Assembly: GCA_003597995.1 (NCBI GenBank)
Contig: QZJY01000026.1
Coordinates: 1-64,000, forward strand
Direction of reading: 5' to 3'
DNA length: 64,000 nucleotides
DNA from: Dehalococcoidia bacterium
GTDB lineage: Bacteria; Chloroflexota; Dehalococcoidia; Dehalococcoidales; UBA1222
The first letter of the stretch is position 1, and every line of letters starts with the position of its first letter. The translations under genes and the position numbers were made by a program. Below are positions 1-64,000 of the stretch, in pieces. The notes under the pieces are model-generated. The model made no database searches, was not told the DNA's origin, and saw only the letters and a list, made by a program, of their open reading frames with translations.

Positions 1-1100
1 AAATCGCCAAAAAGGCCGGCATCACCTCCATACTGGGAGTGCCGGTTGCCTGTGGCGAGGAGACTTATGGGGCGATTCGCGTCTATTTCAAGGAGCCATA
101 TTCGGTAACCAACCAGGACACCAGCTTCGTCGTCACGCTGGCGCACCTGGCGGCGTTGGCACTATGCGGTGTCGAAGCGCGCTCGGGCAATGGAGCGGTC
201 CAAAAAGCGGCGGGGGAGCCGGCTGAAGCGTCCAAACAACGCAGCACCGTCCATTTCGCCCACGAAAGCGAAGCGGAGTTTGCTCACATACTGGATTTTT
301 ACGGCATTGACTGGATTTACGAGCCGCGCTCTTTCCCGCTGGAGAACAAAAGCGAACATGCCAGCGAGATGTTCACGCCGGATTTTTACATCCCCTCGCT
401 TGACCTGTACGTCGAGCTTACCACCATGAAGCAGAACCTGGTGACGGGCAAGAACCGCAAGCTACGCCAGCTTAAAGCGCTCTACCCCGAGATAAAAATC
501 AGCCTGTTATATAAAAACGATTACGACAGGCTGCTGGCCAAGTATGGGGCGGGGCCGCTGGCGCAGTCCAGGGCGCACGGCATCCGCCGGGTGCTTTTTT
601 CCGCTTCGGAAATCGATAAGAGGGTGAGGCAACTGGCGGAAAAAATGTCGGCTGATTACGCAGAACGCAGGCCCATCCTGGTGGGAGTCCAGCGCGGCTT
701 TCTGTGTTTCATGGCCGACCTGATGCGCCAGATAACGGTGCCGCTCGACCTGGATTTCATGGCCATCTCGCATTACAGCCAGGAGGAGGGCGTCAGGGTT
801 ACCAAGGACATCGACATGCAGGCCAAGGACCGCCACGTCATTTTAGTGGAAGACATCGTAGACACCGGCATCACGCTGAATTACATGCTCAAACACCTGC
901 GGGCCAAAGAACCGGCCAGTCTGGCGGTATGCGCGCTGCTGGACAGAAGGGCGCGGCGGCTGGTGGATGAAAAGCTCGATTATGTGGGGTTCGAGGTGCC
1001 GGACGAGTTCGTGGTGGGCTACGGCCTGGATTTCCACGAGGAGTACCGCAACCTGCCGTTCATCGCTGTTCCCGAGATAAAAGAGTTTCCTCAGAAATAA
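1..1100 (+). CDS. GAF / PD-(D/E)XK-like / phosphoribosyltransferase fusion, 5' truncated
   Basis: The reading frame is open from base 3, so the gene starts before the window; the GTG at 39 is internal. Three parts are visible. The first about 50 residues look like the end of a GAF-type sensor domain (GAIRVYF..., then a hydrophobic helix). The middle has a nuclease-fold signature, FTPDFYIPSLDLYVELT, resembling PD-(D/E)XK proteins but with T where the catalytic lysine is often found. The C-terminal about 160 residues are a hypoxanthine-phosphoribosyltransferase-type domain with the PRPP loop VEDIVDTGITL. The combination suggests a signalling or nucleotide-linked role rather than simple purine salvage, but the function is not known to me. 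Gene calls for the C-terminal domain are firm; the nuclease assignment is tentative. Confidence 0.75.
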   Translation, partial: IAKKAGITSILGVPVACGEETYGAIRVYFKEPYSVTNQDTSFVVTLAHLAALALCGVEARSGNGAVQKAAGEPAEASKQRSTVHFAHESEAEFAHILDFYGIDWIYEPRSFPLENKSEHASEMFTPDFYIPSLDLYVELTTMKQNLVTGKNRKLRQLKALYPEIKISLLYKNDYDRLLAKYGAGPLAQSRAHGIRRVLFSASEIDKRVRQLAEKMSADYAERRPILVGVQRGFLCFMADLMRQITVPLDLDFMAISHYSQEEGVRVTKDIDMQAKDRHVILVEDIVDTGITLNYMLKHLRAKEPASLAVCALLDRRARRLVDEKLDYVGFEVPDEFVVGYGLDFHEEYRNLPFIAVPEIKEFPQK

Positions 1101-1215
1101 GCCTCAACGGCAATACCTGTTTTTAGATTGGCAGCATTGCCACAGGCCTCAACTTGTCTCGACATCGATGGAATTAAGCCATTCCAGATTTTTTGCTGGC
1201 AACGCAGCCGGAAAT

Positions 1216-1244
1216 AAAAAAGAGAGGAGTAAACTCCTCTCTTT
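1216..1244 (-). terminator. Intrinsic terminator of the small RNA
   Basis: Minus-strand stem AGAGAGGAGT/ACTCCTCTCT (1221-1230 with 1233-1242) followed by a run of six U residues. The U tract is on the minus-strand side, which fixes the direction of the RNA gene. Confidence 0.8.
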
Positions 1245-1440
1245 CGGAACCCCTTAAAACGGGGCCCCAGGTAGCCTCTGCACCCGGAACAGTCCACTTA
1301 GCACTTTCCTTGGCGGCACCCCGCGGATTTCCGTTACGTCCATTTCGGTTGGGACCTAGTGCACGCTAGGTTGCCCTTTGGGGTTGACCACCAGGTGACT
1401 AGTCGGGTGGCTGTCGCCACTGCATTGGTTACCTGGGACG
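1216..1440 (-). ncRNA. Unassigned structured small RNA (about 225 nt)
   Basis: A compact transcription unit on the minus strand with no open reading frame. A consensus promoter lies just upstream and an intrinsic terminator ends it. The ends pair: 1427-1437 with 1266-1276 (10 of 11 positions). Inside are perfect hairpins at 1407-1420 (GTGGC/GCCAC stem) and 1355-1370 (CCTAG/CTAGG stem). I looked for signature sequences of SRP RNA, RNase P RNA and tmRNA and found none. A 6S-like regulator is possible from size and closing stem only. The family is unknown to me. Confidence 0.6.
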
Positions 1441-1445
1441 GGTTT

Positions 1446-1474
1446 ACTATCTCATACGCACCGCGAAGTGTCAA
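1446..1474 (-). promoter_or_regulatory. Sigma70-type promoter of the small RNA
   Basis: On the minus strand TTGACA (1469-1474), 17-nt spacer, GATAGT (1446-1451). The expected transcription start near 1439 falls at the first paired base of the RNA. Confidence 0.65.
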
Positions 1475-1735
1475 AGCGGCGAACTAGAATGAAAAGGTAT
1501 TTAAATCCACCCATCAAGGTCAAACATACCTGTTAACTCTCTGGAACTCTCTCGCTCTCTCGCTTTGGCTCTGGTCAGGCGTATTTGTTTGAAGCTTAGA
1601 GCTTGATTTTCATGCCCCAGACATCGGGGATAACCTGGATATAGGCACGACCAGATAAATGGATTAGAGGACTCTCGCCAGCCTTACAGCATCGGCTGCA
1701 ATTTGAGAGACCGACGGCTCGTAGTACCTAAAGAC
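1475..1735. other. Gene-free spacer between small RNA and yihY-like gene
   Basis: No coding sequence recognised. It contains a CT-rich imperfect repeat at about 1537-1572 (ctctctgg/ctctctcg units). Otherwise nothing seen. Confidence 0.4.
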
Positions 1736-2683
1736 CTATCTCTGGCACAGGTCCGGCGGGAATCTGGGACGCGGACCTAAACCCAGGCGCAGCCGGCTGT
1801 ATTCCGAGCTTATTTCTGCTCCCATGACAAGGATAAAGGCCACGTAGCGGGCAAATATCAGCAGGATGATGATGGAGCCGAACCAGCCATAGACTGTCTC
1901 TACGTGGGAAAATCGGCTGAAATAAACCACCATAATAATGCGCGCCACTTCAAATGCCGCACTCGAGAAAAGAGCTCCAGGCCACACATGAAGCCAGTAG
2001 GTTTTAGTACAGGGTATGGTTTTATAAACCAGTAAAAAGATCAAGAACACGAATGCGAACTCAAATATATTAAGTGCCAGACCTCCTGCTACTCCACCTC
2101 CGGCGCCGAAGGAAACGAGGACCGCAGTCGCTGTAATCGCCCCATAGAAAAACATGCAGGCGCCGACCGACATGGCGACTTCGCGCAACTTGCGGATGTG
2201 AAATGGATGGCGGACGTTGACCCCCCAGGCGCGATTGACCCCCAGGCTGATAGCTCTGAACATGGCACCGGCCGACAAAAATAGCGCTACCAAACTGAAA
2301 ATGCCCAGCGGCCCGCGTACCTGAATAATGCTCGTAATGTTGAGCCTTAATATGTCCTCGGCGGCCGGCAGATTCATTTCTATGAAACTGAATATCTGGT
2401 CCTGCACTGTAGCAGAGGGTAGGAAGAAACCCAACAGGGAAATAACCACCAGCAGCAGGGGGAACAGAGAAAGAATGGCATCATAGGCTATGGCTCCCAC
2501 CACCTCGGAGGCGCCGTCGTTGCCCATGCCCTCGATAACCTCGTTAAGGAAACCGAAAAAAGGTATCCTGATAAGCCTGGCACGAGCCTGTTCGGCCTTA
2601 ATGCCCGGAATCCTGGAGAGGGTTACCATCCGGTCTCTCCATCGCCCAGGAGGCTTATTGAGATTCTCTCGGTTATCTTTCAT
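1736..2683 (-). CDS. YihY/UPF0761 family integral membrane protein
   Basis: A 315-residue polytopic membrane protein of the family once misnamed ribonuclease BN. Around six hydrophobic segments are visible (for example LFPLLLVVISLLGFFLPS and GPLGIFSLVALFLSAGAMF), and the family-typical motif SAAFEVARIIMVVYF near residue 240 is present. The N-terminal 40 residues are basic and cytoplasmic by appearance. The ATG at 2683 has no strong ribosome-binding site. Members may act in export or cell-envelope processes, but the biochemical role is not settled. The gene stands alone, with the small RNA gene downstream on the same strand. Family call is secure; function is not. Confidence 0.85.
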   Translation of the reverse strand: MKDNRENLNKPPGRWRDRMVTLSRIPGIKAEQARARLIRIPFFGFLNEVIEGMGNDGASEVVGAIAYDAILSLFPLLLVVISLLGFFLPSATVQDQIFSFIEMNLPAAEDILRLNITSIIQVRGPLGIFSLVALFLSAGAMFRAISLGVNRAWGVNVRHPFHIRKLREVAMSVGACMFFYGAITATAVLVSFGAGGGVAGGLALNIFEFAFVFLIFLLVYKTIPCTKTYWLHVWPGALFSSAAFEVARIIMVVYFSRFSHVETVYGWFGSIIILLIFARYVAFILVMGAEISSEYSRLRLGLGPRPRFPPDLCQR

Positions 2684-3001
2684 TTGCGTGCTCTGGCATT
2701 CTTCACCTGAGGCTGACTTTCATATCTGGATTATTAGTCATTTCCGGCTTGTTTTACTTCAATTTTCAGCGTAAGGAGAGGAATTTGATGATAGAGTAAT
2801 GACTGTGCCTATGTCAAATGCCGGCACTATGGATGTCGATTAAGAAATCATAAAATCGCTGCTGAAATAGTTACAAAGTTATGACTTTTAACATTTTTCA
2901 ACCGTAACGGCAATTACGGGTTGCATTGAAAGCCGGAGGCGCGCTAGACTGAAACCTACTGGAATCCCGCATGAAATTCACCTATCCTGAACAGACTGCC
3001 T
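2684..3001. other. Divergent intergenic spacer
   Basis: 318 bp between two divergent genes. No coding sequence found. It is AT-rich in the middle. A weak promoter-like pair TTGCAT/TAGACT lies at about 2921-2950 facing the deacetylase gene; I do not rely on it. Confidence 0.3.
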
Positions 3002-3859
3002 ATGAATAAACGAAGGACACTTCTATTCGTGGGGGCGCACCCGGACGACGAAACCTTCGGCATAGGAGGCACGCTGGCACAGTATGCCGCAGTCGGCGTC
3101 AGAGTCTACTATGCCTGCGCCACGCGCGGCGAAGTCGGCACGGCCGACGCCGAGTCCATGAAAGGCTTCAACTCGGTGGGCGACATGCGCTGGGCCGAGC
3201 TTGAGTGCGCCGCACGGGTACTGGGACTGGCGGGGGTCGTACACCTGGGTTACCGCGATTCCGGTATGGCAGGCTCGCCTGACAATCGCCACCCCGAGTC
3301 CCTGGCCATGGCACCGCTGGAGCAGGCGGCAGGAAGAGTCGTCAGGGCAATCAGGGAGTTCAAACCGGAAGTGGTCATCACGCACGACCCGCTCGGCGGC
3401 TACCGCCATCCCGACCATATCGCTGCTCACAGGGCTACCGTTGCCGCCTTCGAGGCAGCCGGTGACAGCAGCAAATATGTGAACGCCGGAGCGGTTTTCG
3501 CGCCACAGAAACTCTATTTCAACGTTTTCCCGCGCGGATGGCTGAAGCTAGCCGTAAAACTGCTGCCGCTCCTGGGACAGAATCCCCGTAGGTTCGGGCG
3601 CAACCATGACATCGACATCGCCAGCCTGGCGCAGACGGAGTTTCCCGTCCACGCGCGTGTGCGTCTTGACAAGCGTTCCGTGGCTATCCGCGCCGAGGCT
3701 ACCGCCTGCTATAAAAGTCAGATGGGCGGAGGCCCGCCGCGCCGGGGTCTTTTCCGTCTTATCAACACATTCTCCATCCAGCAGGACTCTTACATGCGCG
3801 CCTGCCCTGAGGTAAAGGGATATCTGCGCGAGAATGACCTTTTCGCGGGCGTCATCTAG
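3002..3859 (+). CDS. PIG-L/LmbE family deacetylase
   Basis: Zinc-dependent amide hydrolase of the PIG-L (LmbE) family, 285 residues, a normal length. The first metal motif is AHPDDE at residues 12-17 (His13, Asp16) and the second is HPDH at 136-139, which together form the usual metal site. Family members remove acetyl groups from N-acetylglucosamine conjugates, for instance in bacillithiol or mycothiol synthesis, or from glycolipids; the substrate cannot be read from the sequence and no thiol-biosynthesis partner is adjacent. No signal peptide is present, so a cytoplasmic enzyme is expected. The gene appears monocistronic. Confidence 0.88.
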   Translation: MNKRRTLLFVGAHPDDETFGIGGTLAQYAAVGVRVYYACATRGEVGTADAESMKGFNSVGDMRWAELECAARVLGLAGVVHLGYRDSGMAGSPDNRHPESLAMAPLEQAAGRVVRAIREFKPEVVITHDPLGGYRHPDHIAAHRATVAAFEAAGDSSKYVNAGAVFAPQKLYFNVFPRGWLKLAVKLLPLLGQNPRRFGRNHDIDIASLAQTEFPVHARVRLDKRSVAIRAEATACYKSQMGGGPPRRGLFRLINTFSIQQDSYMRACPEVKGYLRENDLFAGVI

Positions 3860-3998
3860 CCATTCGCTTTTTTTCTTCTGCGGCGACGAGATACTGCTGG
3901 CGCAGTTCAAATTTCAAACAGCATCACGGGCATACACGAGATAAACATAGGAGCGGAACTATCGTATTTTCATTCCGAGACAGTAGAGTGCTCAGGCA

Positions 3999-4649
3999 TC
4001 AGAGGAGATTAACGGACATTACAAAGAAGATGTTAATGAAAAGGTGGATGATAAAAGCCGGCCAGACGGACTTCCCTCGATACGCGATATACCCGAACAA
4101 TATGCCGGTTAATATCGTGCTCACCGTTTCCAGTTCCGGCTTGCCCAGGTGCACCAGGACAAAGGGAATCATCTGAATGAAAATGCTCCCCTCTTTCAGT
4201 TTTTCTTTCAGACCGAACAAGAGAAACCCGCGGAAGAAAAATTCTGACGCAAACAGGCTGGCGCAGTTTACCAGAGAGTAATTGATGAGACTGAAGTGCT
4301 CTATGCTGTAGTACTTTTGAAAAGCGGGGGTGAATGAAGTGGCAAACAGTATCGGTGCTGCTATCAGACACACTATGGCGGCATAATAGCCCCAAACTTT
4401 AAAGTCCCCCCGTTTCAACCCAAAATCCAAAGGATTTCTGCGTAAACAAACCACAATGGTCAGGACGGGTAAAACAGCATAGTATAGAAGGGCGCTGAAC
4501 CATTCGTTCCATATGGGATGATACCTGTTGAGAGACAGGAAGAGCGTGGCGGAACTGATGACAATGGCCTCATCCTTGTTCCTTTTTAAGAAAAGGTAGA
4601 TGCCGTTAAGCTCAGTTTGGATAAATTGTGTCAATAAGACTCCGTTCAA
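3999..4649 (-). CDS. CPBP family intramembrane metalloprotease-like protein
   Basis: A 216-residue membrane protein with about five to six hydrophobic segments. Motifs of the CPBP (CAAX protease and bacteriocin-processing) family are visible: SEFFFRGFLLFGL (motif 1; one glutamate rather than the EE pair), FVLVHLGKPE (motif 2 histidine) and FIIHLFINI near the C-terminus (last motif, HxxxN). Members are Rce1-like glutamate intramembrane proteases or protease-derived accessory proteins. With the weakened motif 1, activity is uncertain. It is an isolated gene, convergent with the deacetylase. Confidence 0.75.
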   Translation of the reverse strand: MNGVLLTQFIQTELNGIYLFLKRNKDEAIVISSATLFLSLNRYHPIWNEWFSALLYYAVLPVLTIVVCLRRNPLDFGLKRGDFKVWGYYAAIVCLIAAPILFATSFTPAFQKYYSIEHFSLINYSLVNCASLFASEFFFRGFLLFGLKEKLKEGSIFIQMIPFVLVHLGKPELETVSTILTGILFGYIAYRGKSVWPAFIIHLFINIFFVMSVNLL

Positions 4650-5005
4650 ATAGAAAGGCTCAGCGCTTTGACCAAATTAGCATCAGTTTATATCATCATT
4701 AGCTTGCTCGGCAATTATCCTTCCCTTTTGGGGAGCAGTATAGGTTCTCACACTTCCTGTGTCTTTGACGGACTGAGACACATCTGCTATAGTCCTCGTT
4801 TCTAATTATGGACGTTGGCAGGAACAAGTGATAAGATTTAAATAGTAACATATGCTGATGGCCATTCAATGCCCAATGTATGTTCACTATTACGGTTGTC
4901 CGTCATCAAGAGCCTCTCGCTGTCAAGGAGCGATAGGTAGCCCAAGCAGGCCACTACGGCCTGGGAGACGCCAATTGGATAAAGCACAAAGGGCTCACTC
5001 CAAAT
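4650..5005. other. Gene-free spacer
   Basis: 356 bp upstream of the response regulator. Only short unsupported frames are present and no promoter of quality or repeat was recognised. Confidence 0.35.
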
Positions 5006-5668
5006 TTGGGAAATAAAATAAGAATACTTCTGGCTGATGACCACGCCGTTTTGCGCGCCGGGTTGAAGCTCCTGCTAAATTCCGAACCCGATATGGAAGT
5101 AATCGGCGAAGCGGCTGATGGACGGGAAACAGTGCAAGCAAGTCGTCAAACTAATCCGGATATAGTTCTCATGGATATCAATATGCCGGGGTTAAACGGC
5201 ATAGAGGCTACCCGCGAAATATGCAGATCGAACCCGGAGATAAAAATCGTGGCACTAACGATGTATGAAGACTATGGGTACGTTGATCAGATGCTTCAAG
5301 CCGGGGCTATAAGTTATGTATCCAAGAAATCTGCGGACAAAGAACTGATCAATGCCATCCGATCTACCTACCGTGGAGAGCAGGTTATTTATTCCTCGAA
5401 GACCTCCGGTGTTGTGGTGGAACATCATAGTAAAAAGGATGCTATCAGTTTGGAACATCAGGATGTTAAACTCAACCAAAGGGAAATAGAATTGCTCAAG
5501 CTTATAGCGATGGGTTTTACTAATCAGGCAATTGCCGATAAAATACATTTAAGTCTCAAGACCATAGAGGATAACAAGGCTTGCCTCAAAGAGAAGCTGG
5601 GGCTTAGCTCCCGTTCGGAATTAGTTCGCTATGCCATACAAAAGGGTTTAATGGAAAACGCACCCTGA
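5006..5668 (+). CDS. NarL/FixJ-type response regulator
   Basis: Two-domain transcription factor of 220 residues. Residues 5-120 are a receiver domain with the acidic pair Asp11-Asp12, phospho-acceptor Asp57 (VLMDINMPG), switch threonine in VALTMYED and the conserved lysine in SKKSADKEL. Residues about 155-215 are a LuxR/GerE helix-turn-helix (LNQREIELLKLIAMGFTNQA...IEDN). The start is a TTG at 5006; an in-frame stop at 4934 and the absence of another start codon limit the choice, and the ribosome-binding site is poor. No sensor kinase is nearby, so it is an orphan here. Its position 185 bp before a ttrBCA-like operon suggests it activates that operon, as TtrR does in Salmonella; that is inference. 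Confidence 0.85.
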   Translation: MGNKIRILLADDHAVLRAGLKLLLNSEPDMEVIGEAADGRETVQASRQTNPDIVLMDINMPGLNGIEATREICRSNPEIKIVALTMYEDYGYVDQMLQAGAISYVSKKSADKELINAIRSTYRGEQVIYSSKTSGVVVEHHSKKDAISLEHQDVKLNQREIELLKLIAMGFTNQAIADKIHLSLKTIEDNKACLKEKLGLSSRSELVRYAIQKGLMENAP

Positions 5669-5696
5669 AACTTACCTCAAAACAAGTAGTTTAACG

Positions 5697-5722
5697 AGAG
5701 ATACCTGAAATCAGTATTCTCT
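5697..5722. promoter_or_regulatory. Imperfect palindrome, possible regulator site
   Basis: AGAGATAC (5697-5704), 9-nt gap, GTATTCTCT (5714-5722): an inverted repeat with one indel, about 100 bp before the -10 element of the Fe-S subunit gene. It could be the binding site of the adjacent response regulator, or the end of its transcript. Confidence 0.3.
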
Positions 5723-5791
5723 TTATTTACGCCGCATAATTATTTACTATCCCCAAATTCAATAGTTTTACTGCAGAAACAGGGTTTTCCC

Positions 5792-5823
5792 TTACATCAA
5801 TCTTCATAACATTCTGCTATAAT
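5792..5823 (+). promoter_or_regulatory. Probable promoter of the ttrB-like gene
   Basis: A perfect TATAAT at 5818-5823 with no good -35 box (TTACAT at 5792 would be 20 nt away). A strong -10 with a weak -35 fits an activator-dependent promoter. The gene starts 30 nt downstream behind a GAGGAGGG ribosome-binding site. Confidence 0.4.
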
Positions 5824-5853
5824 TGCTGAATTATTTGCGAGGAGGGTTAGTGT

Positions 5854-6747
5854 ATGCCCAAAGAGGTTAACCGTCGTGATTTCATCAAGTTAGCCGCTGT
5901 CGCTGCCTCGGTGGTTACGGTAGGTCAGGTACTACCGCTACAACCGAAACAGGCAATGGCAGCTAGCAGCGCTCCGAATCCGGCAGTGACGTTACCGGTC
6001 GGTGCTGTCTCGGATACATCGGATGTCCTGCTACGTATGCAGCAGGAACTGATACAAGCGCTCAAAAAACCTGTGGAACAGCGTCATTGGCGCATGGTGC
6101 TTGACCTGAACAAGTGTGTTGGATGTTCTGCTTGTACTATAGCCTGCGTCTCCGAGAACAAATTGCCTCCCGGAGTTGTCTATCGCCCGGTGTTAGATGA
6201 AGAAATCGGAACTTACCCCAATGTTACTCGCCGCTTTACCCCGCGTCCTTGTTTTCAGTGCGACCATCCTCCCTGTGTACCCGTATGCCCTGTTAATGCC
6301 ACCTGGAAACAGGCCGATGGCGTTGTTGTTGTTGACTATAACCTCTGCATTGGTTGCCGCTATTGTCTCGTTGCCTGTCCATATCACGCACGAACCTCTG
6401 ATTTCGGGGCAAACTATTGTCAAAATACTGCCGAGGCAGCCGGAATCATTGTAGGCCAGCAAAAGGCTGATGATTACGAAAAGATGCCAAATTTTGAGTA
6501 TGGCAAAAAATGGCCTAGAAAGAAATATACATCCCCAATTGGAAACGCGCGCAAGTGCCATTTCTGCTTGCACCGAGTGGCAAATGGGATGCTGCCTGCC
6601 TGTGTCACCACGTGCATTGGTCGTGCCACCTATTTCGGTGACACAAACGACCCAGACAGCTTAGTTTCTGAACTTGTTTCCCGCCCGGATGCTATCAGGT
6701 TAAAAGAAGAACTGGGGACCGAACCCAGTGTCTATTATTTGGTCTAA
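5854..6747 (+). CDS. Tat-exported four-cluster ferredoxin subunit (TtrB/PsrB-like)
   Basis: Electron-transfer subunit of a membrane-bound molybdopterin oxidoreductase. The N-terminus carries a twin-arginine signal ([13 protein letters not shown], residues 6-18) ending near AMA at 34-36. Sixteen cysteines in four groups should bind four [4Fe-4S] clusters: C88/C91/C94/C98, C133/C136/C141/C145, C165/C168/C171/C175 and C235/C238/C250/C254. Its length (297 aa) matches TtrB/PsrB/DmsB-type proteins. It would pass electrons from the NrfD-like anchor to the catalytic subunit outside the cell. Gene order B-C-A is that of Salmonella ttrBCA (tetrathionate reductase), but the true substrate (tetrathionate, thiosulfate, polysulfide, arsenate or another oxyanion) cannot be decided here. 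The start is set by the strong ribosome-binding site GAGGAGGG. Confidence 0.9.
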
Positions 6748-6759
6748 GTGAGGACAGAT

Positions 6760-7965
6760 ATGAACTACGAAAAGGTGCGAAAACTGCTTTGGGTCATACT
6801 TGGAGTAACTCTGATTATCGGCCTGATCTCGTTTGTCTTCAGGGTTATGGGTGGGCTTGCTACTACTGACCTGGGAAGTTATGTTCCCTGGGGGCTATTC
6901 ATAGCTGGCGACATATACTTTATTAGTATGTCGGCGGGGGCTTTCCTTATATCATCACTGGTCTACGTCTTCGGTGTAAAAACCTTGGAACCTGTTGGCC
7001 CGTTAGCGTTGTTTACCGCGTTAATCTGCCTTCTTGCATCCATGTTGCACGTTATTTTCGATTTAGGTCGTATTGAACGCTTCTGGTATATGATAGCTAG
7101 CCCTAATCTTGGTTCCCTGCTGAACTATATAGTATGGGCATATATGGTCTATTCCCTTCTAATGATTGCCGAACTATTCTTAGCCATAAGGGGTCGCTTG
7201 TGGGTAAAGGCAAAACGAGTTTATACCCCCGATATGGAGGCTAAAGACAAACGCATTGTAAAAATTCTTGCTATCTTGGGCATACCTTTGGCTATTTCTT
7301 TCCACGGCGGTGTTGGTGCCATGTTTGGTGTGCTTATAGCACGTCCCTATTGGCATGGTGGAGTGTATCCCATTCTTTTCCTTATCGCCGCCTTAGCTGC
7401 CGGTGGTGCGTTTATGACTTTCATAATTGCTTTTTTTAATTCCAAAAAAGGGGAGAGTTCTAATCTCCTACGTTTTATAGCCCGTCTTAGCTTGGGGATA
7501 CTCATTTTCGAGAATCTCTATCTTCTCGCGGAGTATTTCCTGGTGCTTTACCAGGGAGCCCCACATGATGTACAAGCTGTCATGTGGGTTTTCACCGGAC
7601 CTTATTCATGGGCTTTTTGGTCAATCCAACTTATATTGGGGACTCTGGTACCGATTATCATCTTGTCCCATCCTCGCTTAATTCGTAAGACAACCTGGGT
7701 GGGTATGGCCGGACTACTAATAGTCATTGGTTTCTTCGTAACGCGCTTAAACATAATTCTACCGGCTTTAGCCACATCCACATCCGAGAATGAAGCGTTT
7801 CTAAGTGCCTTTGATGGTGTAAGGTTGACCCTCAGCTACATTCCCACATTAACAGAATGGGGAGTTGTCATTGGCGCTATTAGTCTCGCCGCTATACTTT
7901 TCCTTATTGGTTATGAACGGTTGCCTCTAATTGATAAAACCCATACCGAAGTGGCTGACCGATGA
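6760..7965 (+). CDS. NrfD/PsrC/TtrC-like polytopic membrane anchor
   Basis: Quinone-reactive membrane subunit of the oxidoreductase, about 400 residues with roughly nine to ten transmembrane helices. It matches the NrfD superfamily in length and in the early segment LGSYVPWGLFIAGDIYFI followed by small-residue-rich helices. I place the start at the ATG at 6760, behind GAGGACAG, rather than the GTG at 6748 that directly follows the stop codon of the previous gene. It lacks haem-binding features, as expected for this family. In the complex it would oxidise menaquinol and feed the ferredoxin subunit. Confidence 0.88.
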   Translation: MNYEKVRKLLWVILGVTLIIGLISFVFRVMGGLATTDLGSYVPWGLFIAGDIYFISMSAGAFLISSLVYVFGVKTLEPVGPLALFTALICLLASMLHVIFDLGRIERFWYMIASPNLGSLLNYIVWAYMVYSLLMIAELFLAIRGRLWVKAKRVYTPDMEAKDKRIVKILAILGIPLAISFHGGVGAMFGVLIARPYWHGGVYPILFLIAALAAGGAFMTFIIAFFNSKKGESSNLLRFIARLSLGILIFENLYLLAEYFLVLYQGAPHDVQAVMWVFTGPYSWAFWSIQLILGTLVPIIILSHPRLIRKTTWVGMAGLLIVIGFFVTRLNIILPALATSTSENEAFLSAFDGVRLTLSYIPTLTEWGVVIGAISLAAILFLIGYERLPLIDKTHTEVADR

Positions 7966-8068
7966 GTGTGTGGTTTTTATGCGAAACGCATAATGCTTGT
8001 CTAATATGGAGCTGGTAAAGCGGAAGCTGTTTGTACAGAAACTAAATAAGGAGAGAAGCAGAGAGAAA

Positions 8069-11000
8069 ATGGATAATAAGATAATCAAAACCGAGTCGGC
8101 CAACAGCGAATTCAATCGCCGCGACTTCCTTAAAATTTCGGCCCTTCTGGGTGGCAGTGCTCTGCTAGCAGGTTGCAACGGCTTGGGGCCAGGATTGTCC
8201 AAGGCAGAACGCGAGAACCTTTTAGGGGATGTCTCCTACGAGTTAGCCAAACCTGAAAACATCATCTATAGCGTCTGCCAGCAATGCAATACCCAGTGCG
8301 GAATCAAGGTAAAGATAATCGATGGGGTTGCATCCAAGATAGACGGCAATCCCTATAGCCCGTGGACTATGATGCCACACCTGGACTACAAGACTCCTAT
8401 AGCATCAGCAGCCCCCGTTGACGGCGCCATCTGCCCTAAAGGTCATGCCACATTGCAAACTGCCTATGACCCCTACCGGCTGGTGAAGGTACTGAAGCGG
8501 ACTGGACCCCGCGGCTCCAACAAATGGGCTACCATCCCATTCGACCAGGCTATCACCGAGATCGTCAACGGAGGGAAGCTTTTCAACGGTGTCCCCGGTG
8601 AGGAAAACCGAGTTGTTTCAGGGCTCAAAGATGTCTGGGCACTGCGCGATGCCAATGTCATGAAGGCAATGGCAGCGGACGTGAAGACCCTTTTAGGCGA
8701 GAAAGATCCAGTTAAAAAGAGGGATTTGATAAGCGCTTTCAAAGTTAAATATAAAGACAACCTAGATAAGCTAATTGACCCGGAGCATCCTGACCTGGGG
8801 CCGAAGAACAACCAGTTCAACTTTATGTGGGGACGCCTGAAAGCCGGCCGCTCGAACTTTATTACTCGCTTCACTAATGATGGTATGGGTTCAGTAAATG
8901 CTCATGGTCATACTACTGTGTGTCAGGGAAGCCTGTATTTCTCCGGCAAAGCTATGAGCGAGCAATTCAACTCTGCTAGCAACACATTCACCGGCGGGGC
9001 CAAGGCTTACTGGCAGGCAGACACGGCTAACAGTGAGTTTATCATCTTCGCGGGGGCATCCCCTTTCGAAGGCAACTACGGACCTCCATTCCGTGTCCCG
9101 CGATTAACCAACGGCTTGGCTGATGGCAGATTAAAGTTTGTGGTTTTCGATCCTCGTCTCTCCAAAACTGCGGCTAAAGCCTGGAAATGGCTACCGAATA
9201 TTCCCGGCAGCGAGGCGGCTGTTGCGCTGGCTATGATCCGTTGGATTATAGAAAACAAGCGCTATGACAGCAAGTATCTCGCCAACGCCAACAAAGCGGC
9301 AGCCACCGCTGATGGCGAACCGAGTTGGAGCAACGCCCCCTGGCTGGTATTACTAGACACTGCCGGGCTACCTACTAGATTCTTGCGAGCTTCAGACCTG
9401 GGTTTACCCAAAGAGCCTTTCACCTTTGACCCGTTTGTCGTTCTGAAAGGAGGCACCCCTGTCGCATTTGACCCGAATGATACCAAGACCCCGGCGGAGG
9501 GCGACCTGCTGGTCTCTACTGAAATAAGCGGCAAAAAGGTTAAGAGCAGTCTGCAAATCCTGTGGGAGTCGGCATCGAGCAAGACCATGGAAGAATGGTC
9601 CAAGATCTGCGGAATAAAGGGCAGTGACCTGGAGGAAACGGCTCGCGAATTCACCAGCCACGGCAAGAAAGCTGCGGCTGACATTCATCGCGGAATCAGC
9701 CAGCACACCAACGGCTTCTACAATGTTATTTCTTGGTACAGCCTCAATCTCCTTATCGGTAACTATGACTGGCAAGGAGGCATGATCCAGCTAAGCGCTT
9801 ATGACACTGTCGGAGCCAAAGCTGCTGGGCCTTTCAATCTAAATACCATGAGACCTGGAGTGTTAGGTCCGTTTGGTATCAGCGTTATCCGGCACGATGT
9901 CAAGTACGAAACCACCAGTCTTTACCTGAGCGATGGCTACCCTGCCAAACGCAACTGGTACCCGCTGGCATCAGACCTTTACCAGGAACAAATCACTTCA
10001 GCAGGCGACGGCTATCCTTATGGTATCAAAGTGTTGTTTATCTATATGGGATCTCCGATCTATTCTGTACCTGCGGGAAACAAAATGATTGAGATTCTGG
10101 CCGATCCGACCAAGATTCCACTGGTGGTTGCCTCTGACATCATTGTGGGCGAGACCAGTATGTATGCCGATTACATCTTCCCGGATATCAGCAATCTGGA
10201 ACGCTGGGAATTTTCGGGTAGTCACCCCTCGATACCGTTCAAAGTGCAGGGCATACGCCAACCGGCTATTGCCCCGCTGGTCGAGACAGTCACTGTCTAC
10301 GGTAAGCAGATGCCGCTGTCTCTGGAGGCTTTATTGCTTGCCTCGGCTGAGAAACTCGGCCTGCCCACATTTGGCGCTAACGGGCAGGGGGAAGGGATAC
10401 CGCTGACCCATCAGGACGACTACTATCTCAGAATGGTAGCCGATCTTGCCTTTGGGGAGAAGGCTGACGGCAGTGATGCGGTACCTGATGCGGATGATGA
10501 GGAGGTGCGCCTTTTCATTGCGGCGCGCAGTCATCTTCCCAAGACCGTTTTTGATTCCGAGCGCTGGAAGGCAATAGTGGGCGAAAAACATTGGCGTAAA
10601 GTAGTCTATGTCCTCAATCGCGGTGGCAGATTCCAGGAATTCGCCAAAGGATATCCCGCCACCGGGCTCGTAGGCAATCCGTACGGCAAGCTGATTAACC
10701 TTTATCAGGAGAAAACCGCTGGCGTCAAGAACTCCCAGACCGGCAAATCTCTGATCGGCTATCCGGCCTATATCCCGGCACCGCTGGATATCACTGGAAA
10801 GCCGGTAGAAGATGAGAAATTGGGTTACGACCTGACTCTTATCACATTCCGTGAAATATCCCAGACCAAATCACGTACGCCAGGCAACTACTGGCTCTCT
10901 GCCCTGCTTCCAGAAAATCATATCGTTATGAACCAACAGGATGCTACTCGTTTAGGACTCAAGACTGGCGAGCAAGCTAGAATCGTCTCGGCTTCTAACC

Positions 11001-11305
11001 CTGAGGGTGTCTGGGACCTTATGAACGGGCAAAAGGTGCCTATCGCAGGCAAGGTCAAGGTGGTGGAAGGCATTAGACCTGGAGTTATTGCTTTCTCTCT
11101 GGGCCACGGACACTGGGCCTATGGTGGTGTCGACATCACGATAGATGGTCAAGTGATTGAGGGCGATGGCCGTCGCGTGCGGGGCTTCCATGCCAATGCC
11201 TCCATGCGCGTTGACCCATACCTCAAGAACACCTGCCTCAGCGACCCTGTGGGAGGTAGTTGCGTCTTCTACGATTCGCGAGTCAAGGTGGAAAAGGTCA
11301 AATAA
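8069..11305 (+). CDS. Tat-exported molybdopterin oxidoreductase catalytic subunit (TtrA-like)
   Basis: Catalytic subunit of a DMSO-reductase-superfamily enzyme, 1078 residues from the ATG at 8069 (a TTG at 7997 would add 24 residues of unlikely N-terminus). The Tat motif NRRDFLKIS at about residues 16-24 is followed by a hydrophobic stretch and LLAGC, which could be a lipobox, so a lipid-anchored protein is possible. Cys70, Cys73, Cys77 and Cys122 (CQQCNTQCG ... ICPKGH) form the N-terminal [4Fe-4S] site. HTTVCQGS places Cys285 where a cysteine ligand to molybdenum is expected for the TtrA/PsrA/PhsA/ArrA group. The length fits TtrA, which is about 1020 aa. No in-frame UGA is present, so this is not a selenoprotein. 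It closes a B-C-A operon and is followed by cofactor genes. Substrate unknown; tetrathionate-type sulfur oxyanion is the best guess from gene order. Confidence 0.88.
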   Translation: MDNKIIKTESANSEFNRRDFLKISALLGGSALLAGCNGLGPGLSKAERENLLGDVSYELAKPENIIYSVCQQCNTQCGIKVKIIDGVASKIDGNPYSPWTMMPHLDYKTPIASAAPVDGAICPKGHATLQTAYDPYRLVKVLKRTGPRGSNKWATIPFDQAITEIVNGGKLFNGVPGEENRVVSGLKDVWALRDANVMKAMAADVKTLLGEKDPVKKRDLISAFKVKYKDNLDKLIDPEHPDLGPKNNQFNFMWGRLKAGRSNFITRFTNDGMGSVNAHGHTTVCQGSLYFSGKAMSEQFNSASNTFTGGAKAYWQADTANSEFIIFAGASPFEGNYGPPFRVPRLTNGLADGRLKFVVFDPRLSKTAAKAWKWLPNIPGSEAAVALAMIRWIIENKRYDSKYLANANKAAATADGEPSWSNAPWLVLLDTAGLPTRFLRASDLGLPKEPFTFDPFVVLKGGTPVAFDPNDTKTPAEGDLLVSTEISGKKVKSSLQILWESASSKTMEEWSKICGIKGSDLEETAREFTSHGKKAAADIHRGISQHTNGFYNVISWYSLNLLIGNYDWQGGMIQLSAYDTVGAKAAGPFNLNTMRPGVLGPFGISVIRHDVKYETTSLYLSDGYPAKRNWYPLASDLYQEQITSAGDGYPYGIKVLFIYMGSPIYSVPAGNKMIEILADPTKIPLVVASDIIVGETSMYADYIFPDISNLERWEFSGSHPSIPFKVQGIRQPAIAPLVETVTVYGKQMPLSLEALLLASAEKLGLPTFGANGQGEGIPLTHQDDYYLRMVADLAFGEKADGSDAVPDADDEEVRLFIAARSHLPKTVFDSERWKAIVGEKHWRKVVYVLNRGGRFQEFAKGYPATGLVGNPYGKLINLYQEKTAGVKNSQTGKSLIGYPAYIPAPLDITGKPVEDEKLGYDLTLITFREISQTKSRTPGNYWLSALLPENHIVMNQQDATRLGLKTGEQARIVSASNPEGVWDLMNGQKVPIAGKVKVVEGIRPGVIAFSLGHGHWAYGGVDITIDGQVIEGDGRRVRGFHANASMRVDPYLKNTCLSDPVGGSCVFYDSRVKVEKVK

Positions 11306-11416
11306 CCTGAAGGACGTAAAGCAAAGCTTGAACTATGGAAATGCCGCAGGCGCTGCCCGGATGTATACACAGATACATGGCTGAATAGGGGGCTGCGCTG
11401 GTTGTGTTAACTACTA

Positions 11417-11452
11417 CTGACCGCGGCTGAATGTGCAATCAGCCGCGGTCAG
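11417..11452 (+). promoter_or_regulatory. Perfect 14-bp hairpin between ttrA-like gene and moeA
   Basis: CTGACCGCGGCTGA (11417-11430), 8-nt loop, TCAGCCGCGGTCAG (11439-11452). Only a short U-poor tail (TTTCACC) follows, so it is a weak terminator at best and may instead be an attenuator or an mRNA-stabilising or processing hairpin that sets lower expression of the cofactor genes. Confidence 0.6.
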
Positions 11453-11475
11453 TTTCACCAAGGGGGGAGGTAACA

Positions 11476-12720
11476 ATGCTAAGTGTAGAGATGGCTATGG
11501 AAGAATTCCTGCGAAATGTGGATGTTCTTGGAGCAGAAGAACGTCCTATCCTAGAATGTCTTGGGCAGGTACTAGCTGCGGATGTGTACGCCAACATAGA
11601 TGTGCCTCAACACAATAACTCAGCTATGGACGGCTACGCGCTTCAATCTTCGGACACTCGTGGAGCCAGTTTGCAGCGGCCAAAACTATTGCGCGTCATC
11701 GAGACAGTAGCGGCCGGTCACATGGCTAAGAAAACCGTATCGCGAGGGATGGCAATCCGTATCATGACAGGGGCTCCTATCCCTCCTGGTGCTGACTCTG
11801 TAGTACGATTTGAAGACACCGATGAGATATGCCGACAACAACCGTCGGCTGAAATAGCCATCTGCCAAGAAGTATCGGTTGGTTTCAATGTACGCCTTGC
11901 TGGCGAAGATATTGCCAAGGGCAATAAGGCACTGAGTGCTGGGATGTTAATTCGGCCACCTGAGGTTGGAGTCCTGGCGTCGCTGGGACTGGCGAGTGTT
12001 AAAGTGATTCGGCGGCCAAAGGTTGCTATTCTTTCAACTGGCGATGAGATAAGTGATATTACCGAGCCCCTGGTATCTGGCAAAATCTATAACAGCAATA
12101 CCTACAGCCTTGCGGCATTAATTAAGAGCTACGGCGGAGTACCTATTGTGTTAGGGGTTGCCAATGACAATGAGGATTCCCTACTGGCGAAAATAAATCA
12201 GGGTCTGGACGCCGATCTGTTGCTGACGAGTGGAGGCATTAATACTGGTGACTACGATTTGGTAAAGACCTTTCTTGCAAAGCATGGAAGCATCAGATTC
12301 TCTTCAGTTCGCATGAAACCTGGGAAGCCTCTGGCCTTCGGTACAATTAAAGGAACCAACGACGGCGGTGTCAGTAAAGTCATCCCATATTTTGGCCTGC
12401 CTGGCAATCCGGTTAGTTGCATGGTAACATGCGAGGTTTTCGTTAGGCCTGCAATCCTTAAAATGTTGGGACAGAAGAACCTCTTTAAGCCTACCGTAGA
12501 AGCCACAATGCAGGATGCTAAAATTAAAACAAATGGTACAAGGACATTTGCCCGTGCTAATGTGGAGAAAAAAGAGGGCGGATACGTTGTCCGTTTAACA
12601 AGCCACCAAAAATCCGGTATGCTTATTTCTATGAGCCTTGCTAACGGGTTGATAGTTATTCCTGAGAGCGAAAATGAGGTAAGGACAGGGGATAAAGTTC
12701 AGGTAATGCTGCTGGACTGA
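11476..12720 (+). CDS. moeA: Molybdopterin molybdenumtransferase MoeA
   Basis: MoeA inserts molybdate into adenylylated molybdopterin to give the active cofactor. The 414-residue protein has the usual order: an N-terminal domain with VDVPQHNNSAMDGYAL (as IDVPQHNNSAMDGYA), a MoCF-binding core with ILSTGDEI and LLTSGGINTGDYD, the loop FGLPGNPVS, and a small beta-barrel C-terminal domain. The start is the ATG at 11476, 7 nt behind GGGGGGAGGT; a frame reaching back to 11431 lies in the hairpin and is not used. Its location next to the molybdoenzyme implies dedicated cofactor supply. Full length, no oddities. Confidence 0.94.
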   Translation: MLSVEMAMEEFLRNVDVLGAEERPILECLGQVLAADVYANIDVPQHNNSAMDGYALQSSDTRGASLQRPKLLRVIETVAAGHMAKKTVSRGMAIRIMTGAPIPPGADSVVRFEDTDEICRQQPSAEIAICQEVSVGFNVRLAGEDIAKGNKALSAGMLIRPPEVGVLASLGLASVKVIRRPKVAILSTGDEISDITEPLVSGKIYNSNTYSLAALIKSYGGVPIVLGVANDNEDSLLAKINQGLDADLLLTSGGINTGDYDLVKTFLAKHGSIRFSSVRMKPGKPLAFGTIKGTNDGGVSKVIPYFGLPGNPVSCMVTCEVFVRPAILKMLGQKNLFKPTVEATMQDAKIKTNGTRTFARANVEKKEGGYVVRLTSHQKSGMLISMSLANGLIVIPESENEVRTGDKVQVMLLD

Positions 12721-12844
12721 GTTTGTTTCTATGTGAGTCGAAGTTCTGTCAGGTTTGTCTTGGTGCTGGCGGGAATATAGAGGCGGCAGACTAAATATAA
12801 AAATGGGTGCAAGAAACCAGGAATATAAAGGGGGAACGGAAGGG

Positions 12845-13357
12845 ATGGAAAAAAGAATCCCCTTTGTTTCAATTGTCGGTAAATCAAATGTGGGTAAGAC
12901 CACCTTCCTTGAAAAACTTATCAGGGAATTGAAAGATAGGAATTACCGCGTGGCAATAATTAAACATGATTGTCACGGGTTTGACATCGACCACCCGGGG
13001 AAAGATACCTGGCGGATGGCTAAAGCTGGAAGCGACGTGGTAGTCATATCATCCCCCAACAAGATGGCGATAATCAAAAGGACGGACCAGGAGCTCTCTT
13101 TAGATCAATTAGAAGAGCAGATAATGGGCGGAGTAGATATCATACTGACAGAGGGATACAAGCGTGGTGACAAACCCAAAATAGAGATTTCGCGTGAGGC
13201 AGTAAGCAATCAATTACTATGTTCCAAAGAAGAGCTATTGGCTGTGGTGACTGACCAACATTTTGACATTGATGTACCCTATTTTGGGCTGGACGATGCT
13301 GTTGGAGTGGCCGATTATCTTGTAGCCCACGTTCTAGCACGCAAAAAGGCCCCATAA
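12845..13357 (+). CDS. mobB: Molybdopterin-guanine dinucleotide biosynthesis adaptor MobB
   Basis: P-loop GTP-binding protein of 170 residues that assists attachment of GMP to molybdopterin. The Walker A motif is GKSNVGKTT at about residues 11-19, followed by IIKHDCHGFDID, typical of MobB, and the later segment DIILTEGYKRGDKPKIEI. The ATG at 12845 behind GGAAGGG is preferred; a longer frame from 12755 adds a non-conserved leader. It sits between moeA and mobA, all on one strand, and belongs to the same cofactor cassette. Confidence 0.92.
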   Translation: MEKRIPFVSIVGKSNVGKTTFLEKLIRELKDRNYRVAIIKHDCHGFDIDHPGKDTWRMAKAGSDVVVISSPNKMAIIKRTDQELSLDQLEEQIMGGVDIILTEGYKRGDKPKIEISREAVSNQLLCSKEELLAVVTDQHFDIDVPYFGLDDAVGVADYLVAHVLARKKAP

Positions 13358-13444
13358 GCACCACTTGGTTTCCGATAAATCACTACCAATTTGTCTCCTG
13401 TCTCTCATGCGTATTTGGATTGTCCTACCCTGTAGGAGTAATAC

Positions 13445-14044
13445 ATGCCTAACCTTTGCAGCGCAATTGTTCTCGCGGGTGGGAAAAGTTCGCGGATTGG
13501 GACTGACAAAGCCCTATTAAAAATTCTTGGTAATCCTACAATAATTCAAACCGTTGTGGGAAAACTGCAAACCATAAGTGACGATGTTATCGTAGTGATG
13601 CGCGACCGAAAGTATCGTGATCTCGATGTAAAATGGGCGAGTGATATTTATCCTGATGCTGGGCCGCTGGCTGGTCTTCATGCGGGGTTGTTAGCTGCTA
13701 AGTATAGCCATGCCCTAGTTGTAGCCTGCGATATGCCTTTCCTGAATACTCAACTGCTCGAATATATGGTAAGCCTGCCACGAAAATATGATATTCTCAT
13801 CCCTAAGCTAACAACTGGTGTTGAACCGCTGCATGCTATCTATTCGCGCCGATGTCTGAGCCCAATTGAAAAACGGTTACAAGAACATCGTTTCCAAACA
13901 CTAGATTTAATCAATGATGTTAATGTTCGTTATTTGCCAGAGGGAATTATTCGCAAGTTAGACCCTCACCTTCGGTCTTTCTATAATGTTAATACATGGG
14001 AAGATATTCGAGAGGCGGAAGGCATACATACTACTCCGGAATAA
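13445..14044 (+). CDS. mobA: Molybdenum cofactor guanylyltransferase MobA
   Basis: MobA transfers GMP from GTP to Mo-molybdopterin to make the (bis-)MGD cofactor needed by the upstream enzyme. The 199-residue protein has the nucleotidyltransferase motif LAGGKSSRIGTDKALL near the N-terminus, DAGPLAGLHAGL, the metal-binding VACDMPFL and the late NVNTWEDIREAE. The ATG at 13445 follows TAGGAG. An 87-bp gap separates it from mobB. Codon use here is more AT-rich than in the housekeeping genes to the right, as for the rest of the island. Confidence 0.93.
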   Translation: MPNLCSAIVLAGGKSSRIGTDKALLKILGNPTIIQTVVGKLQTISDDVIVVMRDRKYRDLDVKWASDIYPDAGPLAGLHAGLLAAKYSHALVVACDMPFLNTQLLEYMVSLPRKYDILIPKLTTGVEPLHAIYSRRCLSPIEKRLQEHRFQTLDLINDVNVRYLPEGIIRKLDPHLRSFYNVNTWEDIREAEGIHTTPE

Positions 14045-14068
14045 GAGATTAGAGATGTGTGTCGTTGT

Positions 14069-14117
14069 CCAGCGAAAATGTCAGTGTTTATTGTTCAGCG
14101 ATTTTGTCAGTATGCCA
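14069..14117. repeat. Two directly repeated IS-end-like motifs
   Basis: CAGCGAAAATGTCAG (about 14071-14085) and CAGCGATTTTGTCAG (about 14098-14112) lie 27 bp apart. Multiple terminal repeats of this general form are found at the ends of IS21-family elements. No transposase gene is left. Low-confidence remnant of an insertion. Confidence 0.3.
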
Positions 14118-14294
14118 CCACTACCAAGGCATTATTTTCGCTAGATACATTGAAAGTGGAGAAGGTAGCCCCTCGCCTTTACCCTGAGGTCGGGCATCCA
14201 GTAGCCGATTGAGTGTCCCATAACTGATAGCCATCTCCTGTGCCCCCTGCTGGCGGGATAGTATGCCCGAGGCAATTCTACCTACTGAAACCTT

Positions 14295-14370
14295 TGGTGG
14301 AGCTGAGGGGACTCGAACCCCTTACCTCCTCGTTGCGAACGAGGCGCTCTCCCGGCTGAGCTACAGCCCC
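14295..14370 (-). tRNA. tRNA-Ala (anticodon CGC)
   Basis: A complete 76-nt cloverleaf with encoded CCA. The acceptor stem GGGGCTG/CAGCTCC contains the G3:U70 pair that marks alanine tRNAs. The anticodon stem CCTCG/CGAGG closes the loop TTCGCAA, giving anticodon CGC for codon GCG. The T arm TTCGAGT is standard. Confidence 0.97.
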
Positions 14371-14416
14371 ACGCGGACAGATAAGATTATAACATACTCC
14401 TTTCAGATTGCCATGT

Positions 14417-14476
14417 AGCAGTCAGCGGTCAGCACCCAGTGGTCAGTTGATAGCTGAAAGCTGATAGCTGACAGCT
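14417..14476. repeat. Heptamer repeat array (minor)
   Basis: Short array of AGCTGAT/AGCTGAA-like units preceded by GTCAGCGGTCAG-type units, here in the opposite orientation to most other arrays in the window. It lies in the leader of gatB. Confidence 0.7.
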
Positions 14477-14521
14477 TGTCTTGTCAGCCCCAGCCTATAT
14501 TGATATACTGATAACTTGTTT

Positions 14522-16003
14522 ATGGAAAGCACGACCGCTGTCAAACCCGTCGAATACGAGACCGTCATCGGCCTGGAGGTCCACGCGCAGCTGCGCACGG
14601 CGAGCAAGATGTACTGCCGCTGCTCGTCAGACTACGCCAGCGCCCCGCCCAACACCCACGTCTGCCCGGTGTGCCTGGGCATGCCCGGCGTGCTCCCCAA
14701 CATCAACAGGCAGGCGGTCGAGTACGCCATGATGACGGCACTCGCCCTCAACTGCGCTATCTCAGACTACACCAAGTTCGACCGCAAGAACTATCCTTAC
14801 CCCGACCTCATGAAGGGCTATCAGATATCGCAGTACGACCAGCCTGTCGGAACCGGCGGCTGGCTTAATATCGAGGTCGGCGGCGAGGTCAAGCGCATCG
14901 GCGTCACCCGCGTGCACCAGGAAGAGGATGTGGCCAAGCTGCTGCACCGCGACGAGGGCGGCATGTCCTACAGCCTTGTCGATGTCAACCGCTCCGGCGT
15001 GCCGCTCATGGAGATAGTCAGCGAGCCCGACATGCGCTCGGCGGAGGAGGCCCGCGCCTACCTGGTCAAGCTGCACTCCATCCTGCGCTACCTGGGCGTC
15101 TCCACGGCCAACATGGAAGAGGGCAGCTTCCGCTGCGACGCCAATATCAGCATCCGCCCGAAGGGGAGTGAAAAACTCCTCGCCAAGGTGGAAGTCAAGA
15201 ACATGAACAGCTTCCGCGCCGTGTTCAAGGCGCTGGAATATGAAGGCGAGCGCCAGCGCAAGGTGCTGTCTCAGGGCGGTAGACTGGCGCAGGAGACGCG
15301 CGGCTGGGTGGAGGCGGAGGGAAAAACGGTCTCCCAGCGCAGCAAGGAGTTCGCCCACGACTACCGCTATTTCCCCGAGCCCGACCTGCCGCCCGTCATG
15401 CCGTCCAAAGAGTGGATAGAGGAAGTTCGCTCCCGTTTGCCCGAGCTGCCCGAGGCCCGCATGTCCCGCTTTATGTCGAATTTCGGCCTGCCGGCTTACG
15501 ACGCCAACCTGCTCACCGAGAGCGCCGACATGGCCGATTATTATGAGTCGCTGGTTTACGCCGCCCCCGACCTCTCCCCCAAGGAAATGGCAAACTGGCT
15601 GGTGGGCCCGGCGGCGGGTATCCTCAATACGTCGGGATGTGATATTATAGAGTTTAGCAGTCGCGTCAGCCCGGATGCCTTTGCGGAGCTCGTCGGGCTG
15701 GTGGGCAAGGCCGTCATCAACGCCGGTACCGCCAAGAGCGTGCTGGAGGAGATGTTCGCATCGGGCAAGACGGCGCAAAGCATCATAGATGAAAAAGGGC
15801 TGGCTCAGATATCCGACATGGGGGCGCTGGAAGCCGCCGCAGAACAGGTGATAAAAGACAACCCGCAGGCCGTGGCCGACTACAAGGCCGGCAAGGCCCA
15901 GGCGGTGAAGTTCATGGTAGGCCAGTTGATGCGCCTCTCGAAAGGGAGGGCCAATCCCAACATGGCCGCCGAAATAATAACCCGGAAACTGGGGGAAGTG
16001 TAA
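14522..16003 (+). CDS. gatB: Aspartyl/glutamyl-tRNA amidotransferase subunit B
   Basis: Kinase/transamidation subunit of GatCAB, which converts misacylated Glu-tRNA(Gln) (and Asp-tRNA(Asn)) to the amide forms. The 493-residue protein starts VIGLEVHAQL, has the zinc-type cysteines in KMYCRCSSDY and HVCPVCLGMPG, the family signature NRSGVPLMEIVSEPD, and a C-terminal YqeY-like tail domain ending MAAEIITRKLGEV. I use the ATG at 14522; the TTG two codons earlier is an alternative. Neither has a good ribosome-binding site. gatA and gatC are not in the window. It is followed after 4 bp by secG. Confidence 0.96.
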   Translation: MESTTAVKPVEYETVIGLEVHAQLRTASKMYCRCSSDYASAPPNTHVCPVCLGMPGVLPNINRQAVEYAMMTALALNCAISDYTKFDRKNYPYPDLMKGYQISQYDQPVGTGGWLNIEVGGEVKRIGVTRVHQEEDVAKLLHRDEGGMSYSLVDVNRSGVPLMEIVSEPDMRSAEEARAYLVKLHSILRYLGVSTANMEEGSFRCDANISIRPKGSEKLLAKVEVKNMNSFRAVFKALEYEGERQRKVLSQGGRLAQETRGWVEAEGKTVSQRSKEFAHDYRYFPEPDLPPVMPSKEWIEEVRSRLPELPEARMSRFMSNFGLPAYDANLLTESADMADYYESLVYAAPDLSPKEMANWLVGPAAGILNTSGCDIIEFSSRVSPDAFAELVGLVGKAVINAGTAKSVLEEMFASGKTAQSIIDEKGLAQISDMGALEAAAEQVIKDNPQAVADYKAGKAQAVKFMVGQLMRLSKGRANPNMAAEIITRKLGEV

Positions 16004-16007
16004 AAAA

Positions 16008-16226
16008 ATGAGGACCTATTTCATTATCGCGCAGATGATACTCTCGGTGGCGCTCACCGCCGCCCTGCTGTTACAGACCAAGGGCGGGGGACTGGGCGGC
16101 ATCTTCGGTCAGGCGGACACTGTCTACCGCACGCGCCGCGGCATGGAGAAGACGCTCTTTCAGGTCACCATCGTGCTGGTGGTACTCTTCCTGGGCATCT
16201 CGCTCGCCATGCTAAGGATTGACTAA
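16008..16226 (+). CDS. secG: Preprotein translocase subunit SecG
   Basis: A 72-residue protein with two transmembrane helices (FIIAQMILSVALTAALLL and TLFQVTIVLVVLFLGISLAML) linked by the SecG-typical loop KGGGLGGIFGQ. It is an auxiliary subunit of the SecYEG channel. It starts 4 bp after gatB behind GGGGGAAG and is presumably cotranscribed. Confidence 0.92.
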   Translation: MRTYFIIAQMILSVALTAALLLQTKGGGLGGIFGQADTVYRTRRGMEKTLFQVTIVLVVLFLGISLAMLRID

Positions 16227-17003
16227 TCCCTTCACTATCTCCTCTCCCCTTGCGGGAGAGGACTAAGAGCCTGCACTGAGTCCGCCTGGGCGGACGAATG
16301 TGTGAGGGGGTTCCACTCTAACCCAACCAAAAAGCCCCGGATTCCAAGAACCCGGGGCTCTGTCTTCGTCCCCTACTCCTCCAGCCTGATGATATTCACC
16401 AGATGCCCGTTTCGGAGCATTTATAAAACACGAGGAGCTCGAGAACCTTCATGTGCTCCACGCTGAGTTTCTAAGACTTCCCACCTCTGACCAGCGAGGA
16501 GCGCGTCCAAGGAAAATTCCTCCGGCATAACATCGCCAGTAGCTTCATTATGCACTCCCTCCTTCTTCGCTGTATTGAGGGGGTTTCCCATATCCCCTCT
16601 AGTTCAATTAAAGCACTTCGGCTGAAATTGTCAATATTCCTCGTCGTTGCGAGCCCCGATATATCGGGCGAAGCAATCTCTACAAATCTTCGTTGCCATG
16701 CCGAAGGCCCGCCTCAGGAGGGCTGGAGGCCATGATGGATGGCCGCTTGTCCTGAGCGAAGTCGAAGGGAAGCATCTAGTGGAGAGGTCTCCTCGCCCCT
16801 TGATATTTTCCGGTGGTTGACACAAGGTGTATAATAGCACATATGTTCGATGTGGGAAAGGATTTTGTCATCCCTTTGTTATGATTATCTATCGAAATAA
16901 ATTAAGTTATTTGTTTCTATTGAGCTGATTCTGGTGATATAATTTACTTAGTAAAGTTGGCTTCTGGCCATCAAGTTTTAATTCAATACAAAAAGAGGAC
17001 AAA
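16227..17003. other. Gene-free region with dispersed repeat fragments
   Basis: 777 bp without a supportable gene. Recognisable pieces: ACTGAGTCCGCCT...GCGGACGAATGTGT at about 16275-16304 (a second copy lies near 39630), a REP-like palindromic piece around 16641-16682 (TCGTTGCGAG ... GCGAAGCAATCT), and CCTGAGCGAAGTCGAAGGG at about 16750-16770. A TATAAT at 16938-16943 may serve the gene remnant that follows. Confidence 0.5.
16333..16359. terminator. Stem-loop downstream of secG
   Basis: AGCCCCGG (16333-16340) pairs with CCGGGGCT (16352-16359). The plus-strand tail is TGTCTTC, a weak U tract; the minus-strand side has five U residues. Probable end of the gatB-secG transcript, but strength is uncertain. 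Confidence 0.5.
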
Positions 17004-17241
17004 TTGGAACTTCTTACGATAAAACAAGCCAGTGAATGGGCAACGGAACATCTAGGAAAAGGTGTCTCGGAGTCGAATATATCATACTTAATACAGTACG
17101 GTTGTGTGAAAAAGATAGGCGAAAATGAATCCACAATACTCGACCTTTTCTCGGGAATCGGAACAACAATGGTTCAATCTTGCGAGCTCGATATGCATGC
17201 TAGGAATTGATGTTTCGACCTTAATGTCGTTTATTGTTTAG
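17004..17241 (+). pseudogene. DNA methyltransferase remnant (internal deletion plus frameshift)
   Basis: A TTG start behind AAAGAGGAC opens with LLTIKQASEWATEHL...NISYLIQYGCVKKIG, a helix-turn-helix of the kind found at the N-terminus of some type II DNA methyltransferases. It then jumps straight to ILDLFSGIGTTMVQSCEL, which is the SAM-binding motif normally found in the catalytic domain. The frame ends at 17210; shifting by one base after GCT at about 17200 restores GIDVST, the expected continuation. The catalytic middle part and the C-terminus are missing. I read this as a deletion-fused, frameshifted remnant of the modification gene of an R-M system. Confidence 0.6.
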
Positions 17242-17244
17242 TGT

Positions 17245-17448
17245 TTGAGGATTAGAATAATGCAACAACAAAATGATTCGGTCTTTTCTATCAGTTTAGA
17301 AGATTTGCAGGGTGAGGCACTTAGAATTATCGGAAGAACTCTAACGGAAGAAGAAGTTTATATCGCTAAGGACGGGTTAGAATCCGGGCTTCTAACTGAT
17401 ATTGATACTGTTTATAAAACTATCTTTCTTGAAATGTTAAAGAAATGA
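17245..17448 (+). CDS. Small protein coupled to restriction endonuclease-like gene
   Basis: A 67-residue (or shorter, from ATG at 17260) acidic protein of unknown function: SLEDLQGEALRIIGRTLTEEEVYIAKDGLESG. It has no membrane segment or metal motif. Its stop codon overlaps the start of the next gene (ATGA), so the two are translationally coupled. AT-rich like its neighbours. A small accessory or controller role in the R-M island is possible, but it has no helix-turn-helix that I can see. Confidence 0.6.
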   Translation: MRIRIMQQQNDSVFSISLEDLQGEALRIIGRTLTEEEVYIAKDGLESGLLTDIDTVYKTIFLEMLKK

Positions 17449-18383
17449 ACTTTATCGCAAAAACGTTAAGCCCGTCGGATTTATTAGCTTCGCATTTTCT
17501 TGAGAGAGCAAAAGAATTACAGGCAAGTGTTGAACCAATAAAAGTTCTTAAATCAAGGACTTTTCACATTGGTGAAGCTAATGTTCTAGTCCGTGCTTCA
17601 TCGGATGGTAACAGAAGATATTTTTTTGGGATTAACTACATTACCGTAGAAGAAATTGCAAACCTGGATAACCCATTCATTGCTTTCATTTGTGGCTCTG
17701 TTGATAAAGTGGTGATTATTCCTGCAAAAATTCTTTTCAAACATCTACCACAAATTAGCCACGACAGAAATGGCGAATACAAGGTAAATATTGATAAAGA
17801 ATTAAACATCGTTTTGGCTGGAAGAAACAACCGTATTGATTGTAATGAATTCATTAACAACTGGAATATGCTTTTATCTCCGCCTAAAATAGAAGAAGAA
17901 GCAAAGAATACGGTCGAGGAAAGCTTACATTCGATCTTACAAGGCCGCCTTTTGGAGATTGGAAATATTCGTGGCTATCAGACTTACTGCCCTAATAAAT
18001 CAAAGATATTCAACGAAACGAAATTAGAAGAAATATCAACACTTCAAACTTGTCCTAAATTGCAGTTTTCAGATTACGATTTGCTTCGGCAAATAGATGT
18101 ACTTTGGTTCAAAAATCGTGGGAATAATATTGTCCCTGAATCTGCCTTCGAAGTTGAGTTGTCCACAGGTGTTTGGTCAGGCGTAGGTCGAATGGCAACT
18201 CTCCTTGATTATAACAGCGTAAAGTTCTATGTAATTGCTAACGACCCCAAAAAATATAATCAGGTCATCAATTCATTTTCAGAGCATAAGGAGCGATATC
18301 AGTTTGTTGCCAATGATTTAGTTGGGGAACTTTATTCAGCAGAAAAGAATCTAAAAGAATTGCGAATTGATATTGGTTTATAA
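17445..18383 (+). CDS. Putative type II restriction endonuclease
   Basis: A 312-residue protein in AT-rich DNA. The segment RQIDVLWFKNRG...ESAFEVELSTGVWSG (about residues 222-250) resembles a PD-(D/E)XK catalytic core: an aspartate on one strand, then E-x-E on the next, although a clear lysine is lacking. The earlier GRLLEIGNIRGYQTYCPNKS is typical of nuclease C-terminal halves; the N-terminal about 150 residues are not recognised. Linked to a methyltransferase remnant upstream and a second nuclease fragment downstream. It appears intact, which would be unusual if its cognate methylase is dead, so either it is inactive or protection comes from elsewhere. Confidence 0.55.
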   Translation: MNFIAKTLSPSDLLASHFLERAKELQASVEPIKVLKSRTFHIGEANVLVRASSDGNRRYFFGINYITVEEIANLDNPFIAFICGSVDKVVIIPAKILFKHLPQISHDRNGEYKVNIDKELNIVLAGRNNRIDCNEFINNWNMLLSPPKIEEEAKNTVEESLHSILQGRLLEIGNIRGYQTYCPNKSKIFNETKLEEISTLQTCPKLQFSDYDLLRQIDVLWFKNRGNNIVPESAFEVELSTGVWSGVGRMATLLDYNSVKFYVIANDPKKYNQVINSFSEHKERYQFVANDLVGELYSAEKNLKELRIDIGL

Positions 18384-18410
18384 CACTCACAACTTCAGTC
18401 CTGAACCACA

Positions 18411-18596
18411 TATACTAGGTGGACAATGCGCGGTATGCTCGACCTTGATAAGGAGTTAATGGTCGGTAAAGAGTTTTGGGATTTCGTGGGCGGACCCGGC
18501 ACTTATGAAGACCTTTTAGATTGTTTTGAACGTGTCGGTATCGAACTTCGACAAGAGATTGACGATTATTTTGCTAGATTTAACATCAATTGTTAA
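18411..18596 (+). pseudogene. C-terminal fragment of a TdeIII-like restriction endonuclease
   Basis: A 56-codon frame from ATG 18426 encodes MVGKEFWDFVGGPGTYEDL...ERVGIELRQEIDDYF. I recognise this as resembling the C-terminal tail of TdeIII-type restriction endonucleases. The frame is closed upstream at 18402 and no other part of the protein is found nearby, so this is a leftover fragment. The family assignment is from memory of the motif and needs a search. Confidence 0.45.
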
Positions 18597-18669
18597 TTTC
18601 TAGTCTTTAACCCCCACCACGACAATCACCCCTTGCCAACCACTAGAACGCCTGTACTATTATTCCCTC

Positions 18670-19035
18670 ATGACCGAAGACTTTAATCCCAAACCCGTCA
18701 AGCGGAATCGCGGCGGGCAGCCGGGCAACCAGAACGCCCGCACCCATGGCAGGTATTCCCTGGTAATTCCTCCTCGCACCCTGGAGGTGTTGAAGGCCGT
18801 GCGCGCCCTCGACATGCATGGCCAGCGCGTTATTTATACCTGGCTACTAGAGCGTTTGCTCAAACTCAAAAGCGAGGGGCTATTGGAATCCCATTCGTCC
18901 CGCCCCTTGCCTGAAAAAGCGGAACGAATACCTCGGGACGCCGGATTTGAACGGGAGTTGAGTGCGTGGGCGAAAAAACAAAACATCGACCTCGACGAAT
19001 TCATGCATGACGCCTTAAAAACGATTCAAGGCTAA
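18670..19035 (+). CDS. Hypothetical protein with GGQPGNQNA motif
   Basis: A 121-residue basic protein. The N-terminal segment RNRGGQPGNQNARTHGRYS is a motif shared by many phage- and mobile-element-associated small proteins. The rest is predicted helical (LEVLKAVRALDMHGQRVIYTW...), with a C-terminal FERELSAWAKKQNIDLDEF. The ribosome-binding site is weak. It may be a cargo gene of a past mobile element; no function can be given. Confidence 0.55.
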   Translation: MTEDFNPKPVKRNRGGQPGNQNARTHGRYSLVIPPRTLEVLKAVRALDMHGQRVIYTWLLERLLKLKSEGLLESHSSRPLPEKAERIPRDAGFERELSAWAKKQNIDLDEFMHDALKTIQG

Positions 19036-19172
19036 ATGAGAAACGAATAGTCGTTCCATAGATTCGGCTCCCGGGCATAGCCCATAGCTAAATTGTCGGT
19101 TAGTCGTTTCCCGAAAGAGGGGGTGCTCCGAAAACGAAAACGAATTGCCCCCACCCTACAAGAAAAGCTGTA

Positions 19173-19201
19173 TTGACACATAAGCGCGGCTTATTTATAC
19201 T
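19173..19201 (+). promoter_or_regulatory. Promoter of the selC-selDAB unit
   Basis: TTGACA (19173-19178), 17-nt spacer, TATACT (19196-19201). A second -10-like TATAAT at 19246-19251 ends 7 nt before the tRNA and may give an additional start exactly at the tRNA 5' end, though its -35 is poor. Confidence 0.7.
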
Positions 19202-19257
19202 CGTTAAATCGCAGAGCGAGCCGCCTAAAGCCAGCCGTGTTGTGTTATAATCACGGA

Positions 19258-19351
19258 GGAGGCGGATAGGCTCTGGTGGGCCTTGCGGACTTCAAATCCG
19301 TTGGCGGCGGTTAACCCGCCGCGGGGGGTTCGATTCCCTCCCCCTCCGCCA
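19258..19351 (+). tRNA. selC: tRNA-Sec (selenocysteine, anticodon TCA)
   Basis: A 94-nt tRNA with the selenocysteine hallmarks: anticodon arm GCGGA-CTTCAAA-TCCGT (anticodon TCA, reads UGA), a 6-bp D stem AGGCTC/GGGCCT, a long variable arm (GGCGGCGG...CCGCCGC), T arm GGGGG-TTCGATT-CCCTC and the 3' end GCCA. The long acceptor stem GGAGGCGG/CCCCTCC has one C-C mismatch at position 6. It lies directly upstream of selD, selA and selB. Confidence 0.96.
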
Positions 19352-19375
19352 GGCTGAATAAAGGAGAAAAGCAAG

Positions 19376-20422
19376 TTGGTTGAGACCGGTGGCGAAATAA
19401 GGCTGACCGCCCTCTCCCGTTATTCGGGTTGAGGGGCCAAACTAAGTCCGGGTGACTTAGCCAAGGCTCTGGGCTGTCTTCAAATTCCGCAGAACGAGAA
19501 CGTTCTGGCCGGGGTAAAGGATGATGCAGGCGTGTACAAGCTGCGCGACGACCTGGCTATCGTGGAGACCGTCGATATGATTGCGGCCATCGTGGATGAC
19601 CCGTACAGCTTCGGCATGATCGCCGCCGCCAACGGCATTTCGGATATCTACGCCATGGGCGGCAAGCCCATCACGGCCATGAACATCGTGGGATTCCCTT
19701 CCGAGAGTATGGATATATCGGTGCTGACTCGTATACTGCAGGGGGCGCTGGCCAAGCTGAACGAGGCCGGCGTCATACTGGTGGGCGGCCACAGCGTGCG
19801 CAACGATGAGGTCAAGTTCGGCTTGAGCGTCACGGGCATTATTCACCCCGACAAAATTCTGGCGAAGGGCGGGGCGAGGGTGGGCGACCGCCTGATACTC
19901 ACCAAGCCCATCGGCACGGGCATACTCACGACAGCCTTAAAGGCTGAGATGCTGCCCGCACCGGTGCTGGAGAAGCTGGTGGCCCAGATGGCGCGCCTCA
20001 ACGACAAGTCCTGCCAGGCCATGCTGGAAGTAGGAGCGCACGCCTGCACCGATGTCACCGGCTTCGCGCTGCTGGGGCATGCCTGCGAGATGGCCGAGGC
20101 GTCCGGCAAGTCGATAGAACTGGACTCCAAAAAAATCCCCATGATACCAGAATCTCTGCAGTTCGCCCACATGGGGCTGATACCCGAGGGCATGTACGCC
20201 AACTGGGAGTACCGCAAAGACATGATTGTAGCCGATACCATAGACGAGGATACCATAGCTGTGCTCTATGACCCGCAGACCTCCGGCGGGCTTCTTATTT
20301 GCGTAGCCGAAAAGAAAGTCAGCGCCATGCTGGCGCGGCTGAAAGAGCTGGGCGTAAGCGATGCCGCCGAAATAGGACGGGTTACCGAAGCGTCGGCCTC
20401 CCCACAGATTATCGTGATATGA
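19376..20422 (+). CDS. selD: Selenide, water dikinase SelD, itself a selenoprotein
   Basis: SelD makes selenophosphate, the selenium donor for tRNA-Sec. The gene starts at TTG 19376 behind AAGGAG and reads through an in-frame TGA at 19430-19432, which encodes selenocysteine at residue 19 in SGUGAKL, the position of the active-site Cys of E. coli SelD; the catalytic Lys follows at residue 22. Without recoding only an N-terminally truncated protein from 19532 would be made. After the UGA the conserved body continues: DDAGVYKLRDDLAIVETVD, AAANGISDIYAMGG, VLVGGHS and DPQTSGGLL. Length is 348 aa, normal for SelD. It overlaps selA by 4 bp (ATGA). Confidence 0.95.
19433..19470 (+). promoter_or_regulatory. 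Bacterial SECIS element in selD
   Basis: Just after the UGA, CTAAGTC (19442-19448) and GACTTAG (19454-19460) form a perfect 7-bp stem with loop CGGGT, whose first base is 17 nt after the codon. A G in the first two loop positions and this distance fit what SelB requires in bacterial SECIS hairpins. Confidence 0.8.
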
Positions 20423-21831
20423 ACGCTCCCAAATCTCCACGCGCCAAAACTGAGGCGGGTACAGCCCTGCGCCGCCTGCCGGCGGTGGAGAAACTGCTCG
20501 AATCCCCCGAACTTGCCCCCGATATAGCGCGTTATTCCCGGCCGCTGGTTACCCAGGCTGCCCGGCACGTTCTCTCGGAACTCCGCGCGGGAATTAAAGA
20601 GGGCAATAAATCACGCCGGAGTGCTGATGTCATCAAACTGATTAAAGAACACCTCAGCAGCGAATGGCCCGCTTTCATGAGCCCGGTAATAAACGGTACA
20701 GGGGTAATCCTGCACACCAACCTGGGACGCGCCCCGCTTTCCCAAAAGGCGCTGGAAGCGGTGGCAACTCTAGGCGGGCAATACTTTAATCTGGAGAGCG
20801 ACCTGGAGGGCGGCGGGCGGGGAACGAGGGCACTTGAACTGAGACGTTTACTGGCACTCCTCACCGGGGCGGAGGATGCAGTAGTCGTCAACAACAACGC
20901 CGCCGCCGTGCTGCTGGTGCTGGTGGCCCTCGCGCATGGCAAAGAGGCGGTCGTCTCGCGCGGCGAACTGGTGCAGATAGGCGGGGGCTTCCGCGTGCCC
21001 GAGATTATGGAGCAGAGCGGAGTGACGCTGCGCGAGGTGGGCGCCACCAACCAGACCTCCCTGCGCGATTATGAAAAGGGCATAGGCGACAAGACGGCGC
21101 TCATCCTCAAGGTGCATCCCTCCAACTTCGTGCAGAAGGGATTTGTCAGCGAAGTCGGAATCAACGAGCTTGCCGGGCTGGCCAGGCGGCGCAACCTGCC
21201 GCTGGTGTACGACCTGGGCAGCGGGGCCATGCTGGATACGGCGGATTTCGGGCTGGAGCACGAACCTACCGTGCAGGAAACCCTGCGCGACGGGGCCGAT
21301 TTAGTATGTTTTTCGGGCGACAAGCTGCTGGGCGGGCCGCAAGCAGGTATCGTTGCGGGTAAAAGAAAACTCATCCAGCCCCTGCTTAAACACCCTCTGA
21401 TGCGCGTCATCCGCCTGGACAAACTCTCGGCCGCCGCGCTGGAAGCTACGGTCAAGAGCTACCTGGACAAAACGGCCATCAGCGATATCCCAGTGTGGCG
21501 CATGATGAGCGCCGTTCTTCCCGAACTGCAAACGCGAGCAAAGGCAATTATTCGCAAACTTAAAACCTCCGGCATCGTCACGGAGCTGAAATCCGGGGTT
21601 AGCATGGTGGGTGGCGGTACGCTACCGGAACAGAGCCTAGCCACCGCTCTGGTGTGCATCAAACCGGAAGGCTCGGCCGAGGCGTTCTCGCGCTCTCTCA
21701 GATTGTCGCAGCCGCCTCTTGTATCACGCGTAGAGAATGACACCATACTCATCGATATGCGCACGATCTTTCCAGAACAAGACATGTTGCTTGTCTCAAT
21801 CATCCAAGCCGCCCGGGCGCGGAAGGACTGA
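20419..21831 (+). CDS. selA: L-seryl-tRNA(Sec) selenium transferase SelA
   Basis: PLP enzyme that converts Ser-tRNA(Sec) to Sec-tRNA(Sec) using selenophosphate. 470 residues from ATG 20419, which overlaps the selD stop; a longer frame from 20299 lies inside selD and is not used. Motifs: INGTGVILHTNLGRAPLS near residue 90, VVNNNAAAVLLVL, GGGFRVPEIMEQSG, LVYDLGSGA and the PLP-lysine site CFSGDKLLGGPQAG. The C-terminus PPLVSRVENDTILIDMRT is also typical. Middle gene of the selDAB operon. Confidence 0.97.
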   Translation: MNAPKSPRAKTEAGTALRRLPAVEKLLESPELAPDIARYSRPLVTQAARHVLSELRAGIKEGNKSRRSADVIKLIKEHLSSEWPAFMSPVINGTGVILHTNLGRAPLSQKALEAVATLGGQYFNLESDLEGGGRGTRALELRRLLALLTGAEDAVVVNNNAAAVLLVLVALAHGKEAVVSRGELVQIGGGFRVPEIMEQSGVTLREVGATNQTSLRDYEKGIGDKTALILKVHPSNFVQKGFVSEVGINELAGLARRRNLPLVYDLGSGAMLDTADFGLEHEPTVQETLRDGADLVCFSGDKLLGGPQAGIVAGKRKLIQPLLKHPLMRVIRLDKLSAAALEATVKSYLDKTAISDIPVWRMMSAVLPELQTRAKAIIRKLKTSGIVTELKSGVSMVGGGTLPEQSLATALVCIKPEGSAEAFSRSLRLSQPPLVSRVENDTILIDMRTIFPEQDMLLVSIIQAARARKD

Positions 21832-21834
21832 GCC

Positions 21835-23721
21835 GTGCTGACCATCGGCACCGCCGGACACATCGACCACGGCAAGTCGTCCCTGGTCAAGGCGCTCACT
21901 TCGATAGACCCCGACCGCCTGCCCGAAGAAAAAGAGCGCGGCATGACCATCGACCTGGGTTTCGCCTGGCTGGCGCTGCCCTCGGGCGAGACTGTTGGCA
22001 TCGTGGACGTGCCAGGCCACAAGCAATTCGTGCACAACGTCATTCCCGGGCTTTTCGGCATCGACGCCGTGCTGCTCGTCGTGGCCGCCGACGACGGCTG
22101 GATGCCGCAGACCGAAGAGCACCTGCGCATACTGGACCTGCTGGGCATTAAACACGGCATAGTCGTCCTCAACAAGGTGGACTTGATCTCTGACACAGAG
22201 TGGTTATCACTGGTGGAAAAAGACATCTCCTCACATCTCACGGGAACTGGCCTCGAGGGTTCGCCCATCATGCGGGTGAGCACGCGCACTGGCTCCGGAA
22301 TCGAGGAACTAAAAAAGACCATCGCTGCGCTTTCCGAAAAACTCGCGCCGCGCCAGGACATCGGCAAGCCGCGCCTGCCCATCGACCGCGTGTTCGTTAT
22401 CAAGGGGAGCGGCGTGGTGGTCACCGGCACCATGTCGCAGGGCACGTTTTCCACCGGCCAGGATGTTATCATCGTGCCGTCCGGCGTGAGCGCGCACATA
22501 AGAAGCCTGGAAAGCTATAAAAAAGAGACCCGCAGGGCGGAGCCGGGCAGCCGCGTGGCCGTCAACCTGGCGGGCATCAAGCGTGAAGACGTCAATCGCG
22601 GAGACATCATAGTGTCTTCCGCGCTGTACGCGTCCCTCAGCCGCAACCTGGACGTGGACCTAAAGCTGCTGCCCGCGGCGGACGTCCCGCTCAAAAACAT
22701 GGCCGAGGTGCTGGTCTACATGGAGACGCGCGAGCTGCTGACGCGTGTGGCTTTAATCGGGGCTAAAATACTCAAGCCCGGCGAAAGCTGCCCGGCACAG
22801 CTCAGGTTTCAAGAGGATGTGGCAGCCTTTATCGCGGAGCGCTTCATCGTCAGGCAACAGTCGCCGACCAAAACCATCGGCGGAGGAGTTGTGCTCGACC
22901 CACGAGCATCCAGATTCAAGCTGGCGGAAATCCCCGCCCGGCTGGCATTGCTCGAAAAACGGCGCAGCCTCGACCTGGACGAGTTGATACTGGCCGAACT
23001 CGAAAAGAACCGCTTCGCCGAGACAAAAAGCCTGCTGGCGGCCAGCCTTTTTCCCGTATCCGAAATCAGCGGCCATGTGAAACATCTCGCCAGCCTGAAA
23101 AAGTTAGTCATTGCCGGAGCTTACATCGTTGACGGGGGGATCTGGCAAAATGCCTCATTGAGATTATTATCCACGCTGGAAAAAGAAATGGCGGCCGATA
23201 AGCTTAAAAACGGCGTCCCCCAGGCGGGTCTCCAGGCGACATCAGGTCTCCCCAGAGAAGTATTCGACGCCCTCGTGCAGCAGCTGGCCTCTGCGGGCAA
23301 ACTGGCGCGCCAGGAGGATACCCTGTTCCTGCCCCAGAACAAGCCGGCGCTCTCCAAACAACAGGAAGCTCTAAGGACTGCCGTCCTGAGCCTGTTCGCC
23401 AAAAGCCCCAGCAGCCCTCCGAACCTCAAAGAACTCGGCATCCAGCTCCCCGCCAGCACCCCGGTGGTGTATTTTATGATAAAACAGGGGGAACTGGTGG
23501 AGTTGCCGGATGGAATACTGATGGAGGCCAGGCATTTTCAGGGCATTCAGGATGAAATAATAAAGCTGCTCAAGCAGAACGGCCATATAAGCATACAGGA
23601 CATCAACGCCCGCTTCGGCTTCAGCCGTAAATACAGCGTTCCGCTGCTGACGCAGCTCGACAGGCTGGGCTTCACGCGCCGCGAAGGGGACTTGCGGGTG
23701 GCGGGCAAGAAGCTGGCGTAG
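21835..23721 (+). CDS. selB: Selenocysteine-specific elongation factor SelB
   Basis: Delivers Sec-tRNA(Sec) to UGA codons by binding both the tRNA and the SECIS hairpin. 628 residues, GTG start 3 bp after selA. The GTPase domain shows GTAGHIDHGKSSLVKAL (P loop), the switch region EKERGMTIDLGFAW, DVPGHKQFVHNV and NKVD. EF-Tu-like beta-barrel domains follow, then four winged-helix repeats in the C-terminal about 250 residues, ending NARFGFSRKYSVPLLTQLDR. Complete; with selC, selD and selA the window holds the full decoding machinery. Confidence 0.97.
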   Translation: MLTIGTAGHIDHGKSSLVKALTSIDPDRLPEEKERGMTIDLGFAWLALPSGETVGIVDVPGHKQFVHNVIPGLFGIDAVLLVVAADDGWMPQTEEHLRILDLLGIKHGIVVLNKVDLISDTEWLSLVEKDISSHLTGTGLEGSPIMRVSTRTGSGIEELKKTIAALSEKLAPRQDIGKPRLPIDRVFVIKGSGVVVTGTMSQGTFSTGQDVIIVPSGVSAHIRSLESYKKETRRAEPGSRVAVNLAGIKREDVNRGDIIVSSALYASLSRNLDVDLKLLPAADVPLKNMAEVLVYMETRELLTRVALIGAKILKPGESCPAQLRFQEDVAAFIAERFIVRQQSPTKTIGGGVVLDPRASRFKLAEIPARLALLEKRRSLDLDELILAELEKNRFAETKSLLAASLFPVSEISGHVKHLASLKKLVIAGAYIVDGGIWQNASLRLLSTLEKEMAADKLKNGVPQAGLQATSGLPREVFDALVQQLASAGKLARQEDTLFLPQNKPALSKQQEALRTAVLSLFAKSPSSPPNLKELGIQLPASTPVVYFMIKQGELVELPDGILMEARHFQGIQDEIIKLLKQNGHISIQDINARFGFSRKYSVPLLTQLDRLGFTRREGDLRVAGKKLA

Positions 23722-23897
23722 CCCTCAGATAGATTGGCCCCCGCAGGACGCAACACGCGTTTATTTACAGAGCACATCTGATAGTTGCTATGCGCTTTTG
23801 CGGATTTGGATTTAAGCAAGAGGAAGTACGTCTAGGAATTGCTTTTATCACAGACGCAAAATACTCAGCCGCAGATGGCACTAGGCACCGGGTAACG

Positions 23898-24110
23898 TCA
23901 CCCGGCAGTGGCAGTCTTTTTCCCGGTTCCCTTGCAGGCAGGATCGGGGTCCGGGTCCCTTCCCGAACCTTTGCATCTGTAACATTCTCCTTTTGGAGAA
24001 CTCGAGACTACCCAGGGATTGAATCCCTCTTTACCAGTCCCACCGCACTTTTGGCACCATCGATGACCAGTACCATCGCAGGTTATGCATTTCTCTTCGC
24101 GAGTCATCAT
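23898..24110 (-). CDS. Small CxxCxGxG zinc-finger protein
   Basis: A 70-residue protein made almost entirely of DnaJ-type zinc-finger motifs: CITCDGTG, CQKCGGTG, CYRCKGSG and the incomplete ACKGTG. It starts at ATG 24110 behind GAGAGG. No J-domain or other partner is present. Such isolated cysteine-rich modules may bind zinc and act in protein-protein contacts. A related protein lies at 61370-61663. Function unknown. Confidence 0.7.
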   Translation of the reverse strand: MMTREEKCITCDGTGHRWCQKCGGTGKEGFNPWVVSSSPKGECYRCKGSGRDPDPDPACKGTGKKTATAG

Positions 24111-24167
24111 AAACCTCTCGAAGCCCTCTACTAGCTTCAGGAGCCAAATAGACGAATGCGGAAATGG

Positions 24168-24407
24168 TCAAAAGATGTGTATTTCATCTTGACTCACCTC
24201 AAACTCGTCGGAGCATGAGGAACATTGAAATACGACTCTACTTAGGCTTTGTCCCGATTTCTCTATCTGTGCCACCGATGCGTAGCTGCCATCTTTGGGA
24301 CAAAAGGCAACCATCGAATATTTATAACCGGATGGTATGTCGACTATGAACGGCTGGCCCTGGGCGAACATTTTCTTCACTTTTTTGGCGTCCTTGACTG
24401 GTTCCAT
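24168..24407 (-). CDS. Hypothetical small protein with CxxC
   Basis: A 79-residue protein with a good ribosome-binding site (GAGAGGTG, 5-6 nt before ATG 24407). It holds AFCPKDGSY and FQCSSCSDEFEV, so three or four cysteines that could hold one metal. It is 57 bp upstream of the zinc-finger gene on the same strand and may be cotranscribed with it. Not recognised. Confidence 0.6.
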   Translation of the reverse strand: MEPVKDAKKVKKMFAQGQPFIVDIPSGYKYSMVAFCPKDGSYASVAQIEKSGQSLSRVVFQCSSCSDEFEVSQDEIHIF

Positions 24408-24459
24408 AGTTCACCTCTCTTTTTTCCCTTGAAACCATATATTGAGTGATGGCCTAATC

Positions 24460-24588
24460 CTAGAACCGCAATAGCCCGATGTCAATCCCTTCTATCCATG
24501 GTGGTCTGACGTTATTATGATCCTTTTCCCATGCCTCAATAACGTCCTTGGCATACTTCATATTCAGAAACTGGTTATGTTTAAGCAT
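24460..24588 (-). CDS. Possible 42-residue ORF or gene fragment
   Basis: ATG 24588 to TAG 24460 encodes FLNMKYAKDVIEAWEKDHNN...PWIEGIDIGLL, a sensible amphipathic composition. There is no convincing ribosome-binding site and no homologue known to me. Could be a remnant. Confidence 0.25.
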   Translation of the reverse strand: MLKHNQFLNMKYAKDVIEAWEKDHNNVRPPWIEGIDIGLLRF

Positions 24589-24820
24589 TCACCGGCAGAT
24601 TCGCTACAATACAGAATGCGTGTATTTACAGAATACCTTTAATAGTTACCTCTTGAATGACTCCCTCAAAAATCCCTCTTAATCTCCTTTTAGAAAAGAG
24701 GAAGCCGACGAAGGCATAGGCATTTTGTAATAGCGCTAACCTTTTCTCGTATAATACGTTAGATAATGTTGCAAGACATCAAAAAATAATCCGCAGCATT
24801 AAGTCTCAAGGAGGTGCCAG
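24589..24820. other. Leader region of the DUF4349 lipoprotein gene
   Basis: No gene seen. The ribosome-binding site GGAGGTG at 24810-24816 serves the next gene. Together with 24408-24588 this makes a 413-bp stretch lacking a secure gene. Confidence 0.4.
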
Positions 24821-25942
24821 TTGAAAAAAATATTGTTAGTCGCCGCGGCCATACTCGCCATAGTAACCACGGCAGCCTGCAGCAAAAGCACAAATGAGGG
24901 CAGGAGTACCGGCCAGAATGTCCTTCCGCCGGTGACGAAGTCGGTCGTGTTTGGTAAGGATACCATTCCCGCTCCCTCAATTACTGTCGGGGCCCCCTCA
25001 TCTGAATTCGGCGGAGCATTTACCACATCGTCAAGCATACCGGATGACCGCATGATAGTGCGCACCGGCAATATGTCGATAGTGGTGGACAACATCAGCG
25101 CCGCCCTTGCCAACATAGCCCAGATGGCCGAGGGTTATAAAGGCTACGTCGTCTCTTCCAATAGCTGGAAGGACGGCGAGAGGGTGTATGGTTCCATCAG
25201 CATACGCATCCCCACCGCAAGCTACGATATCGCATCCAAAACAATCAGCCAGATGGCAGTCGAAGTGACCTCTCAGAGCACCTCCAGCCAGGACGTGACC
25301 GAGGAATACATCGACCTCACCGCCCGCCTCTCCAACCTCAAGGCCACCGAAGCGCAGCTGCTGCTCATCATGGCCAAGGCCGACAAAGTGACCGATATCC
25401 TGGCGGTCCAGGCACAGCTCACTAATATACAGGCTCAAATCGAGCAAATCAAAGGCCGGATGCTGTACCTCGAAAAGACCTCCGCCACCTCCCTCATCAA
25501 TGTCAGCCTGTCCCAGGCCAAGCTGGAAGCCAAATTCACAGCCAGTTCGGTGAACGCCAAAACGGGCAACGAAATCCGGTTCTTCCCCGACGTGGCCGGC
25601 GGGTTCACGCCCTACAGCTACGAATGGGACTTCGGGGACGGCAAGACCAGCACCGAGTCCAACCCGGCTCATGTTTACGCTAAGCCTGGCTCGTATACCA
25701 TCAGTCTCAAGGTGACAGACGACCGCGGCAACACCGTCACCGAGACACGCAAAGATTACATCAAGATTACTCAGGGTGGATGGAGCATCGGCGGCGTGGC
25801 TTCCGGAGCCTGGAGCGCCCTGCTGTGGCTGGGGCGCGGGCTGGTGACCATCGTTATCGCACTGGCCGTATTCAGCCCCGTTATTATCGTCATCGGAGGC
25901 GTCATCTGGTGGCTGCGCCGCAGGAGAGCCAGAGCTAGCTAA
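24821..25942 (+). CDS. DUF4349 lipoprotein with PKD domain and C-terminal membrane helix
   Basis: A 373-residue exported protein starting at TTG 24821 behind GGAGGTG. The signal peptide ends in a lipobox TTAAC with Cys20. Residues about 70-230 match DUF4349 (MIVRTGNMSIVV ... YVVSSNSW ... GSISIRIPTASYD ... EEYIDLTARLSNLKATE), including a coiled-coil-like helical part. Residues about 240-315 are a PKD domain (SYEWDFGDGKTS ... VYAKPGSYTISLKVTDDRGN). A C-terminal hydrophobic helix follows and the protein ends RRRRARAS inside the cell. Fusion of DUF4349 with PKD suggests a surface-exposed sensory or adhesive role; not established. Confidence 0.8.
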   Translation: MKKILLVAAAILAIVTTAACSKSTNEGRSTGQNVLPPVTKSVVFGKDTIPAPSITVGAPSSEFGGAFTTSSSIPDDRMIVRTGNMSIVVDNISAALANIAQMAEGYKGYVVSSNSWKDGERVYGSISIRIPTASYDIASKTISQMAVEVTSQSTSSQDVTEEYIDLTARLSNLKATEAQLLLIMAKADKVTDILAVQAQLTNIQAQIEQIKGRMLYLEKTSATSLINVSLSQAKLEAKFTASSVNAKTGNEIRFFPDVAGGFTPYSYEWDFGDGKTSTESNPAHVYAKPGSYTISLKVTDDRGNTVTETRKDYIKITQGGWSIGGVASGAWSALLWLGRGLVTIVIALAVFSPVIIVIGGVIWWLRRRRARAS

Positions 25943-26045
25943 CACTCCCAAACGTAACCTGTCATTGTCGCGCTTGATGCGACAATCCAGAACAAAAGAC
26001 CCCTGGATTCCCGCTTTCGCTGGAATGACAAAGGCTCCTTGCCTG

Positions 26046-26090
26046 AAGGGGACTCGACCTGTATTCAAGGTCAAGTCCCCCTTCTTTTTC
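26046..26090 (+). terminator. Intrinsic terminator after the DUF4349 gene
   Basis: GGGGACT-C-GACCT pairs with AGGTC-A-AGTCCCC around a 7-nt loop, followed by CCTTCTTTTT. A dispersed repeat fragment (GGATTCCCGCTTTCGCTGG, about 26002-26020) lies just before it. Confidence 0.75.
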
Positions 26091-26200
26091 TCTGGCGGGT
26101 AGTTTTCGACGATTCATGTTGATTTTTAAGACAAAAGTGTATAGCATAATACGGAAGTAAAATATTTTTATAGATTTTTCAGGAGAGAAACCACCGGCCT

Positions 26201-26767
26201 ATGCAAATCGAAGAAGTACATAAAAATACCAAGCTAATGTATTCGGGCAAGCCCTGGAACGTAGACAATGCCGAGTTCGTCAAGCCCGGCAAGGGCCGCG
26301 CTATCTACCGCCTGCGCCTCAAAAACCTGCTTGACGGAAGCGTGCTGGACATTACCTTCCACTCGGGCGAAAAGGTGGACGAGGCCAGCATCAGCAACCA
26401 GGAAATGCAGTACCTCTACAAAGAGACCGACCACTATGTCTTCATGAACACCCAGAGCTTCGAGCAGACCTTCGTCACCGAAGCCCAACTGGGAGATAAG
26501 ACGCACTTCTTAAAGGAAGGCACGCTGGTCAACGTGCAGCTGCTGGACGAACGCCCCATCGACATCACCATCCCCACTTTCGTCGAGCTGGCAGTGGTCG
26601 AGACAGGCTCGTCCATCAAGACGGCCACGGTCACCGCCCAGAACAAGGCCGCCAAACTGGAAACAGGCTACAGCGTGGACGTCCCCACTTTCATCAAGGA
26701 AGGCGATGTGCTCAAGATAGACACCCGCACCGGCAATTATGTGGAAAGACTGAGCACCAAGAAGTAG
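26201..26767 (+). CDS. efp: Translation elongation factor P
   Basis: EF-P relieves ribosome stalling at proline runs. 188 residues in three beta domains. The functional loop is EFVKPGKGRAIYRL with the modifiable lysine at residue 31 (K34 in E. coli), and the C-terminal signature is GDVLKIDTRTGNYVERL. The ATG is preceded by AGGAGAG at some distance. It is followed after 3 bp by a gene for an EpmA-like enzyme, which points to lysine-type modification at K31. Confidence 0.96.
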   Translation: MQIEEVHKNTKLMYSGKPWNVDNAEFVKPGKGRAIYRLRLKNLLDGSVLDITFHSGEKVDEASISNQEMQYLYKETDHYVFMNTQSFEQTFVTEAQLGDKTHFLKEGTLVNVQLLDERPIDITIPTFVELAVVETGSSIKTATVTAQNKAAKLETGYSVDVPTFIKEGDVLKIDTRTGNYVERLSTKK

Positions 26768-26770
26768 TAT

Positions 26771-27697
26771 ATGCCGGCCGAACAGGAGCGCCTGGCACAG
26801 ATTAAAAGCAACCTCAAACGCCGCGCTCAGATTTATGACCTCGCCCGCGAGTTTTTTCGCGGGCGGGGCTTTTTAGAGGTGGAAACCCCGGTGCGCGTGC
26901 CGGTTGTCGCGCCGGAGATAAATATCGTGCCTTTCGAGAGCGAGGGGTGGTACCTCGCCGCGTCGCCCGAGCTGCATATGAAGCGCCTGCTGGCGTCCGT
27001 GTATGAAAATATATTTCAGATAAGCCATTGCTTCCGCAAAGGGGAGCGCGGGCGCCTGCATAACCCCGAATTCAGCCTGCTGGAGTGGTACCGCGCCGGG
27101 GCTAACTGCATGGACATGATAAGCGACACCGAACAACTGGTCACAATGCTGGCCAGAAAACTACGCACCGGCAGCATCGTCAACTACCAGGGGCAACCCA
27201 TCGACCTCCGTTTGCCCTGGCCGCGTCTCAGCATCAAGAATGCCTTTATCCAGAGCGCCGGCTGGGACCCGGTGGAAAATTATGATGCTGCACGTTTCGA
27301 CCAGGACATGGCTGCTACAGTACTGCCGGGACTGGAAAAGGGCCGCCCCACTGTTCTGACAGAGTACCCCGCCGCCGCCGCCTCGCTGGCGCGACTCAAA
27401 GCGGGCGACCCGCAAGTAGCCGAGAGGGCCGAGGTATTCATCGGCGGGCTGGAGCTGGCCAACGCCTACAGCGAGCTGACCGACCTCAAGGAGCAATGGA
27501 GGCGTTTCACAGAAGAAATAAAGCAGATAGAACGCCAACAGGGAAGAAAAATGAAAATGCCCGACTCTTTCATCGAAGCGGTAGGGTTCATGCCTGAGTG
27601 CGGCGGCATCGCGCTGGGCATGGACAGGCTAGCCATGTTGTTGTGCGACGCAGGCAGCATCGATGAAGTCATAGCATTTACGGCGGATAATATATGA
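26771..27697 (+). CDS. epmA: EF-P lysine ligase-like protein (EpmA/GenX/PoxA)
   Basis: A paralogue of the class II lysyl-tRNA synthetase catalytic core without the anticodon-binding domain, 308 residues (EpmA of E. coli is 325). Class II motifs are present: FLEVETPVRVPVVAPE, YLAASPELHMKRLL, ISHCFRKGERGRLHNPEF, the segment FIGGLELANAYSELTD and the closing GGIALGMDRLAML. In known systems EpmA attaches (R)-beta-lysine to EF-P, with EpmB (a radical-SAM aminomutase) supplying the substrate; epmB is not in the window. Adjacent to efp and overlapping the next gene by 4 bp. Confidence 0.9.
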   Translation: MPAEQERLAQIKSNLKRRAQIYDLAREFFRGRGFLEVETPVRVPVVAPEINIVPFESEGWYLAASPELHMKRLLASVYENIFQISHCFRKGERGRLHNPEFSLLEWYRAGANCMDMISDTEQLVTMLARKLRTGSIVNYQGQPIDLRLPWPRLSIKNAFIQSAGWDPVENYDAARFDQDMAATVLPGLEKGRPTVLTEYPAAAASLARLKAGDPQVAERAEVFIGGLELANAYSELTDLKEQWRRFTEEIKQIERQQGRKMKMPDSFIEAVGFMPECGGIALGMDRLAMLLCDAGSIDEVIAFTADNI

Positions 27698-28206
27698 GCA
27701 TGCTTTCCCGCGACGACATACTGGCTTTAATTCAGGGCGACCCGCCGCTCATTGAGTGCTACCTCGACCTGGAGGCGCAACTTCAAACCAATGGCTTCGA
27801 CCTGAGCCTGCGCAGCGTTTCTCGCCTCATATCGTGCGGAAAGCTGGCTCTGGACAACAAAAATCGCGTCATATCCACCCAGGAAAAGATGGAGTTCGGC
27901 GCGGGGGGCGTGATGCATCTGGGTCCGGGGTCTTACAGCATCATATACAACGAAATCGTGCACCTGCCCAAAGACATCATGGCACTGGGGTTGTCGCGCT
28001 CCAGTTTATTGCGCTGCGGCGCCAGTTTACACACCGCCGTTTGGGACGCCGGTTATTCAGGGCGTTCGGAGTCTCTGCTGGTGGTGCACAACCCGCTGGG
28101 GCTTGACCTGGAAAAAGACGCGCGGGTGCTGCAACTGGTGTTCTCGAAACTGACAGGGAAAAGCCAGGGTTACCAGGGGATGTACCAGGGGGAAAATACC
28201 GGCTAG
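27694..28206 (+). CDS. dCTP deaminase / dUTPase family protein
   Basis: A 170-residue trimeric-fold protein of the Dcd/Dut family. The motifs LGLSRSSLLRCG (phosphate-binding, like PRSSLxRxG) and WDAGYSGRSESLLVV (like DPGYxG) are visible, and the early TNGFDLSLRSV is typical of dCTP deaminases. It would turn dCTP into dUTP or hydrolyse dUTP to supply dUMP. The start ATG overlaps the stop of the upstream gene. Shorter by about 20 residues than E. coli Dcd, so the exact activity is open. Confidence 0.85.
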   Translation: MSMLSRDDILALIQGDPPLIECYLDLEAQLQTNGFDLSLRSVSRLISCGKLALDNKNRVISTQEKMEFGAGGVMHLGPGSYSIIYNEIVHLPKDIMALGLSRSSLLRCGASLHTAVWDAGYSGRSESLLVVHNPLGLDLEKDARVLQLVFSKLTGKSQGYQGMYQGENTG

Positions 28207-29119
28207 ACCGCCACGTTGAGGGCGGCGGGCAGTATCTGGAAGGTGACCGGGCCCTCGCCAAGCAGCTCGCCATCGGCCTGGAGCAGGATGCGCCTGTCGC
28301 ATTCTATGGTAATCCGCTCGGCTTTTTCCATGCGCACCTTGGGGTGCGTGACATGCGTCCCCTTGTAAACGCGCGGGAACACCTGCAAAAGCTCGGCTTT
28401 GCCTATGTCACCGAGGGTAAGCACATCCAGGCGGCGGTCGTTCAGTTCGGCCTCCGGCGCTATACGCATGCCCCCGCCGAAGTAGGCCCCGTTGGACACC
28501 ACCACGCTGAGGACACGGCGCGCTTCCTCGCGGCCGTCGATGTTCATGCGGATATTTTTATTGCGGTAACCCGGAAGCGTTTTAAGCAGCGCCAAAACGA
28601 AGGGCACAGTGTTTCCCATAAAGCGCGGGACGCTCTTGCCGGCTTCGGCTACCTCGGCGTCGAAGCCCACGCCGGCGCTGTTGATAAAATAGCGTCTGGC
28701 ATTTTGGCCGTTCCGTTTAAATTCCACCAAGCCGACATCTATACAGGTGCGCCGGTCGCCCGTAAGGCACTTACAAGCCTTGATGTAATCCCTGGGGATG
28801 CCCATAGACCGGATGAAATCGTTGCCGGTGCCGGTGCTGACGATTCCCAGTGTGGTGGTACCGGCGTTGGTGGAATCGAGGAGGCCGTTGGCCACTTCGT
28901 TGATGGTGCCGTCGCCGCCGACGGCTACCAGGAAACGGTAGCCATCGCTGGCCGCCAGACGCGCCAGTTCGGAGGCATGGCCGGCCCTTCCGTGTACTGG
29001 TAATCGAAGGATAAGCCGCTCTCCCGCAGCAGACTCTGTATATGAGGCCACTGGCGAAAGGTGGATCTGTTGGCACCGGCCACCGGATTGACGATTATTT
29101 TGGCGTGGATTTTCGCCAT
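28203..29119 (-). pseudogene. Diacylglycerol/sphingosine kinase-like protein, frameshifted
   Basis: Lipid kinase of the DagK/YegS family. The true N-terminus is ATG 29119 behind AAGGA, encoding AKIHAKIIVNPVAG (nucleotide-binding start) up to DYQYTEG. The rest, from HASELARLAASDGYR through VAVGGDGTINEVANG, GNDFIRSMG and the C-terminal beta domain, lies in another frame. Adding one G to the GGG run at 28985-28987 joins the two parts as YTEGAGHASEL, which fits the family. So there is a single-base deletion, real or a sequencing error. A long frame reaching 29144 gives an unrelated N-terminus. It is convergent with the dCTP deaminase-like gene, overlapping by 4 bp. Confidence 0.85.
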
Positions 29120-29168
29120 TTAATTCCTTTTCAGAGGACGACACTATTATACCATGAAACGCAAGTGG

Positions 29169-29642
29169 TTAGTCCAAGAAGACTATCGTATTCGATGGTT
29201 TGGGCAACTGTTCGAATGCGATGCCCGCCTCCCGGAACATTTCCTGGAAGGAGTTGTCGGCATATTTACCAAAGCTGACGTAGCGTTTTATCCTGGCATT
29301 GGTGAGCATCTTGGCGCACAGGACGCAGGGTGTATGAGTGGCGTACACGGTAGCCCCTTCGAGGCTCACGCCGTGAAGCGCCGCCTGGATAATCACGTTC
29401 TGTTCGGCATGCACGGCGCGGCATATTTCGTGGCGCGTGCCGGACGGTATGTGCAGTTCGTCCCGCAGGCAACCCAGTGTCAGGCAGTCCTGCAGTCCGG
29501 ACGGCGCGCCGTTATAGCCCGTGGAAAGAATATGCTTGTCCTTCACCGCCACCGCGCCCACGTTATGCCTGCGGCAGGTGGAGCGCTCAGCCACCACGGC
29601 CGCTACTTTTAAGAAGTATTCGTCCGAATTGGGCCGGCTCAA
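29169..29642 (-). CDS. dCMP deaminase (ComEB family)
   Basis: Zinc deaminase that makes dUMP from dCMP for thymidylate synthesis. 157 residues. The active site is CRAVHAEQNVI (His, Glu) and THTPCVLCAKML (two Cys zinc ligands). The substrate-side motif GYNGAPSGLQDC and an additional Cys/His zinc site are typical of dCMP rather than cytidine deaminases. It overlaps the upstream P-loop kinase gene by 4 bp. With the nearby dCTP deaminase-like gene it gives two routes to dUMP. Confidence 0.92.
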   Translation of the reverse strand: MSRPNSDEYFLKVAAVVAERSTCRRHNVGAVAVKDKHILSTGYNGAPSGLQDCLTLGCLRDELHIPSGTRHEICRAVHAEQNVIIQAALHGVSLEGATVYATHTPCVLCAKMLTNARIKRYVSFGKYADNSFQEMFREAGIAFEQLPKPSNTIVFLD

Positions 29643-30190
29643 GGATTTTTCTCCATGCCGGAGATGGTCTTTTTGGTCTCTTTTTCGAGGTCTTTCAGCG
29701 ATGACTCGTTGATGATGGTAAAATCCGCCATGGCGATGGGGCCGCCCTTGTTGAGATTGACAATCTCGGATTCATCGCGGCTGTAGGCTTCTTTCAGCGT
29801 CAGCGGGCGCACCGGGCGCTGGGAGAGCCGGGCGTAGCGCGTAGCCGGCGAGGCCCAGACCGCCACCACGCGGAAATTCTGATGGTAATAATTGCTGAGG
29901 AAGGTGTATTCTTCCCAAGAGTATAACCCGTCGACCACCACCGGAGTGGTTTTAACCGCCAGGTCTATCTTCGACAGGTTGAGCATGGCATAGGCCTGCA
30001 TGCCATAACGCTGGCGCAGGGATTCGCGCATGCGGCGTTCGTTTTCCTCGGTAATGGTCAGACCTTGTTTTTTTAACTCTTCATCGGTGGCGTCGCCGAA
30101 ACGAATGCGGGCAAAACCCTTGCTCTCGAATATGCGGGAAACTTCAGACTTACCGGCGCCGGCCATACCGACGATAGCGACAACTAACAT
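29639..30190 (-). CDS. P-loop nucleoside/dephospho-CoA kinase-like protein
   Basis: A 183-residue P-loop protein: Walker A GMAGAGKSEV at residues 8-17, a Walker B-like strand VVVDGLYSWEE, and a lid segment RLSQRPVRPLTLKEAYSRD. It resembles archaeal-type dephospho-CoA/nucleotide kinases of the AAA_17/18 type. Translational coupling with dCMP deaminase suggests a nucleotide-kinase function, possibly on dNMPs. That is inference from context. Confidence 0.7.
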   Translation of the reverse strand: MLVVAIVGMAGAGKSEVSRIFESKGFARIRFGDATDEELKKQGLTITEENERRMRESLRQRYGMQAYAMLNLSKIDLAVKTTPVVVDGLYSWEEYTFLSNYYHQNFRVVAVWASPATRYARLSQRPVRPLTLKEAYSRDESEIVNLNKGGPIAMADFTIINESSLKDLEKETKKTISGMEKNP

Positions 30191-30434
30191 AATGCTCCTT
30201 CAAGACCGACAATGGTTAATTATAAGCGAAATGCCATATGTATAACAATATAAAAAATATAATTGATTATTTAATCGGAAAACCCAGGGCAAAGGCCTCG
30301 CCAAACCGTTCTCATGGCCGCCACAAACCGATTCCTATGACTCTGTATATCTCTTGAATACAATTCCTCACGCAAAGCGGAAATCGAATCCTGGCGTCCC
30401 GCACGCCGTGAGCTGTGCTATAATTCCACCGTCT
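30191..30434. other. Divergent AT-rich spacer
   Basis: Separates the P-loop kinase and nucleotidyltransferase genes. Very AT-rich around 30237-30275 (ATATAAAAAATATAATTGATT), probably promoter DNA for one or both genes. No element can be fixed. Confidence 0.35.
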
Positions 30435-31688
30435 ATGGAAAATATCAATCTGGGGCTTAAAATCAAAGAGCGATTGCCTGCCAGGGCACTACCTATTATC
30501 GAAAAGGCCGTAAGACTGGCTGGCGTGCGGAGGGAGAAACTTTTTCTGGTCGGCGGGGCGGCGCGCGACATGCTGCTGGAAAAACCCGTATCAGATATAG
30601 ATCTTGTGCTGGAGGGTAACGCTCTCACCCTGGCGAATGAACTGGCGCAAGGAGAAGACGTCAAAGTAACCCTGCATAAGCCTTTTTTGACAGCAAGTCT
30701 CCAGTATCCTGACCTCAGCCTGGACCTGACCACTGCGCGGCGCGAGAGCTACATCCGCCCCGGCGTGCTGCCTGATGTGCAGCCCGGAAATCTCAAGGAC
30801 GATCTTTTTCGCCGGGACTTCAGCATAAACGCCATGGCCATTTCTCTGAACTCGGAAGATTACGGGCGGCTGATAGATTTCTACGGTGGGTTGGGCGACC
30901 TTCACAACAAACTCGTGCGCATCCTGCATGAGAAAAGCTTCAGAGATGATGCCACACGTATCTGGCGCGCCGTGCGCTACGAGCAGAGGCTGGATTTCCG
31001 CATCGAGGAGGGAACTCAAGCCCTGCTGCGACGGGACCTCCCCATGCTGAAGACTATCAGCGGCGACAGGATATGGTATGAGCTCGAATGCGTGTTCGGC
31101 GAGGAACTACCGGAAAAGGTAATGGCGCGCGCAGGGGAGCTCGAAGTGCTGGCATACCTGGACCCCGCGCTGAAGGTTGATGGCTGGCTTGAGGCATGGT
31201 TCGATGAAGCGCGGCGTATAAGCTTGCCTCAAAAACCTTCCGCCACACTATACATGGCGCTCCTGACATTCAACCTCGATTCAGAGGCAATCGAAAGGCT
31301 CATAGAATATCTAAAACTCGACAAGACGATATCTCGTACCCTGCGCGACAGCCAGAAAATCAAAGCCCTCCACGAAGAGCTGTCCGAAGAACCCTTGCAG
31401 CCGAGCACTATCTATCTGCATTTACACGGCTACTCGGAGGAAGCGATAAAGACCAATCTCATCGCCAGCGAACCGGCAGAGGTCAGACGTAATATCCAGC
31501 TATACCTGGACGAATTACGTTATGTCAATACCTCGCTCAACGGGGACGACCTGATAGCACTTGGCATAAAAGCAGGGCCGAGCATTAAACTGCTGCTCGG
31601 CCTGCTGCTGGACGCCAGGCTGGACGGCGAGGTCAAAACACGAGAGGACGAAGAGCGGCTTATACGAACTGAAATAATAAGCAAATAG
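30435..31688 (+). CDS. CCA-adding tRNA nucleotidyltransferase / poly(A) polymerase family
   Basis: A 417-residue class II nucleotidyltransferase. The start is ATG 30435; a longer frame from 30354 lacks support. Motifs: FLVGGAARDMLLEKPVSDID (the GG and DxD catalytic core), DLTTARRESYIRPGVLPDV, RRDFSINAMAISL and RILHEKSFRDDATRIWRAVRY. A helical C-terminal half follows without a recognisable HD domain. The family includes CCA-adding enzymes, A-adding enzymes and poly(A) polymerase; which one cannot be told. The tRNAs in this window encode their own CCA, so a repair role is likely. Confidence 0.88.
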   Translation: MENINLGLKIKERLPARALPIIEKAVRLAGVRREKLFLVGGAARDMLLEKPVSDIDLVLEGNALTLANELAQGEDVKVTLHKPFLTASLQYPDLSLDLTTARRESYIRPGVLPDVQPGNLKDDLFRRDFSINAMAISLNSEDYGRLIDFYGGLGDLHNKLVRILHEKSFRDDATRIWRAVRYEQRLDFRIEEGTQALLRRDLPMLKTISGDRIWYELECVFGEELPEKVMARAGELEVLAYLDPALKVDGWLEAWFDEARRISLPQKPSATLYMALLTFNLDSEAIERLIEYLKLDKTISRTLRDSQKIKALHEELSEEPLQPSTIYLHLHGYSEEAIKTNLIASEPAEVRRNIQLYLDELRYVNTSLNGDDLIALGIKAGPSIKLLLGLLLDARLDGEVKTREDEERLIRTEIISK

Positions 31689-31696
31689 CCTTGGGC

Positions 31697-32128
31697 TCAC
31701 TCACCAGCAGCTCGCTGCTCTCGACTAGCCCTATCAAGCATATCTGTCAAGAGTGACTCCAGTTTTGGTGGTAACTTACAAACCATCATAGAGATACTTT
31801 CTATTCCAAACCTGCTGGCTCGACGTCGAATCAACTCCATGAACTCAACATCGGTAAAAACCATTATTTTTTTACAATTTCCAGGCGACTGCTTCAAACC
31901 ACTAACATTTTGTAGTGCTTTACGCACCCCGCCCGTATTTTCGTTGCCCGTTCTCGTCTTGGGTCTGTTGCACAGAATTTCACCTACAATAGAACCATCT
32001 TCAGAAACAGCATCATATTTAAACCCAAAAATATCCCTTTCTTTAAATATATGCCCAGGATACTGAGCGGCTAGCCAATGACAGACATAGGGTTCAATAG
32101 TTGTTTTTATTACCGTCGTTGATGCCAT
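31697..32128 (-). CDS. Hypothetical protein, possible nuclease fold
   Basis: A 143-residue soluble protein from ATG 32128 (the frame extends to 32227 into the rubrerythrin gene, but GGGGCTTG before 32128 supports the shorter form). The pattern FGFKYDAVSEDGSIVGEILCNRPKTRTG resembles the aspartate/glutamate strands of PD-(D/E)XK proteins, and IMVFTDVEFMELIRRRA follows. No domain name can be given. Last gene of the leftward operon that begins at 35801, 14 bp after rubrerythrin, and probably a later addition. Confidence 0.55.
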   Translation of the reverse strand: MASTTVIKTTIEPYVCHWLAAQYPGHIFKERDIFGFKYDAVSEDGSIVGEILCNRPKTRTGNENTGGVRKALQNVSGLKQSPGNCKKIMVFTDVEFMELIRRRASRFGIESISMMVCKLPPKLESLLTDMLDRASREQRAAGE

Positions 32129-32142
32129 ATTCAAGCCCCATC

Positions 32143-32646
32143 TCAGACTATTTTCTTGAACGTCTTCCCCTGCATGGCGCAGATGGGGCATATTTCGGGA
32201 GCCACGCCAAAAACCGTATTGCCGCACACCGGGCAGACGTAATACACGCCCTCAGTAAGCTTACCACCCTTTTCGAGTGCCGCCAGCGCCTGACTATAAA
32301 GCATGTGGTGGATTTCCTCAACTTTGTTGGCATGAGTAAAGCTGCGCTCCGCTTTGCCGTCCTTATCAGCTTCGGCCTGCTTGATAAACGGGGGATACAT
32401 CTGGCTGAACTCGTAATGCTCGCCGGAAATGGCCCCCTTGAGATTGTCCTTGGTTGAGCCTATGCCCGCTGCCGCGTTCAAATGGTTGCGCGCATGAACG
32501 GTCTCAGCCTCGGCGGCGGCGCGGAAGAGGCGCGCCACCTGCGGCTGTCCCTCAGCATCGGCCTTTTCGGCGAAATAGGTGTATTTGCGGCTGGCCTGGC
32601 TTTCGCCGGCAAAAGCGGCCTTTAGATTATCCTGGGTCTTGCTCAT
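32143..32646 (-). CDS. rbr: Rubrerythrin
   Basis: Peroxide-reducing di-iron protein of anaerobes, 167 residues. The N-terminal four-helix domain has the repeated ligand pattern (FAGESQASRKYTYF, EAETVHARNHL, ISGEHYEFSQMYPPF, HANKVEEIHHML). The C-terminal rubredoxin-like site has YVCPVCGNTV and EICPICAMQGKTF, four Cys for iron. It is in an operon with lipid and isoprenoid genes, which is a loose association. Supports an anaerobic lifestyle. Confidence 0.96.
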   Translation of the reverse strand: MSKTQDNLKAAFAGESQASRKYTYFAEKADAEGQPQVARLFRAAAEAETVHARNHLNAAAGIGSTKDNLKGAISGEHYEFSQMYPPFIKQAEADKDGKAERSFTHANKVEEIHHMLYSQALAALEKGGKLTEGVYYVCPVCGNTVFGVAPEICPICAMQGKTFKKIV

Positions 32647-32662
32647 CGTTTCCCTCCCTTAT

Positions 32663-33316
32663 TCATTTTTTGTTATCCGATGGTTTACTTCGTTTTGACT
32701 GCCACCATGTGTAGTCTCTATCGATTATCAGGTTTTTGCGCACCCCGGGGTCCGAGAGTTTATGGCGGTCGGCAACCAGCATGCGCGTGCCAAGTATCAA
32801 AGGCACTATGACAGAATAGACTATGACGGCCAAGCTTCCGCCTAAAGCCCAGATAAAGAATGGCTGGGTAATAAACCCGCCGGTAAGGGACAGCCGGGCG
32901 TTGCTGGTTATAAGCATGATTATCAGCATCACGCAGAAGGTAATTGCCGCTGCCAGCGGCGCCAGCGCCAGGAAAATGCCGTAGCCCGTGGCGCCGCCTT
33001 TACCGCCCTTGAATCCCAGGAAAACCGGCCAGCTATGGCCCGCAACCGAGGCCAGACCGGCAATGAGAATGACCACTTCATTTACGCCCAGCCACTTTGC
33101 CACAAGGATTGCCAGCGCGCCTTTGGCAGCATCGGCTATAAAAACCAGCAGGCCGGGTATGAAGCCCACCTCGCGCAGCGTGTTAAGAGTCCCGACATTG
33201 CCGCCGCCGATGCGGCGGATGTCCCGGCCTTTTGCTAAACGACCCGCAATGTAGGCCGAGGGGAAGGAACCCAGCAGATAGCCTGCCAGAACAGCCAGAA
33301 GCGACCTAAGCAACAT
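32663..33316 (-). CDS. plsY: Glycerol-3-phosphate acyltransferase PlsY
   Basis: Integral membrane enzyme that transfers acyl from acyl-phosphate to glycerol-3-phosphate, the first step of phospholipid synthesis. 217 residues, about five transmembrane helices. Conserved loops are visible: LGSFPSAYIAGRLAKG, IGGGNVGTLNTLREVG and GHSWPVFLGFKGGKGGATG. It lies between ispE (13 bp) and rubrerythrin (16 bp) in the same operon. Confidence 0.95.
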   Translation of the reverse strand: MLLRSLLAVLAGYLLGSFPSAYIAGRLAKGRDIRRIGGGNVGTLNTLREVGFIPGLLVFIADAAKGALAILVAKWLGVNEVVILIAGLASVAGHSWPVFLGFKGGKGGATGYGIFLALAPLAAAITFCVMLIIMLITSNARLSLTGGFITQPFFIWALGGSLAVIVYSVIVPLILGTRMLVADRHKLSDPGVRKNLIIDRDYTWWQSKRSKPSDNKK

Positions 33317-33328
33317 AAACCAATTCTA

Positions 33329-34189
33329 TCATATAATCGCGGAATTTTGGGTCTCCGCAAGATACGTTTCGAGTCCCCTTTCTTTTAGATTCCGCCAGAC
33401 ACGCGCGGCTTTTTCCGCATCGCTGAACAAGGCGCACAGAGCGGGTCCGGCACCGGCCAGGTGTACCGGCTCTGCAGCGATGTTCTCGAACCCATCCCGG
33501 TATTTCCCCAGGCCGTTAAAGGCCGTGAACGCCACATTCTCAAAGACGTTGCAGAGGTCGCATGAACGAATCGACTCACCACGCGTCAGCCGCGCCACCA
33601 GAGCATCTGTCCTATCACCTGAAGTGAAATGCTCCGGGCGCAACCGGGAATAAAGAGCACCCGTCTTGAATTCGGGGCTTTCCACATGCGGCAGCAGGAG
33701 CACCATCCATGCATGATGCATATCGGGCAAAGGGCTGATGAACTCCCCACGCCCCTCGGCCAACGCCGTACCGCCGCTGAGGAAAAAAGGCACATCGGAA
33801 CCCAGTTCGCCGGCCATCTGCGCCAGATCTCCCGGCGGTATACCCAGTTCCCACAACCGATTGAGCCCCAAAAGGACAACTGCAGCGTCGCTGGAATCGC
33901 CGCCGAGTCCGGAAGACAGCGGTATAGTTTTGGTAATATCTATCAGCGCTCCACGACACGAATTAGTTTGCCGCCTGAGAATATCGACAGCGCGGGAAAC
34001 AAGGCTCTTTTCAGCCTGCCAGAGAGGACTGTCGCATTGGAATATTATTTTCTCGTTGGTTTTAAAAGATAGACGGTCGCTCAGGCTGATAGCCTGCATG
34101 ACGCTGCGGATTTCGTGATATCCGTCGGGGCGTTTTTGCAGCACTTCCAGCGTCAGGTTGATTTTAGCCGGAGTCGCAAGCGTCAACAT
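33329..34189 (-). CDS. ispE: 4-diphosphocytidyl-2-C-methyl-D-erythritol kinase IspE
   Basis: GHMP kinase of the MEP isoprenoid pathway, 286 residues. Motifs: TPAKINLTLEVLQKRPDGYHEI at the start (only in part quoted by family: AKINLTLxV, DGYHE), the ATP loop TIPLSSGLGGDSSDAA, ELGSDVPFFLSGG and the closing HLAGAGPALCALF. It overlaps rsmA by 7 bp; the rsmA-ispE pair is common in bacteria. Complete. Confidence 0.95.
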   Translation of the reverse strand: MLTLATPAKINLTLEVLQKRPDGYHEIRSVMQAISLSDRLSFKTNEKIIFQCDSPLWQAEKSLVSRAVDILRRQTNSCRGALIDITKTIPLSSGLGGDSSDAAVVLLGLNRLWELGIPPGDLAQMAGELGSDVPFFLSGGTALAEGRGEFISPLPDMHHAWMVLLLPHVESPEFKTGALYSRLRPEHFTSGDRTDALVARLTRGESIRSCDLCNVFENVAFTAFNGLGKYRDGFENIAAEPVHLAGAGPALCALFSDAEKAARVWRNLKERGLETYLAETQNSAII

Positions 34190-35067
34190 TGTTTAGCCTT
34201 AATATCAAACACTTCCCAGAGCTTCACCCATTCCGGGATGGCAAGGGTTTCAGCCCGGCGCCTTGGCTCTATCCCGGCCTTCTCCAGCAGCGGGCGGATT
34301 TCTTCTTTAGGCAGCGATAACCCTTGCGAAAGCGAATTTACCAGCTGTTTGCGATTGGCGCAAAAACCGGCGCGCACCAGTGCGAAAAACCCATCCGTTC
34401 GGGCAGTACCAATGAAGGGCTTGGGATACAGGTGAATCTTGAGAATGGCGGAATCGACTTTGGGCGCGGGGTAAAAACTGTGCGCGGATACGCTGCTTAC
34501 GATGCGCGCTTGGCCGTAAAATTGCACGGCAACGCTGAGCAGGCTCATTTCTCCGGGGGCGGCTGTTATGGCTCTGGCAACTTCTTTCTGAACCATGACG
34601 ACCATCACCCCTGGCCGCGCGTCCCCTTCGAGGAAATGGCGCAATACCGCTGAGGTGATGTAATACGGCAGGTTGGCCACCACCTTATATGCGCTTCCCA
34701 TCTGAAGGCCGGCCTTTGCCAGCAAAGCCGACGGCTTGATTTTTAAGACATCCTCGTGAACGACGGTCAGATTAGTGGCCCACGAAAGGGTTTGTTTAAG
34801 CAGCACAGAGAGGTGGTCATCCAGTTCGACGGCAATAACGCGCCCGGCGCGTTTTGCCAGTTCGGCGGTGAGCACTCCCAGACCGGGGCCGACTTCTATT
34901 ACCACATCTTGCGATGAGAGATCAGCCGCTTCTACTATCTTGCGCAAGATGCCGGAATCAATAAGAAAATTCTGCCCCAGACTTTTCTTGGCGCGGGTGT
35001 CCAGGTGGGCAAGCAGCCTCCTGGTGGTTTGCATAAGCGACTCACCCGGCACGGGTTCGGCAGTCAT
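34183..35067 (-). CDS. rsmA: 16S rRNA dimethyladenosine transferase RsmA (KsgA)
   Basis: SAM-dependent enzyme that dimethylates the two adjacent adenines in helix 45 of 16S rRNA. 294 residues from ATG 35067, 2 bp after the upstream stop codon; a frame reaching 35124 overlaps that gene and is not used. Motifs: KKSLGQNFLIDSGI, VIEVGPGLGVLT (SAM), VAVELD-type VIAVELDDHL, VANLPYYITSAVL (catalytic NLPY) and FYPAPKVDSAIL. Second gene of the leftward operon. Confidence 0.96.
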   Translation of the reverse strand: MTAEPVPGESLMQTTRRLLAHLDTRAKKSLGQNFLIDSGILRKIVEAADLSSQDVVIEVGPGLGVLTAELAKRAGRVIAVELDDHLSVLLKQTLSWATNLTVVHEDVLKIKPSALLAKAGLQMGSAYKVVANLPYYITSAVLRHFLEGDARPGVMVVMVQKEVARAITAAPGEMSLLSVAVQFYGQARIVSSVSAHSFYPAPKVDSAILKIHLYPKPFIGTARTDGFFALVRAGFCANRKQLVNSLSQGLSLPKEEIRPLLEKAGIEPRRRAETLAIPEWVKLWEVFDIKAKQC

Positions 35068-35069
35068 GC

Positions 35070-35801
35070 TTAGACCCCATGCTCGAGGCGGGACGCCAGA
35101 CGCACCGGCAGGCCGCAGCCCCACATGCGCTCACGGACTGCCGCAATATCGTAAGGCACGCGGTGCAAACGGAATATCCCGCTGTCGCTGTCGTAGGTGG
35201 CATAGCTGGCGCGCGGGTCGCTATCGCGCGGCTGCCCCACGCTCCCGGGGTTCAGAATAAGCGATGCTTTGCCCAGCACCCGGCCGACGCTTTCGGAAAG
35301 GGGCACGGCGCTGATGCTGCCGGCCTCTTTTTTAAAGCCCATGGGGATATGCGTGTGCCCCACCAGGCAGTAAGGCGTATTAAAGCAGGGGAAGTTCTCC
35401 CGGGCGCTGCTCAGCGAGACGACATACTCCCAGACCGGCTGGCGCGGGCTGCCGTGCACGAGCGTGAACCCGTCTTTTTCAAGCATAGGCTGTAAACGGC
35501 TGATAAACAGGGCGTCCTCGGTGCTTATCTGGCGCATGGTCCAGCGAATGGCCTGGGCTGCATCCGGGTCAAAGGCGTTCAACCCCGTTTTCTCTATCGC
35601 CGCCAGGTCGTGATTGCCGGCCACGCCCACGCACTTGAACTGCCTCAGGATTTCAAGACAACGGTGGGGGTCGGGGCCATATCCCACTATGTCTCCCAGA
35701 CACCAGAGCTCATCCACGCCGCCGCGGCGATCGGCGTCTTCGAGGACAGCCATCAGAGCGGTGGCATTGGAGTGTATGTCGGCAAGAATAGCGCAGCGCA
35801 T
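35070..35801 (-). CDS. Calcineurin-like metallophosphoesterase
   Basis: A 243-residue two-metal phosphoesterase of the YfcE/MJ0936-type. Metal motifs: ILADIHSNATAL (D-x-H), CLGDIVGYGPDPHRC (GD), VAGNHDLAA (GNHD), VHGSPRQP and LVGHTHIPMGF (GHTH), then LNPGSVGQPRDSDPRASYA. Likely acts on a phosphodiester or nucleotide; substrate unknown. First gene of the operon phosphoesterase-rsmA-ispE-plsY-rbr-unknown. Confidence 0.9.
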   Translation of the reverse strand: MRCAILADIHSNATALMAVLEDADRRGGVDELWCLGDIVGYGPDPHRCLEILRQFKCVGVAGNHDLAAIEKTGLNAFDPDAAQAIRWTMRQISTEDALFISRLQPMLEKDGFTLVHGSPRQPVWEYVVSLSSARENFPCFNTPYCLVGHTHIPMGFKKEAGSISAVPLSESVGRVLGKASLILNPGSVGQPRDSDPRASYATYDSDSGIFRLHRVPYDIAAVRERMWGCGLPVRLASRLEHGV

Positions 35802-35837
35802 GGCATGAATATAATATCACAAGGCGCAAGCCCTCTC

Positions 35838-35905
35838 CAGCTATCAGCTGTCGGCTATCAGCTATCAGCTGTCGGCTATCAGCTTTCGGCTGACTGCTGA
35901 GCGCT
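35838..35905. repeat. Heptamer repeat array
   Basis: About nine units of CAGCTAT/CAGCTGT/CGGCTAT type ending in TGACTGCTGAGCG, between the divergent phosphoesterase and MBL-fold genes. Confidence 0.85.
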
Positions 35906-35952
35906 GGCGGCTTCTTTGACCCTCCGAAGCGGCACGTGATACAATAACCGGC

Positions 35953-36597
35953 ATGGAAATCACATGGCTCGGACACTCGTGCTTCAGGATTCGCGGCAAG
36001 CAGACCACCATCATTACCGATCCTTTTTCCCCCGGGGTGGGCTATTCTCTGGGCAAAGCCAGCGCCAATATCGTGACGGTCAGCCACGACCACTCAGACC
36101 ATTCTTACAGCGCCGGTATCGGGGGCGACCCACGGGTGATTAAACGCCCCGGTGAATATGAAATCGCCGGTGTGCTCATCATCGGCATGTCCACTTTCCA
36201 CGACGCCAACAAGGGCGCCGACAGGGGCAAAAACACCGTCTATGTCCTGGAGATGGAAGAAATGACAATCTGCCATCTGGGCGACCTGGGCCAGCCGCTG
36301 ACCGACAGCCAGATCGAGGAAATCGGCAAGGTCGATGTCCTCATGGTTCCGGTGGGCGGGATAACCACTATCAACGCCACCACTGCTGCCGCCATGGTGC
36401 GCCAGATGGAACCGAGGGTCATTCTTCCCATGCACTACAAGACGCCGGTTTTCCAGGGTGAACTGGAGCCGGTTGAGAATTTCTTACGCGAGTTCGGGAT
36501 GCAGCAGGCCACACCTCAGCCCAAGCTCAACGTCAACAAAAACAATCTGCCGGTGACCACCCAGGTCATCCTGCTGGAATATCCTACGGGCAAGTAA
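35953..36597 (+). CDS. MBL-fold metal-dependent hydrolase (UlaG/UPF0173-like)
   Basis: A 214-residue metallo-beta-lactamase-fold protein. It begins MEITWLGHSCFRI, with the metal motif SHDHSDHSY (HxHxDH), then GEYEIAGVLIIG, ICHLGDLG and a late histidine in ILPMHYKTP. Such proteins are widespread in anaerobes; substrate unknown. It lies between two heptamer arrays and has no operon partner. Confidence 0.85.
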   Translation: MEITWLGHSCFRIRGKQTTIITDPFSPGVGYSLGKASANIVTVSHDHSDHSYSAGIGGDPRVIKRPGEYEIAGVLIIGMSTFHDANKGADRGKNTVYVLEMEEMTICHLGDLGQPLTDSQIEEIGKVDVLMVPVGGITTINATTAAAMVRQMEPRVILPMHYKTPVFQGELEPVENFLREFGMQQATPQPKLNVNKNNLPVTTQVILLEYPTGK

Positions 36598-36627
36598 AAC
36601 CAGACATCACGGGTATAGTGACAGGAC

Positions 36628-36964
36628 GGCTATCGGCTATCAGCTATCAGCTTTCAGCTATCAGCTTTCGGCTTTCGGCTATCGGCTATCAGCTATCAGC
36701 TTTCGGCTTTCAGCTTTCGGCTTTCGGCTATCGGCTATCAGCTATCAGCTTTCGGCTTTCAGCTTTCAGCTTTCAGCTTTCGGCTATCAGCTTTCAGCTT
36801 TCAGCTTTCAGCTATCAGCTTTCGGCTATCAGCTTTCAGCTATCAGCTTTCGGCTATCGGCTATCAGCTATCAGCTTTCAGCTTTCGGCTATCAGCTTTC
36901 AGCTTTCGGCTTTCGGCTATCAGCTATCAGCTTTCAGCCACCAGCTTTCGGCTGACCGCGGGCT
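36628..36964. repeat. Large heptamer repeat array (about 48 units)
   Basis: Continuous degenerate heptamers T(A/T)TC(A/G)GC over about 337 bp, ending in GCTGACCGCGG. Because 7 is not a multiple of 3, all frames are sampled every 21 bp; one frame happens to have no stop and translates as repeats of LSAISYQ, which I regard as non-coding. Confidence 0.95.
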
Positions 36965-37253
36965 GCCAATTCTTGGCAGATTCTTCGTCGTTGCGCTTCT
37001 TAGAACGACACGGACGTTGGGTACGAGATTGCCACAGGCATTTACATGCCTTCGCAATGACAATCGGAAATGGATTCCCGCTTTCACGGGAATGACATCA
37101 ACCATTGTATGTCGAGCAATTTTCATAATGGCGCCCCAGGACGCCAATTCAGGCAGTACAATAACATGGATGAGGGGTTTTTCGCTCCGGGTTCCCTGCA
37201 GACCCAGTTTTGGGACAGGTTGCCTCTCGGCGCATTTTCACAGAATCACCCGG
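36965..37253. other. Intergenic region with dispersed repeat pieces
   Basis: Contains TTCGTCGTTGCG ... GAGATTGCCACAGG ... CTTCGCAATGACA and GGATTCCCGCTTTCACGGGA (about 37072-37091), members of dispersed palindromic families also seen elsewhere in the window. No gene. Confidence 0.55.
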
Positions 37254-39353
37254 CTATAATAACGGTTTTTTGCGGCTTCTCGCCAGCAGGATGATGGCCG
37301 ACAGCAGCACCACGCCTGCTGAGCCTCCCGCCAGCACGTAATAAACCCAGTCAGGCGTTTCGCCCGGAATTTGCGGGACTATCAGCGGCGCGCCAGCCGT
37401 GGGTGGGGGAACGACCGTCACCGGCGACTGAGCAGCAGTTGTCGAAGCAGGTACAATAACCGTTGGCACGGGTGACGGAGGAAGTACCGGAAGTATCGTA
37501 ACAGTAACAGTTACAGCAGGCACCGTCGATGTTACGGGCGTTGTCAAAATGCTCGGGGGAGGCGTAGAAACAGGCAGTGCGGTGGTTGTTGCAGGGCTAG
37601 TATTGGGTGTAGTGCTTGATGGAACAACAGTCGTAGTAGGAACCGTTGCGGCTTGTGTTAAAAATGCACCCGCCGCGCTCCATTCTCCTGCGAGCGATGA
37701 CGCCAGTGCTCTTACCCGCCAGTAATAAACGGTGGAATTATCAAGCGCAACGTCAGACTGCCAGTAGCTGTTTGTCAAACTGTGCGTGCCCGTTTTCGAT
37801 ACCACCGGATTCGTAAAGTCGGATTTCCTGGACACTACCAGTTCGTAACCAGTGGCTTTAGACACCGGATTCCATTGAAACAGGGGCTTAAGCGCGGCAC
37901 CCCACGCCAACGGACTGACCAGCTGTGGCACTCCCAGAGAGGCAGTGACGAAAGACCAGGTATCTGACCACGGGCTGTACAGCGGAGTAATCCCGCGTAC
38001 GCGCCAGTAGTACGTGCTGGCAAGAGCCAGCGAAGGAGCGGTTACCCCCGTCCCGGCGCTGCTCGCAGCAAAGCCATCGGCAATAATAGAGAAATCGCTC
38101 TGCGCACTTAGCTGCCATTGATAGAGGGTGGCGCCTTCCAATGGCTGCCAGCTAAGCGACACGCCGCTCACCCGACCAGATGAAATATTACCCACATCCG
38201 AAGCGTTATGGGCGGGAAAGGATAATCTAACAGGCTGGCTGAGGGTGTCTACAAAAGTCATCAGCCGGTTACCCGCGCTATCGACGGCCCACAACTGATT
38301 GCCGACGCACTCCAGCACGCCTTCTGACAGAACGGCGCCGTCGCTCAGCCCGACGGTCACCCTTTCGAATGAAGCCGGCGAAACGGGACTGAGGCAGCGC
38401 AGCAAACCTCCCCGCGAGCTCGCCGCATTAACCGGGCGGAAGCTTGAGGCATATAATACGCCCGTGGAAGAGACTGCCAATCCCCCCAGCGTCTCATCTG
38501 AGGGAGAAGCAGGGTCCAGTCTCTGCCACGGTTGTCCTGCGCCGACACTGGCGCTGTATATTCCCCCGCCGGAAGAATCGCTTACGGCGTATACAATACG
38601 GCTGGCAGCGAAATTCTCATCGAATTCCACGCGCATCATACCGGTCAAAGGAGTAGCTGAGACCGTCTGAAAGGAGCCGCCACCGTCGCTGGACCACAAC
38701 ACCCCGCCGTCCGTGTTTCCGATGAGCAGTGTGCGGTCCTGGGCATAGCCCGGCGACAATGCCATGGAACACACCGGTAAACTGCCGGCAGAAACACCGG
38801 CGTTAAAACTCGCGCCGCCGTTGGCGGAATAGCGAACAAAAGCCTGGTTAATGCCGTCGAATTCCGATAAGAACAGGCCGCTGTCCGACGCCACGATAAA
38901 AGGATTGGGCGCGCCCGTGCCCTCGGGCGCAGGCCTGACAGACCAGGTGGAACCCGCGTCGGCCGAATACCATAACGCCGGGCCGCTTTCCGTGCTGCCC
39001 AACAAATACACCACGCGCGCTGACCTGCCGTAATCCGGCGACAGCCCTACATAATCCAGCTGGACGCTGCCCGAAGCGGCGAACACCTTCTGCCAGGTAA
39101 GCGCCCCGTCCTGCGTGCGCCATACGTTGAATAACGCCCCGCCTGAATTCGCGAAGGTTAAAACAAAGATGGTCTTATCCTGGGCGTATTTCGGTGATAC
39201 TGCGACATCGCGGAGCTGTTCGCTGGAAAAGGCTCCCGTGTTGAGCATAGCCCACGCGGGCGCTCCGGCGGCCTGAAGAGTATGGTGGGGTACAAGAGAA
39301 AGAGCAAGACAGGCGCAAAGCAAAAGGCCAGGCAGCGCCCGCTTGAAAGACAT
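37254..39353 (-). CDS. Surface protein with BNR/sortilin-like repeats, Fn3-like domains and C-terminal anchor
   Basis: A 699-residue exported protein. It has an N-terminal signal (SFKRALPGLLLCACLALSL). Residues about 40-380 hold repeated beta-propeller-like motifs around YSADAGSTWS, YSANGGASFN, WSSDGGGSF and SPDYGRS, as in BNR/sortilin-type propellers. Two Fn3-like modules follow, each ending YYWRVR (about residues 385-570). Then come a Pro/Thr/Ser/Val-rich stalk of about 90 residues, one transmembrane helix and the tail RSRKKPLL. The same plan is found in the neighbouring 1312-aa protein. Likely part of the cell-surface layer; no enzymatic function visible. Confidence 0.75.
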   Translation of the reverse strand: MSFKRALPGLLLCACLALSLVPHHTLQAAGAPAWAMLNTGAFSSEQLRDVAVSPKYAQDKTIFVLTFANSGGALFNVWRTQDGALTWQKVFAASGSVQLDYVGLSPDYGRSARVVYLLGSTESGPALWYSADAGSTWSVRPAPEGTGAPNPFIVASDSGLFLSEFDGINQAFVRYSANGGASFNAGVSAGSLPVCSMALSPGYAQDRTLLIGNTDGGVLWSSDGGGSFQTVSATPLTGMMRVEFDENFAASRIVYAVSDSSGGGIYSASVGAGQPWQRLDPASPSDETLGGLAVSSTGVLYASSFRPVNAASSRGGLLRCLSPVSPASFERVTVGLSDGAVLSEGVLECVGNQLWAVDSAGNRLMTFVDTLSQPVRLSFPAHNASDVGNISSGRVSGVSLSWQPLEGATLYQWQLSAQSDFSIIADGFAASSAGTGVTAPSLALASTYYWRVRGITPLYSPWSDTWSFVTASLGVPQLVSPLAWGAALKPLFQWNPVSKATGYELVVSRKSDFTNPVVSKTGTHSLTNSYWQSDVALDNSTVYYWRVRALASSLAGEWSAAGAFLTQAATVPTTTVVPSSTTPNTSPATTTALPVSTPPPSILTTPVTSTVPAVTVTVTILPVLPPSPVPTVIVPASTTAAQSPVTVVPPPTAGAPLIVPQIPGETPDWVYYVLAGGSAGVVLLSAIILLARSRKKPLL

Positions 39354-39396
39354 AATGCGTCCATTTTAGCCAGAGATATAGAGGGAGTCAATACCT

Positions 39397-39598
<202 letters not shown>

Positions 39599-39891
39599 AT
39601 TCGAGCCAGATTTATTCTTCGCGGAGTTTACACTGAGTCCGCCTCTTGCGGACGAATGTGTTCAGAAGGAGAAAACAAGATTGCCACACTCGTCCTCTCA
39701 CACAAGGGAAAAAGGAAACCCCTCCAGCCAGATGCTTCGGCCACTCCTGTGGCCTCCAGCATGACAACCAGGGAACTACCCCCTCACTTCCATTCGCCAT
39801 GCTCAGGACAGGCTTATCTCTCCCGCAAGGGGAGAGAAGAAGGGGCGGGATTGCCACGTCGCTACGCTCGCAACGACACCAGGGCTCGAAC
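39599..39891. other. Intergenic region with dispersed repeat pieces
   Basis: Holds a second copy of ACTGAGTCCGCCT...GCGGACGAATGTGT (about 39630-39661), CTCTCCCGCAAGGGGAGAG (about 39818-39836) and a REP-like GATTGCCACGTCGCTACGCT piece (about 39849-39880). No gene. Confidence 0.5.
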
Positions 39892-39927
39892 AAAAAGAAG
39901 AGGGCTCCCCTTGCGGGGAGCCCTCTT
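39892..39927 (-). terminator. Strong intrinsic terminator of the large surface-protein gene
   Basis: AAGAGGGCTCCCC (39898-39910) pairs perfectly with 39915-39927 around TTGC. On the minus strand the stem is followed by CTTTTTG. It lies 41 bp after the stop codon. Confidence 0.85.
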
Positions 39928-39967
39928 TGCCTTTTGGATTATCCTATCTTCCGGACGCTGGTGGGGT

Positions 39968-42900
39968 TTAGACCACTCTGCGGGTGCGGATGATGAGGAC
40001 GATCACAGCCAAAGTCAGCAGCGCGCCGACACCGACGATGACCCAGATGTAGGCCGGGGTTGGGCCAGCAGGAGGTGTGGTGAGCACGATGGTCTGCTGA
40101 GGAGGCAGAGTGAGGGTCGGGGCAGGAATAGGAGCAGCCTGCGTAATGGTAACGACCGGCTGCTGCGAGAGGATGATGGTAGGAACAGGAGCGGGAGCAG
40201 CCTGCGTAACAGTCACAGGAGGTACAACGGCTTTTTCAGTGGTGAAGTTGCCGTCGACCCATGCGCTGCTGCCGCCGCCGGCGATATCAGCCCTTACGCG
40301 CCACTGGTATGAGGTGTTGAAAGACAGCGCGGGGCCGGTATAGTTCCAGGTGACGGTCGGGGCGCCGGCCACGCCAGCCGGAACAGCGTTATTGCTGTAC
40401 AGAGGGCTGGCGAAGTTGCCGGTGGCGAGGGCAATCTGCAGGGTATAGGAAGTGGCACCCGGGACCGCCATCCAGCCGAACTGGGGCAGAACAGGTACGT
40501 TGATAGCGCCCACAATGGGCACCAGATTCATGGGAGTGACCGGGAAGGGCAGCGGGGTAACAAATGAGGTGCTGCCGCCGAACATGAAGCTGGACATAAC
40601 ATTAGCGGGGGCAGTGGTGGTGAGGATGGCCCAGACACTGGCGTAGTAGGTGGTGCCCGGAGCCATGAGTGTAACCGTAACGAAACCAGTGGTAGCGCCC
40701 ACGGTCACAGCGGATACAGCCACGCCAGCGCCGTTAACAGCAGTGTAGAGACTGGTCTGCCTGACGGGGTTGACGACGACGACATAACCGTTGGCGTTGG
40801 GCATGAGGTTAAAGGTTACAACGGCAGTGCTGGTAGCCAGGGGGGTAGCCAGGTTGGAAATGGCTACGCCGGTGCCAGCGATGGCCAGGGTATCGTTATA
40901 GGTGTAAAGCTTGGGAGTACTGGCGGTGCCATCGATGGTGAAGAGCACGTTGCCGCTGGCGGACGGGTAAGACCACAGGCCCGCAAAGACAACGGCCGGG
41001 CGAGAAGTCACTGCGGAATCCAGGTTCTCGGCGGTGGCTTCCAGACCGCGGACGCGAACAACGTCGCCGGTGGCGGCGCTGTTGTCGCCGGCATATACCA
41101 TGCCGGCGCCTTCAGTAACGCTGCCGGGGCCGCCCGGGGTGGTTACCAGACCGGGATTGTAGACGGTGAAGTTGATGGCGGCGGCGGTGTTAGTGACAGG
41201 CGCGGTCGCATCGACCAGCAGCCAGCCACTAGCGGTAGCGCCGGCGGCGATGGAAGGATAGCGCCATAGGCCGCCTACGGCGGAGACGAAAACATTGCCG
41301 GTGGTGGCATAGTCAGCGGCGGGAGCTATAGAAGCAGGACCGCTGGTGACTGTCAGGGTCGAGGTAGTAGTGGTCGAGCCGGGTACCCGGAGAAGCGTCC
41401 AGGTGAGGCCGTTATCGGCGGACTTGGCCGCTCGGAGATTGGTACCATTGGTGGCTACGGCCACCAGGTTGGTGCCGCCGGCTGATTCGATGTCGGAAAC
41501 GATGTAGCCAACGCCGAAGGGGCTGTTGGCGCCCTTAATCCACCAGTAAGCGGTGGTGTTGGTGACGAGGTTGCCGGCAGCATCACCGACAACAACGTTG
41601 GTGGAGTTCAGGGGCAGCAGGGCGTTAACAGCGGTCGGGCTGACATTGGCGCCAGGAGCGGAAGCCATGTCAGCGAAACTGTTGGCGTTGTTGGTGGACA
41701 CCTTAATGGCAGCAGCGCTGCCTACTATGGTGTAGAAGACCGCCTTGTCGGTGGCATAAGCGGGAGAAAGACGGATGATTACGCGCTGGGCATCGGTAGC
41801 GATAGCGACAGCAACGCGCTCCCAGGGGCCACCGGCAATCTGACGCCAGAGCTTGCTGGTGTTGGTGGAGGGAACAGCGTTTACCTGAGCCGTCAACGAA
41901 GTGAGGACTCTGTTTGTGCCGGTGCCGCCCCAAGCTCCGGGGACAGCAAACACGCCGCCAACGCCGTTGGTGGCGACAGGGTCAAGAGCTCCAGCGGTGG
42001 CGCCGCCAACCAACATTGAATAGGTTGCGGTGAGAGTGAACGGGCCAATTACGCCGGTGGTGGTGGTGCTGGTGATGGTAGCCACCTGGCCGACAGCAGT
42101 AAAGGTGATGGTGCCGGTGCCCTGGGTCCAGATGGAGGCCGGCGATACGGTGATACCCGTGAGGGGCAAGCCCGTAATCACGGTGTCGGTGGTTAGCGCA
42201 TCGACTTCCGCGGCGGCGATGTTAGGCAACTGCACCGTGAAGTTCGGGTCGGTGCCAGTTACGACGGGGGCGCCCGTGCCGGCCGGGAAGGTTAGATTGG
42301 TTGCGATGTTAGCCTGAACGGTGAACTGGGTGTTGGCGACCGTACCGCTTACGGTACAAGTGCCAGCGCCGGTGAAGGTGATGACGTTAGCGGTACGAGT
42401 GCCGCCGGTGACAGCGCCGTAGGTAACGCCACCATTGGTTACGGTTATGGTGGCAGTGCCGGCAGCCGCGGCGGTGATGACGACGGTATCTGCGGGAACA
42501 GCAGCAGTAACCAGGGTGGATACGGTGCCAGCGGTAATGGTAACTATACCGCCAGTAACCCCGGCAATAGCCACAGCGCCGTCGTTGTTGCGGGTGACCA
42601 TAAACATATCGCCATTGCTGCCGATAGCCAGGTCATCGATGGCACTGATGGTAGAGGTCAGGAGGTCTTCAGCAATCATGCTCCACTGGTTGAAGGTGGA
42701 GAGGCTGTCAACACTTACATTGAAAGCACCGAGCGTAGCGCCGACGTTAAGAACGTAGGCCATCTTTTGGCCAGCAGCGCCTGCAACGCCATAGTTCCTG
42801 TCGAGCAGAACCCAGGCGGTGGCTACTGCGGTCGAGCGCAGGGTCACAGCGGTAAAGGTGCTGCCCGAGGTGATGGATTTCTTGACGGTACCGACGGAAG

Positions 42901-43906
42901 AACCGACCAGAATGGTGGCGGTACCGGAAGCGAAGGTGCCGCTGACGGACATGTTGGTCCAGGTGCGGACGGCGTCAAGAAGGAACGGACTATTGCCGGT
43001 AACGCGGTAGACACCGCCGACAGCAGCGTCGGATATGGCAATGAAGTAGATGGGGCTGGTGGTGGCGTTGAAGTCAGACGGGCACTGGATGTCGCCCGCG
43101 GTGACGGCGCCGCCGATAGTAAAGTCAGCCACGACAGCGCCCCAGGCGCCGCCGTTGATATCCACACGCACTGTTGCCACGCCGCCAGCCACACCCATGG
43201 CAATGACAGCGCGGTCAGTAGCGAAGGTGGGGGCCATTCTGACGGACAGGATCTTCTTGGCGAGGATCCCGTTGAAGGTGGTGGTGCCCACCGGGAGCAG
43301 GTTGTTGAAGACGTCGCTCTGGTCCCAGGCATAGACACCGGCGGTCAGGGTAGCGGTGCCGAGGGTGGAGTCGACGCCCACGACGGCGATATAGCGGCCG
43401 TTCCATTTGGCCGCATCCAAAGCAGTGATAGCATCGCTGACAGGTACGCTCACTATGGCTAAGAAGGTAGCGCCGCTATCAGTGGACATCCAGAGAGTGG
43501 AAGCGGTGACATAGAAGACGACGTTGCCCTCAGTGGGGGAGCAAACGATCTCTATTACAGGAGAGGTGGGCTGTCCGACGGAGCCGGTGACCGCCCAGGT
43601 GCGGCCGCCATTGACGGACTTGACGATTTGCTGAGCCGGAGTTAAAGCCGGGTCATTGACGAAGGCATAAATAGTGCCGATGCCGGAAGCGTTGGAAGCG
43701 GCATCGACGGCCTGCGCAATGGGCCCGGCCAGGGCTATGGTGCTGCTAAGCATCATACCCGTGGTGGACGGGATGGGATAGGTATTCCATCTCTGGACGG
43801 GGGTGAGGGGGGCCGCGGCGGCGGTCGGTACAGCCATGACGAGCATGCTGGCAACCATCACCGCAGTGAGGACCACGCCCAGATATTTAGCAATTTTGTT
43901 TTTCAT
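39968..43906 (-). CDS. Giant S-layer-like surface protein (1312 aa)
   Basis: Signal peptide KYLGVVLTAVMVASMLVMAV with cleavage after AAA near residue 32. The next about 1000 residues are low-complexity Ala/Val/Thr/Gly-rich beta segments with propeller-like motifs (KSVNGGRTWAV, MSTDSGATFLAI, KSADNGLTWTLL). An Fn3-like module follows (SYTLQIALATGNF...YQWRVRADIAGG), then a P/V/T/Q-rich stalk (PAPVPTIILSQQPVVT), one transmembrane helix and the tail RTRRVV. Architecture repeats the 699-aa neighbour. Strong ribosome-binding site AAGGAG, consensus-like promoter, leader ORF and strong terminator all suggest an abundant structural protein, most likely the main S-layer protein. The S-layer role is inference. 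Confidence 0.75.
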   Translation of the reverse strand: MKNKIAKYLGVVLTAVMVASMLVMAVPTAAAAPLTPVQRWNTYPIPSTTGMMLSSTIALAGPIAQAVDAASNASGIGTIYAFVNDPALTPAQQIVKSVNGGRTWAVTGSVGQPTSPVIEIVCSPTEGNVVFYVTASTLWMSTDSGATFLAIVSVPVSDAITALDAAKWNGRYIAVVGVDSTLGTATLTAGVYAWDQSDVFNNLLPVGTTTFNGILAKKILSVRMAPTFATDRAVIAMGVAGGVATVRVDINGGAWGAVVADFTIGGAVTAGDIQCPSDFNATTSPIYFIAISDAAVGGVYRVTGNSPFLLDAVRTWTNMSVSGTFASGTATILVGSSVGTVKKSITSGSTFTAVTLRSTAVATAWVLLDRNYGVAGAAGQKMAYVLNVGATLGAFNVSVDSLSTFNQWSMIAEDLLTSTISAIDDLAIGSNGDMFMVTRNNDGAVAIAGVTGGIVTITAGTVSTLVTAAVPADTVVITAAAAGTATITVTNGGVTYGAVTGGTRTANVITFTGAGTCTVSGTVANTQFTVQANIATNLTFPAGTGAPVVTGTDPNFTVQLPNIAAAEVDALTTDTVITGLPLTGITVSPASIWTQGTGTITFTAVGQVATITSTTTTGVIGPFTLTATYSMLVGGATAGALDPVATNGVGGVFAVPGAWGGTGTNRVLTSLTAQVNAVPSTNTSKLWRQIAGGPWERVAVAIATDAQRVIIRLSPAYATDKAVFYTIVGSAAAIKVSTNNANSFADMASAPGANVSPTAVNALLPLNSTNVVVGDAAGNLVTNTTAYWWIKGANSPFGVGYIVSDIESAGGTNLVAVATNGTNLRAAKSADNGLTWTLLRVPGSTTTTSTLTVTSGPASIAPAADYATTGNVFVSAVGGLWRYPSIAAGATASGWLLVDATAPVTNTAAAINFTVYNPGLVTTPGGPGSVTEGAGMVYAGDNSAATGDVVRVRGLEATAENLDSAVTSRPAVVFAGLWSYPSASGNVLFTIDGTASTPKLYTYNDTLAIAGTGVAISNLATPLATSTAVVTFNLMPNANGYVVVVNPVRQTSLYTAVNGAGVAVSAVTVGATTGFVTVTLMAPGTTYYASVWAILTTTAPANVMSSFMFGGSTSFVTPLPFPVTPMNLVPIVGAINVPVLPQFGWMAVPGATSYTLQIALATGNFASPLYSNNAVPAGVAGAPTVTWNYTGPALSFNTSYQWRVRADIAGGGSSAWVDGNFTTEKAVVPPVTVTQAAPAPVPTIILSQQPVVTITQAAPIPAPTLTLPPQQTIVLTTPPAGPTPAYIWVIVGVGALLTLAVIVLIIRTRRVV

Positions 43907-44003
43907 CGACCTTTAAATTTCTCCTTGTTAGTTTATTTATATGGTACCGTCTCCAGGGTCTTGCCTTAGAGACGACTAAAGTCAAACCGTATCCAGCCTG
44001 CGC

Positions 44004-44039
44004 TTAACGGCGCTCTCCCTCGCGGGTATATACAAGCAT
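44004..44039 (-). CDS. 11-codon leader ORF upstream of the S-layer-like gene
   Basis: ATG 44039 follows a near-perfect ribosome-binding site, AAAAGGAGGTGG. It encodes MLVYTREGERR and stops at 44004. It lies in the about 160-nt leader between the promoter and the large gene. A regulatory or translation-priming role is possible; a chance ORF cannot be excluded. Confidence 0.4.
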   Translation of the reverse strand: MLVYTREGERR

Positions 44040-44071
44040 ACCACCTCCTTTTATACAGGCTCTAACTTAAT

Positions 44072-44099
44072 ATGATACCACAGCTTGTCAAGTGGTCAA
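44072..44099 (-). promoter_or_regulatory. Promoter of the S-layer-like gene
   Basis: Minus strand TTGACC (44094-44099), 16-nt spacer, TATCAT (44072-44077). A second TTGACA at 44086-44091 is too close to use with this -10. Predicted start near 44065. Confidence 0.6.
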
Positions 44100-44117
44100 C
44101 TGCGCAGGCAGGATAAC

Positions 44118-44310
44118 CAGCTTTCGGCTTTCAGCTTTCGGCTTTCAGCTATCAGCTTTCAGCTATCGGCTTTCAGCTATCGGCTTTCAGCTATCGGCTG
44201 ACGGCTGACCGCTGACGGCTGACGGCTGACGGCTGAGTGCTGACGGCTGACGGCTGACCGCTGACGGCTGACGGCTGACGGCTGAGTGCTGACGGCTGAC
44301 GGCTGACCGC
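44118..44310. repeat. Heptamer repeat array, two unit types
   Basis: T(A/T)TC(A/G)GC units to about 44195, then TGACGGC/TGACCGC/TGAGTGC units to 44310, including a duplicated larger block (GGCTGAGTGCTGACGGCTGA). It directly follows the promoter of the S-layer-like gene on the upstream side. Confidence 0.95.
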
Positions 44311-44312
44311 TT

Positions 44313-44514
44313 ATTCGCGTCAGATTCTTCACTGCGTTCAGAAAGACAGGGGGCTGGTGTCTTCCTGAGGCCCGATTTCATCGGGGCGAAGGATCTCACA
44401 CGGATTGTGTGACGAGTTTGGACATCGAGGCTGCTGGGTACCAGTCAGATTCTTCACTGCGTTCAGAAAGACACCTCTTATTCGCGTCAGATTCTTCACT
44501 GCGTTCAGAAAGAC
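44313..44514. repeat. Interspersed repeat cluster A (three copies of a 36-bp unit)
   Basis: Unit ATTCGCGTCAGATTCTTC + ACTGCGTTCAGAAAGAC. Full copies start at 44313 and 44480; a partial copy lacking the first bases lies at about 44444-44472. They stand immediately downstream of the GIY-YIG gene. Between copies 1 and 2 is a palindromic piece CCCGATTTCATCGGGGCGAA. Confidence 0.9.
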
Positions 44515-44523
44515 AGGGTAATT

Positions 44524-44814
44524 TTATATCTCAGGATATAAATCATGCCAATCAGGATTCTGGCTCTCAATCAAGGCTACCTTGCGTCGCCTTAGCCAGC
44601 CCTTAAGTTGCTTTTCCCTAGCTATAGCGGATGTAACGTCTTCGCATGCTTCATAGTAGACGAGCTTGTCTACATTGTAGCGATGGGTGAATCCTGCAAC
44701 GAACCTTTCCTTGTGCTCCCAAACCCTACGCTTGAGGTCGTTGGTAACGCCTGTATAAAGCACAGTGTTAGCGCGGCTGGTCAGGATATAAGTGTAGTAC
44801 TGATTAGTTAACAT
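44524..44814 (-). CDS. GIY-YIG nuclease family protein
   Basis: A 96-residue single-domain GIY-YIG protein of the UPF0213/YhbQ-type. It has YYTYILTSRANTVLYTGVTN (the GIY-YIG half-motifs are YTYI and LYTGVT), DLKRRVWEHK with the catalytic-type arginine, and the C-terminal AIAREKQLKGWLRRRK. Standalone members are often carried in variable regions. This gene is flanked on both sides by copies of the same 36-bp repeat, which suggests it moved or was duplicated with it. Confidence 0.88.
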   Translation of the reverse strand: MLTNQYYTYILTSRANTVLYTGVTNDLKRRVWEHKERFVAGFTHRYNVDKLVYYEACEDVTSAIAREKQLKGWLRRRKVALIESQNPDWHDLYPEI

Positions 44815-44847
44815 ACATTACTACCTGATCAGCTTCTCCCGTCAATA

Positions 44848-44969
44848 ATTCGCGTCAGATTCTTCACTGCGTTCAGAAAGACACATCTTAATTCGCGTCA
44901 GATTCTTCACTGCGTTCAGAAAGACACATCTTAATTCGCGTCAGATTCTTCACTGCGTTCAGAAAGACG
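44848..44969. repeat. Tandem repeat cluster B (three copies, 43-bp period)
   Basis: Three near-identical units begin at 44848, 44891 and 44934, each the 36-bp unit of cluster A plus ACATCTTA. The last ends at the stop codon of rho. There is no unique spacer, so it is not a CRISPR array. Confidence 0.92.
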
Positions 44970-46415
<1,446 letters not shown>

Positions 46416-46456
46416 AGGTCTCTTTTCTTCCTCCCTGTCCATCAGGAAAATAGTGA

Positions 46457-47110
46457 TTAGGTTTTACCCGACACGCGGCGCCAGTCCGCCAGAAAACGGG
46501 CGTTGCCGGCCTCGGTGAGCGGGTGTTTCATCATCTGTTCCAGCACTTTGAAGGGCACGGTGGCGATATCGGCGCCGGCCTGGGCCGCCGCCACGCAATG
46601 CAGCGGGTGGCGGATGCTGGCGGCGATGACCTCCGTGTCGAAATCGTATTCCTTATATATATCCATGATGTCCCGCACCAGCGCCATGCCGTCCTGACCG
46701 ATATCATCCAGGCGGCCCACGAAGGGGCTGATGAAGGCCGCGCCGGCCAGGGCTCCCAGCAGCGCCTGGTTGGCCGAAAAGCAGAGGGTCATGTTCACTT
46801 TTATGCCTTCTTTAGCCAGCTTGGATGTCACTTCCAGACCTTCGGTGGTGGCGGGAATTTTGACCACCACGTTTTTGTGCCAGGCGGCGATGTCGCGCGC
46901 CTGTGCCAGCATGGCTTCGATGCCCTCGACGGTTACTTCAGCCGATACCGGACCGTCAACGATGCCGCAGATTTTTTTTACAACGGCTTTATAGTTTTTC
47001 TGTCCTTCCGATGCCACCAGCGTGGGGTTGGTGGTGACGCCGCTGACGACGCCCCACCTGACGCCCTGGCGGATCTGTTCGATGTTGGCTGTATCCAGAA
47101 AGATGCGCAT
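46457..47110 (-). CDS. Transaldolase / fructose-6-phosphate aldolase family (TalC/FSA)
   Basis: A 217-residue short transaldolase-family aldolase. Motifs: [14 protein letters not shown] at the start, [25 protein letters not shown] with the Schiff-base lysine, [31 protein letters not shown] and [25 protein letters not shown]. It acts in the non-oxidative pentose phosphate pathway or as a fructose-6-phosphate aldolase; length alone does not separate the two. Stands upstream of rho by 42 bp. Confidence 0.92.
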
Positions 47111-47121
47111 GGTTCTCCTTT

Positions 47122-47200
47122 TAGCTATCAGCTGTCAGCTATCGGCTTTCAGCTACGGCTGACCGCTGACTTCTGAGCGTTGACGGCTGACTTCCGACCG
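47122..47200. repeat. Heptamer repeat array overlapping the S23-type gene
   Basis: TAGCTATCAGCTGTCAGC units then GACCGCTGACTTCTGAGCG units. The array contains the stop codon and about the last 20 codons of the four-helix protein gene. Confidence 0.85.
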
Positions 47201-47555
47201 CCAGGCGTTTCACCCTTTGAATTAAAACCGTAATCATTCTCTTCACTTCGGTAACCTGTTTATTTAGAGAAGCTGAGTCTTCTTCTTTCAAGAATCCGAG
47301 TTCCCGCGCCAATATTAAATGGTATTCCAACTCACTGGCGGAACCCATCGCGATTTGAAGAAAGCGACCGAACTCAGCATCGCCTTGTCCCCCACAACCT
47401 TCTGCAATATTAGCCGGGATGGAAACACATGCACGGCGTATTTGGGACGTGAGACCATAAATTTCATCACGAGGAAAAGACGCGGTGGCTCCGTAAACCT
47501 CAAGCGCCAACTCATGAGCTTTTTGCCAGACATTTAACTTCCTAAAGTCTTTCAT
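47139..47555 (-). CDS. Four-helix bundle protein (S23 / 23S rRNA intervening-sequence type)
   Basis: A 138-residue protein of the S23 family. It has KLNVWQKAHELALEVY, FPRDEIYGLTSQIRRACVSIPANIAEG (quoted in parts: signature SIPANIAEG) and ELEYHLILARELGFL. In some bacteria such genes sit within 23S rRNA intervening sequences, but others occur alone with repeats. The C-terminal tail VGSQPSTLRSQRSAVAESR is encoded by the heptamer array, so the original end was probably replaced by the repeat. A second array lies just upstream. Function unknown. Confidence 0.85.
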   Translation of the reverse strand: MKDFRKLNVWQKAHELALEVYGATASFPRDEIYGLTSQIRRACVSIPANIAEGCGGQGDAEFGRFLQIAMGSASELEYHLILARELGFLKEEDSASLNKQVTEVKRMITVLIQRVKRLAVGSQPSTLRSQRSAVAESR

Positions 47556-47560
47556 ATTAA

Positions 47561-47620
47561 CCGCTTTCAGCTAACAGCCATCAGCTTTCGGCTGACTGCT
47601 AATCGCTGACGGCTGATTGC
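47561..47620. repeat. Heptamer repeat array overlapping pyrG
   Basis: CGCTTTCAGCTAACAGCC and TGACTGC-type units. It contains the stop codon and last about 15 codons of pyrG. Confidence 0.85.
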
Positions 47621-49262
47621 CCGTCATGAGCGGCAGCGCCGGCTGCGAGCCTTCGCGCAGCACGTCCTTGGCAACGCCGATAAAGCCGCTGAAGAGCGGA
47701 TGAGGGCGGTTGGGGCGCGAACCGAACTCGGGATGGAACTGGCAACCCACCATCCACGGATGGTCGCGCAACTCGCAGATTTCTACCAGCCTGCCGTCGG
47801 GCGAAAGGCCGCTGTAAATCAGGCCGGCATCGCCGAGTGGTTTGCGGTAGTCGTTGTTGAATTCAAAACGATGGCGGTGACGTTCATAAATGATACACGA
47901 ATTCTCGCCATAGGACTGGGCGGCGCGGGTGCCCGGTTGCAAATGGCAGGTATAATTGCCCAGCCTCATGGTGCCGCCTTTGCCGGCCACCGTGCGTTGT
48001 TCGGGAAGTAAATCTATTACAGGATAGGGAGTATCCGGATCGAATTCAGTGGAATTGGGCTTGTTCGATTTGAGCACGAACCGGGCAAATTCTATAACCA
48101 TAATCTGCATGCCCAGGCACAGGCCGAGATAGGGTATCTTGTTTTCACGGGCATATCGCGCAGTCTTTATCATGCCCTCGATGCCCCTGATGCCGAAACC
48201 GCCGGGGACGACGATACCCTGCACATTCCTTAGCTGATGCTCGACGTCGTTGTTTTTCTCCAGTTCTTCGGAATGCACCCAGGTCAGCTCTATCTTGCGG
48301 TTGTGGTACAGCCCGGCGTGGTGCAGCGATTCGCGCACGGAATAGTAAGCATCTTCAAGCTCTACATACTTGCCCACCACGGCGATATTGACCGGCTGGC
48401 AGGATTCGCTACGGCAACTCACCATGCGCTGCCAGTAGCCCAGCTCCGGTGAAGCTGTTTTAAGTCCAAGCCGGTCTACCACCAGATTGCCCATGCCTTC
48501 GCTTTCGAGCACCAGCGGCACTTCATAGATGCTGGAAACGGTCGGGAGCGGAATAACAGCCTTGCGCTCCACGTCGCAGAAAAGCGAGATCTTATCGCGG
48601 ATGCCGTCGGATATGGGGTAATCGGCGCGGCAGACGATGACATCCGGCTGTATACCCATGCGCCGGAGCTCGTTGACGCTGTGCTGAGTCGGCTTGGTTT
48701 TGAGTTCCTTGGTGGAGCCGATGTAAGGGAGCAGCGTTACGTGTATATATAGTACATTGTCGCGGCCGACGTCGTTGCGCATCTGGCGTATGGCTTCCAG
48801 GAAAGGCTGGCCTTCGATGTCGCCTACCGTACCGCCCACCTCGACCAGAATGACATCCGCCGCGGAATTTTTAGCCAGTTTCTTGAAGCGGTCTTTAATC
48901 TCCGCGGTGACGTGCGGGATTACCTGTATGGTGCCGCCCAGAAAATCGCCGCGTCGTTCTTTGGCAATGACGGAGCTGTATATCTGGCCGGAAGTGATGT
49001 TCGATTCCGCGGTGAGTTCGGTATCTATAAAACGTTCGTAATTACCCAGGTCAAGGTCGGTTTCAGCGCCATCCTTGGTGACGAATACCTCACCGTGCTG
49101 GTAGGGGGACATGGTGCCGGGGTCGACATTGAGGTAGGGGTCCAGTTTCTGTACTGAGACGGTTAAGCCACGGCTTTTGAGCAGGGTTCCGATCGAGGCT
49201 ACCGTAATGCCTTTACCGACAGAGCTGACCACGCCACCGGTTACAAAGATATACTTCGTCAT
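47571..49262 (-). CDS. pyrG: CTP synthase
   Basis: Converts UTP to CTP with glutamine. About 563 residues from ATG 49262 (a start two codons earlier is possible). The synthetase domain starts [18 protein letters not shown] and has [21 protein letters not shown]. The glutaminase domain has [19 protein letters not shown] (catalytic Cys) and [11 protein letters not shown] (His/Glu). The family-conserved body ends near [12 protein letters not shown]; the following [15 protein letters not shown] is read from the heptamer array and is unlikely to have a function. Confidence 0.96.
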
Positions 49263-49475
49263 AAACACAATCGAATTGCTGACATAATGAAGACCCTCAA
49301 AGTCTTACGGGAAATAGCAATTAAAGGCTGGGAATGTCAAGTCTCAGAAGCGGAGAGGTCCTTGTTTCTTTTTATTATAGGGGTGACATTCTGCCTTTGT
49401 CAATAGCATAAAAGTATTTCCCATGAAATTTTGCCGGGTAGTTAACAGCGCTTTATCAAATTTATTAATTATCGC

Positions 49476-49505
49476 TTGACAATAGTGGCAAGGTTCGATT
49501 ATAAT
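49476..49505 (+). promoter_or_regulatory. Consensus promoter of the dnaJ-hspR-clpC operon
   Basis: TTGACA (49476-49481), 18-nt spacer, TATAAT (49500-49505): both boxes perfect. The first gene starts 50 nt downstream. I see no CIRCE element; HspR-type (HAIR) sites were not recognised with confidence. Confidence 0.8.
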
Positions 49506-49555
49506 CAATGCAGTCTCTACAAAACCCCCAATACAGCCCGAATACAGGATATTCT

Positions 49556-50548
49556 ATGGCCGCCAAAGACTATTATACAATTCTCGGACTCAGCCGTAGC
49601 GCCAGCGACAAAGATATCAAGCTGGCTTACCGCAAGCTGGCCCGTAAATACCATCCCGACGTCAATCCGGGCAACAAGGCCGCCGAAGAAAAATTCAAGG
49701 AAATCAACCAGGCTTACGAGGTCATTTCCGATAGCGAAAAACGCAAAAAATACGACCAGTTCGGAGAGGATTGGGAACACGCCGACAAGTTCACTCAGGC
49801 CGGCAGGCAGGGACAGGCAGGAGCGGGATTCGATTTTAGCAGCTTCAACTTCGGAGGCGCCCAGGGTGGCACGACGTTCACTACTGGCGCGGGCATGGAC
49901 AGCCTCTTCGAACAGATGTTTACAGGCTCGCGGGGCCGGCACGCACAGCCCAGGCGCGGCCAGGATATCGAGCATACGGTAGAAATATCTCTGGAAGAGG
50001 CTTTTTCTGGTACCAGCCGGCTCCTCAGCCTGCAATCGGAAGAGATGTGTCCCACTTGCGGCGGCACTGGAAGGGTGCAGAAAAGCGTCTGTGCCACCTG
50101 CCGCGGAGCAGGAGCAGTTCCGCGCCTGCGGCAGCTTGAAGTCAAAATACCGGCAGGCGTTAAAACAGGCTCGCGCGTGCGCATAGCGGGTCAAGGGGGG
50201 GCGGGGAGAGGAGGAGCAGGCGACCTTTATCTATTGATTACTGTGTTGCCGCATGCTTCCTTCGAGCGCCAGGATGACGACCTGGTCACAAACGTGCCGC
50301 TGCCCCTGACCACAGCTGTGCTGGGCGGCAAAGTCGAAGTACACACTCTCAAGGGCAAACTGGAGCTAAAAGTGCCTGCTGAGACGCAGAACGGCCGTAT
50401 TTTTCGGCTGGCAGGTCAGGGGATGCCACGCTTGGGGAAAGAAGGGCGGGGCGACCTGCTGGCCAGAATAAACGTCGTGCTGCCGCTCAAACTGAGCGCG
50501 GAAGAGAAAGAACTCTTCACACGGCTGCGCTCGCTGCGTGCAGAATAG
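49556..50548 (+). CDS. DnaJ-family co-chaperone (CbpA-like with half zinc finger)
   Basis: Hsp40 co-chaperone of about 330 residues from ATG 49556; the frame from 49508 overlaps the promoter region. The J-domain is at residues 3-70 ([22 protein letters not shown] in KYHPDVNP). A Gly/Phe-rich linker follows, then only two CxxCxGxG motifs (CPTCGGTG and CATCRGAG) instead of the four of classical DnaJ. The C-terminal substrate-binding beta domains ([32 protein letters not shown]) are complete. The halved zinc finger puts it between DnaJ and CbpA types. First gene of a heat-shock operon. Confidence 0.92.
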
Positions 50549-50561
50549 GGGGTGGTGATTC

Positions 50562-50885
50562 ATGAAAAGTAGAGAGGCCGATGCCAGCCAGCCGCGTTAT
50601 GTTATCAGTGTGGCCGCCGAGATGCTGGGAACCCAGCCTTACACGCTGCGTTATTATGAAAGGGTCGGCATAATCAAGCCGGCCAGGTCGCAGGGCAATC
50701 TCAGGCTGTATTCGGAGGAGGACCTGGTCCAGCTGAGGCGTGTCATGACGTTAATGTACGACCTGGGCGTTAACCTGGCAGGCGTTGAGGTCATCCTGAG
50801 AATGAGCCAGCAAATTATTGATTTACAGAGAGCCGCAGAGGTAATGCAAAACGAACTGAATAGATACAGACAGGAAGAACTATGA
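50562..50885 (+). CDS. hspR: HspR-like MerR-family repressor
   Basis: A 107-residue transcription factor: winged helix-turn-helix YVISVAAEMLGTQPYTLRYY and RLYSEEDLVQLRRVMTLM, then a coiled-coil dimerisation helix. The ISVAAEMLG...LRYYERVGI pattern is that of HspR, the repressor of dnaK/clpB operons in actinobacteria and relatives. Its place between a DnaJ gene and a Clp ATPase gene supports autoregulation of this operon. Its stop overlaps the clpC start (ATGA). Confidence 0.9.
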   Translation: MKSREADASQPRYVISVAAEMLGTQPYTLRYYERVGIIKPARSQGNLRLYSEEDLVQLRRVMTLMYDLGVNLAGVEVILRMSQQIIDLQRAAEVMQNELNRYRQEEL

Positions 50886-53377
50886 GACAGGAAAAATACA
50901 CAGAACAGGCGCAGGAAGCGTTAAATTTATCACAACAACTGGTGCTGCAGTACCACCACAGCCAGCTCGATGTCGAACACCTGCTGATGGCTTTGCTGAC
51001 GCAGGAAAAAGGGCTGGTGCGCGATATAGTCAAAGAACTCGGCGCCGATATCGACGGGATACGCATCGAGGTCGATGCATCACTCAACCGTTACCCCAAA
51101 CTGGGGTACCAGTCCCAGCAGATCTTTGCCACGCCGCGCATCAACCAGGTCCTCATGGCAGCAGCGCAGGAAGCCTCTCGTCTTAAGGACGAATTCGTCG
51201 GGACGGAGCACCTTTTCATCGCTATCGCCACCGAGCCTCACGGCCAGAGCGCTGCCATACTGAAAAACTTCGGTATCGACCAGGAAAAAATCTACGCCGC
51301 GCTGCAAAAAATCCGCGGCAGCCACCGCGTGACCGACGCCGGCGCCGAGAGCCACTACCGCTCGCTGGCCAAATACAGCCGCGACCTGACCGATCTGGCC
51401 ACACAGGGCAAGCTCGACCCGGTCATCGGGCGCGAAGAAGAAATCAGGCGCGTCATGCAGATACTGTCGCGGCGCACCAAGAACAACCCCGTCATCGTAG
51501 GCGAAGCCGGTGTGGGCAAAACCGCCATCGCCGAGGGGCTGGCGCAGCGCATCGCGGACGGCGACGTGCCGGAATCCCTCCTCGGCAAGAAGGTGCTGGC
51601 GCTCGACATGGGCGCGCTGGTGGCCGGCAGCAAATTTCGCGGCGAGTTCGAAGAGCGGCTGAAAGCCGTCATGGACGAAGTGCGCCAGGCGCAGGGCGAG
51701 GTCATCCTTTTCATCGACGAAATTCATACGGTTGTCGGGGCAGGCGCTGCCGAGGGTTCCATTGACGCCAGCAACATGCTTAAACCGGCGCTGGCCCGCG
51801 GCGAGTTGCGCGCTATTGGCGCCACCACGCTCGACGATTACCGCAAATTCATCGAAAAAGACAAGGCGCTGGAACGCCGGCTGCAGCCCATCTTCGTTAC
51901 GGAACCGTCCATCGAGTCCAGTATCGAGATACTGCGCGGCCTGCGTCCGCGTTACGAAGAGCATCACAAGATAAAAATAAGCGACGAGGCCATCGAGGCC
52001 GCCGTGAAGCTGAGCCAGCGCTATATCGCCGACCGCCACCTGCCGGATAAGGCCATCGACCTGATAGACGAGGCTGCCAGCAAGATACGCCTGGAGACGG
52101 AAAGCGCCCCGCCAGGGGTAAAAGCGCTGGCCGACAAATTAAAAACACTTACGACCGAAGAGGAAGCAGCCTCGCAAAAACAGGAGTACGACCACGCTGC
52201 CGAGCTGAAAGCCGAGAAACTCAAGCTGGAAGCCGAGTACAACCAGAAGCGCAGCGAATGGCTGGAACATGAAAAAATAAAGCCCGAGGTGACAGAGAGC
52301 GACATCGCCAGCCTGGTGGCTAAATGGACAGGCATACCGGTGACCCACATGCTTGAAGGCGAGTCGCAGAAGCTGCTGCACATGGAGGACAGCCTCCACG
52401 AGCGGCTGATAGGCCAGGAGGAAGCCGTTAAATCGGTGTCCGAGGCCATCAGGCGCGGGCGAGCCGGGCTCAAGGACCCCAGGCGCCCCATCGGCAGCTT
52501 CATGTTCCTCGGCCCCACCGGCGTAGGCAAGACCGAACTGGCACGCTCGCTGGCCTGGTTCCTCTTCGGTGACGAGACCGCCATGATCAGAATGGATATG
52601 TCTGAGTACCAGGAAAAACATACCGTTTCGCGCCTTATCGGCTCGCCCCCCGGCTACGTCGGTTTCGACGAGGGAGGGCAGCTTACCGAGGCTGTACGCC
52701 GCCGTCCCTACAGCGTCATCCTGCTGGACGAGATGGAAAAGGCTCACCCGGAGGTATATAACAGCCTGCTGCAGGTGCTCGATGACGGGCGCATGACCGA
52801 CGGGCACGGCCATACCGTGGACTTCAAGAACACCATCATCATCATGACCTCCAACGCCGGCGTGGACCTCATCCGCCGCGAATCGGCCCTGGGTTTCGCC
52901 ACTCAGAAAGACGAAGGTCAGTTAAGAAAAGGCGCCTACGAGCGCATGAAGGAAAAAGTGATGACCGAGGTGCGCAAGACCTTCCGGCCCGAGTTCATCA
53001 ACCGCATCGACGATATAATCGTCTTCCACGAACTTAATGAGGAACAGCTGATGCAAGTGGTCGGCCTGCTCGTCAAAGACTTGCAAAAAAGGCTGGAGGA
53101 CCGTAAGCTTACCGTCAGTGTCAGTGACGCGGCTAAAGCGTGGCTGGTCAAAGTAGGGTACGACCCGGCTTTCGGCGCCAGGCCTCTGCGCAGAGCCATA
53201 GAGCAATACGTGGAAAGCCCGCTGGCCAGCAGGCTGCTAAAGGGTGACTTCAAAGAAGGCGACACTATTGTAGTGGACAGCGGTCCTGACGGCCTGAGTT
53301 TTAACACGCCTGAAAATACTCCCGTCAAGAAAACACGCCGCAATTCTGAAGCCAGGGCGAACAAGACTCAGGAGTAA
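50882..53377 (+). CDS. ClpC/ClpB-family AAA+ unfoldase
   Basis: Double-ring AAA+ protein of 831 residues. An N-terminal Clp repeat domain ([19 protein letters not shown]) is followed by AAA-1 with Walker [11 protein letters not shown] and Walker [11 protein letters not shown], and AAA-2 with [10 protein letters not shown] and [16 protein letters not shown]. The middle domain is short and contains a UVR-like pair ([20 protein letters not shown] in part), which is ClpC-like; ClpB has a much longer coiled coil. I see no clear P-loop-type ClpP-docking tripeptide, so whether it degrades (with ClpP) or disaggregates proteins is undecided. Encoded with hspR and a DnaJ. Confidence 0.9.
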
Positions 53378-53401
53378 GGGACTACGGCGACTAAGGCGCA
53401 A

Positions 53402-54034
53402 TTGCTAACCGGATTTAAGGGCCTGTTCCGTAAGTGGGAGTACTGGGTGGGCATACTCGCCGTACTTATCACCTTCGGACTGGCCATCCTGGTTGTTTTG
53501 AACTGGCATTCCAAGGACCAGATTACGGGCTACGGCTATCTCGGCGGCTTCGTAGTCAGCGCGCTGGGCGGCGGTACGGTGCTTATCCCCATCCCCATGG
53601 CTGCGGTGCAGTTCGCTCTGGGAGGCATACTTCAGCCCTGGTTCGGGCCGGCCTTTCTGGGGCCCCTGTTTGTGGGGCTGGTCTGCTCCATCGGGGAGGC
53701 GGCGGGGGCGATGAGTATTTACGCCGCCGGATACAGCGGCGGCACGCCTCTTTTCAAAGCGGCTCCCGGCGAGCGTGTGAGCCGGCTCCAGAAACTCTAC
53801 GCACGGCTGACGGAGCTGATGGAACGCCGCGGCTTGCTGGCGCTGTTCATTTTATCCGCCGTGATGAACCCCTTCTTCTTCCCGGCCTCGATAGCCTGTG
53901 GGGCGGTGCGTTTCGGGATAAAGAAATATTTCTTAATCGCCCTGGCCGGCAAGTTCATCAAATGCTCCGCCATCGCCTACGCCGGCTACTTCGGCCTGCG
54001 CGGCATTTTCGGCGCACTGGGCATCCATGTCTGA
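53402..54034 (+). CDS. Small integral membrane protein, VTT/DedA-like (tentative)
   Basis: A 210-residue membrane protein from a TTG start behind TAAGG, 24 bp after the clp gene. About five hydrophobic segments (YWVGILAVLITFGLAILVV, GGTVLIPIPMAAVQFALGG, GLLALFILSAVMNPFFFP and others). The alternation IPIPMAAVQFALGG ... CSIGEAAGAMSIYAAGY recalls the VTT domain of DedA-like scramblases or transporters, but I cannot confirm this. Could be cotranscribed with the heat-shock genes. Confidence 0.65.
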   Translation: MLTGFKGLFRKWEYWVGILAVLITFGLAILVVLNWHSKDQITGYGYLGGFVVSALGGGTVLIPIPMAAVQFALGGILQPWFGPAFLGPLFVGLVCSIGEAAGAMSIYAAGYSGGTPLFKAAPGERVSRLQKLYARLTELMERRGLLALFILSAVMNPFFFPASIACGAVRFGIKKYFLIALAGKFIKCSAIAYAGYFGLRGIFGALGIHV

Positions 54035-54113
54035 CGAGGCACACGACGTTGCTATGGGGGTTGATTCGAGCTATAATAGGTTATAACCCATCTGTCCCAA
54101 AAAGGGTGTTGAT

Positions 54114-55553
54114 TTGCACGAAGCTTGCGGCATTTTTGGTATTTACGCTCCTGACGAAGATATAGCCCGGCTTACCTATTTTGCGCTGTTCGCCCTGCAA
54201 CACCGTGGGCAGGAGAGCGCTGGCATAGCCACCTCGGACGGCAAGCGTATCCAGGTATTCGCCCGTATGGGGCTCGTCTCACAGGTGTTCGACGAGGAAT
54301 CCTTGAGCCGCCTCACCGGCCACATCGCCATCGGCCACAACCGTTACTCTACAACAGGTTCCAGCCGTATTTGTAACGCGCAACCGCTGGTAGTAGGCAG
54401 TGGCGATAATACTATTGCCATCGCTCACAACGGCAACATCACCAATGCCGAGCCCCTGTTCAAAGAACTCACCGAAAAAGGCTACGCCTTCAACACCACC
54501 ACCGATTCCGAAACAATAGCCAATCTTCTCTTGGCTTCTACTGAAAAGGAATGGCACGCCAGGGTCAGGCAGACGATGCACCGTCTTCAGGGCGCTTATT
54601 CGCTGGCCATTATGACCAAAGACACCCTTTTTGGCGTACGCGACCCGCTGGGAGTGCGCCCGTTGTGCCTGGGAAAACTGGGCAACGGGAGCTGGGTGCT
54701 GGCTTCGGAAAGCTGCGCGCTGGACCACATCGGGGCGACTTTTGTCCGCGAGGTGGAGCCGGGAGAGATAGTGACCATCGATGAAAACGGGCTTAAAAGC
54801 TACAAGGAAGACTCTGAAAAGCGCGCTATGTGCATCTTCGAATATATCTATTTCGCCCGCCCCGACAGCGTCATTAACGATCGCCTGCTCTACGACGCCC
54901 GCCGGGCCATGGGCGCCGGGCTGGCAGAAGAGTATCCGGTTGAGGCCGACATTGTCGTCGGCGTACCCGATTCCGCCACGCCCGCCGCAGTAGGCTATTC
55001 GGCCGGGTCAGGCATACCCCTGGGCATGGGGCTGGTAAAGAACCGCTATATGGGGCGCACCTTCATCGAGCCCGACCAGCGCATCCGCGACCTGGGCGTC
55101 AAGCTGAAGTTTAACCCTATGCGGTCGCTTCTGGAAGGCAAGCGCGTGGTGCTCGTTGACGACAGCATCGTGCGCGGCACCACCACGCCGCAGGTCATCC
55201 GCCTGCTGCGCAAGGCCGGCGCCAGGGAAGTGCACATGCGCGTCTGCGCCCCACCCATACGCTTCCCCTGTTTCATGGGCGTGGACATGGCCACCCAGCG
55301 CGAGCTGATAGCGGCGCGCAAGAGCATTCCCGCAATCCGCGATTACATCGGCGCCGATTCTCTGGGTTATCTTAGCCTGGAAGGACTGATAAGCGCCGTA
55401 GGTCTGCCCAAAGACAGCTTCTGTCTGGCCTGCTTCACCGGCAACTATCCCATGCCGGTGCAGCTCGAAATGGACAAACTGGCGCTGGAAAACCTGCAAA
55501 CGAAACCAGTTGAATCCGAATACTGCCAGGCCGCCGTAATGCCCCCGGAATAG
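54114..55553 (+). CDS. purF: Amidophosphoribosyltransferase PurF
   Basis: First committed enzyme of purine synthesis (PRPP + glutamine to phosphoribosylamine). 479 residues from a TTG start. The N-terminal nucleophile cysteine follows a four-residue propeptide (MHEA-CGIFGIY), as in the processed Bacillus-type enzyme. Glutaminase segments: FALQHRGQESAGIA, IGHNRYSTTG, NGNITN. The phosphoribosyltransferase part has VVLVDDSIVRGTT (PRPP loop). Cysteines in the C-terminal part (RFPCFMGVD, SFCLACFTG) fit the Fe-S-type class. Leads a purine gene group. Confidence 0.96.
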   Translation: MHEACGIFGIYAPDEDIARLTYFALFALQHRGQESAGIATSDGKRIQVFARMGLVSQVFDEESLSRLTGHIAIGHNRYSTTGSSRICNAQPLVVGSGDNTIAIAHNGNITNAEPLFKELTEKGYAFNTTTDSETIANLLLASTEKEWHARVRQTMHRLQGAYSLAIMTKDTLFGVRDPLGVRPLCLGKLGNGSWVLASESCALDHIGATFVREVEPGEIVTIDENGLKSYKEDSEKRAMCIFEYIYFARPDSVINDRLLYDARRAMGAGLAEEYPVEADIVVGVPDSATPAAVGYSAGSGIPLGMGLVKNRYMGRTFIEPDQRIRDLGVKLKFNPMRSLLEGKRVVLVDDSIVRGTTTPQVIRLLRKAGAREVHMRVCAPPIRFPCFMGVDMATQRELIAARKSIPAIRDYIGADSLGYLSLEGLISAVGLPKDSFCLACFTGNYPMPVQLEMDKLALENLQTKPVESEYCQAAVMPPE

Positions 55554-55731
55554 CGTCTTGACGCCCTAGAACATGCTCGCCGAACTCCTCGACCCCGTTA
55601 AAATCTTTCTTTATTTTTCCCATCATAAGATTCTTTACGATAAAACACTGTTTTTATGCACATTTTCCATTGAAACCGACCTCCGCGAGATGTTATGATT
55701 TATCTCATCCATCTGAAGGAGGTTACTGAAC

Positions 55732-55923
55732 ATGGGTGGTTATTTCCGCATTCTGGCCGCCATCCCCGGTTTCTTTCTCAGTTCCTGGTTTTTAATGCTG
55801 CTGTGGGGCGTTATCGCCGACAGGCTGGGGCTTTCTGCTACGCTTAGTTATGTCAACTCTATGCTCGTCACTATCACCCTCTGGCTGGCAGTCGCCCCGC
55901 TGGCGGCTGTAGGCAGAAAATAA
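55732..55923 (+). CDS. Small two-helix membrane protein
   Basis: A 63-residue protein with two transmembrane segments (FRILAAIPGFFLSSWFLMLLWG and SMLVTITLWLAVAPLAA; quoted within limits of the helices) and an ideal ribosome-binding site AAGGAGG before ATG 55732. Not recognised. Its last codons come 18 bp before the apparent start of purM, so translational coupling may help the unusual purM start. Confidence 0.65.
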   Translation: MGGYFRILAAIPGFFLSSWFLMLLWGVIADRLGLSATLSYVNSMLVTITLWLAVAPLAAVGRK

Positions 55924-55940
55924 TAGATGGAGGCGGACAT

Positions 55941-56948
55941 ATAGAAGACAAGTACGCCGCGGCAGGCGTTAATATCAATGCCGCAGACGCCGTCAAAAAA
56001 GAAATAGGCAGGCTGGCGCGCGCCAGTTTCACCCCCGGAGTGCTGGCCGGGCCGGGTCTTTTCGGCGGCCTGTTTGAGCTAAAGGGCTTCAAAAATCCGG
56101 TGCTGGTCTCCAGCATGGATGGAGTGGGCACCAAGCTTAAACTGGCAGTCTCTTTTGACAGTTATGACAGCGTGGGGATGGACATTGTCAATCACTCGGT
56201 CAACGACATCCTGACCTGCGGCGCCACCCCTATTTTCTTCCTAGATTACATCGCTATGGGCAAGCTGCTGCCCGAAAAAGTTAAGGCCATTGTCAAAGGC
56301 CTGTCCACAGCATGTCAACAGGTTGGCTGCGCCCTTATTGGCGGTGAAACGGCCGAGATGCCCGGCCTGTATAGCGGCGAGGACTTCGACCTGGTAGGCA
56401 CCATCGTCGGAGCGGTGGAGAAGAACCGCATCATCAACGGTCAGAGTATTGCCCCGGGAGATGTCATCCTCGGCCTCTCATCAAGCGGACTGCATACCAA
56501 CGGCTACACGCTGGCGCGCAAGGTGATGGGGGAAAGTAAGGAAGCTCTGGACATTTTTTACCCCGAGCTCGGACAAACCCTCGGTCAGGCGCTTCTCGTG
56601 CCGCACCGCTGTTACTTTAATGAACTCAAACCGATGCTGTCCCTAGTCAAGGGGCTGGCGCACATCACCGGCGGGGGATTCCCCGGCAACGTCCCGCGCA
56701 TCATGCCAGAGGGAGTGACGGCCAGGTTCGACACGGCAGCCTGGACGGTGCCGCCTATTTTCAAGCTGATTCAGCACAAGGGCGGCATCGACCGCAATGA
56801 GATGTACCGCGTTTTTAACATGGGCATAGGCATGGTCATTATCGCTTCGGAGGACGATGCAAAGGAGATTACTAAGCGGCTGTCCGAAGCGAAAAGGATT
56901 GGCGAGATAACTCGGCAGGCAGATAACCAAAGGGTAGTACTGGATTAG
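55941..56948 (+). CDS. purM: Phosphoribosylformylglycinamidine cyclo-ligase PurM, apparent AUA start
   Basis: AIR synthetase of purine biosynthesis. The conserved N-terminus (EDKYAAAGVNINAADAV) begins at an ATA codon at 55941, 7 nt behind GGAGG (55929-55933); no ATG, GTG or TTG exists in frame close upstream and the frame stays open. The GTG at 56040 would cut off 33 conserved residues. From the ATA the length is 335 aa, normal for PurM. Other motifs: VSSMDGVGTKLKLA, HSVNDILTCGATPIFFLDY, LIGGETAEMPGLY, LSSSGLHTNGYTLAR and HITGGGFPGNVPR. It is followed by purH. Confidence 0.92.
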   Translation: MEDKYAAAGVNINAADAVKKEIGRLARASFTPGVLAGPGLFGGLFELKGFKNPVLVSSMDGVGTKLKLAVSFDSYDSVGMDIVNHSVNDILTCGATPIFFLDYIAMGKLLPEKVKAIVKGLSTACQQVGCALIGGETAEMPGLYSGEDFDLVGTIVGAVEKNRIINGQSIAPGDVILGLSSSGLHTNGYTLARKVMGESKEALDIFYPELGQTLGQALLVPHRCYFNELKPMLSLVKGLAHITGGGFPGNVPRIMPEGVTARFDTAAWTVPPIFKLIQHKGGIDRNEMYRVFNMGIGMVIIASEDDAKEITKRLSEAKRIGEITRQADNQRVVLD

Positions 56949-57068
56949 GAAGCTCATCAGTCTATCCATTAGAGATTGCTTCGTCGGGCCTGCCCTCCTC
57001 GCAACGACGGATAAATCGCTCCCCGGAGGTGGGGATAGGTAAACCAGATTTTAGATTAGGAGGAATCA
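56949..57068. repeat. REP-like palindromic element between purM and purH
   Basis: AGATTGCTTCGTCGG ... CCTCGCAACGAC (56971-57008), inverse orientation to the copy near 16641-16682. The purH ribosome-binding site AGGAGGAA follows. Confidence 0.6.
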
Positions 57069-58610
57069 ATGCGGGCTATTATCAGCGTATCCGACAAGAG
57101 CGGCGTCACCGATTTTGCCAGGGGGCTGGCGGGACTGGGGTTCGACCTGTTCAGCACGGGCGGCACTAAAAAGGCGCTCGCTGAAGCAGGCATTCCCATC
57201 CACGGCATATCCGATATCACCGGATTCCCCGAGATATTGGATGGCCGGGTCAAAACCCTGCACCCCATGGTTCATGGCGGGCTGCTGGCGCGGCGCGACC
57301 TGAAATCACACATGGACGAGCTGGCCAAAAACGGGATAACGCCCATTGACCTGGTGGCGGTCAACCTCTATCCATTTGTCCAGACCGTGTCAAAGGGTGG
57401 CGTGACGCTGCAGGAAGCCCTCGAAAATATCGACATCGGCGGGCCGACCATGATACGCGCTGCGGCCAAGAATTTCCCCGGCGTCATCGTGGTGGTCGAC
57501 CCGGCGGATTACAACAGGATACTGGAAAAGTTAAAAAAAGGCGGCCTTGACACGGCCGAGCGCAAGCGGCTGGCGCAGAAAGCCTTCCAGCACGTGGCGC
57601 TCTACGACACCGCCATATCCCAGTACCTGAGGCAGGACATGCCGGGTTTCCCGCAGGAAATGACCATCGCCCTTAAAAAGCGTTACGACCTGCGGTACGG
57701 CGAGAACCCGCACCAGAAAGCCGCCTTTTATGCCGAGCAGACTGTGGCCAAACAGGACAGCGGCATCACCTGGGCCAGGCAGTTATGGGGCAAAGAACTC
57801 TCTTTCAATAACATCCTGGATGCCGAAGCGGCATGGTCGGCGGCTTCGGATTTCCCCGACCCCACGGTAGCCATCATCAAGCATACCAACGCCTGCGGAC
57901 TGGCGAGCCATCCCGACATCGACGAAGCCTACCGGCGCGCTTTCAGCGGCGATACCGTCTCGGCCTTTGGCGGCATCGTGGCCTGCAACCGCCCTATCAA
58001 CCTCAAAATGGCAAAGGAGATGGGGCTCACTTTTTATGAAATCGCCATCGCTCCAGGTTTCGATGACGACGCGCTGGAAGAACTCAAAAAAAAGAAAAAT
58101 TTGCGCATCCTGCTGGTGGATAAACCCGCGGAATGCGACGGCGTGTCCCGAGACTACCTGGACTACCGCCGCGTCAAGGGCGGGCTGCTGGTGCAGGACG
58201 CCGATACCATCAACGAGGATGGCCTTAAGCTGCAGACGGTTACCAAGCGCGCGCCGACTCCGGCAGAGCTGGAAGACCTCAAGTTTGCCTGGCGTGCCGT
58301 GAAGCATATCAAGAGCAACGCCATTGTCCTGGCGAAGGATAAGACCTTGCTGGGCATGGGCGCCGGACAGCCCAACCGCGTGGTAAGCGTTTTCCTTGCC
58401 AAGGCCAAGGCCGGCGAAAAAGCTAAAGGCAGCGTGATGGCCTCGGACGCCATGTTCCCCTTCTCCGACAGCGTGGAACAGGCGGCGGAGGGCGGCATCA
58501 CCGCCATCATCCAGCCGGGCGGCTCACTGCGCGATGAGGATTCCATTAAGGCGGCGGACGACCACAACATCGCCATGGTCTTCACCGGCATAAGACACTT
58601 CTTGCACTAA
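57069..58610 (+). CDS. purH: Bifunctional AICAR formyltransferase / IMP cyclohydrolase PurH
   Basis: Catalyses the last two steps of IMP synthesis. 513 residues: IMP cyclohydrolase domain with RAIISVSDKSG, LFSTGGTKKALAEAG, DGRVKTLHPMVHGG and IDLVAVNLYPF; formyltransferase domain with RYGENPHQKAAFY, IKHTNACGLA and the C-terminal SDAMFPFSDSVEQAAEGGI and GIRHFLH. ATG 57069 follows AGGAGGAA. Completes purF-purM-purH here. A terminator follows. Confidence 0.97.
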   Translation: MRAIISVSDKSGVTDFARGLAGLGFDLFSTGGTKKALAEAGIPIHGISDITGFPEILDGRVKTLHPMVHGGLLARRDLKSHMDELAKNGITPIDLVAVNLYPFVQTVSKGGVTLQEALENIDIGGPTMIRAAAKNFPGVIVVVDPADYNRILEKLKKGGLDTAERKRLAQKAFQHVALYDTAISQYLRQDMPGFPQEMTIALKKRYDLRYGENPHQKAAFYAEQTVAKQDSGITWARQLWGKELSFNNILDAEAAWSAASDFPDPTVAIIKHTNACGLASHPDIDEAYRRAFSGDTVSAFGGIVACNRPINLKMAKEMGLTFYEIAIAPGFDDDALEELKKKKNLRILLVDKPAECDGVSRDYLDYRRVKGGLLVQDADTINEDGLKLQTVTKRAPTPAELEDLKFAWRAVKHIKSNAIVLAKDKTLLGMGAGQPNRVVSVFLAKAKAGEKAKGSVMASDAMFPFSDSVEQAAEGGITAIIQPGGSLRDEDSIKAADDHNIAMVFTGIRHFLH

Positions 58611-58623
58611 AAAACTTATACGA

Positions 58624-58653
58624 TTGGATAGAATGTCCCCCTCGGGCTATAAT
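58624..58653 (+). promoter_or_regulatory. Promoter embedded in the purH terminator
   Basis: TTGGAT (58624-58629), 18-nt spacer, TATAAT (58648-58653). The start would be near 58660, only about 13 nt before the ATG at 58673, giving a nearly leaderless mRNA. Confidence 0.5.
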
Positions 58654-58671
58654 GAGGGGGACTTCTTTTTT
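58635..58671 (+). terminator. Intrinsic terminator of purH
   Basis: GTCCCCCTC (58635-58643) pairs perfectly with GAGGGGGAC (58654-58662), followed by TTCTTTTTTT. The loop holds the -10 box of the next promoter. Confidence 0.8.
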
Positions 58672-58672
58672 T

Positions 58673-59770
58673 ATGGATATAACCGCATCAGACATCAGCA
58701 GCCTTGACAAGAGGCTTGACAACCTGTCATCCGCTGACAGGACTTTGTTCGAACGCCTCTATTCCCTGTGCGCTCAAAAAGGCGAAATGCGCATTCCCGA
58801 AAATATGAGGGAGTGGGTCTCAAAACAGTTCGGTTCCTTAGAGGCTGTCGCCAATCAGAGGATAGTGCGAGTGACCAACAGTATCACCGGCGAGGAGTCC
58901 ATCTTTAACAGCCTCAGGGCGCTACGGCCCAGCGACACCCGCGAGAAAACTGCCTTCAGCCTTGACAGTCTGGACATGGGCGCGGACAGTTTCGCTGACC
59001 CGCGGGAGAACACGCCGGAAGATACCTTCGGACGTATTGAAGGACGGTATTGCATAACGGCCAGCAACATCGCCAAGTGCGACGAGTTGCACGGGCTGGT
59101 CATTTTCAAGAACCCCCATCCGCTCATATGGAGTAAAGAGGAGGTAGCTGACTATATCGATACCGCCTGGCGCTGGGCGCAAAAGGCGCACTACCTACAC
59201 CCCTTGAACAGGTACTTTTTCTTTTGTTGGAACTGCCTTTGGCGTTCAGGGGCTTCCATCAACCACGGACACGCCCAGATGATGCTCAGTCGAGGGCACG
59301 CCTATTCCCACATTGAGGCTCTGCGCAAGGCGGCGCAATCCTACCGCCGTAAATATGGGGCGAATTATTTCGACGACCTCTTCAATGTGCACAAAGCCCT
59401 CGGTCTGGCCTTTGACAGAACAGGGGTCCGCATATTAGCCTGTCTCACGCCGGTGAAGAACAACGAGATTGTTTTGATGGCTGACGGACTGGACGCACAC
59501 TTCAAGAAAAGTGTGTATGATGTCCTGGCGCTCTACCGCGACAGCCTGGGGGTGACATCTTTCAACCTGGCCATCGCCACCCCACCCCTGGACAGGACAA
59601 GAGAAAGCTGGCAAGGCTTCCCTGTTATTGCCTGGCTGGTGGACCGGGGAAGCCTTAACTACCGCTCATGCGACATCGGCTCGCTTGAGCTTTTCGCGGC
59701 GAATTCGGTATCCAGTGATCCGTTTAAGCTGGCAAGCGCCCTCAGAAGTCATTTCACAGGAGAGAAATAA
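58673..59770 (+). CDS. HIT/GalT-superfamily-like protein
   Basis: A 365-residue protein from ATG 58673 (a frame from 58652 starts inside the terminator). The central part resembles galactose-1-phosphate uridylyltransferase: LVIFKNPHPLIWSKEEV and SGASINHGHAQMMLSRG, where H-x-H-x-Q is the nucleotidyl-histidine motif. The first 120 residues (with PENMREWVSKQFG) are not recognised. It may be a nucleotidyl-transferring enzyme; its link with the NAD-salvage genes downstream (stop at 59770, next start at 59771) suggests a nucleotide substrate. Substrate unknown. Confidence 0.7.
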   Translation: MDITASDISSLDKRLDNLSSADRTLFERLYSLCAQKGEMRIPENMREWVSKQFGSLEAVANQRIVRVTNSITGEESIFNSLRALRPSDTREKTAFSLDSLDMGADSFADPRENTPEDTFGRIEGRYCITASNIAKCDELHGLVIFKNPHPLIWSKEEVADYIDTAWRWAQKAHYLHPLNRYFFFCWNCLWRSGASINHGHAQMMLSRGHAYSHIEALRKAAQSYRRKYGANYFDDLFNVHKALGLAFDRTGVRILACLTPVKNNEIVLMADGLDAHFKKSVYDVLALYRDSLGVTSFNLAIATPPLDRTRESWQGFPVIAWLVDRGSLNYRSCDIGSLELFAANSVSSDPFKLASALRSHFTGEK

Positions 59771-60304
59771 ATGCCTGATGCAGTGCTGGTGGTTGACATG
59801 CTGCGGGGGTTCATGGAAGAAGGATACCCCATTTATTGCGGCGCGGATTCCCGCAAGATTATTGCCAATATCGAGCAACTTCTGGACGAGGAAACCAAGA
59901 AGGGTTCAAAGATATTCTTCATCGCCGATTGCCATGCGCCGGACGACCTCGAATTTAAAATGTTCCCGCCCCACTGTATAGAAGGCAGCCCAGAATCGGA
60001 AGTCATACCGGAGCTCCAGCGGTTCGCCGGCAAGACGATATCCAAACAGCGTTACAGCGCTTTTTTCAACACCGGGCTTGAAAAAGAGCTCTTAAAACTC
60101 AAGCCTGAGAAAGTAATCGTCTGTGGAGTTTGCACCGATATCTGCGTCATGCACACGGTGGCCGACGCCCGCAACCGGGACTACGTCGTCGAGGTGCCGG
60201 CGGACTGCGTGGCCTCGTTCGACCAAGAAGCGCACAAGTGGGCGCTGCAACACATGGAAAAAGTCCTGGGAGCCAGGCTGACTCACGCGAAGGAGAAAAA
60301 ATAA
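59771..60304 (+). CDS. Nicotinamidase / isochorismatase-family hydrolase
   Basis: A 177-residue cysteine hydrolase. The catalytic triad of nicotinamidases is in place: Asp9 (LVVDMLRGF), Lys92 (ISKQRYSAF) and Cys125 (GVCTDICVMHT). Metal ligands Asp53, His55 and His68 (IADCHAP, PPHCIEG) also fit PncA. It should hydrolyse nicotinamide to nicotinate. The neighbouring gene uses nicotinate, which supports this. It starts one base after the previous stop. Confidence 0.87.
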   Translation: MPDAVLVVDMLRGFMEEGYPIYCGADSRKIIANIEQLLDEETKKGSKIFFIADCHAPDDLEFKMFPPHCIEGSPESEVIPELQRFAGKTISKQRYSAFFNTGLEKELLKLKPEKVIVCGVCTDICVMHTVADARNRDYVVEVPADCVASFDQEAHKWALQHMEKVLGARLTHAKEKK

Positions 60305-61297
60305 ATGGCTAAGTTCGAACCGTCTAAAGAGGTGCTTTCCGGCGAGACGGCCGACGTATATTTCCAGCGTACCATTGACATCCTTAGACATGAAAAGCTC
60401 AACCCGCAGGCTGTCATGGAAGTCTTCCCCGGCCGTGACGGAGTGCTGTGCGGTATTGAGGAAGTGAAAGCCCTGCTGCGTAAAGTCCTGCCCGCCGGTG
60501 AAAGCCAGGTATGGGCCCTCGGCGAGGGGGCCGACATCAGCCGCAAGGAGGTGGTGCTGCGCATTTCCGCCCCCTACCAGAGCTACGGCCTGTACGAGAC
60601 AGCCCTCCTCGGCATGCTGTCGCAGGCCAGCGGCTGGGCTACCGCGGCGCGCGAGTGCGTCCAGGCGGCTAATGGAATCCCGGTGGTCAGTTTCGGCGCG
60701 CGACATGTCCACCCGTCGGTGGCCGCCGTCATGGACTATGCGGCTGTCATAGGTGGTTGTCAGGGGTGTTCCACTACCCTGGGGGCTAAACTCGCCGGCA
60801 TCCGGCCCTCGGGCACCATGCCCCACGCTTTAATACTGGTGATGGGAGATACGGTGGCGGCCACTATCGCCTTCGACAAATACATGGCACCTGACATCGC
60901 GCGCGTCTCGCTTGTCGATACGTTCAAGGACGAGGTGGAGGAAAGCCTGCGCGTGGCTCAGGCGCTGGGCAAAAAACTCAGCGCGGTAAGGCTGGACACG
61001 CCCAGGGAGAGAGGTGGCGTGACGGTTGAACTGGTGAAAGAGCTGAGAGCCAAGCTCGACCTGGCCGGTTTCAACCACGTGGGGATTTTTGTCAGCGGGG
61101 GTTTCGACGCTGCCAAGATACGCCTTTTTGTGGAGCAGCAGGCTCTGGTGAGCGGTTTTGGTATCGGCAGCTACATCACCGCCGCGGCACCCATCGATTT
61201 CACCGCCGACCTGCACGAAGTGGCGGGAAAACCAATTGCCAAGAGAGGCCGGCTACCCGGGATAACGCCCAATCCGAGACTCAAACGCATGATGTAA
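60305..61297 (+). CDS. Nicotinate phosphoribosyltransferase
   Basis: Makes nicotinate mononucleotide from nicotinate and PRPP, feeding NAD synthesis. 330 residues; shorter archaeal/thermophile-type. Motifs: ETADVYFQRTIDILR, SFGARHVHP, GCQGCSTTLGAKLAG, GTMPHALILVMGDT and GIFVSGGFDAAKI with FGIGSYI. It starts one base after nicotinamidase stops, so both are expressed together as an NAD-salvage pair. Confidence 0.92.
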   Translation: MAKFEPSKEVLSGETADVYFQRTIDILRHEKLNPQAVMEVFPGRDGVLCGIEEVKALLRKVLPAGESQVWALGEGADISRKEVVLRISAPYQSYGLYETALLGMLSQASGWATAARECVQAANGIPVVSFGARHVHPSVAAVMDYAAVIGGCQGCSTTLGAKLAGIRPSGTMPHALILVMGDTVAATIAFDKYMAPDIARVSLVDTFKDEVEESLRVAQALGKKLSAVRLDTPRERGGVTVELVKELRAKLDLAGFNHVGIFVSGGFDAAKIRLFVEQQALVSGFGIGSYITAAAPIDFTADLHEVAGKPIAKRGRLPGITPNPRLKRMM

Positions 61298-61310
61298 GAC
61301 TGGACAGGAC

Positions 61311-61338
61311 TTGTCACATGTCCATGGTAAACTATACA
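61311..61338 (+). promoter_or_regulatory. Promoter of the small zinc-finger gene
   Basis: TTGTCA (61311-61316), 16-nt spacer, TATACA (61333-61338), in the gap after the NAD-salvage genes. Confidence 0.5.
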
Positions 61339-61369
61339 ATAGTCCGAAATAAAACTTGGGGGGATGCCG

Positions 61370-61663
61370 ATGCAGGAAAAGAGCTTCCGCGAAATCGAGG
61401 ATGATTACAAGCGCCGCAAACTGGAAGCGCAGGGGAGTTTTCATCACGGGCACTGGGATAAATGCCCCATGTGCAGCGGCACAATGTCCATGCCCTGTGA
61501 CAATTGCAAGGGTACCGGGCGTATGTCAGGACAGCCTAAAAGAGTGAACTCGGCGACTCCCCTATGGGGCAACAACGAGACCTGTCCCGTGTGCAAGGGA
61601 GAACGCAAACTTAAATGCCGCAACCCTCAGTGCCGCAACGGCTCGATTTGGATAGCGGAATAG
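61370..61663 (+). CDS. Cysteine-rich zinc-finger protein
   Basis: About 97 residues from ATG 61370 (an ATG two codons earlier touches the GGGGGG ribosome-binding site). The N-terminus is basic and helical (FREIEDDYKRRKLEAQG). Four paired cysteine motifs follow: CPMCSGTM, CDNCKGTG, CPVCKGER and CRNPQCRNG, an arrangement similar to a DnaJ zinc finger. A second such small protein lies at 23898-24110. Function unknown. Confidence 0.7.
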   Translation: MQEKSFREIEDDYKRRKLEAQGSFHHGHWDKCPMCSGTMSMPCDNCKGTGRMSGQPKRVNSATPLWGNNETCPVCKGERKLKCRNPQCRNGSIWIAE

Positions 61664-61665
61664 GG

Positions 61666-63069
61666 CTAGCCACGTTTGAACTCTAACCTCAACACCCGCC
61701 TTGTTTGTGAAGTTACTTTTACTCGCTCGTCCAGGCGATAACCCGCCAGCCAGACAATACCCGAAGATGACACGACCACCGGAATATTGCGCCGCCAGTG
61801 TTTTGGAATTCTGGCATCCATCATGAACTTTCCCAGTTTTTTCTCCGCACCCAGCCCCAGGGGGTGAAAACGGTCGCCTCTTTTCCATGTCCGTACGTTG
61901 AGTTTTTGCCCGACCTTATCGAAATCCATATAGGCCACCAGGCTGTTGTCCTCCCTGTCAAGGGCATGGACAACCTTTGCTTCGACATGCCAGCCAGGCA
62001 GTTCCGTAACTCCCGGGATAGTCAACGGATATTCCCCATCAAGCCAAGGATAAGGACATGGCAGTTCACTCTCTTTTCCCAACCAGAGAGTGTCATACCC
62101 CGCCATGAAAACCAGTCCGTAAGGCAAATCGATGCGGCGGCCAGAAGGTTTGTCCATGAGTGACAGCATATCTTCGATGTGGCGCGATTCGATGTCTTTG
62201 AGACCGCCCGGCAACTGTTCGAGACAGGTCCTCAGCAGGTGTCGCTTGAGGGCCGGGTGGACATTTTGCAGCCCCTCTCTGTCAAGGGTAATAACCTCGC
62301 CATCTCTCGTAACCACTTTGTTCCAAAGTTCTGCGACTTGACCATCGAGATACTCCAGTTCATCTGCAGCGGAAGATGACAGGCGTAATAAAGCCTCAGA
62401 GATATTCGAGTTGTAATCCGTGAGCAACGGCAGAAGTTTTAAGCGGATTTTGTTGCGCAGGGGCGAAAGCTCGAAGTTGGAGGAATCGGTCCTCGGTTCA
62501 AGTCTCATCTGCTGACAATAGTCAATCGTTTCTTCTCTTGTTATGTCAAGCATCGGACGGACGATGACAAGTCCCCTGTCACCGATTGTCTTGGGTGTCA
62601 AAGGTCTGAGACCGACGAGACCGCGCGTGCCGCTGCCCCTCACGATGTGCAGCAGGATGGTCTCGACATTGTCGTTCTGCGTGTGCCCGGTGACGATATA
62701 GTGAGTGCCAATCTTCTCGCAAACGTCGGCGAGAAATAAGTAACGCACCTCGCGTGCCGCCTCTTCCAGCGTCATTTTATTGACTTTTTGAAAAGCTTTG
62801 ACATCACCCTGTCCAATGGTGACAGGAATATGCAGACTGCCAGCCAGTCCCCGGACATATTCAGCGTCCGCCCGAGATTCTTCACCACGCAAATGGTGGT
62901 CGAGGTGGGCGATATGCAGTGTCAGACCGAGTTCGTCTTTGAGGGTAGACAGCAGGTGTAAAAGGCACACAGAATCCGGGCCGCCCGAAACGGCTACCAC
63001 CAGTTTCGAGCCGGTCAGATTATGATTCTGAAAAAAACGGATTATTCCAAGCCTAATATCATCGGACAT
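61666..63069 (-). CDS. tilS: tRNA(Ile)-lysidine synthetase TilS
   Basis: Modifies C34 of the CAU-anticodon isoleucine tRNA to lysidine. 467 residues. PP-loop motif VVAVSGGPDSVCLLHLL near residue 30, HIAHLDHHLRGEESRADAEYV, ATP-site segment GHTQNDNVETILLHIVRGSG and GLRPLTP. The substrate-binding and C-terminal TilS domains follow (WKRGDRFHPLGLGAEKKLG...FMMDARIPKHWR). It is convergent with the zinc-finger gene. Confidence 0.95.
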   Translation of the reverse strand: MSDDIRLGIIRFFQNHNLTGSKLVVAVSGGPDSVCLLHLLSTLKDELGLTLHIAHLDHHLRGEESRADAEYVRGLAGSLHIPVTIGQGDVKAFQKVNKMTLEEAAREVRYLFLADVCEKIGTHYIVTGHTQNDNVETILLHIVRGSGTRGLVGLRPLTPKTIGDRGLVIVRPMLDITREETIDYCQQMRLEPRTDSSNFELSPLRNKIRLKLLPLLTDYNSNISEALLRLSSSAADELEYLDGQVAELWNKVVTRDGEVITLDREGLQNVHPALKRHLLRTCLEQLPGGLKDIESRHIEDMLSLMDKPSGRRIDLPYGLVFMAGYDTLWLGKESELPCPYPWLDGEYPLTIPGVTELPGWHVEAKVVHALDREDNSLVAYMDFDKVGQKLNVRTWKRGDRFHPLGLGAEKKLGKFMMDARIPKHWRRNIPVVVSSSGIVWLAGYRLDERVKVTSQTRRVLRLEFKRG

Positions 63070-63105
63070 GGCAGCCCCTATTATAGCAGGGATAAATACG
63101 GATGC

Positions 63106-64000
63106 TCAGGAGGAGTTAGCGGACAATTGGGTTGCTTTGAACCTTTGGGCCATTGCCACGCGCTGGCGGTAGCTCGGATGGTCGTCCAGTAAAACCTCTA
63201 CCCAGCGCGGAGGCGTTCCTTCCGCCAGGTTCTGGTCGGTCAGTTTGGCCATGGCGCTAATAAAGGAGTCCGAGTCGCCGGTGAGCGTAATAGCGAAAAA
63301 GTCGGCCTGAGACTCGACCCTGCGCGTGAAAAAAGCTGTCAAGGGTGTCATGACCAGCCCCATCAGCCCGAACACGAGAATGAGAAGCGGCAGGGCTGCG
63401 GCGTCCGAGACGTCCTTGAACCCAAGACTCTCCGTTAAAGCCTTGAAGACGAGAGCCGCCCCAAAAAATGACGCCAGCATGACCAGTCCCTGAAAAATAA
63501 ACAACCTCAGCATGTCGCGGTGGCGCTGGTGCCCCATTTCGTGGGCCATGATAACCGTTATTTCAGGCGGCGTGTATTTATCCAGCAAGGTATCGCTCAG
63601 CAGTATGCGCCGGGTGGCTCCCGCTCCCATGAGCGCCGCGTTGGCGGTGGTATTCTTGGCGCTGAACTCGACGGTGTAAATGCCCCTGACCTTGACCCGG
63701 GCCGCCTGAGCCAGTTTTTCTAAACGTGCCTTGATTTCACCATCTGCCAGCGGTTTTGTTTTGAAAAACATGGGGAGAATAATAACCGGGGCAAGGACGC
63801 TCAGCACCAGGCTGATAAGCATGACTGCTACCCAGCCCCACAGCCACCACCACTCCGGCGTGAAGGAGAGCAGCCAGTATGCCATCGATACCAAGCCCGA
63901 ACCTAAAAACAGCCCCAGGCCGGCCGTTTTAAGGTGGTCTCCCAGCCAGTTTACGAGCGTTTGACGTGAAAGACCATAGCGGCGGGGCAGCACCAGACCT
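63106..64000 (-). CDS. M48 family metalloprotease (Ste24-like), 5' truncated by window
   Basis: The reading frame runs off the right edge (codons continue to 63999), so the N-terminal membrane part is missing. The segment LPRRYGLSRQTLVNWLGDHLK is CAAX-protease-like, followed by transmembrane helices, NTTANAALMG, the zinc motif VIMAHEMGHQRHRDM (HExxH) and a downstream glutamate in ESQADFFA. C-terminal AMAKLTDQNLAE and HPSYRQRVAM are typical of Ste24/HtpX-like M48 proteases. It acts at the membrane on damaged or prenylated proteins in other organisms. Confidence 0.9.
   Translation of the reverse strand, partial: GLVLPRRYGLSRQTLVNWLGDHLKTAGLGLFLGSGLVSMAYWLLSFTPEWWWLWGWVAVMLISLVLSVLAPVIILPMFFKTKPLADGEIKARLEKLAQAARVKVRGIYTVEFSAKNTTANAALMGAGATRRILLSDTLLDKYTPPEITVIMAHEMGHQRHRDMLRLFIFQGLVMLASFFGAALVFKALTESLGFKDVSDAAALPLLILVFGLMGLVMTPLTAFFTRRVESQADFFAITLTGDSDSFISAMAKLTDQNLAEGTPPRWVEVLLDDHPSYRQRVAMAQRFKATQLSANSS

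Follow-up and report, generated by a model that had tools for sequence, protein, structure and literature searches.

What is encoded in the interval that separates an unusual phosphoribosyltransferase gene from a membrane-protein gene in this Dehalococcoidia genome? The window, by which we mean the whole 64,000-nt stretch of DNA that was analysed, opens within the first of these genes. A first-pass annotation read the interval behind it as an orphan structured RNA gene. We therefore asked whether it is a gene of its own, whether it belongs to a known RNA family and what its product might do.

Architecture of the RNA gene

The interval holds a non-coding RNA gene on the minus strand, at positions 1474-1217. 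The features of the locus are as follows.

39..1100, plus strand: convergent neighbour, the C-terminal part of a GAF / nuclease-like / hypoxanthine phosphoribosyltransferase (HPRT) fusion; the window starts inside this gene
1212..1245, minus strand: intrinsic terminator, a 12-bp hairpin (1245-1218) plus U-run; the stem has a changed sequence in the close relative G001
1264..1276, minus strand: 3' arm of the closing helix P1, followed here by CCCGUUUU and then by the separate terminator hairpin
1264..1440, minus strand: conserved RNA core (177 nt), the class-wide homologous part; 87.5% identity to G001 and covariance-model matches
1336..1366, minus strand: loop-E-like hairpin module GCGU-GCACUA-GGU-CCCA-ACC-GAAAUGG-ACGU; the same module occurs in G001
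1355..1370, minus strand: second internal hairpin of the first-pass annotation, CCUAGCGUGCACUAGG, an alternative to the module; base-pair probability 0.59
1407..1420, minus strand: first internal hairpin of that annotation, GUGGCGACAGCCAC, not predicted to form; base-pair probability 0.01
1427..1439, minus strand: 5' arm of P1; pairing probability 0.96-1.0 and class-wide covariation
1446..1474, minus strand: promoter, with -35 TTGACA (1474-1469), a 17-nt spacer ending in TGA and -10 GATAGT (1451-1446)
1736..2683, minus strand: upstream gene for a BrkB/YihY-family membrane protein, given as context outside the RNA gene; the same neighbour is found in G001

The consensus promoter (TTGACA-17-GATAGT) and the textbook terminator described at first pass were both borne out. 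The promoter is the sole promoter-like site within 1100-1735, where shuffled sequences contain 0.4 ± 0.7, and the TG that precedes its -10 hexamer makes it an extended -10 promoter. The expected transcript is about 222 nt, close to the roughly 225 nt first proposed. Its folding energy is far below that of shuffled sequences (MFE -102 kcal/mol, z = -5.7; none of 200 shuffles reached this value). GUCCCAGGUAACC, which starts at 1439, a few bases downstream of the promoter, pairs with GGCUACCUGGGGC, which ends at 1264. The resulting helix of 10-13 bp unites both ends of the RNA (arms 1439-1430 and 1273-1264, then CC/GG; base-pair probabilities 0.96-1.0), as had been claimed. The two perfect internal hairpins fared less well. 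Both are present as inverted repeats, but neither belongs to the conserved fold, in which the module at 1366-1336 is kept instead. In the window, the hairpin at 1370-1355 and the module have equal folding energy (-78.4 versus -78.3).

When 60 relatives, phages and plasmids were searched by BLASTN, a single copy turned up, in the same-genus genome G001 (locus L003). Both flanking genes are common to the two loci, with the HPRT-fusion gene at L003:87-1499. The promoter hexamers are kept in G001, with only 7 of 17 spacer bases identical, and the terminator stem is retained despite its altered sequence; the flanks have diverged. The G001 module reads GUA-GGU-CCCA-ACC-GAA; the window copy is degenerate, with CUA replacing GUA. 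The first-pass annotation had seen no ORF here. Strictly, short mechanical ORFs of 46 and 68 aa overlap the RNA gene, but three single-base gaps separate the window copy and that of G001 inside the core, and open frames among homologues are not in excess (0.77 versus 0.83 in shuffles). Indels of this kind between close relatives, together with the lack of an open-frame excess, argue against protein coding.

A conserved family in the Dehalococcoidia

Since BLASTN yielded only the same-genus copy, covariance models were needed. Across 156 genomes of the order, R1, built from two sequences, detected homologues in 11, among them single-contig genomes of 1.5-2.1 Mb in family f8. R2, built from 14 sequences, extended the family to other orders of the class and to short forms of 94-115 nt. 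A third model, R3, was built from 16 short forms and run over 400 Chloroflexota genomes, where it found copies outside the class in families f135 (five genomes) and f147 (one). Together with synteny, these models gave roughly 100 candidate homologues of 81-229 nt, spread over the Dehalococcoidia, with a few beyond the class. A pattern scan of genome contigs added four true loci; a fifth match (L022) sits in apparent coding sequence and was rejected as a chance match. Named hosts from the genome scan are the Dehalococcoidales and Dehalococcoidia MAGs STB_164, KR_bin-3015, SURF_40 and UBA5627. Because filters were strict and few candidates per genome were scored in the large searches, these do not establish absence. 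The RNA is thus lineage-specific, as first suggested, but the lineage is the whole class plus at least one outside family.

Judging from the tmRNA tag (GERELVLAG) of G016, a complete f8 genome, f8 is probably Dehalococcoides plus Dehalogenimonas, and the family therefore probably includes these two genera. Both serve in the clean-up of chlorinated solvents. In their copies the transcript is predicted to start with UGUCCCAGG and to run to 180-190 nt.

Some genomes carry two to five copies of the RNA gene. One f8 genome has three, two of them in tandem. Two tandem, diverged copies, each with its own TTGAC-type promoter, were seen at L008 and L009 (G079 and G080). Extra copies lie away from the HPRT-fusion gene in several genomes of the class (five in G248, four each in G202 and G282). 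The similar copies L185, L187 and L189 (G248) and L188 (G282) lie within dispersed repeats of 380-480 bp that are 88-94% identical, with further short repeats nearby. The family thus comprises orthologues and paralogues in the Chloroflexota, widespread in the Dehalococcoidia, with a few outside lineages.

Most homologues stand tail-to-tail with the GAF/nuclease-like/HPRT fusion gene, a gene of purine salvage, as in the window. A search of 393 class genomes at E<=1e-20 returned HPRT-fusion homologues in 226, the weaker ones matching the HPRT part only. When the flanks of 110 such genes were inspected, roughly 70 held an RNA gene that converges on its neighbour from the other strand. A gene combining promoter, closing helix and U-run scored at least 30 in 49 of 80 HPRT flanks, compared with 2 of 240 dinucleotide-shuffled flanks. 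Among 70 homologous genes, TTGACA is exact in 67, which was partly a selection criterion, and TGn precedes the -10 in 60, which was not. The RNA is again near the HPRT-fusion gene in the two f135 genomes inspected (L167, L168). As a separate observation, many HPRT-fusion genes of family f51 (e.g. in G167, G292, G402, G448 and G468) carry one in-frame TAA or TAG stop in the matched stretch, which suggests that the fusion is split there into two ORFs.

Compensatory base changes, which the first-pass annotation proposed to look for, are clear in the closing helix. Over 42 distinct sequences the 13 pairs of P1 are 96.3% paired, a figure inflated because complementarity was part of the grounds for accepting most loci; false accepts are bounded by the shuffled-flank control. 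Nine of the 13 pairs show changes on both sides, with 74 double-changed cells, a count that none of 500 shuffles attained (shuffled value 27.6). With the partner shifted by one base, pairing falls to about 50%. A smaller signal in the same direction comes from the 14 sequences that R1 alone detected, with double changes in four pairs, and in the 16 short forms P1, P2, P4 and P5 together have them in 15 of 24 pairs. A U-run directly follows the 3' arm of P1 in most relatives, so P1 probably doubles as a terminator.

The interior apart from P1, P2 and the hairpin module aligns poorly across the class. The module consists of GUA, a 3-bp stem, a short loop (most often GGAA, GAAG or GAAA) and GAA. 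It occurs 34 times in 83 homologues, whereas mononucleotide shuffles contain a mean of 1.24 (maximum 4). Its stems vary (GGC/GCC, AGU/GCU, GGU/ACC) and covary in the short forms. Forms of about 110 nt have one module and longer forms two or three; in the long forms, separate hairpins and a single rod are equally compatible pairing schemes. With AGUA or GGUA facing GAA beside a short stem and tetraloop, the module resembles the bulged-G (loop E, sarcin-ricin) motif of 5S and 23S rRNA. Unlike loop E of rRNA, it recurs here within a stand-alone small RNA, and its three-dimensional fold is read from sequence.

Comparison with known RNAs and a proposed role

At gathering cut-offs, no Rfam 15 family matches the window RNA or the homologous loci scanned, and permissive Rfam scans gave chance or terminator-shape matches alone. 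The RNase P models do not match the window RNA. ARAGORN finds no tmRNA in the window, and in the complete relative G016 the tmRNA is separate from the family RNA. The first-pass statement that it matches none of the house-keeping RNAs named there (SRP, RNase P, tmRNA) holds, and the data support the reading as an orphan, a structured RNA gene that belongs to none of the Rfam 15 families. We also found no description of the RNA in the openly licensed literature. A non-coding RNA conserved across a bacterial class appears absent from both sources.

Its own promoter, the lack of a conserved coding frame, the compensatory changes in P1, the HPRT-adjacent place and the repeated modules indicate a stand-alone structured RNA. 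Bulged-G-type motifs often dock proteins. Our preferred reading, on which we are evenly balanced, is that the RNA is strongly expressed, acts in trans at a length of about 180-222 nt and holds a protein through its hairpin modules. Transcription from its own promoter would be strong and constitutive, and the closing helix would lock the RNA ends and help to end transcription. A rod-like body could then display the GUA/GAA modules to a protein, as the shape of the motif suggests, and the RNA would act by holding or sequestering it, much as 6S RNA or CsrB-type decoys do; the number of modules and of gene copies would tune the dose. Like CsrB, RsmY and RsmZ, the RNA has repeated hairpin modules in variable number and several gene copies in some genomes. 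It differs from these protein decoys in that GUA/GAA internal loops lie under GNRA-like tetraloops, in place of CsrA sites with GGA in the loop, and in that a closing helix unites its ends. A(N)GGA repeats of the CsrB/RsmZ type were not found in the hairpin loops, where the module carries GGAA, GAAG, GAAA, CCCA and similar sequences.

The first-pass annotation had suggested a 6S-like regulator. A diverged 6S RNA of the class, a rod that binds RNA polymerase, would fit the rod-like shape, the paired ends, the strong promoter of its own, the single or sometimes tandem gene and the similar length of the long forms. The Rfam 6S model (RF00013) also matches 53 of 251 Chloroflexota genomes, none of them from the Dehalococcoidia, as well as the positive controls, and it finds no 6S in any class genome sampled. 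However, the model has no match at E<=10 on the RNA and none in the window's genome. The family shows no recognisable central bubble, and short forms of 81-115 nt leave little room for one between two long stems; repeated loop-E-like modules and a different genomic place set it further apart. The canonical 6S RNA of other Chloroflexota looks different, none of the six loci checked has it next to the HPRT gene, and R3 does not match it. In the outside family f135, weak 6S matches fall below the cut-off. The GGUCCGUCC stretch in Dehalogenimonas-like copies resembles E. coli 6S, but no 6S score backs the likeness and we discarded it as a sign of 6S. Membership in the 6S family is therefore not supported, and we consider a diverged 6S RNA unlikely. 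Because the class has no recognisable 6S, the RNA is a concrete candidate for a missing regulatory role.

A small RNA that regulates mRNAs by base pairing through its variable loops is similarly doubtful. Its strong promoter, paralogues and fast-evolving interior would suit such a role, but there is little conserved unpaired sequence and the most conserved parts are structured.

The conserved neighbourhood raises another alternative, that the RNA is a ligand or regulator of the adjacent GAF/nuclease-like/HPRT protein. PyrR is a phosphoribosyltransferase-fold protein that binds RNA hairpins, and by analogy the phosphoribosyltransferase domain of the fusion might bind the modules. The convergent arrangement is conserved class-wide and seen again in an outside family, and a GAF plus nuclease-like N-terminus is unusual for HPRT; the nuclease-like reading comes from a weak Pfam match (Phage_endo_I, in L168) and a PD...E pattern. 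Yet paralogues lie elsewhere, as do the copies in G375 and G654, and synteny can be passive. The domain, moreover, scores as a true HGPRTase (TIGR01203), and PyrR models match it weakly. Such a partnership seems to us quite improbable. It is more doubtful again that the modular loop-E RNA and the HPRT-fusion protein form a ribonucleoprotein regulator that links an RNA-bound nuclease to the state of purines or alarmones.

A dispersed repeat, or mobile element, that folds by chance could account for the G248 and G282 copies within repeats, but it is a highly improbable source of the family, since a copy sits at one conserved place in most genomes, and promoter, helix and module have persisted while the class diverged.

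A divergent SRP RNA or other housekeeping RNA is the least credible alternative. SRP identity was a serious candidate at first, as SRP RNA was not found in the window's genome (G000) or in the complete f8 genomes, and bacterial SRP RNA (RF00169/RF01854) is likewise a long hairpin rod with conserved internal loops. Coexistence elsewhere ruled it out: G033 has a full large SRP RNA (187 bits) besides the family RNA, and G010, G215, G251 and G375 carry the canonical SRP core motif besides it. The family RNA has no helix-8 core (GUCAGG..AGCAG), the SRP model matches neither the window RNA nor its homologous loci, and R3 gives no match above chance at SRP loci. In G016 (1,521,287 bp; loci L195-L271), neither the Rfam models nor an order-specific profile finds SRP RNA; one weak profile match (E 0.07) looks like coding sequence. 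That genome also yielded no Ffh/FtsY-like GTPase, either in motif searches or with the E. coli Ffh G domain as tblastn query (best E 0.27), although motifs of EF-Tu and SecA are found there. The SRP pathway may thus be missing from G016.

With the stand-alone, protein-holding RNA as the preferred reading, the family is now characterised well enough, down to its helices and modules, for experimental testing. Elsewhere in the window, a tRNA-Sec gene lies at 19258-19347 on the plus strand (75.3 bits), and the genome therefore probably uses selenocysteine.
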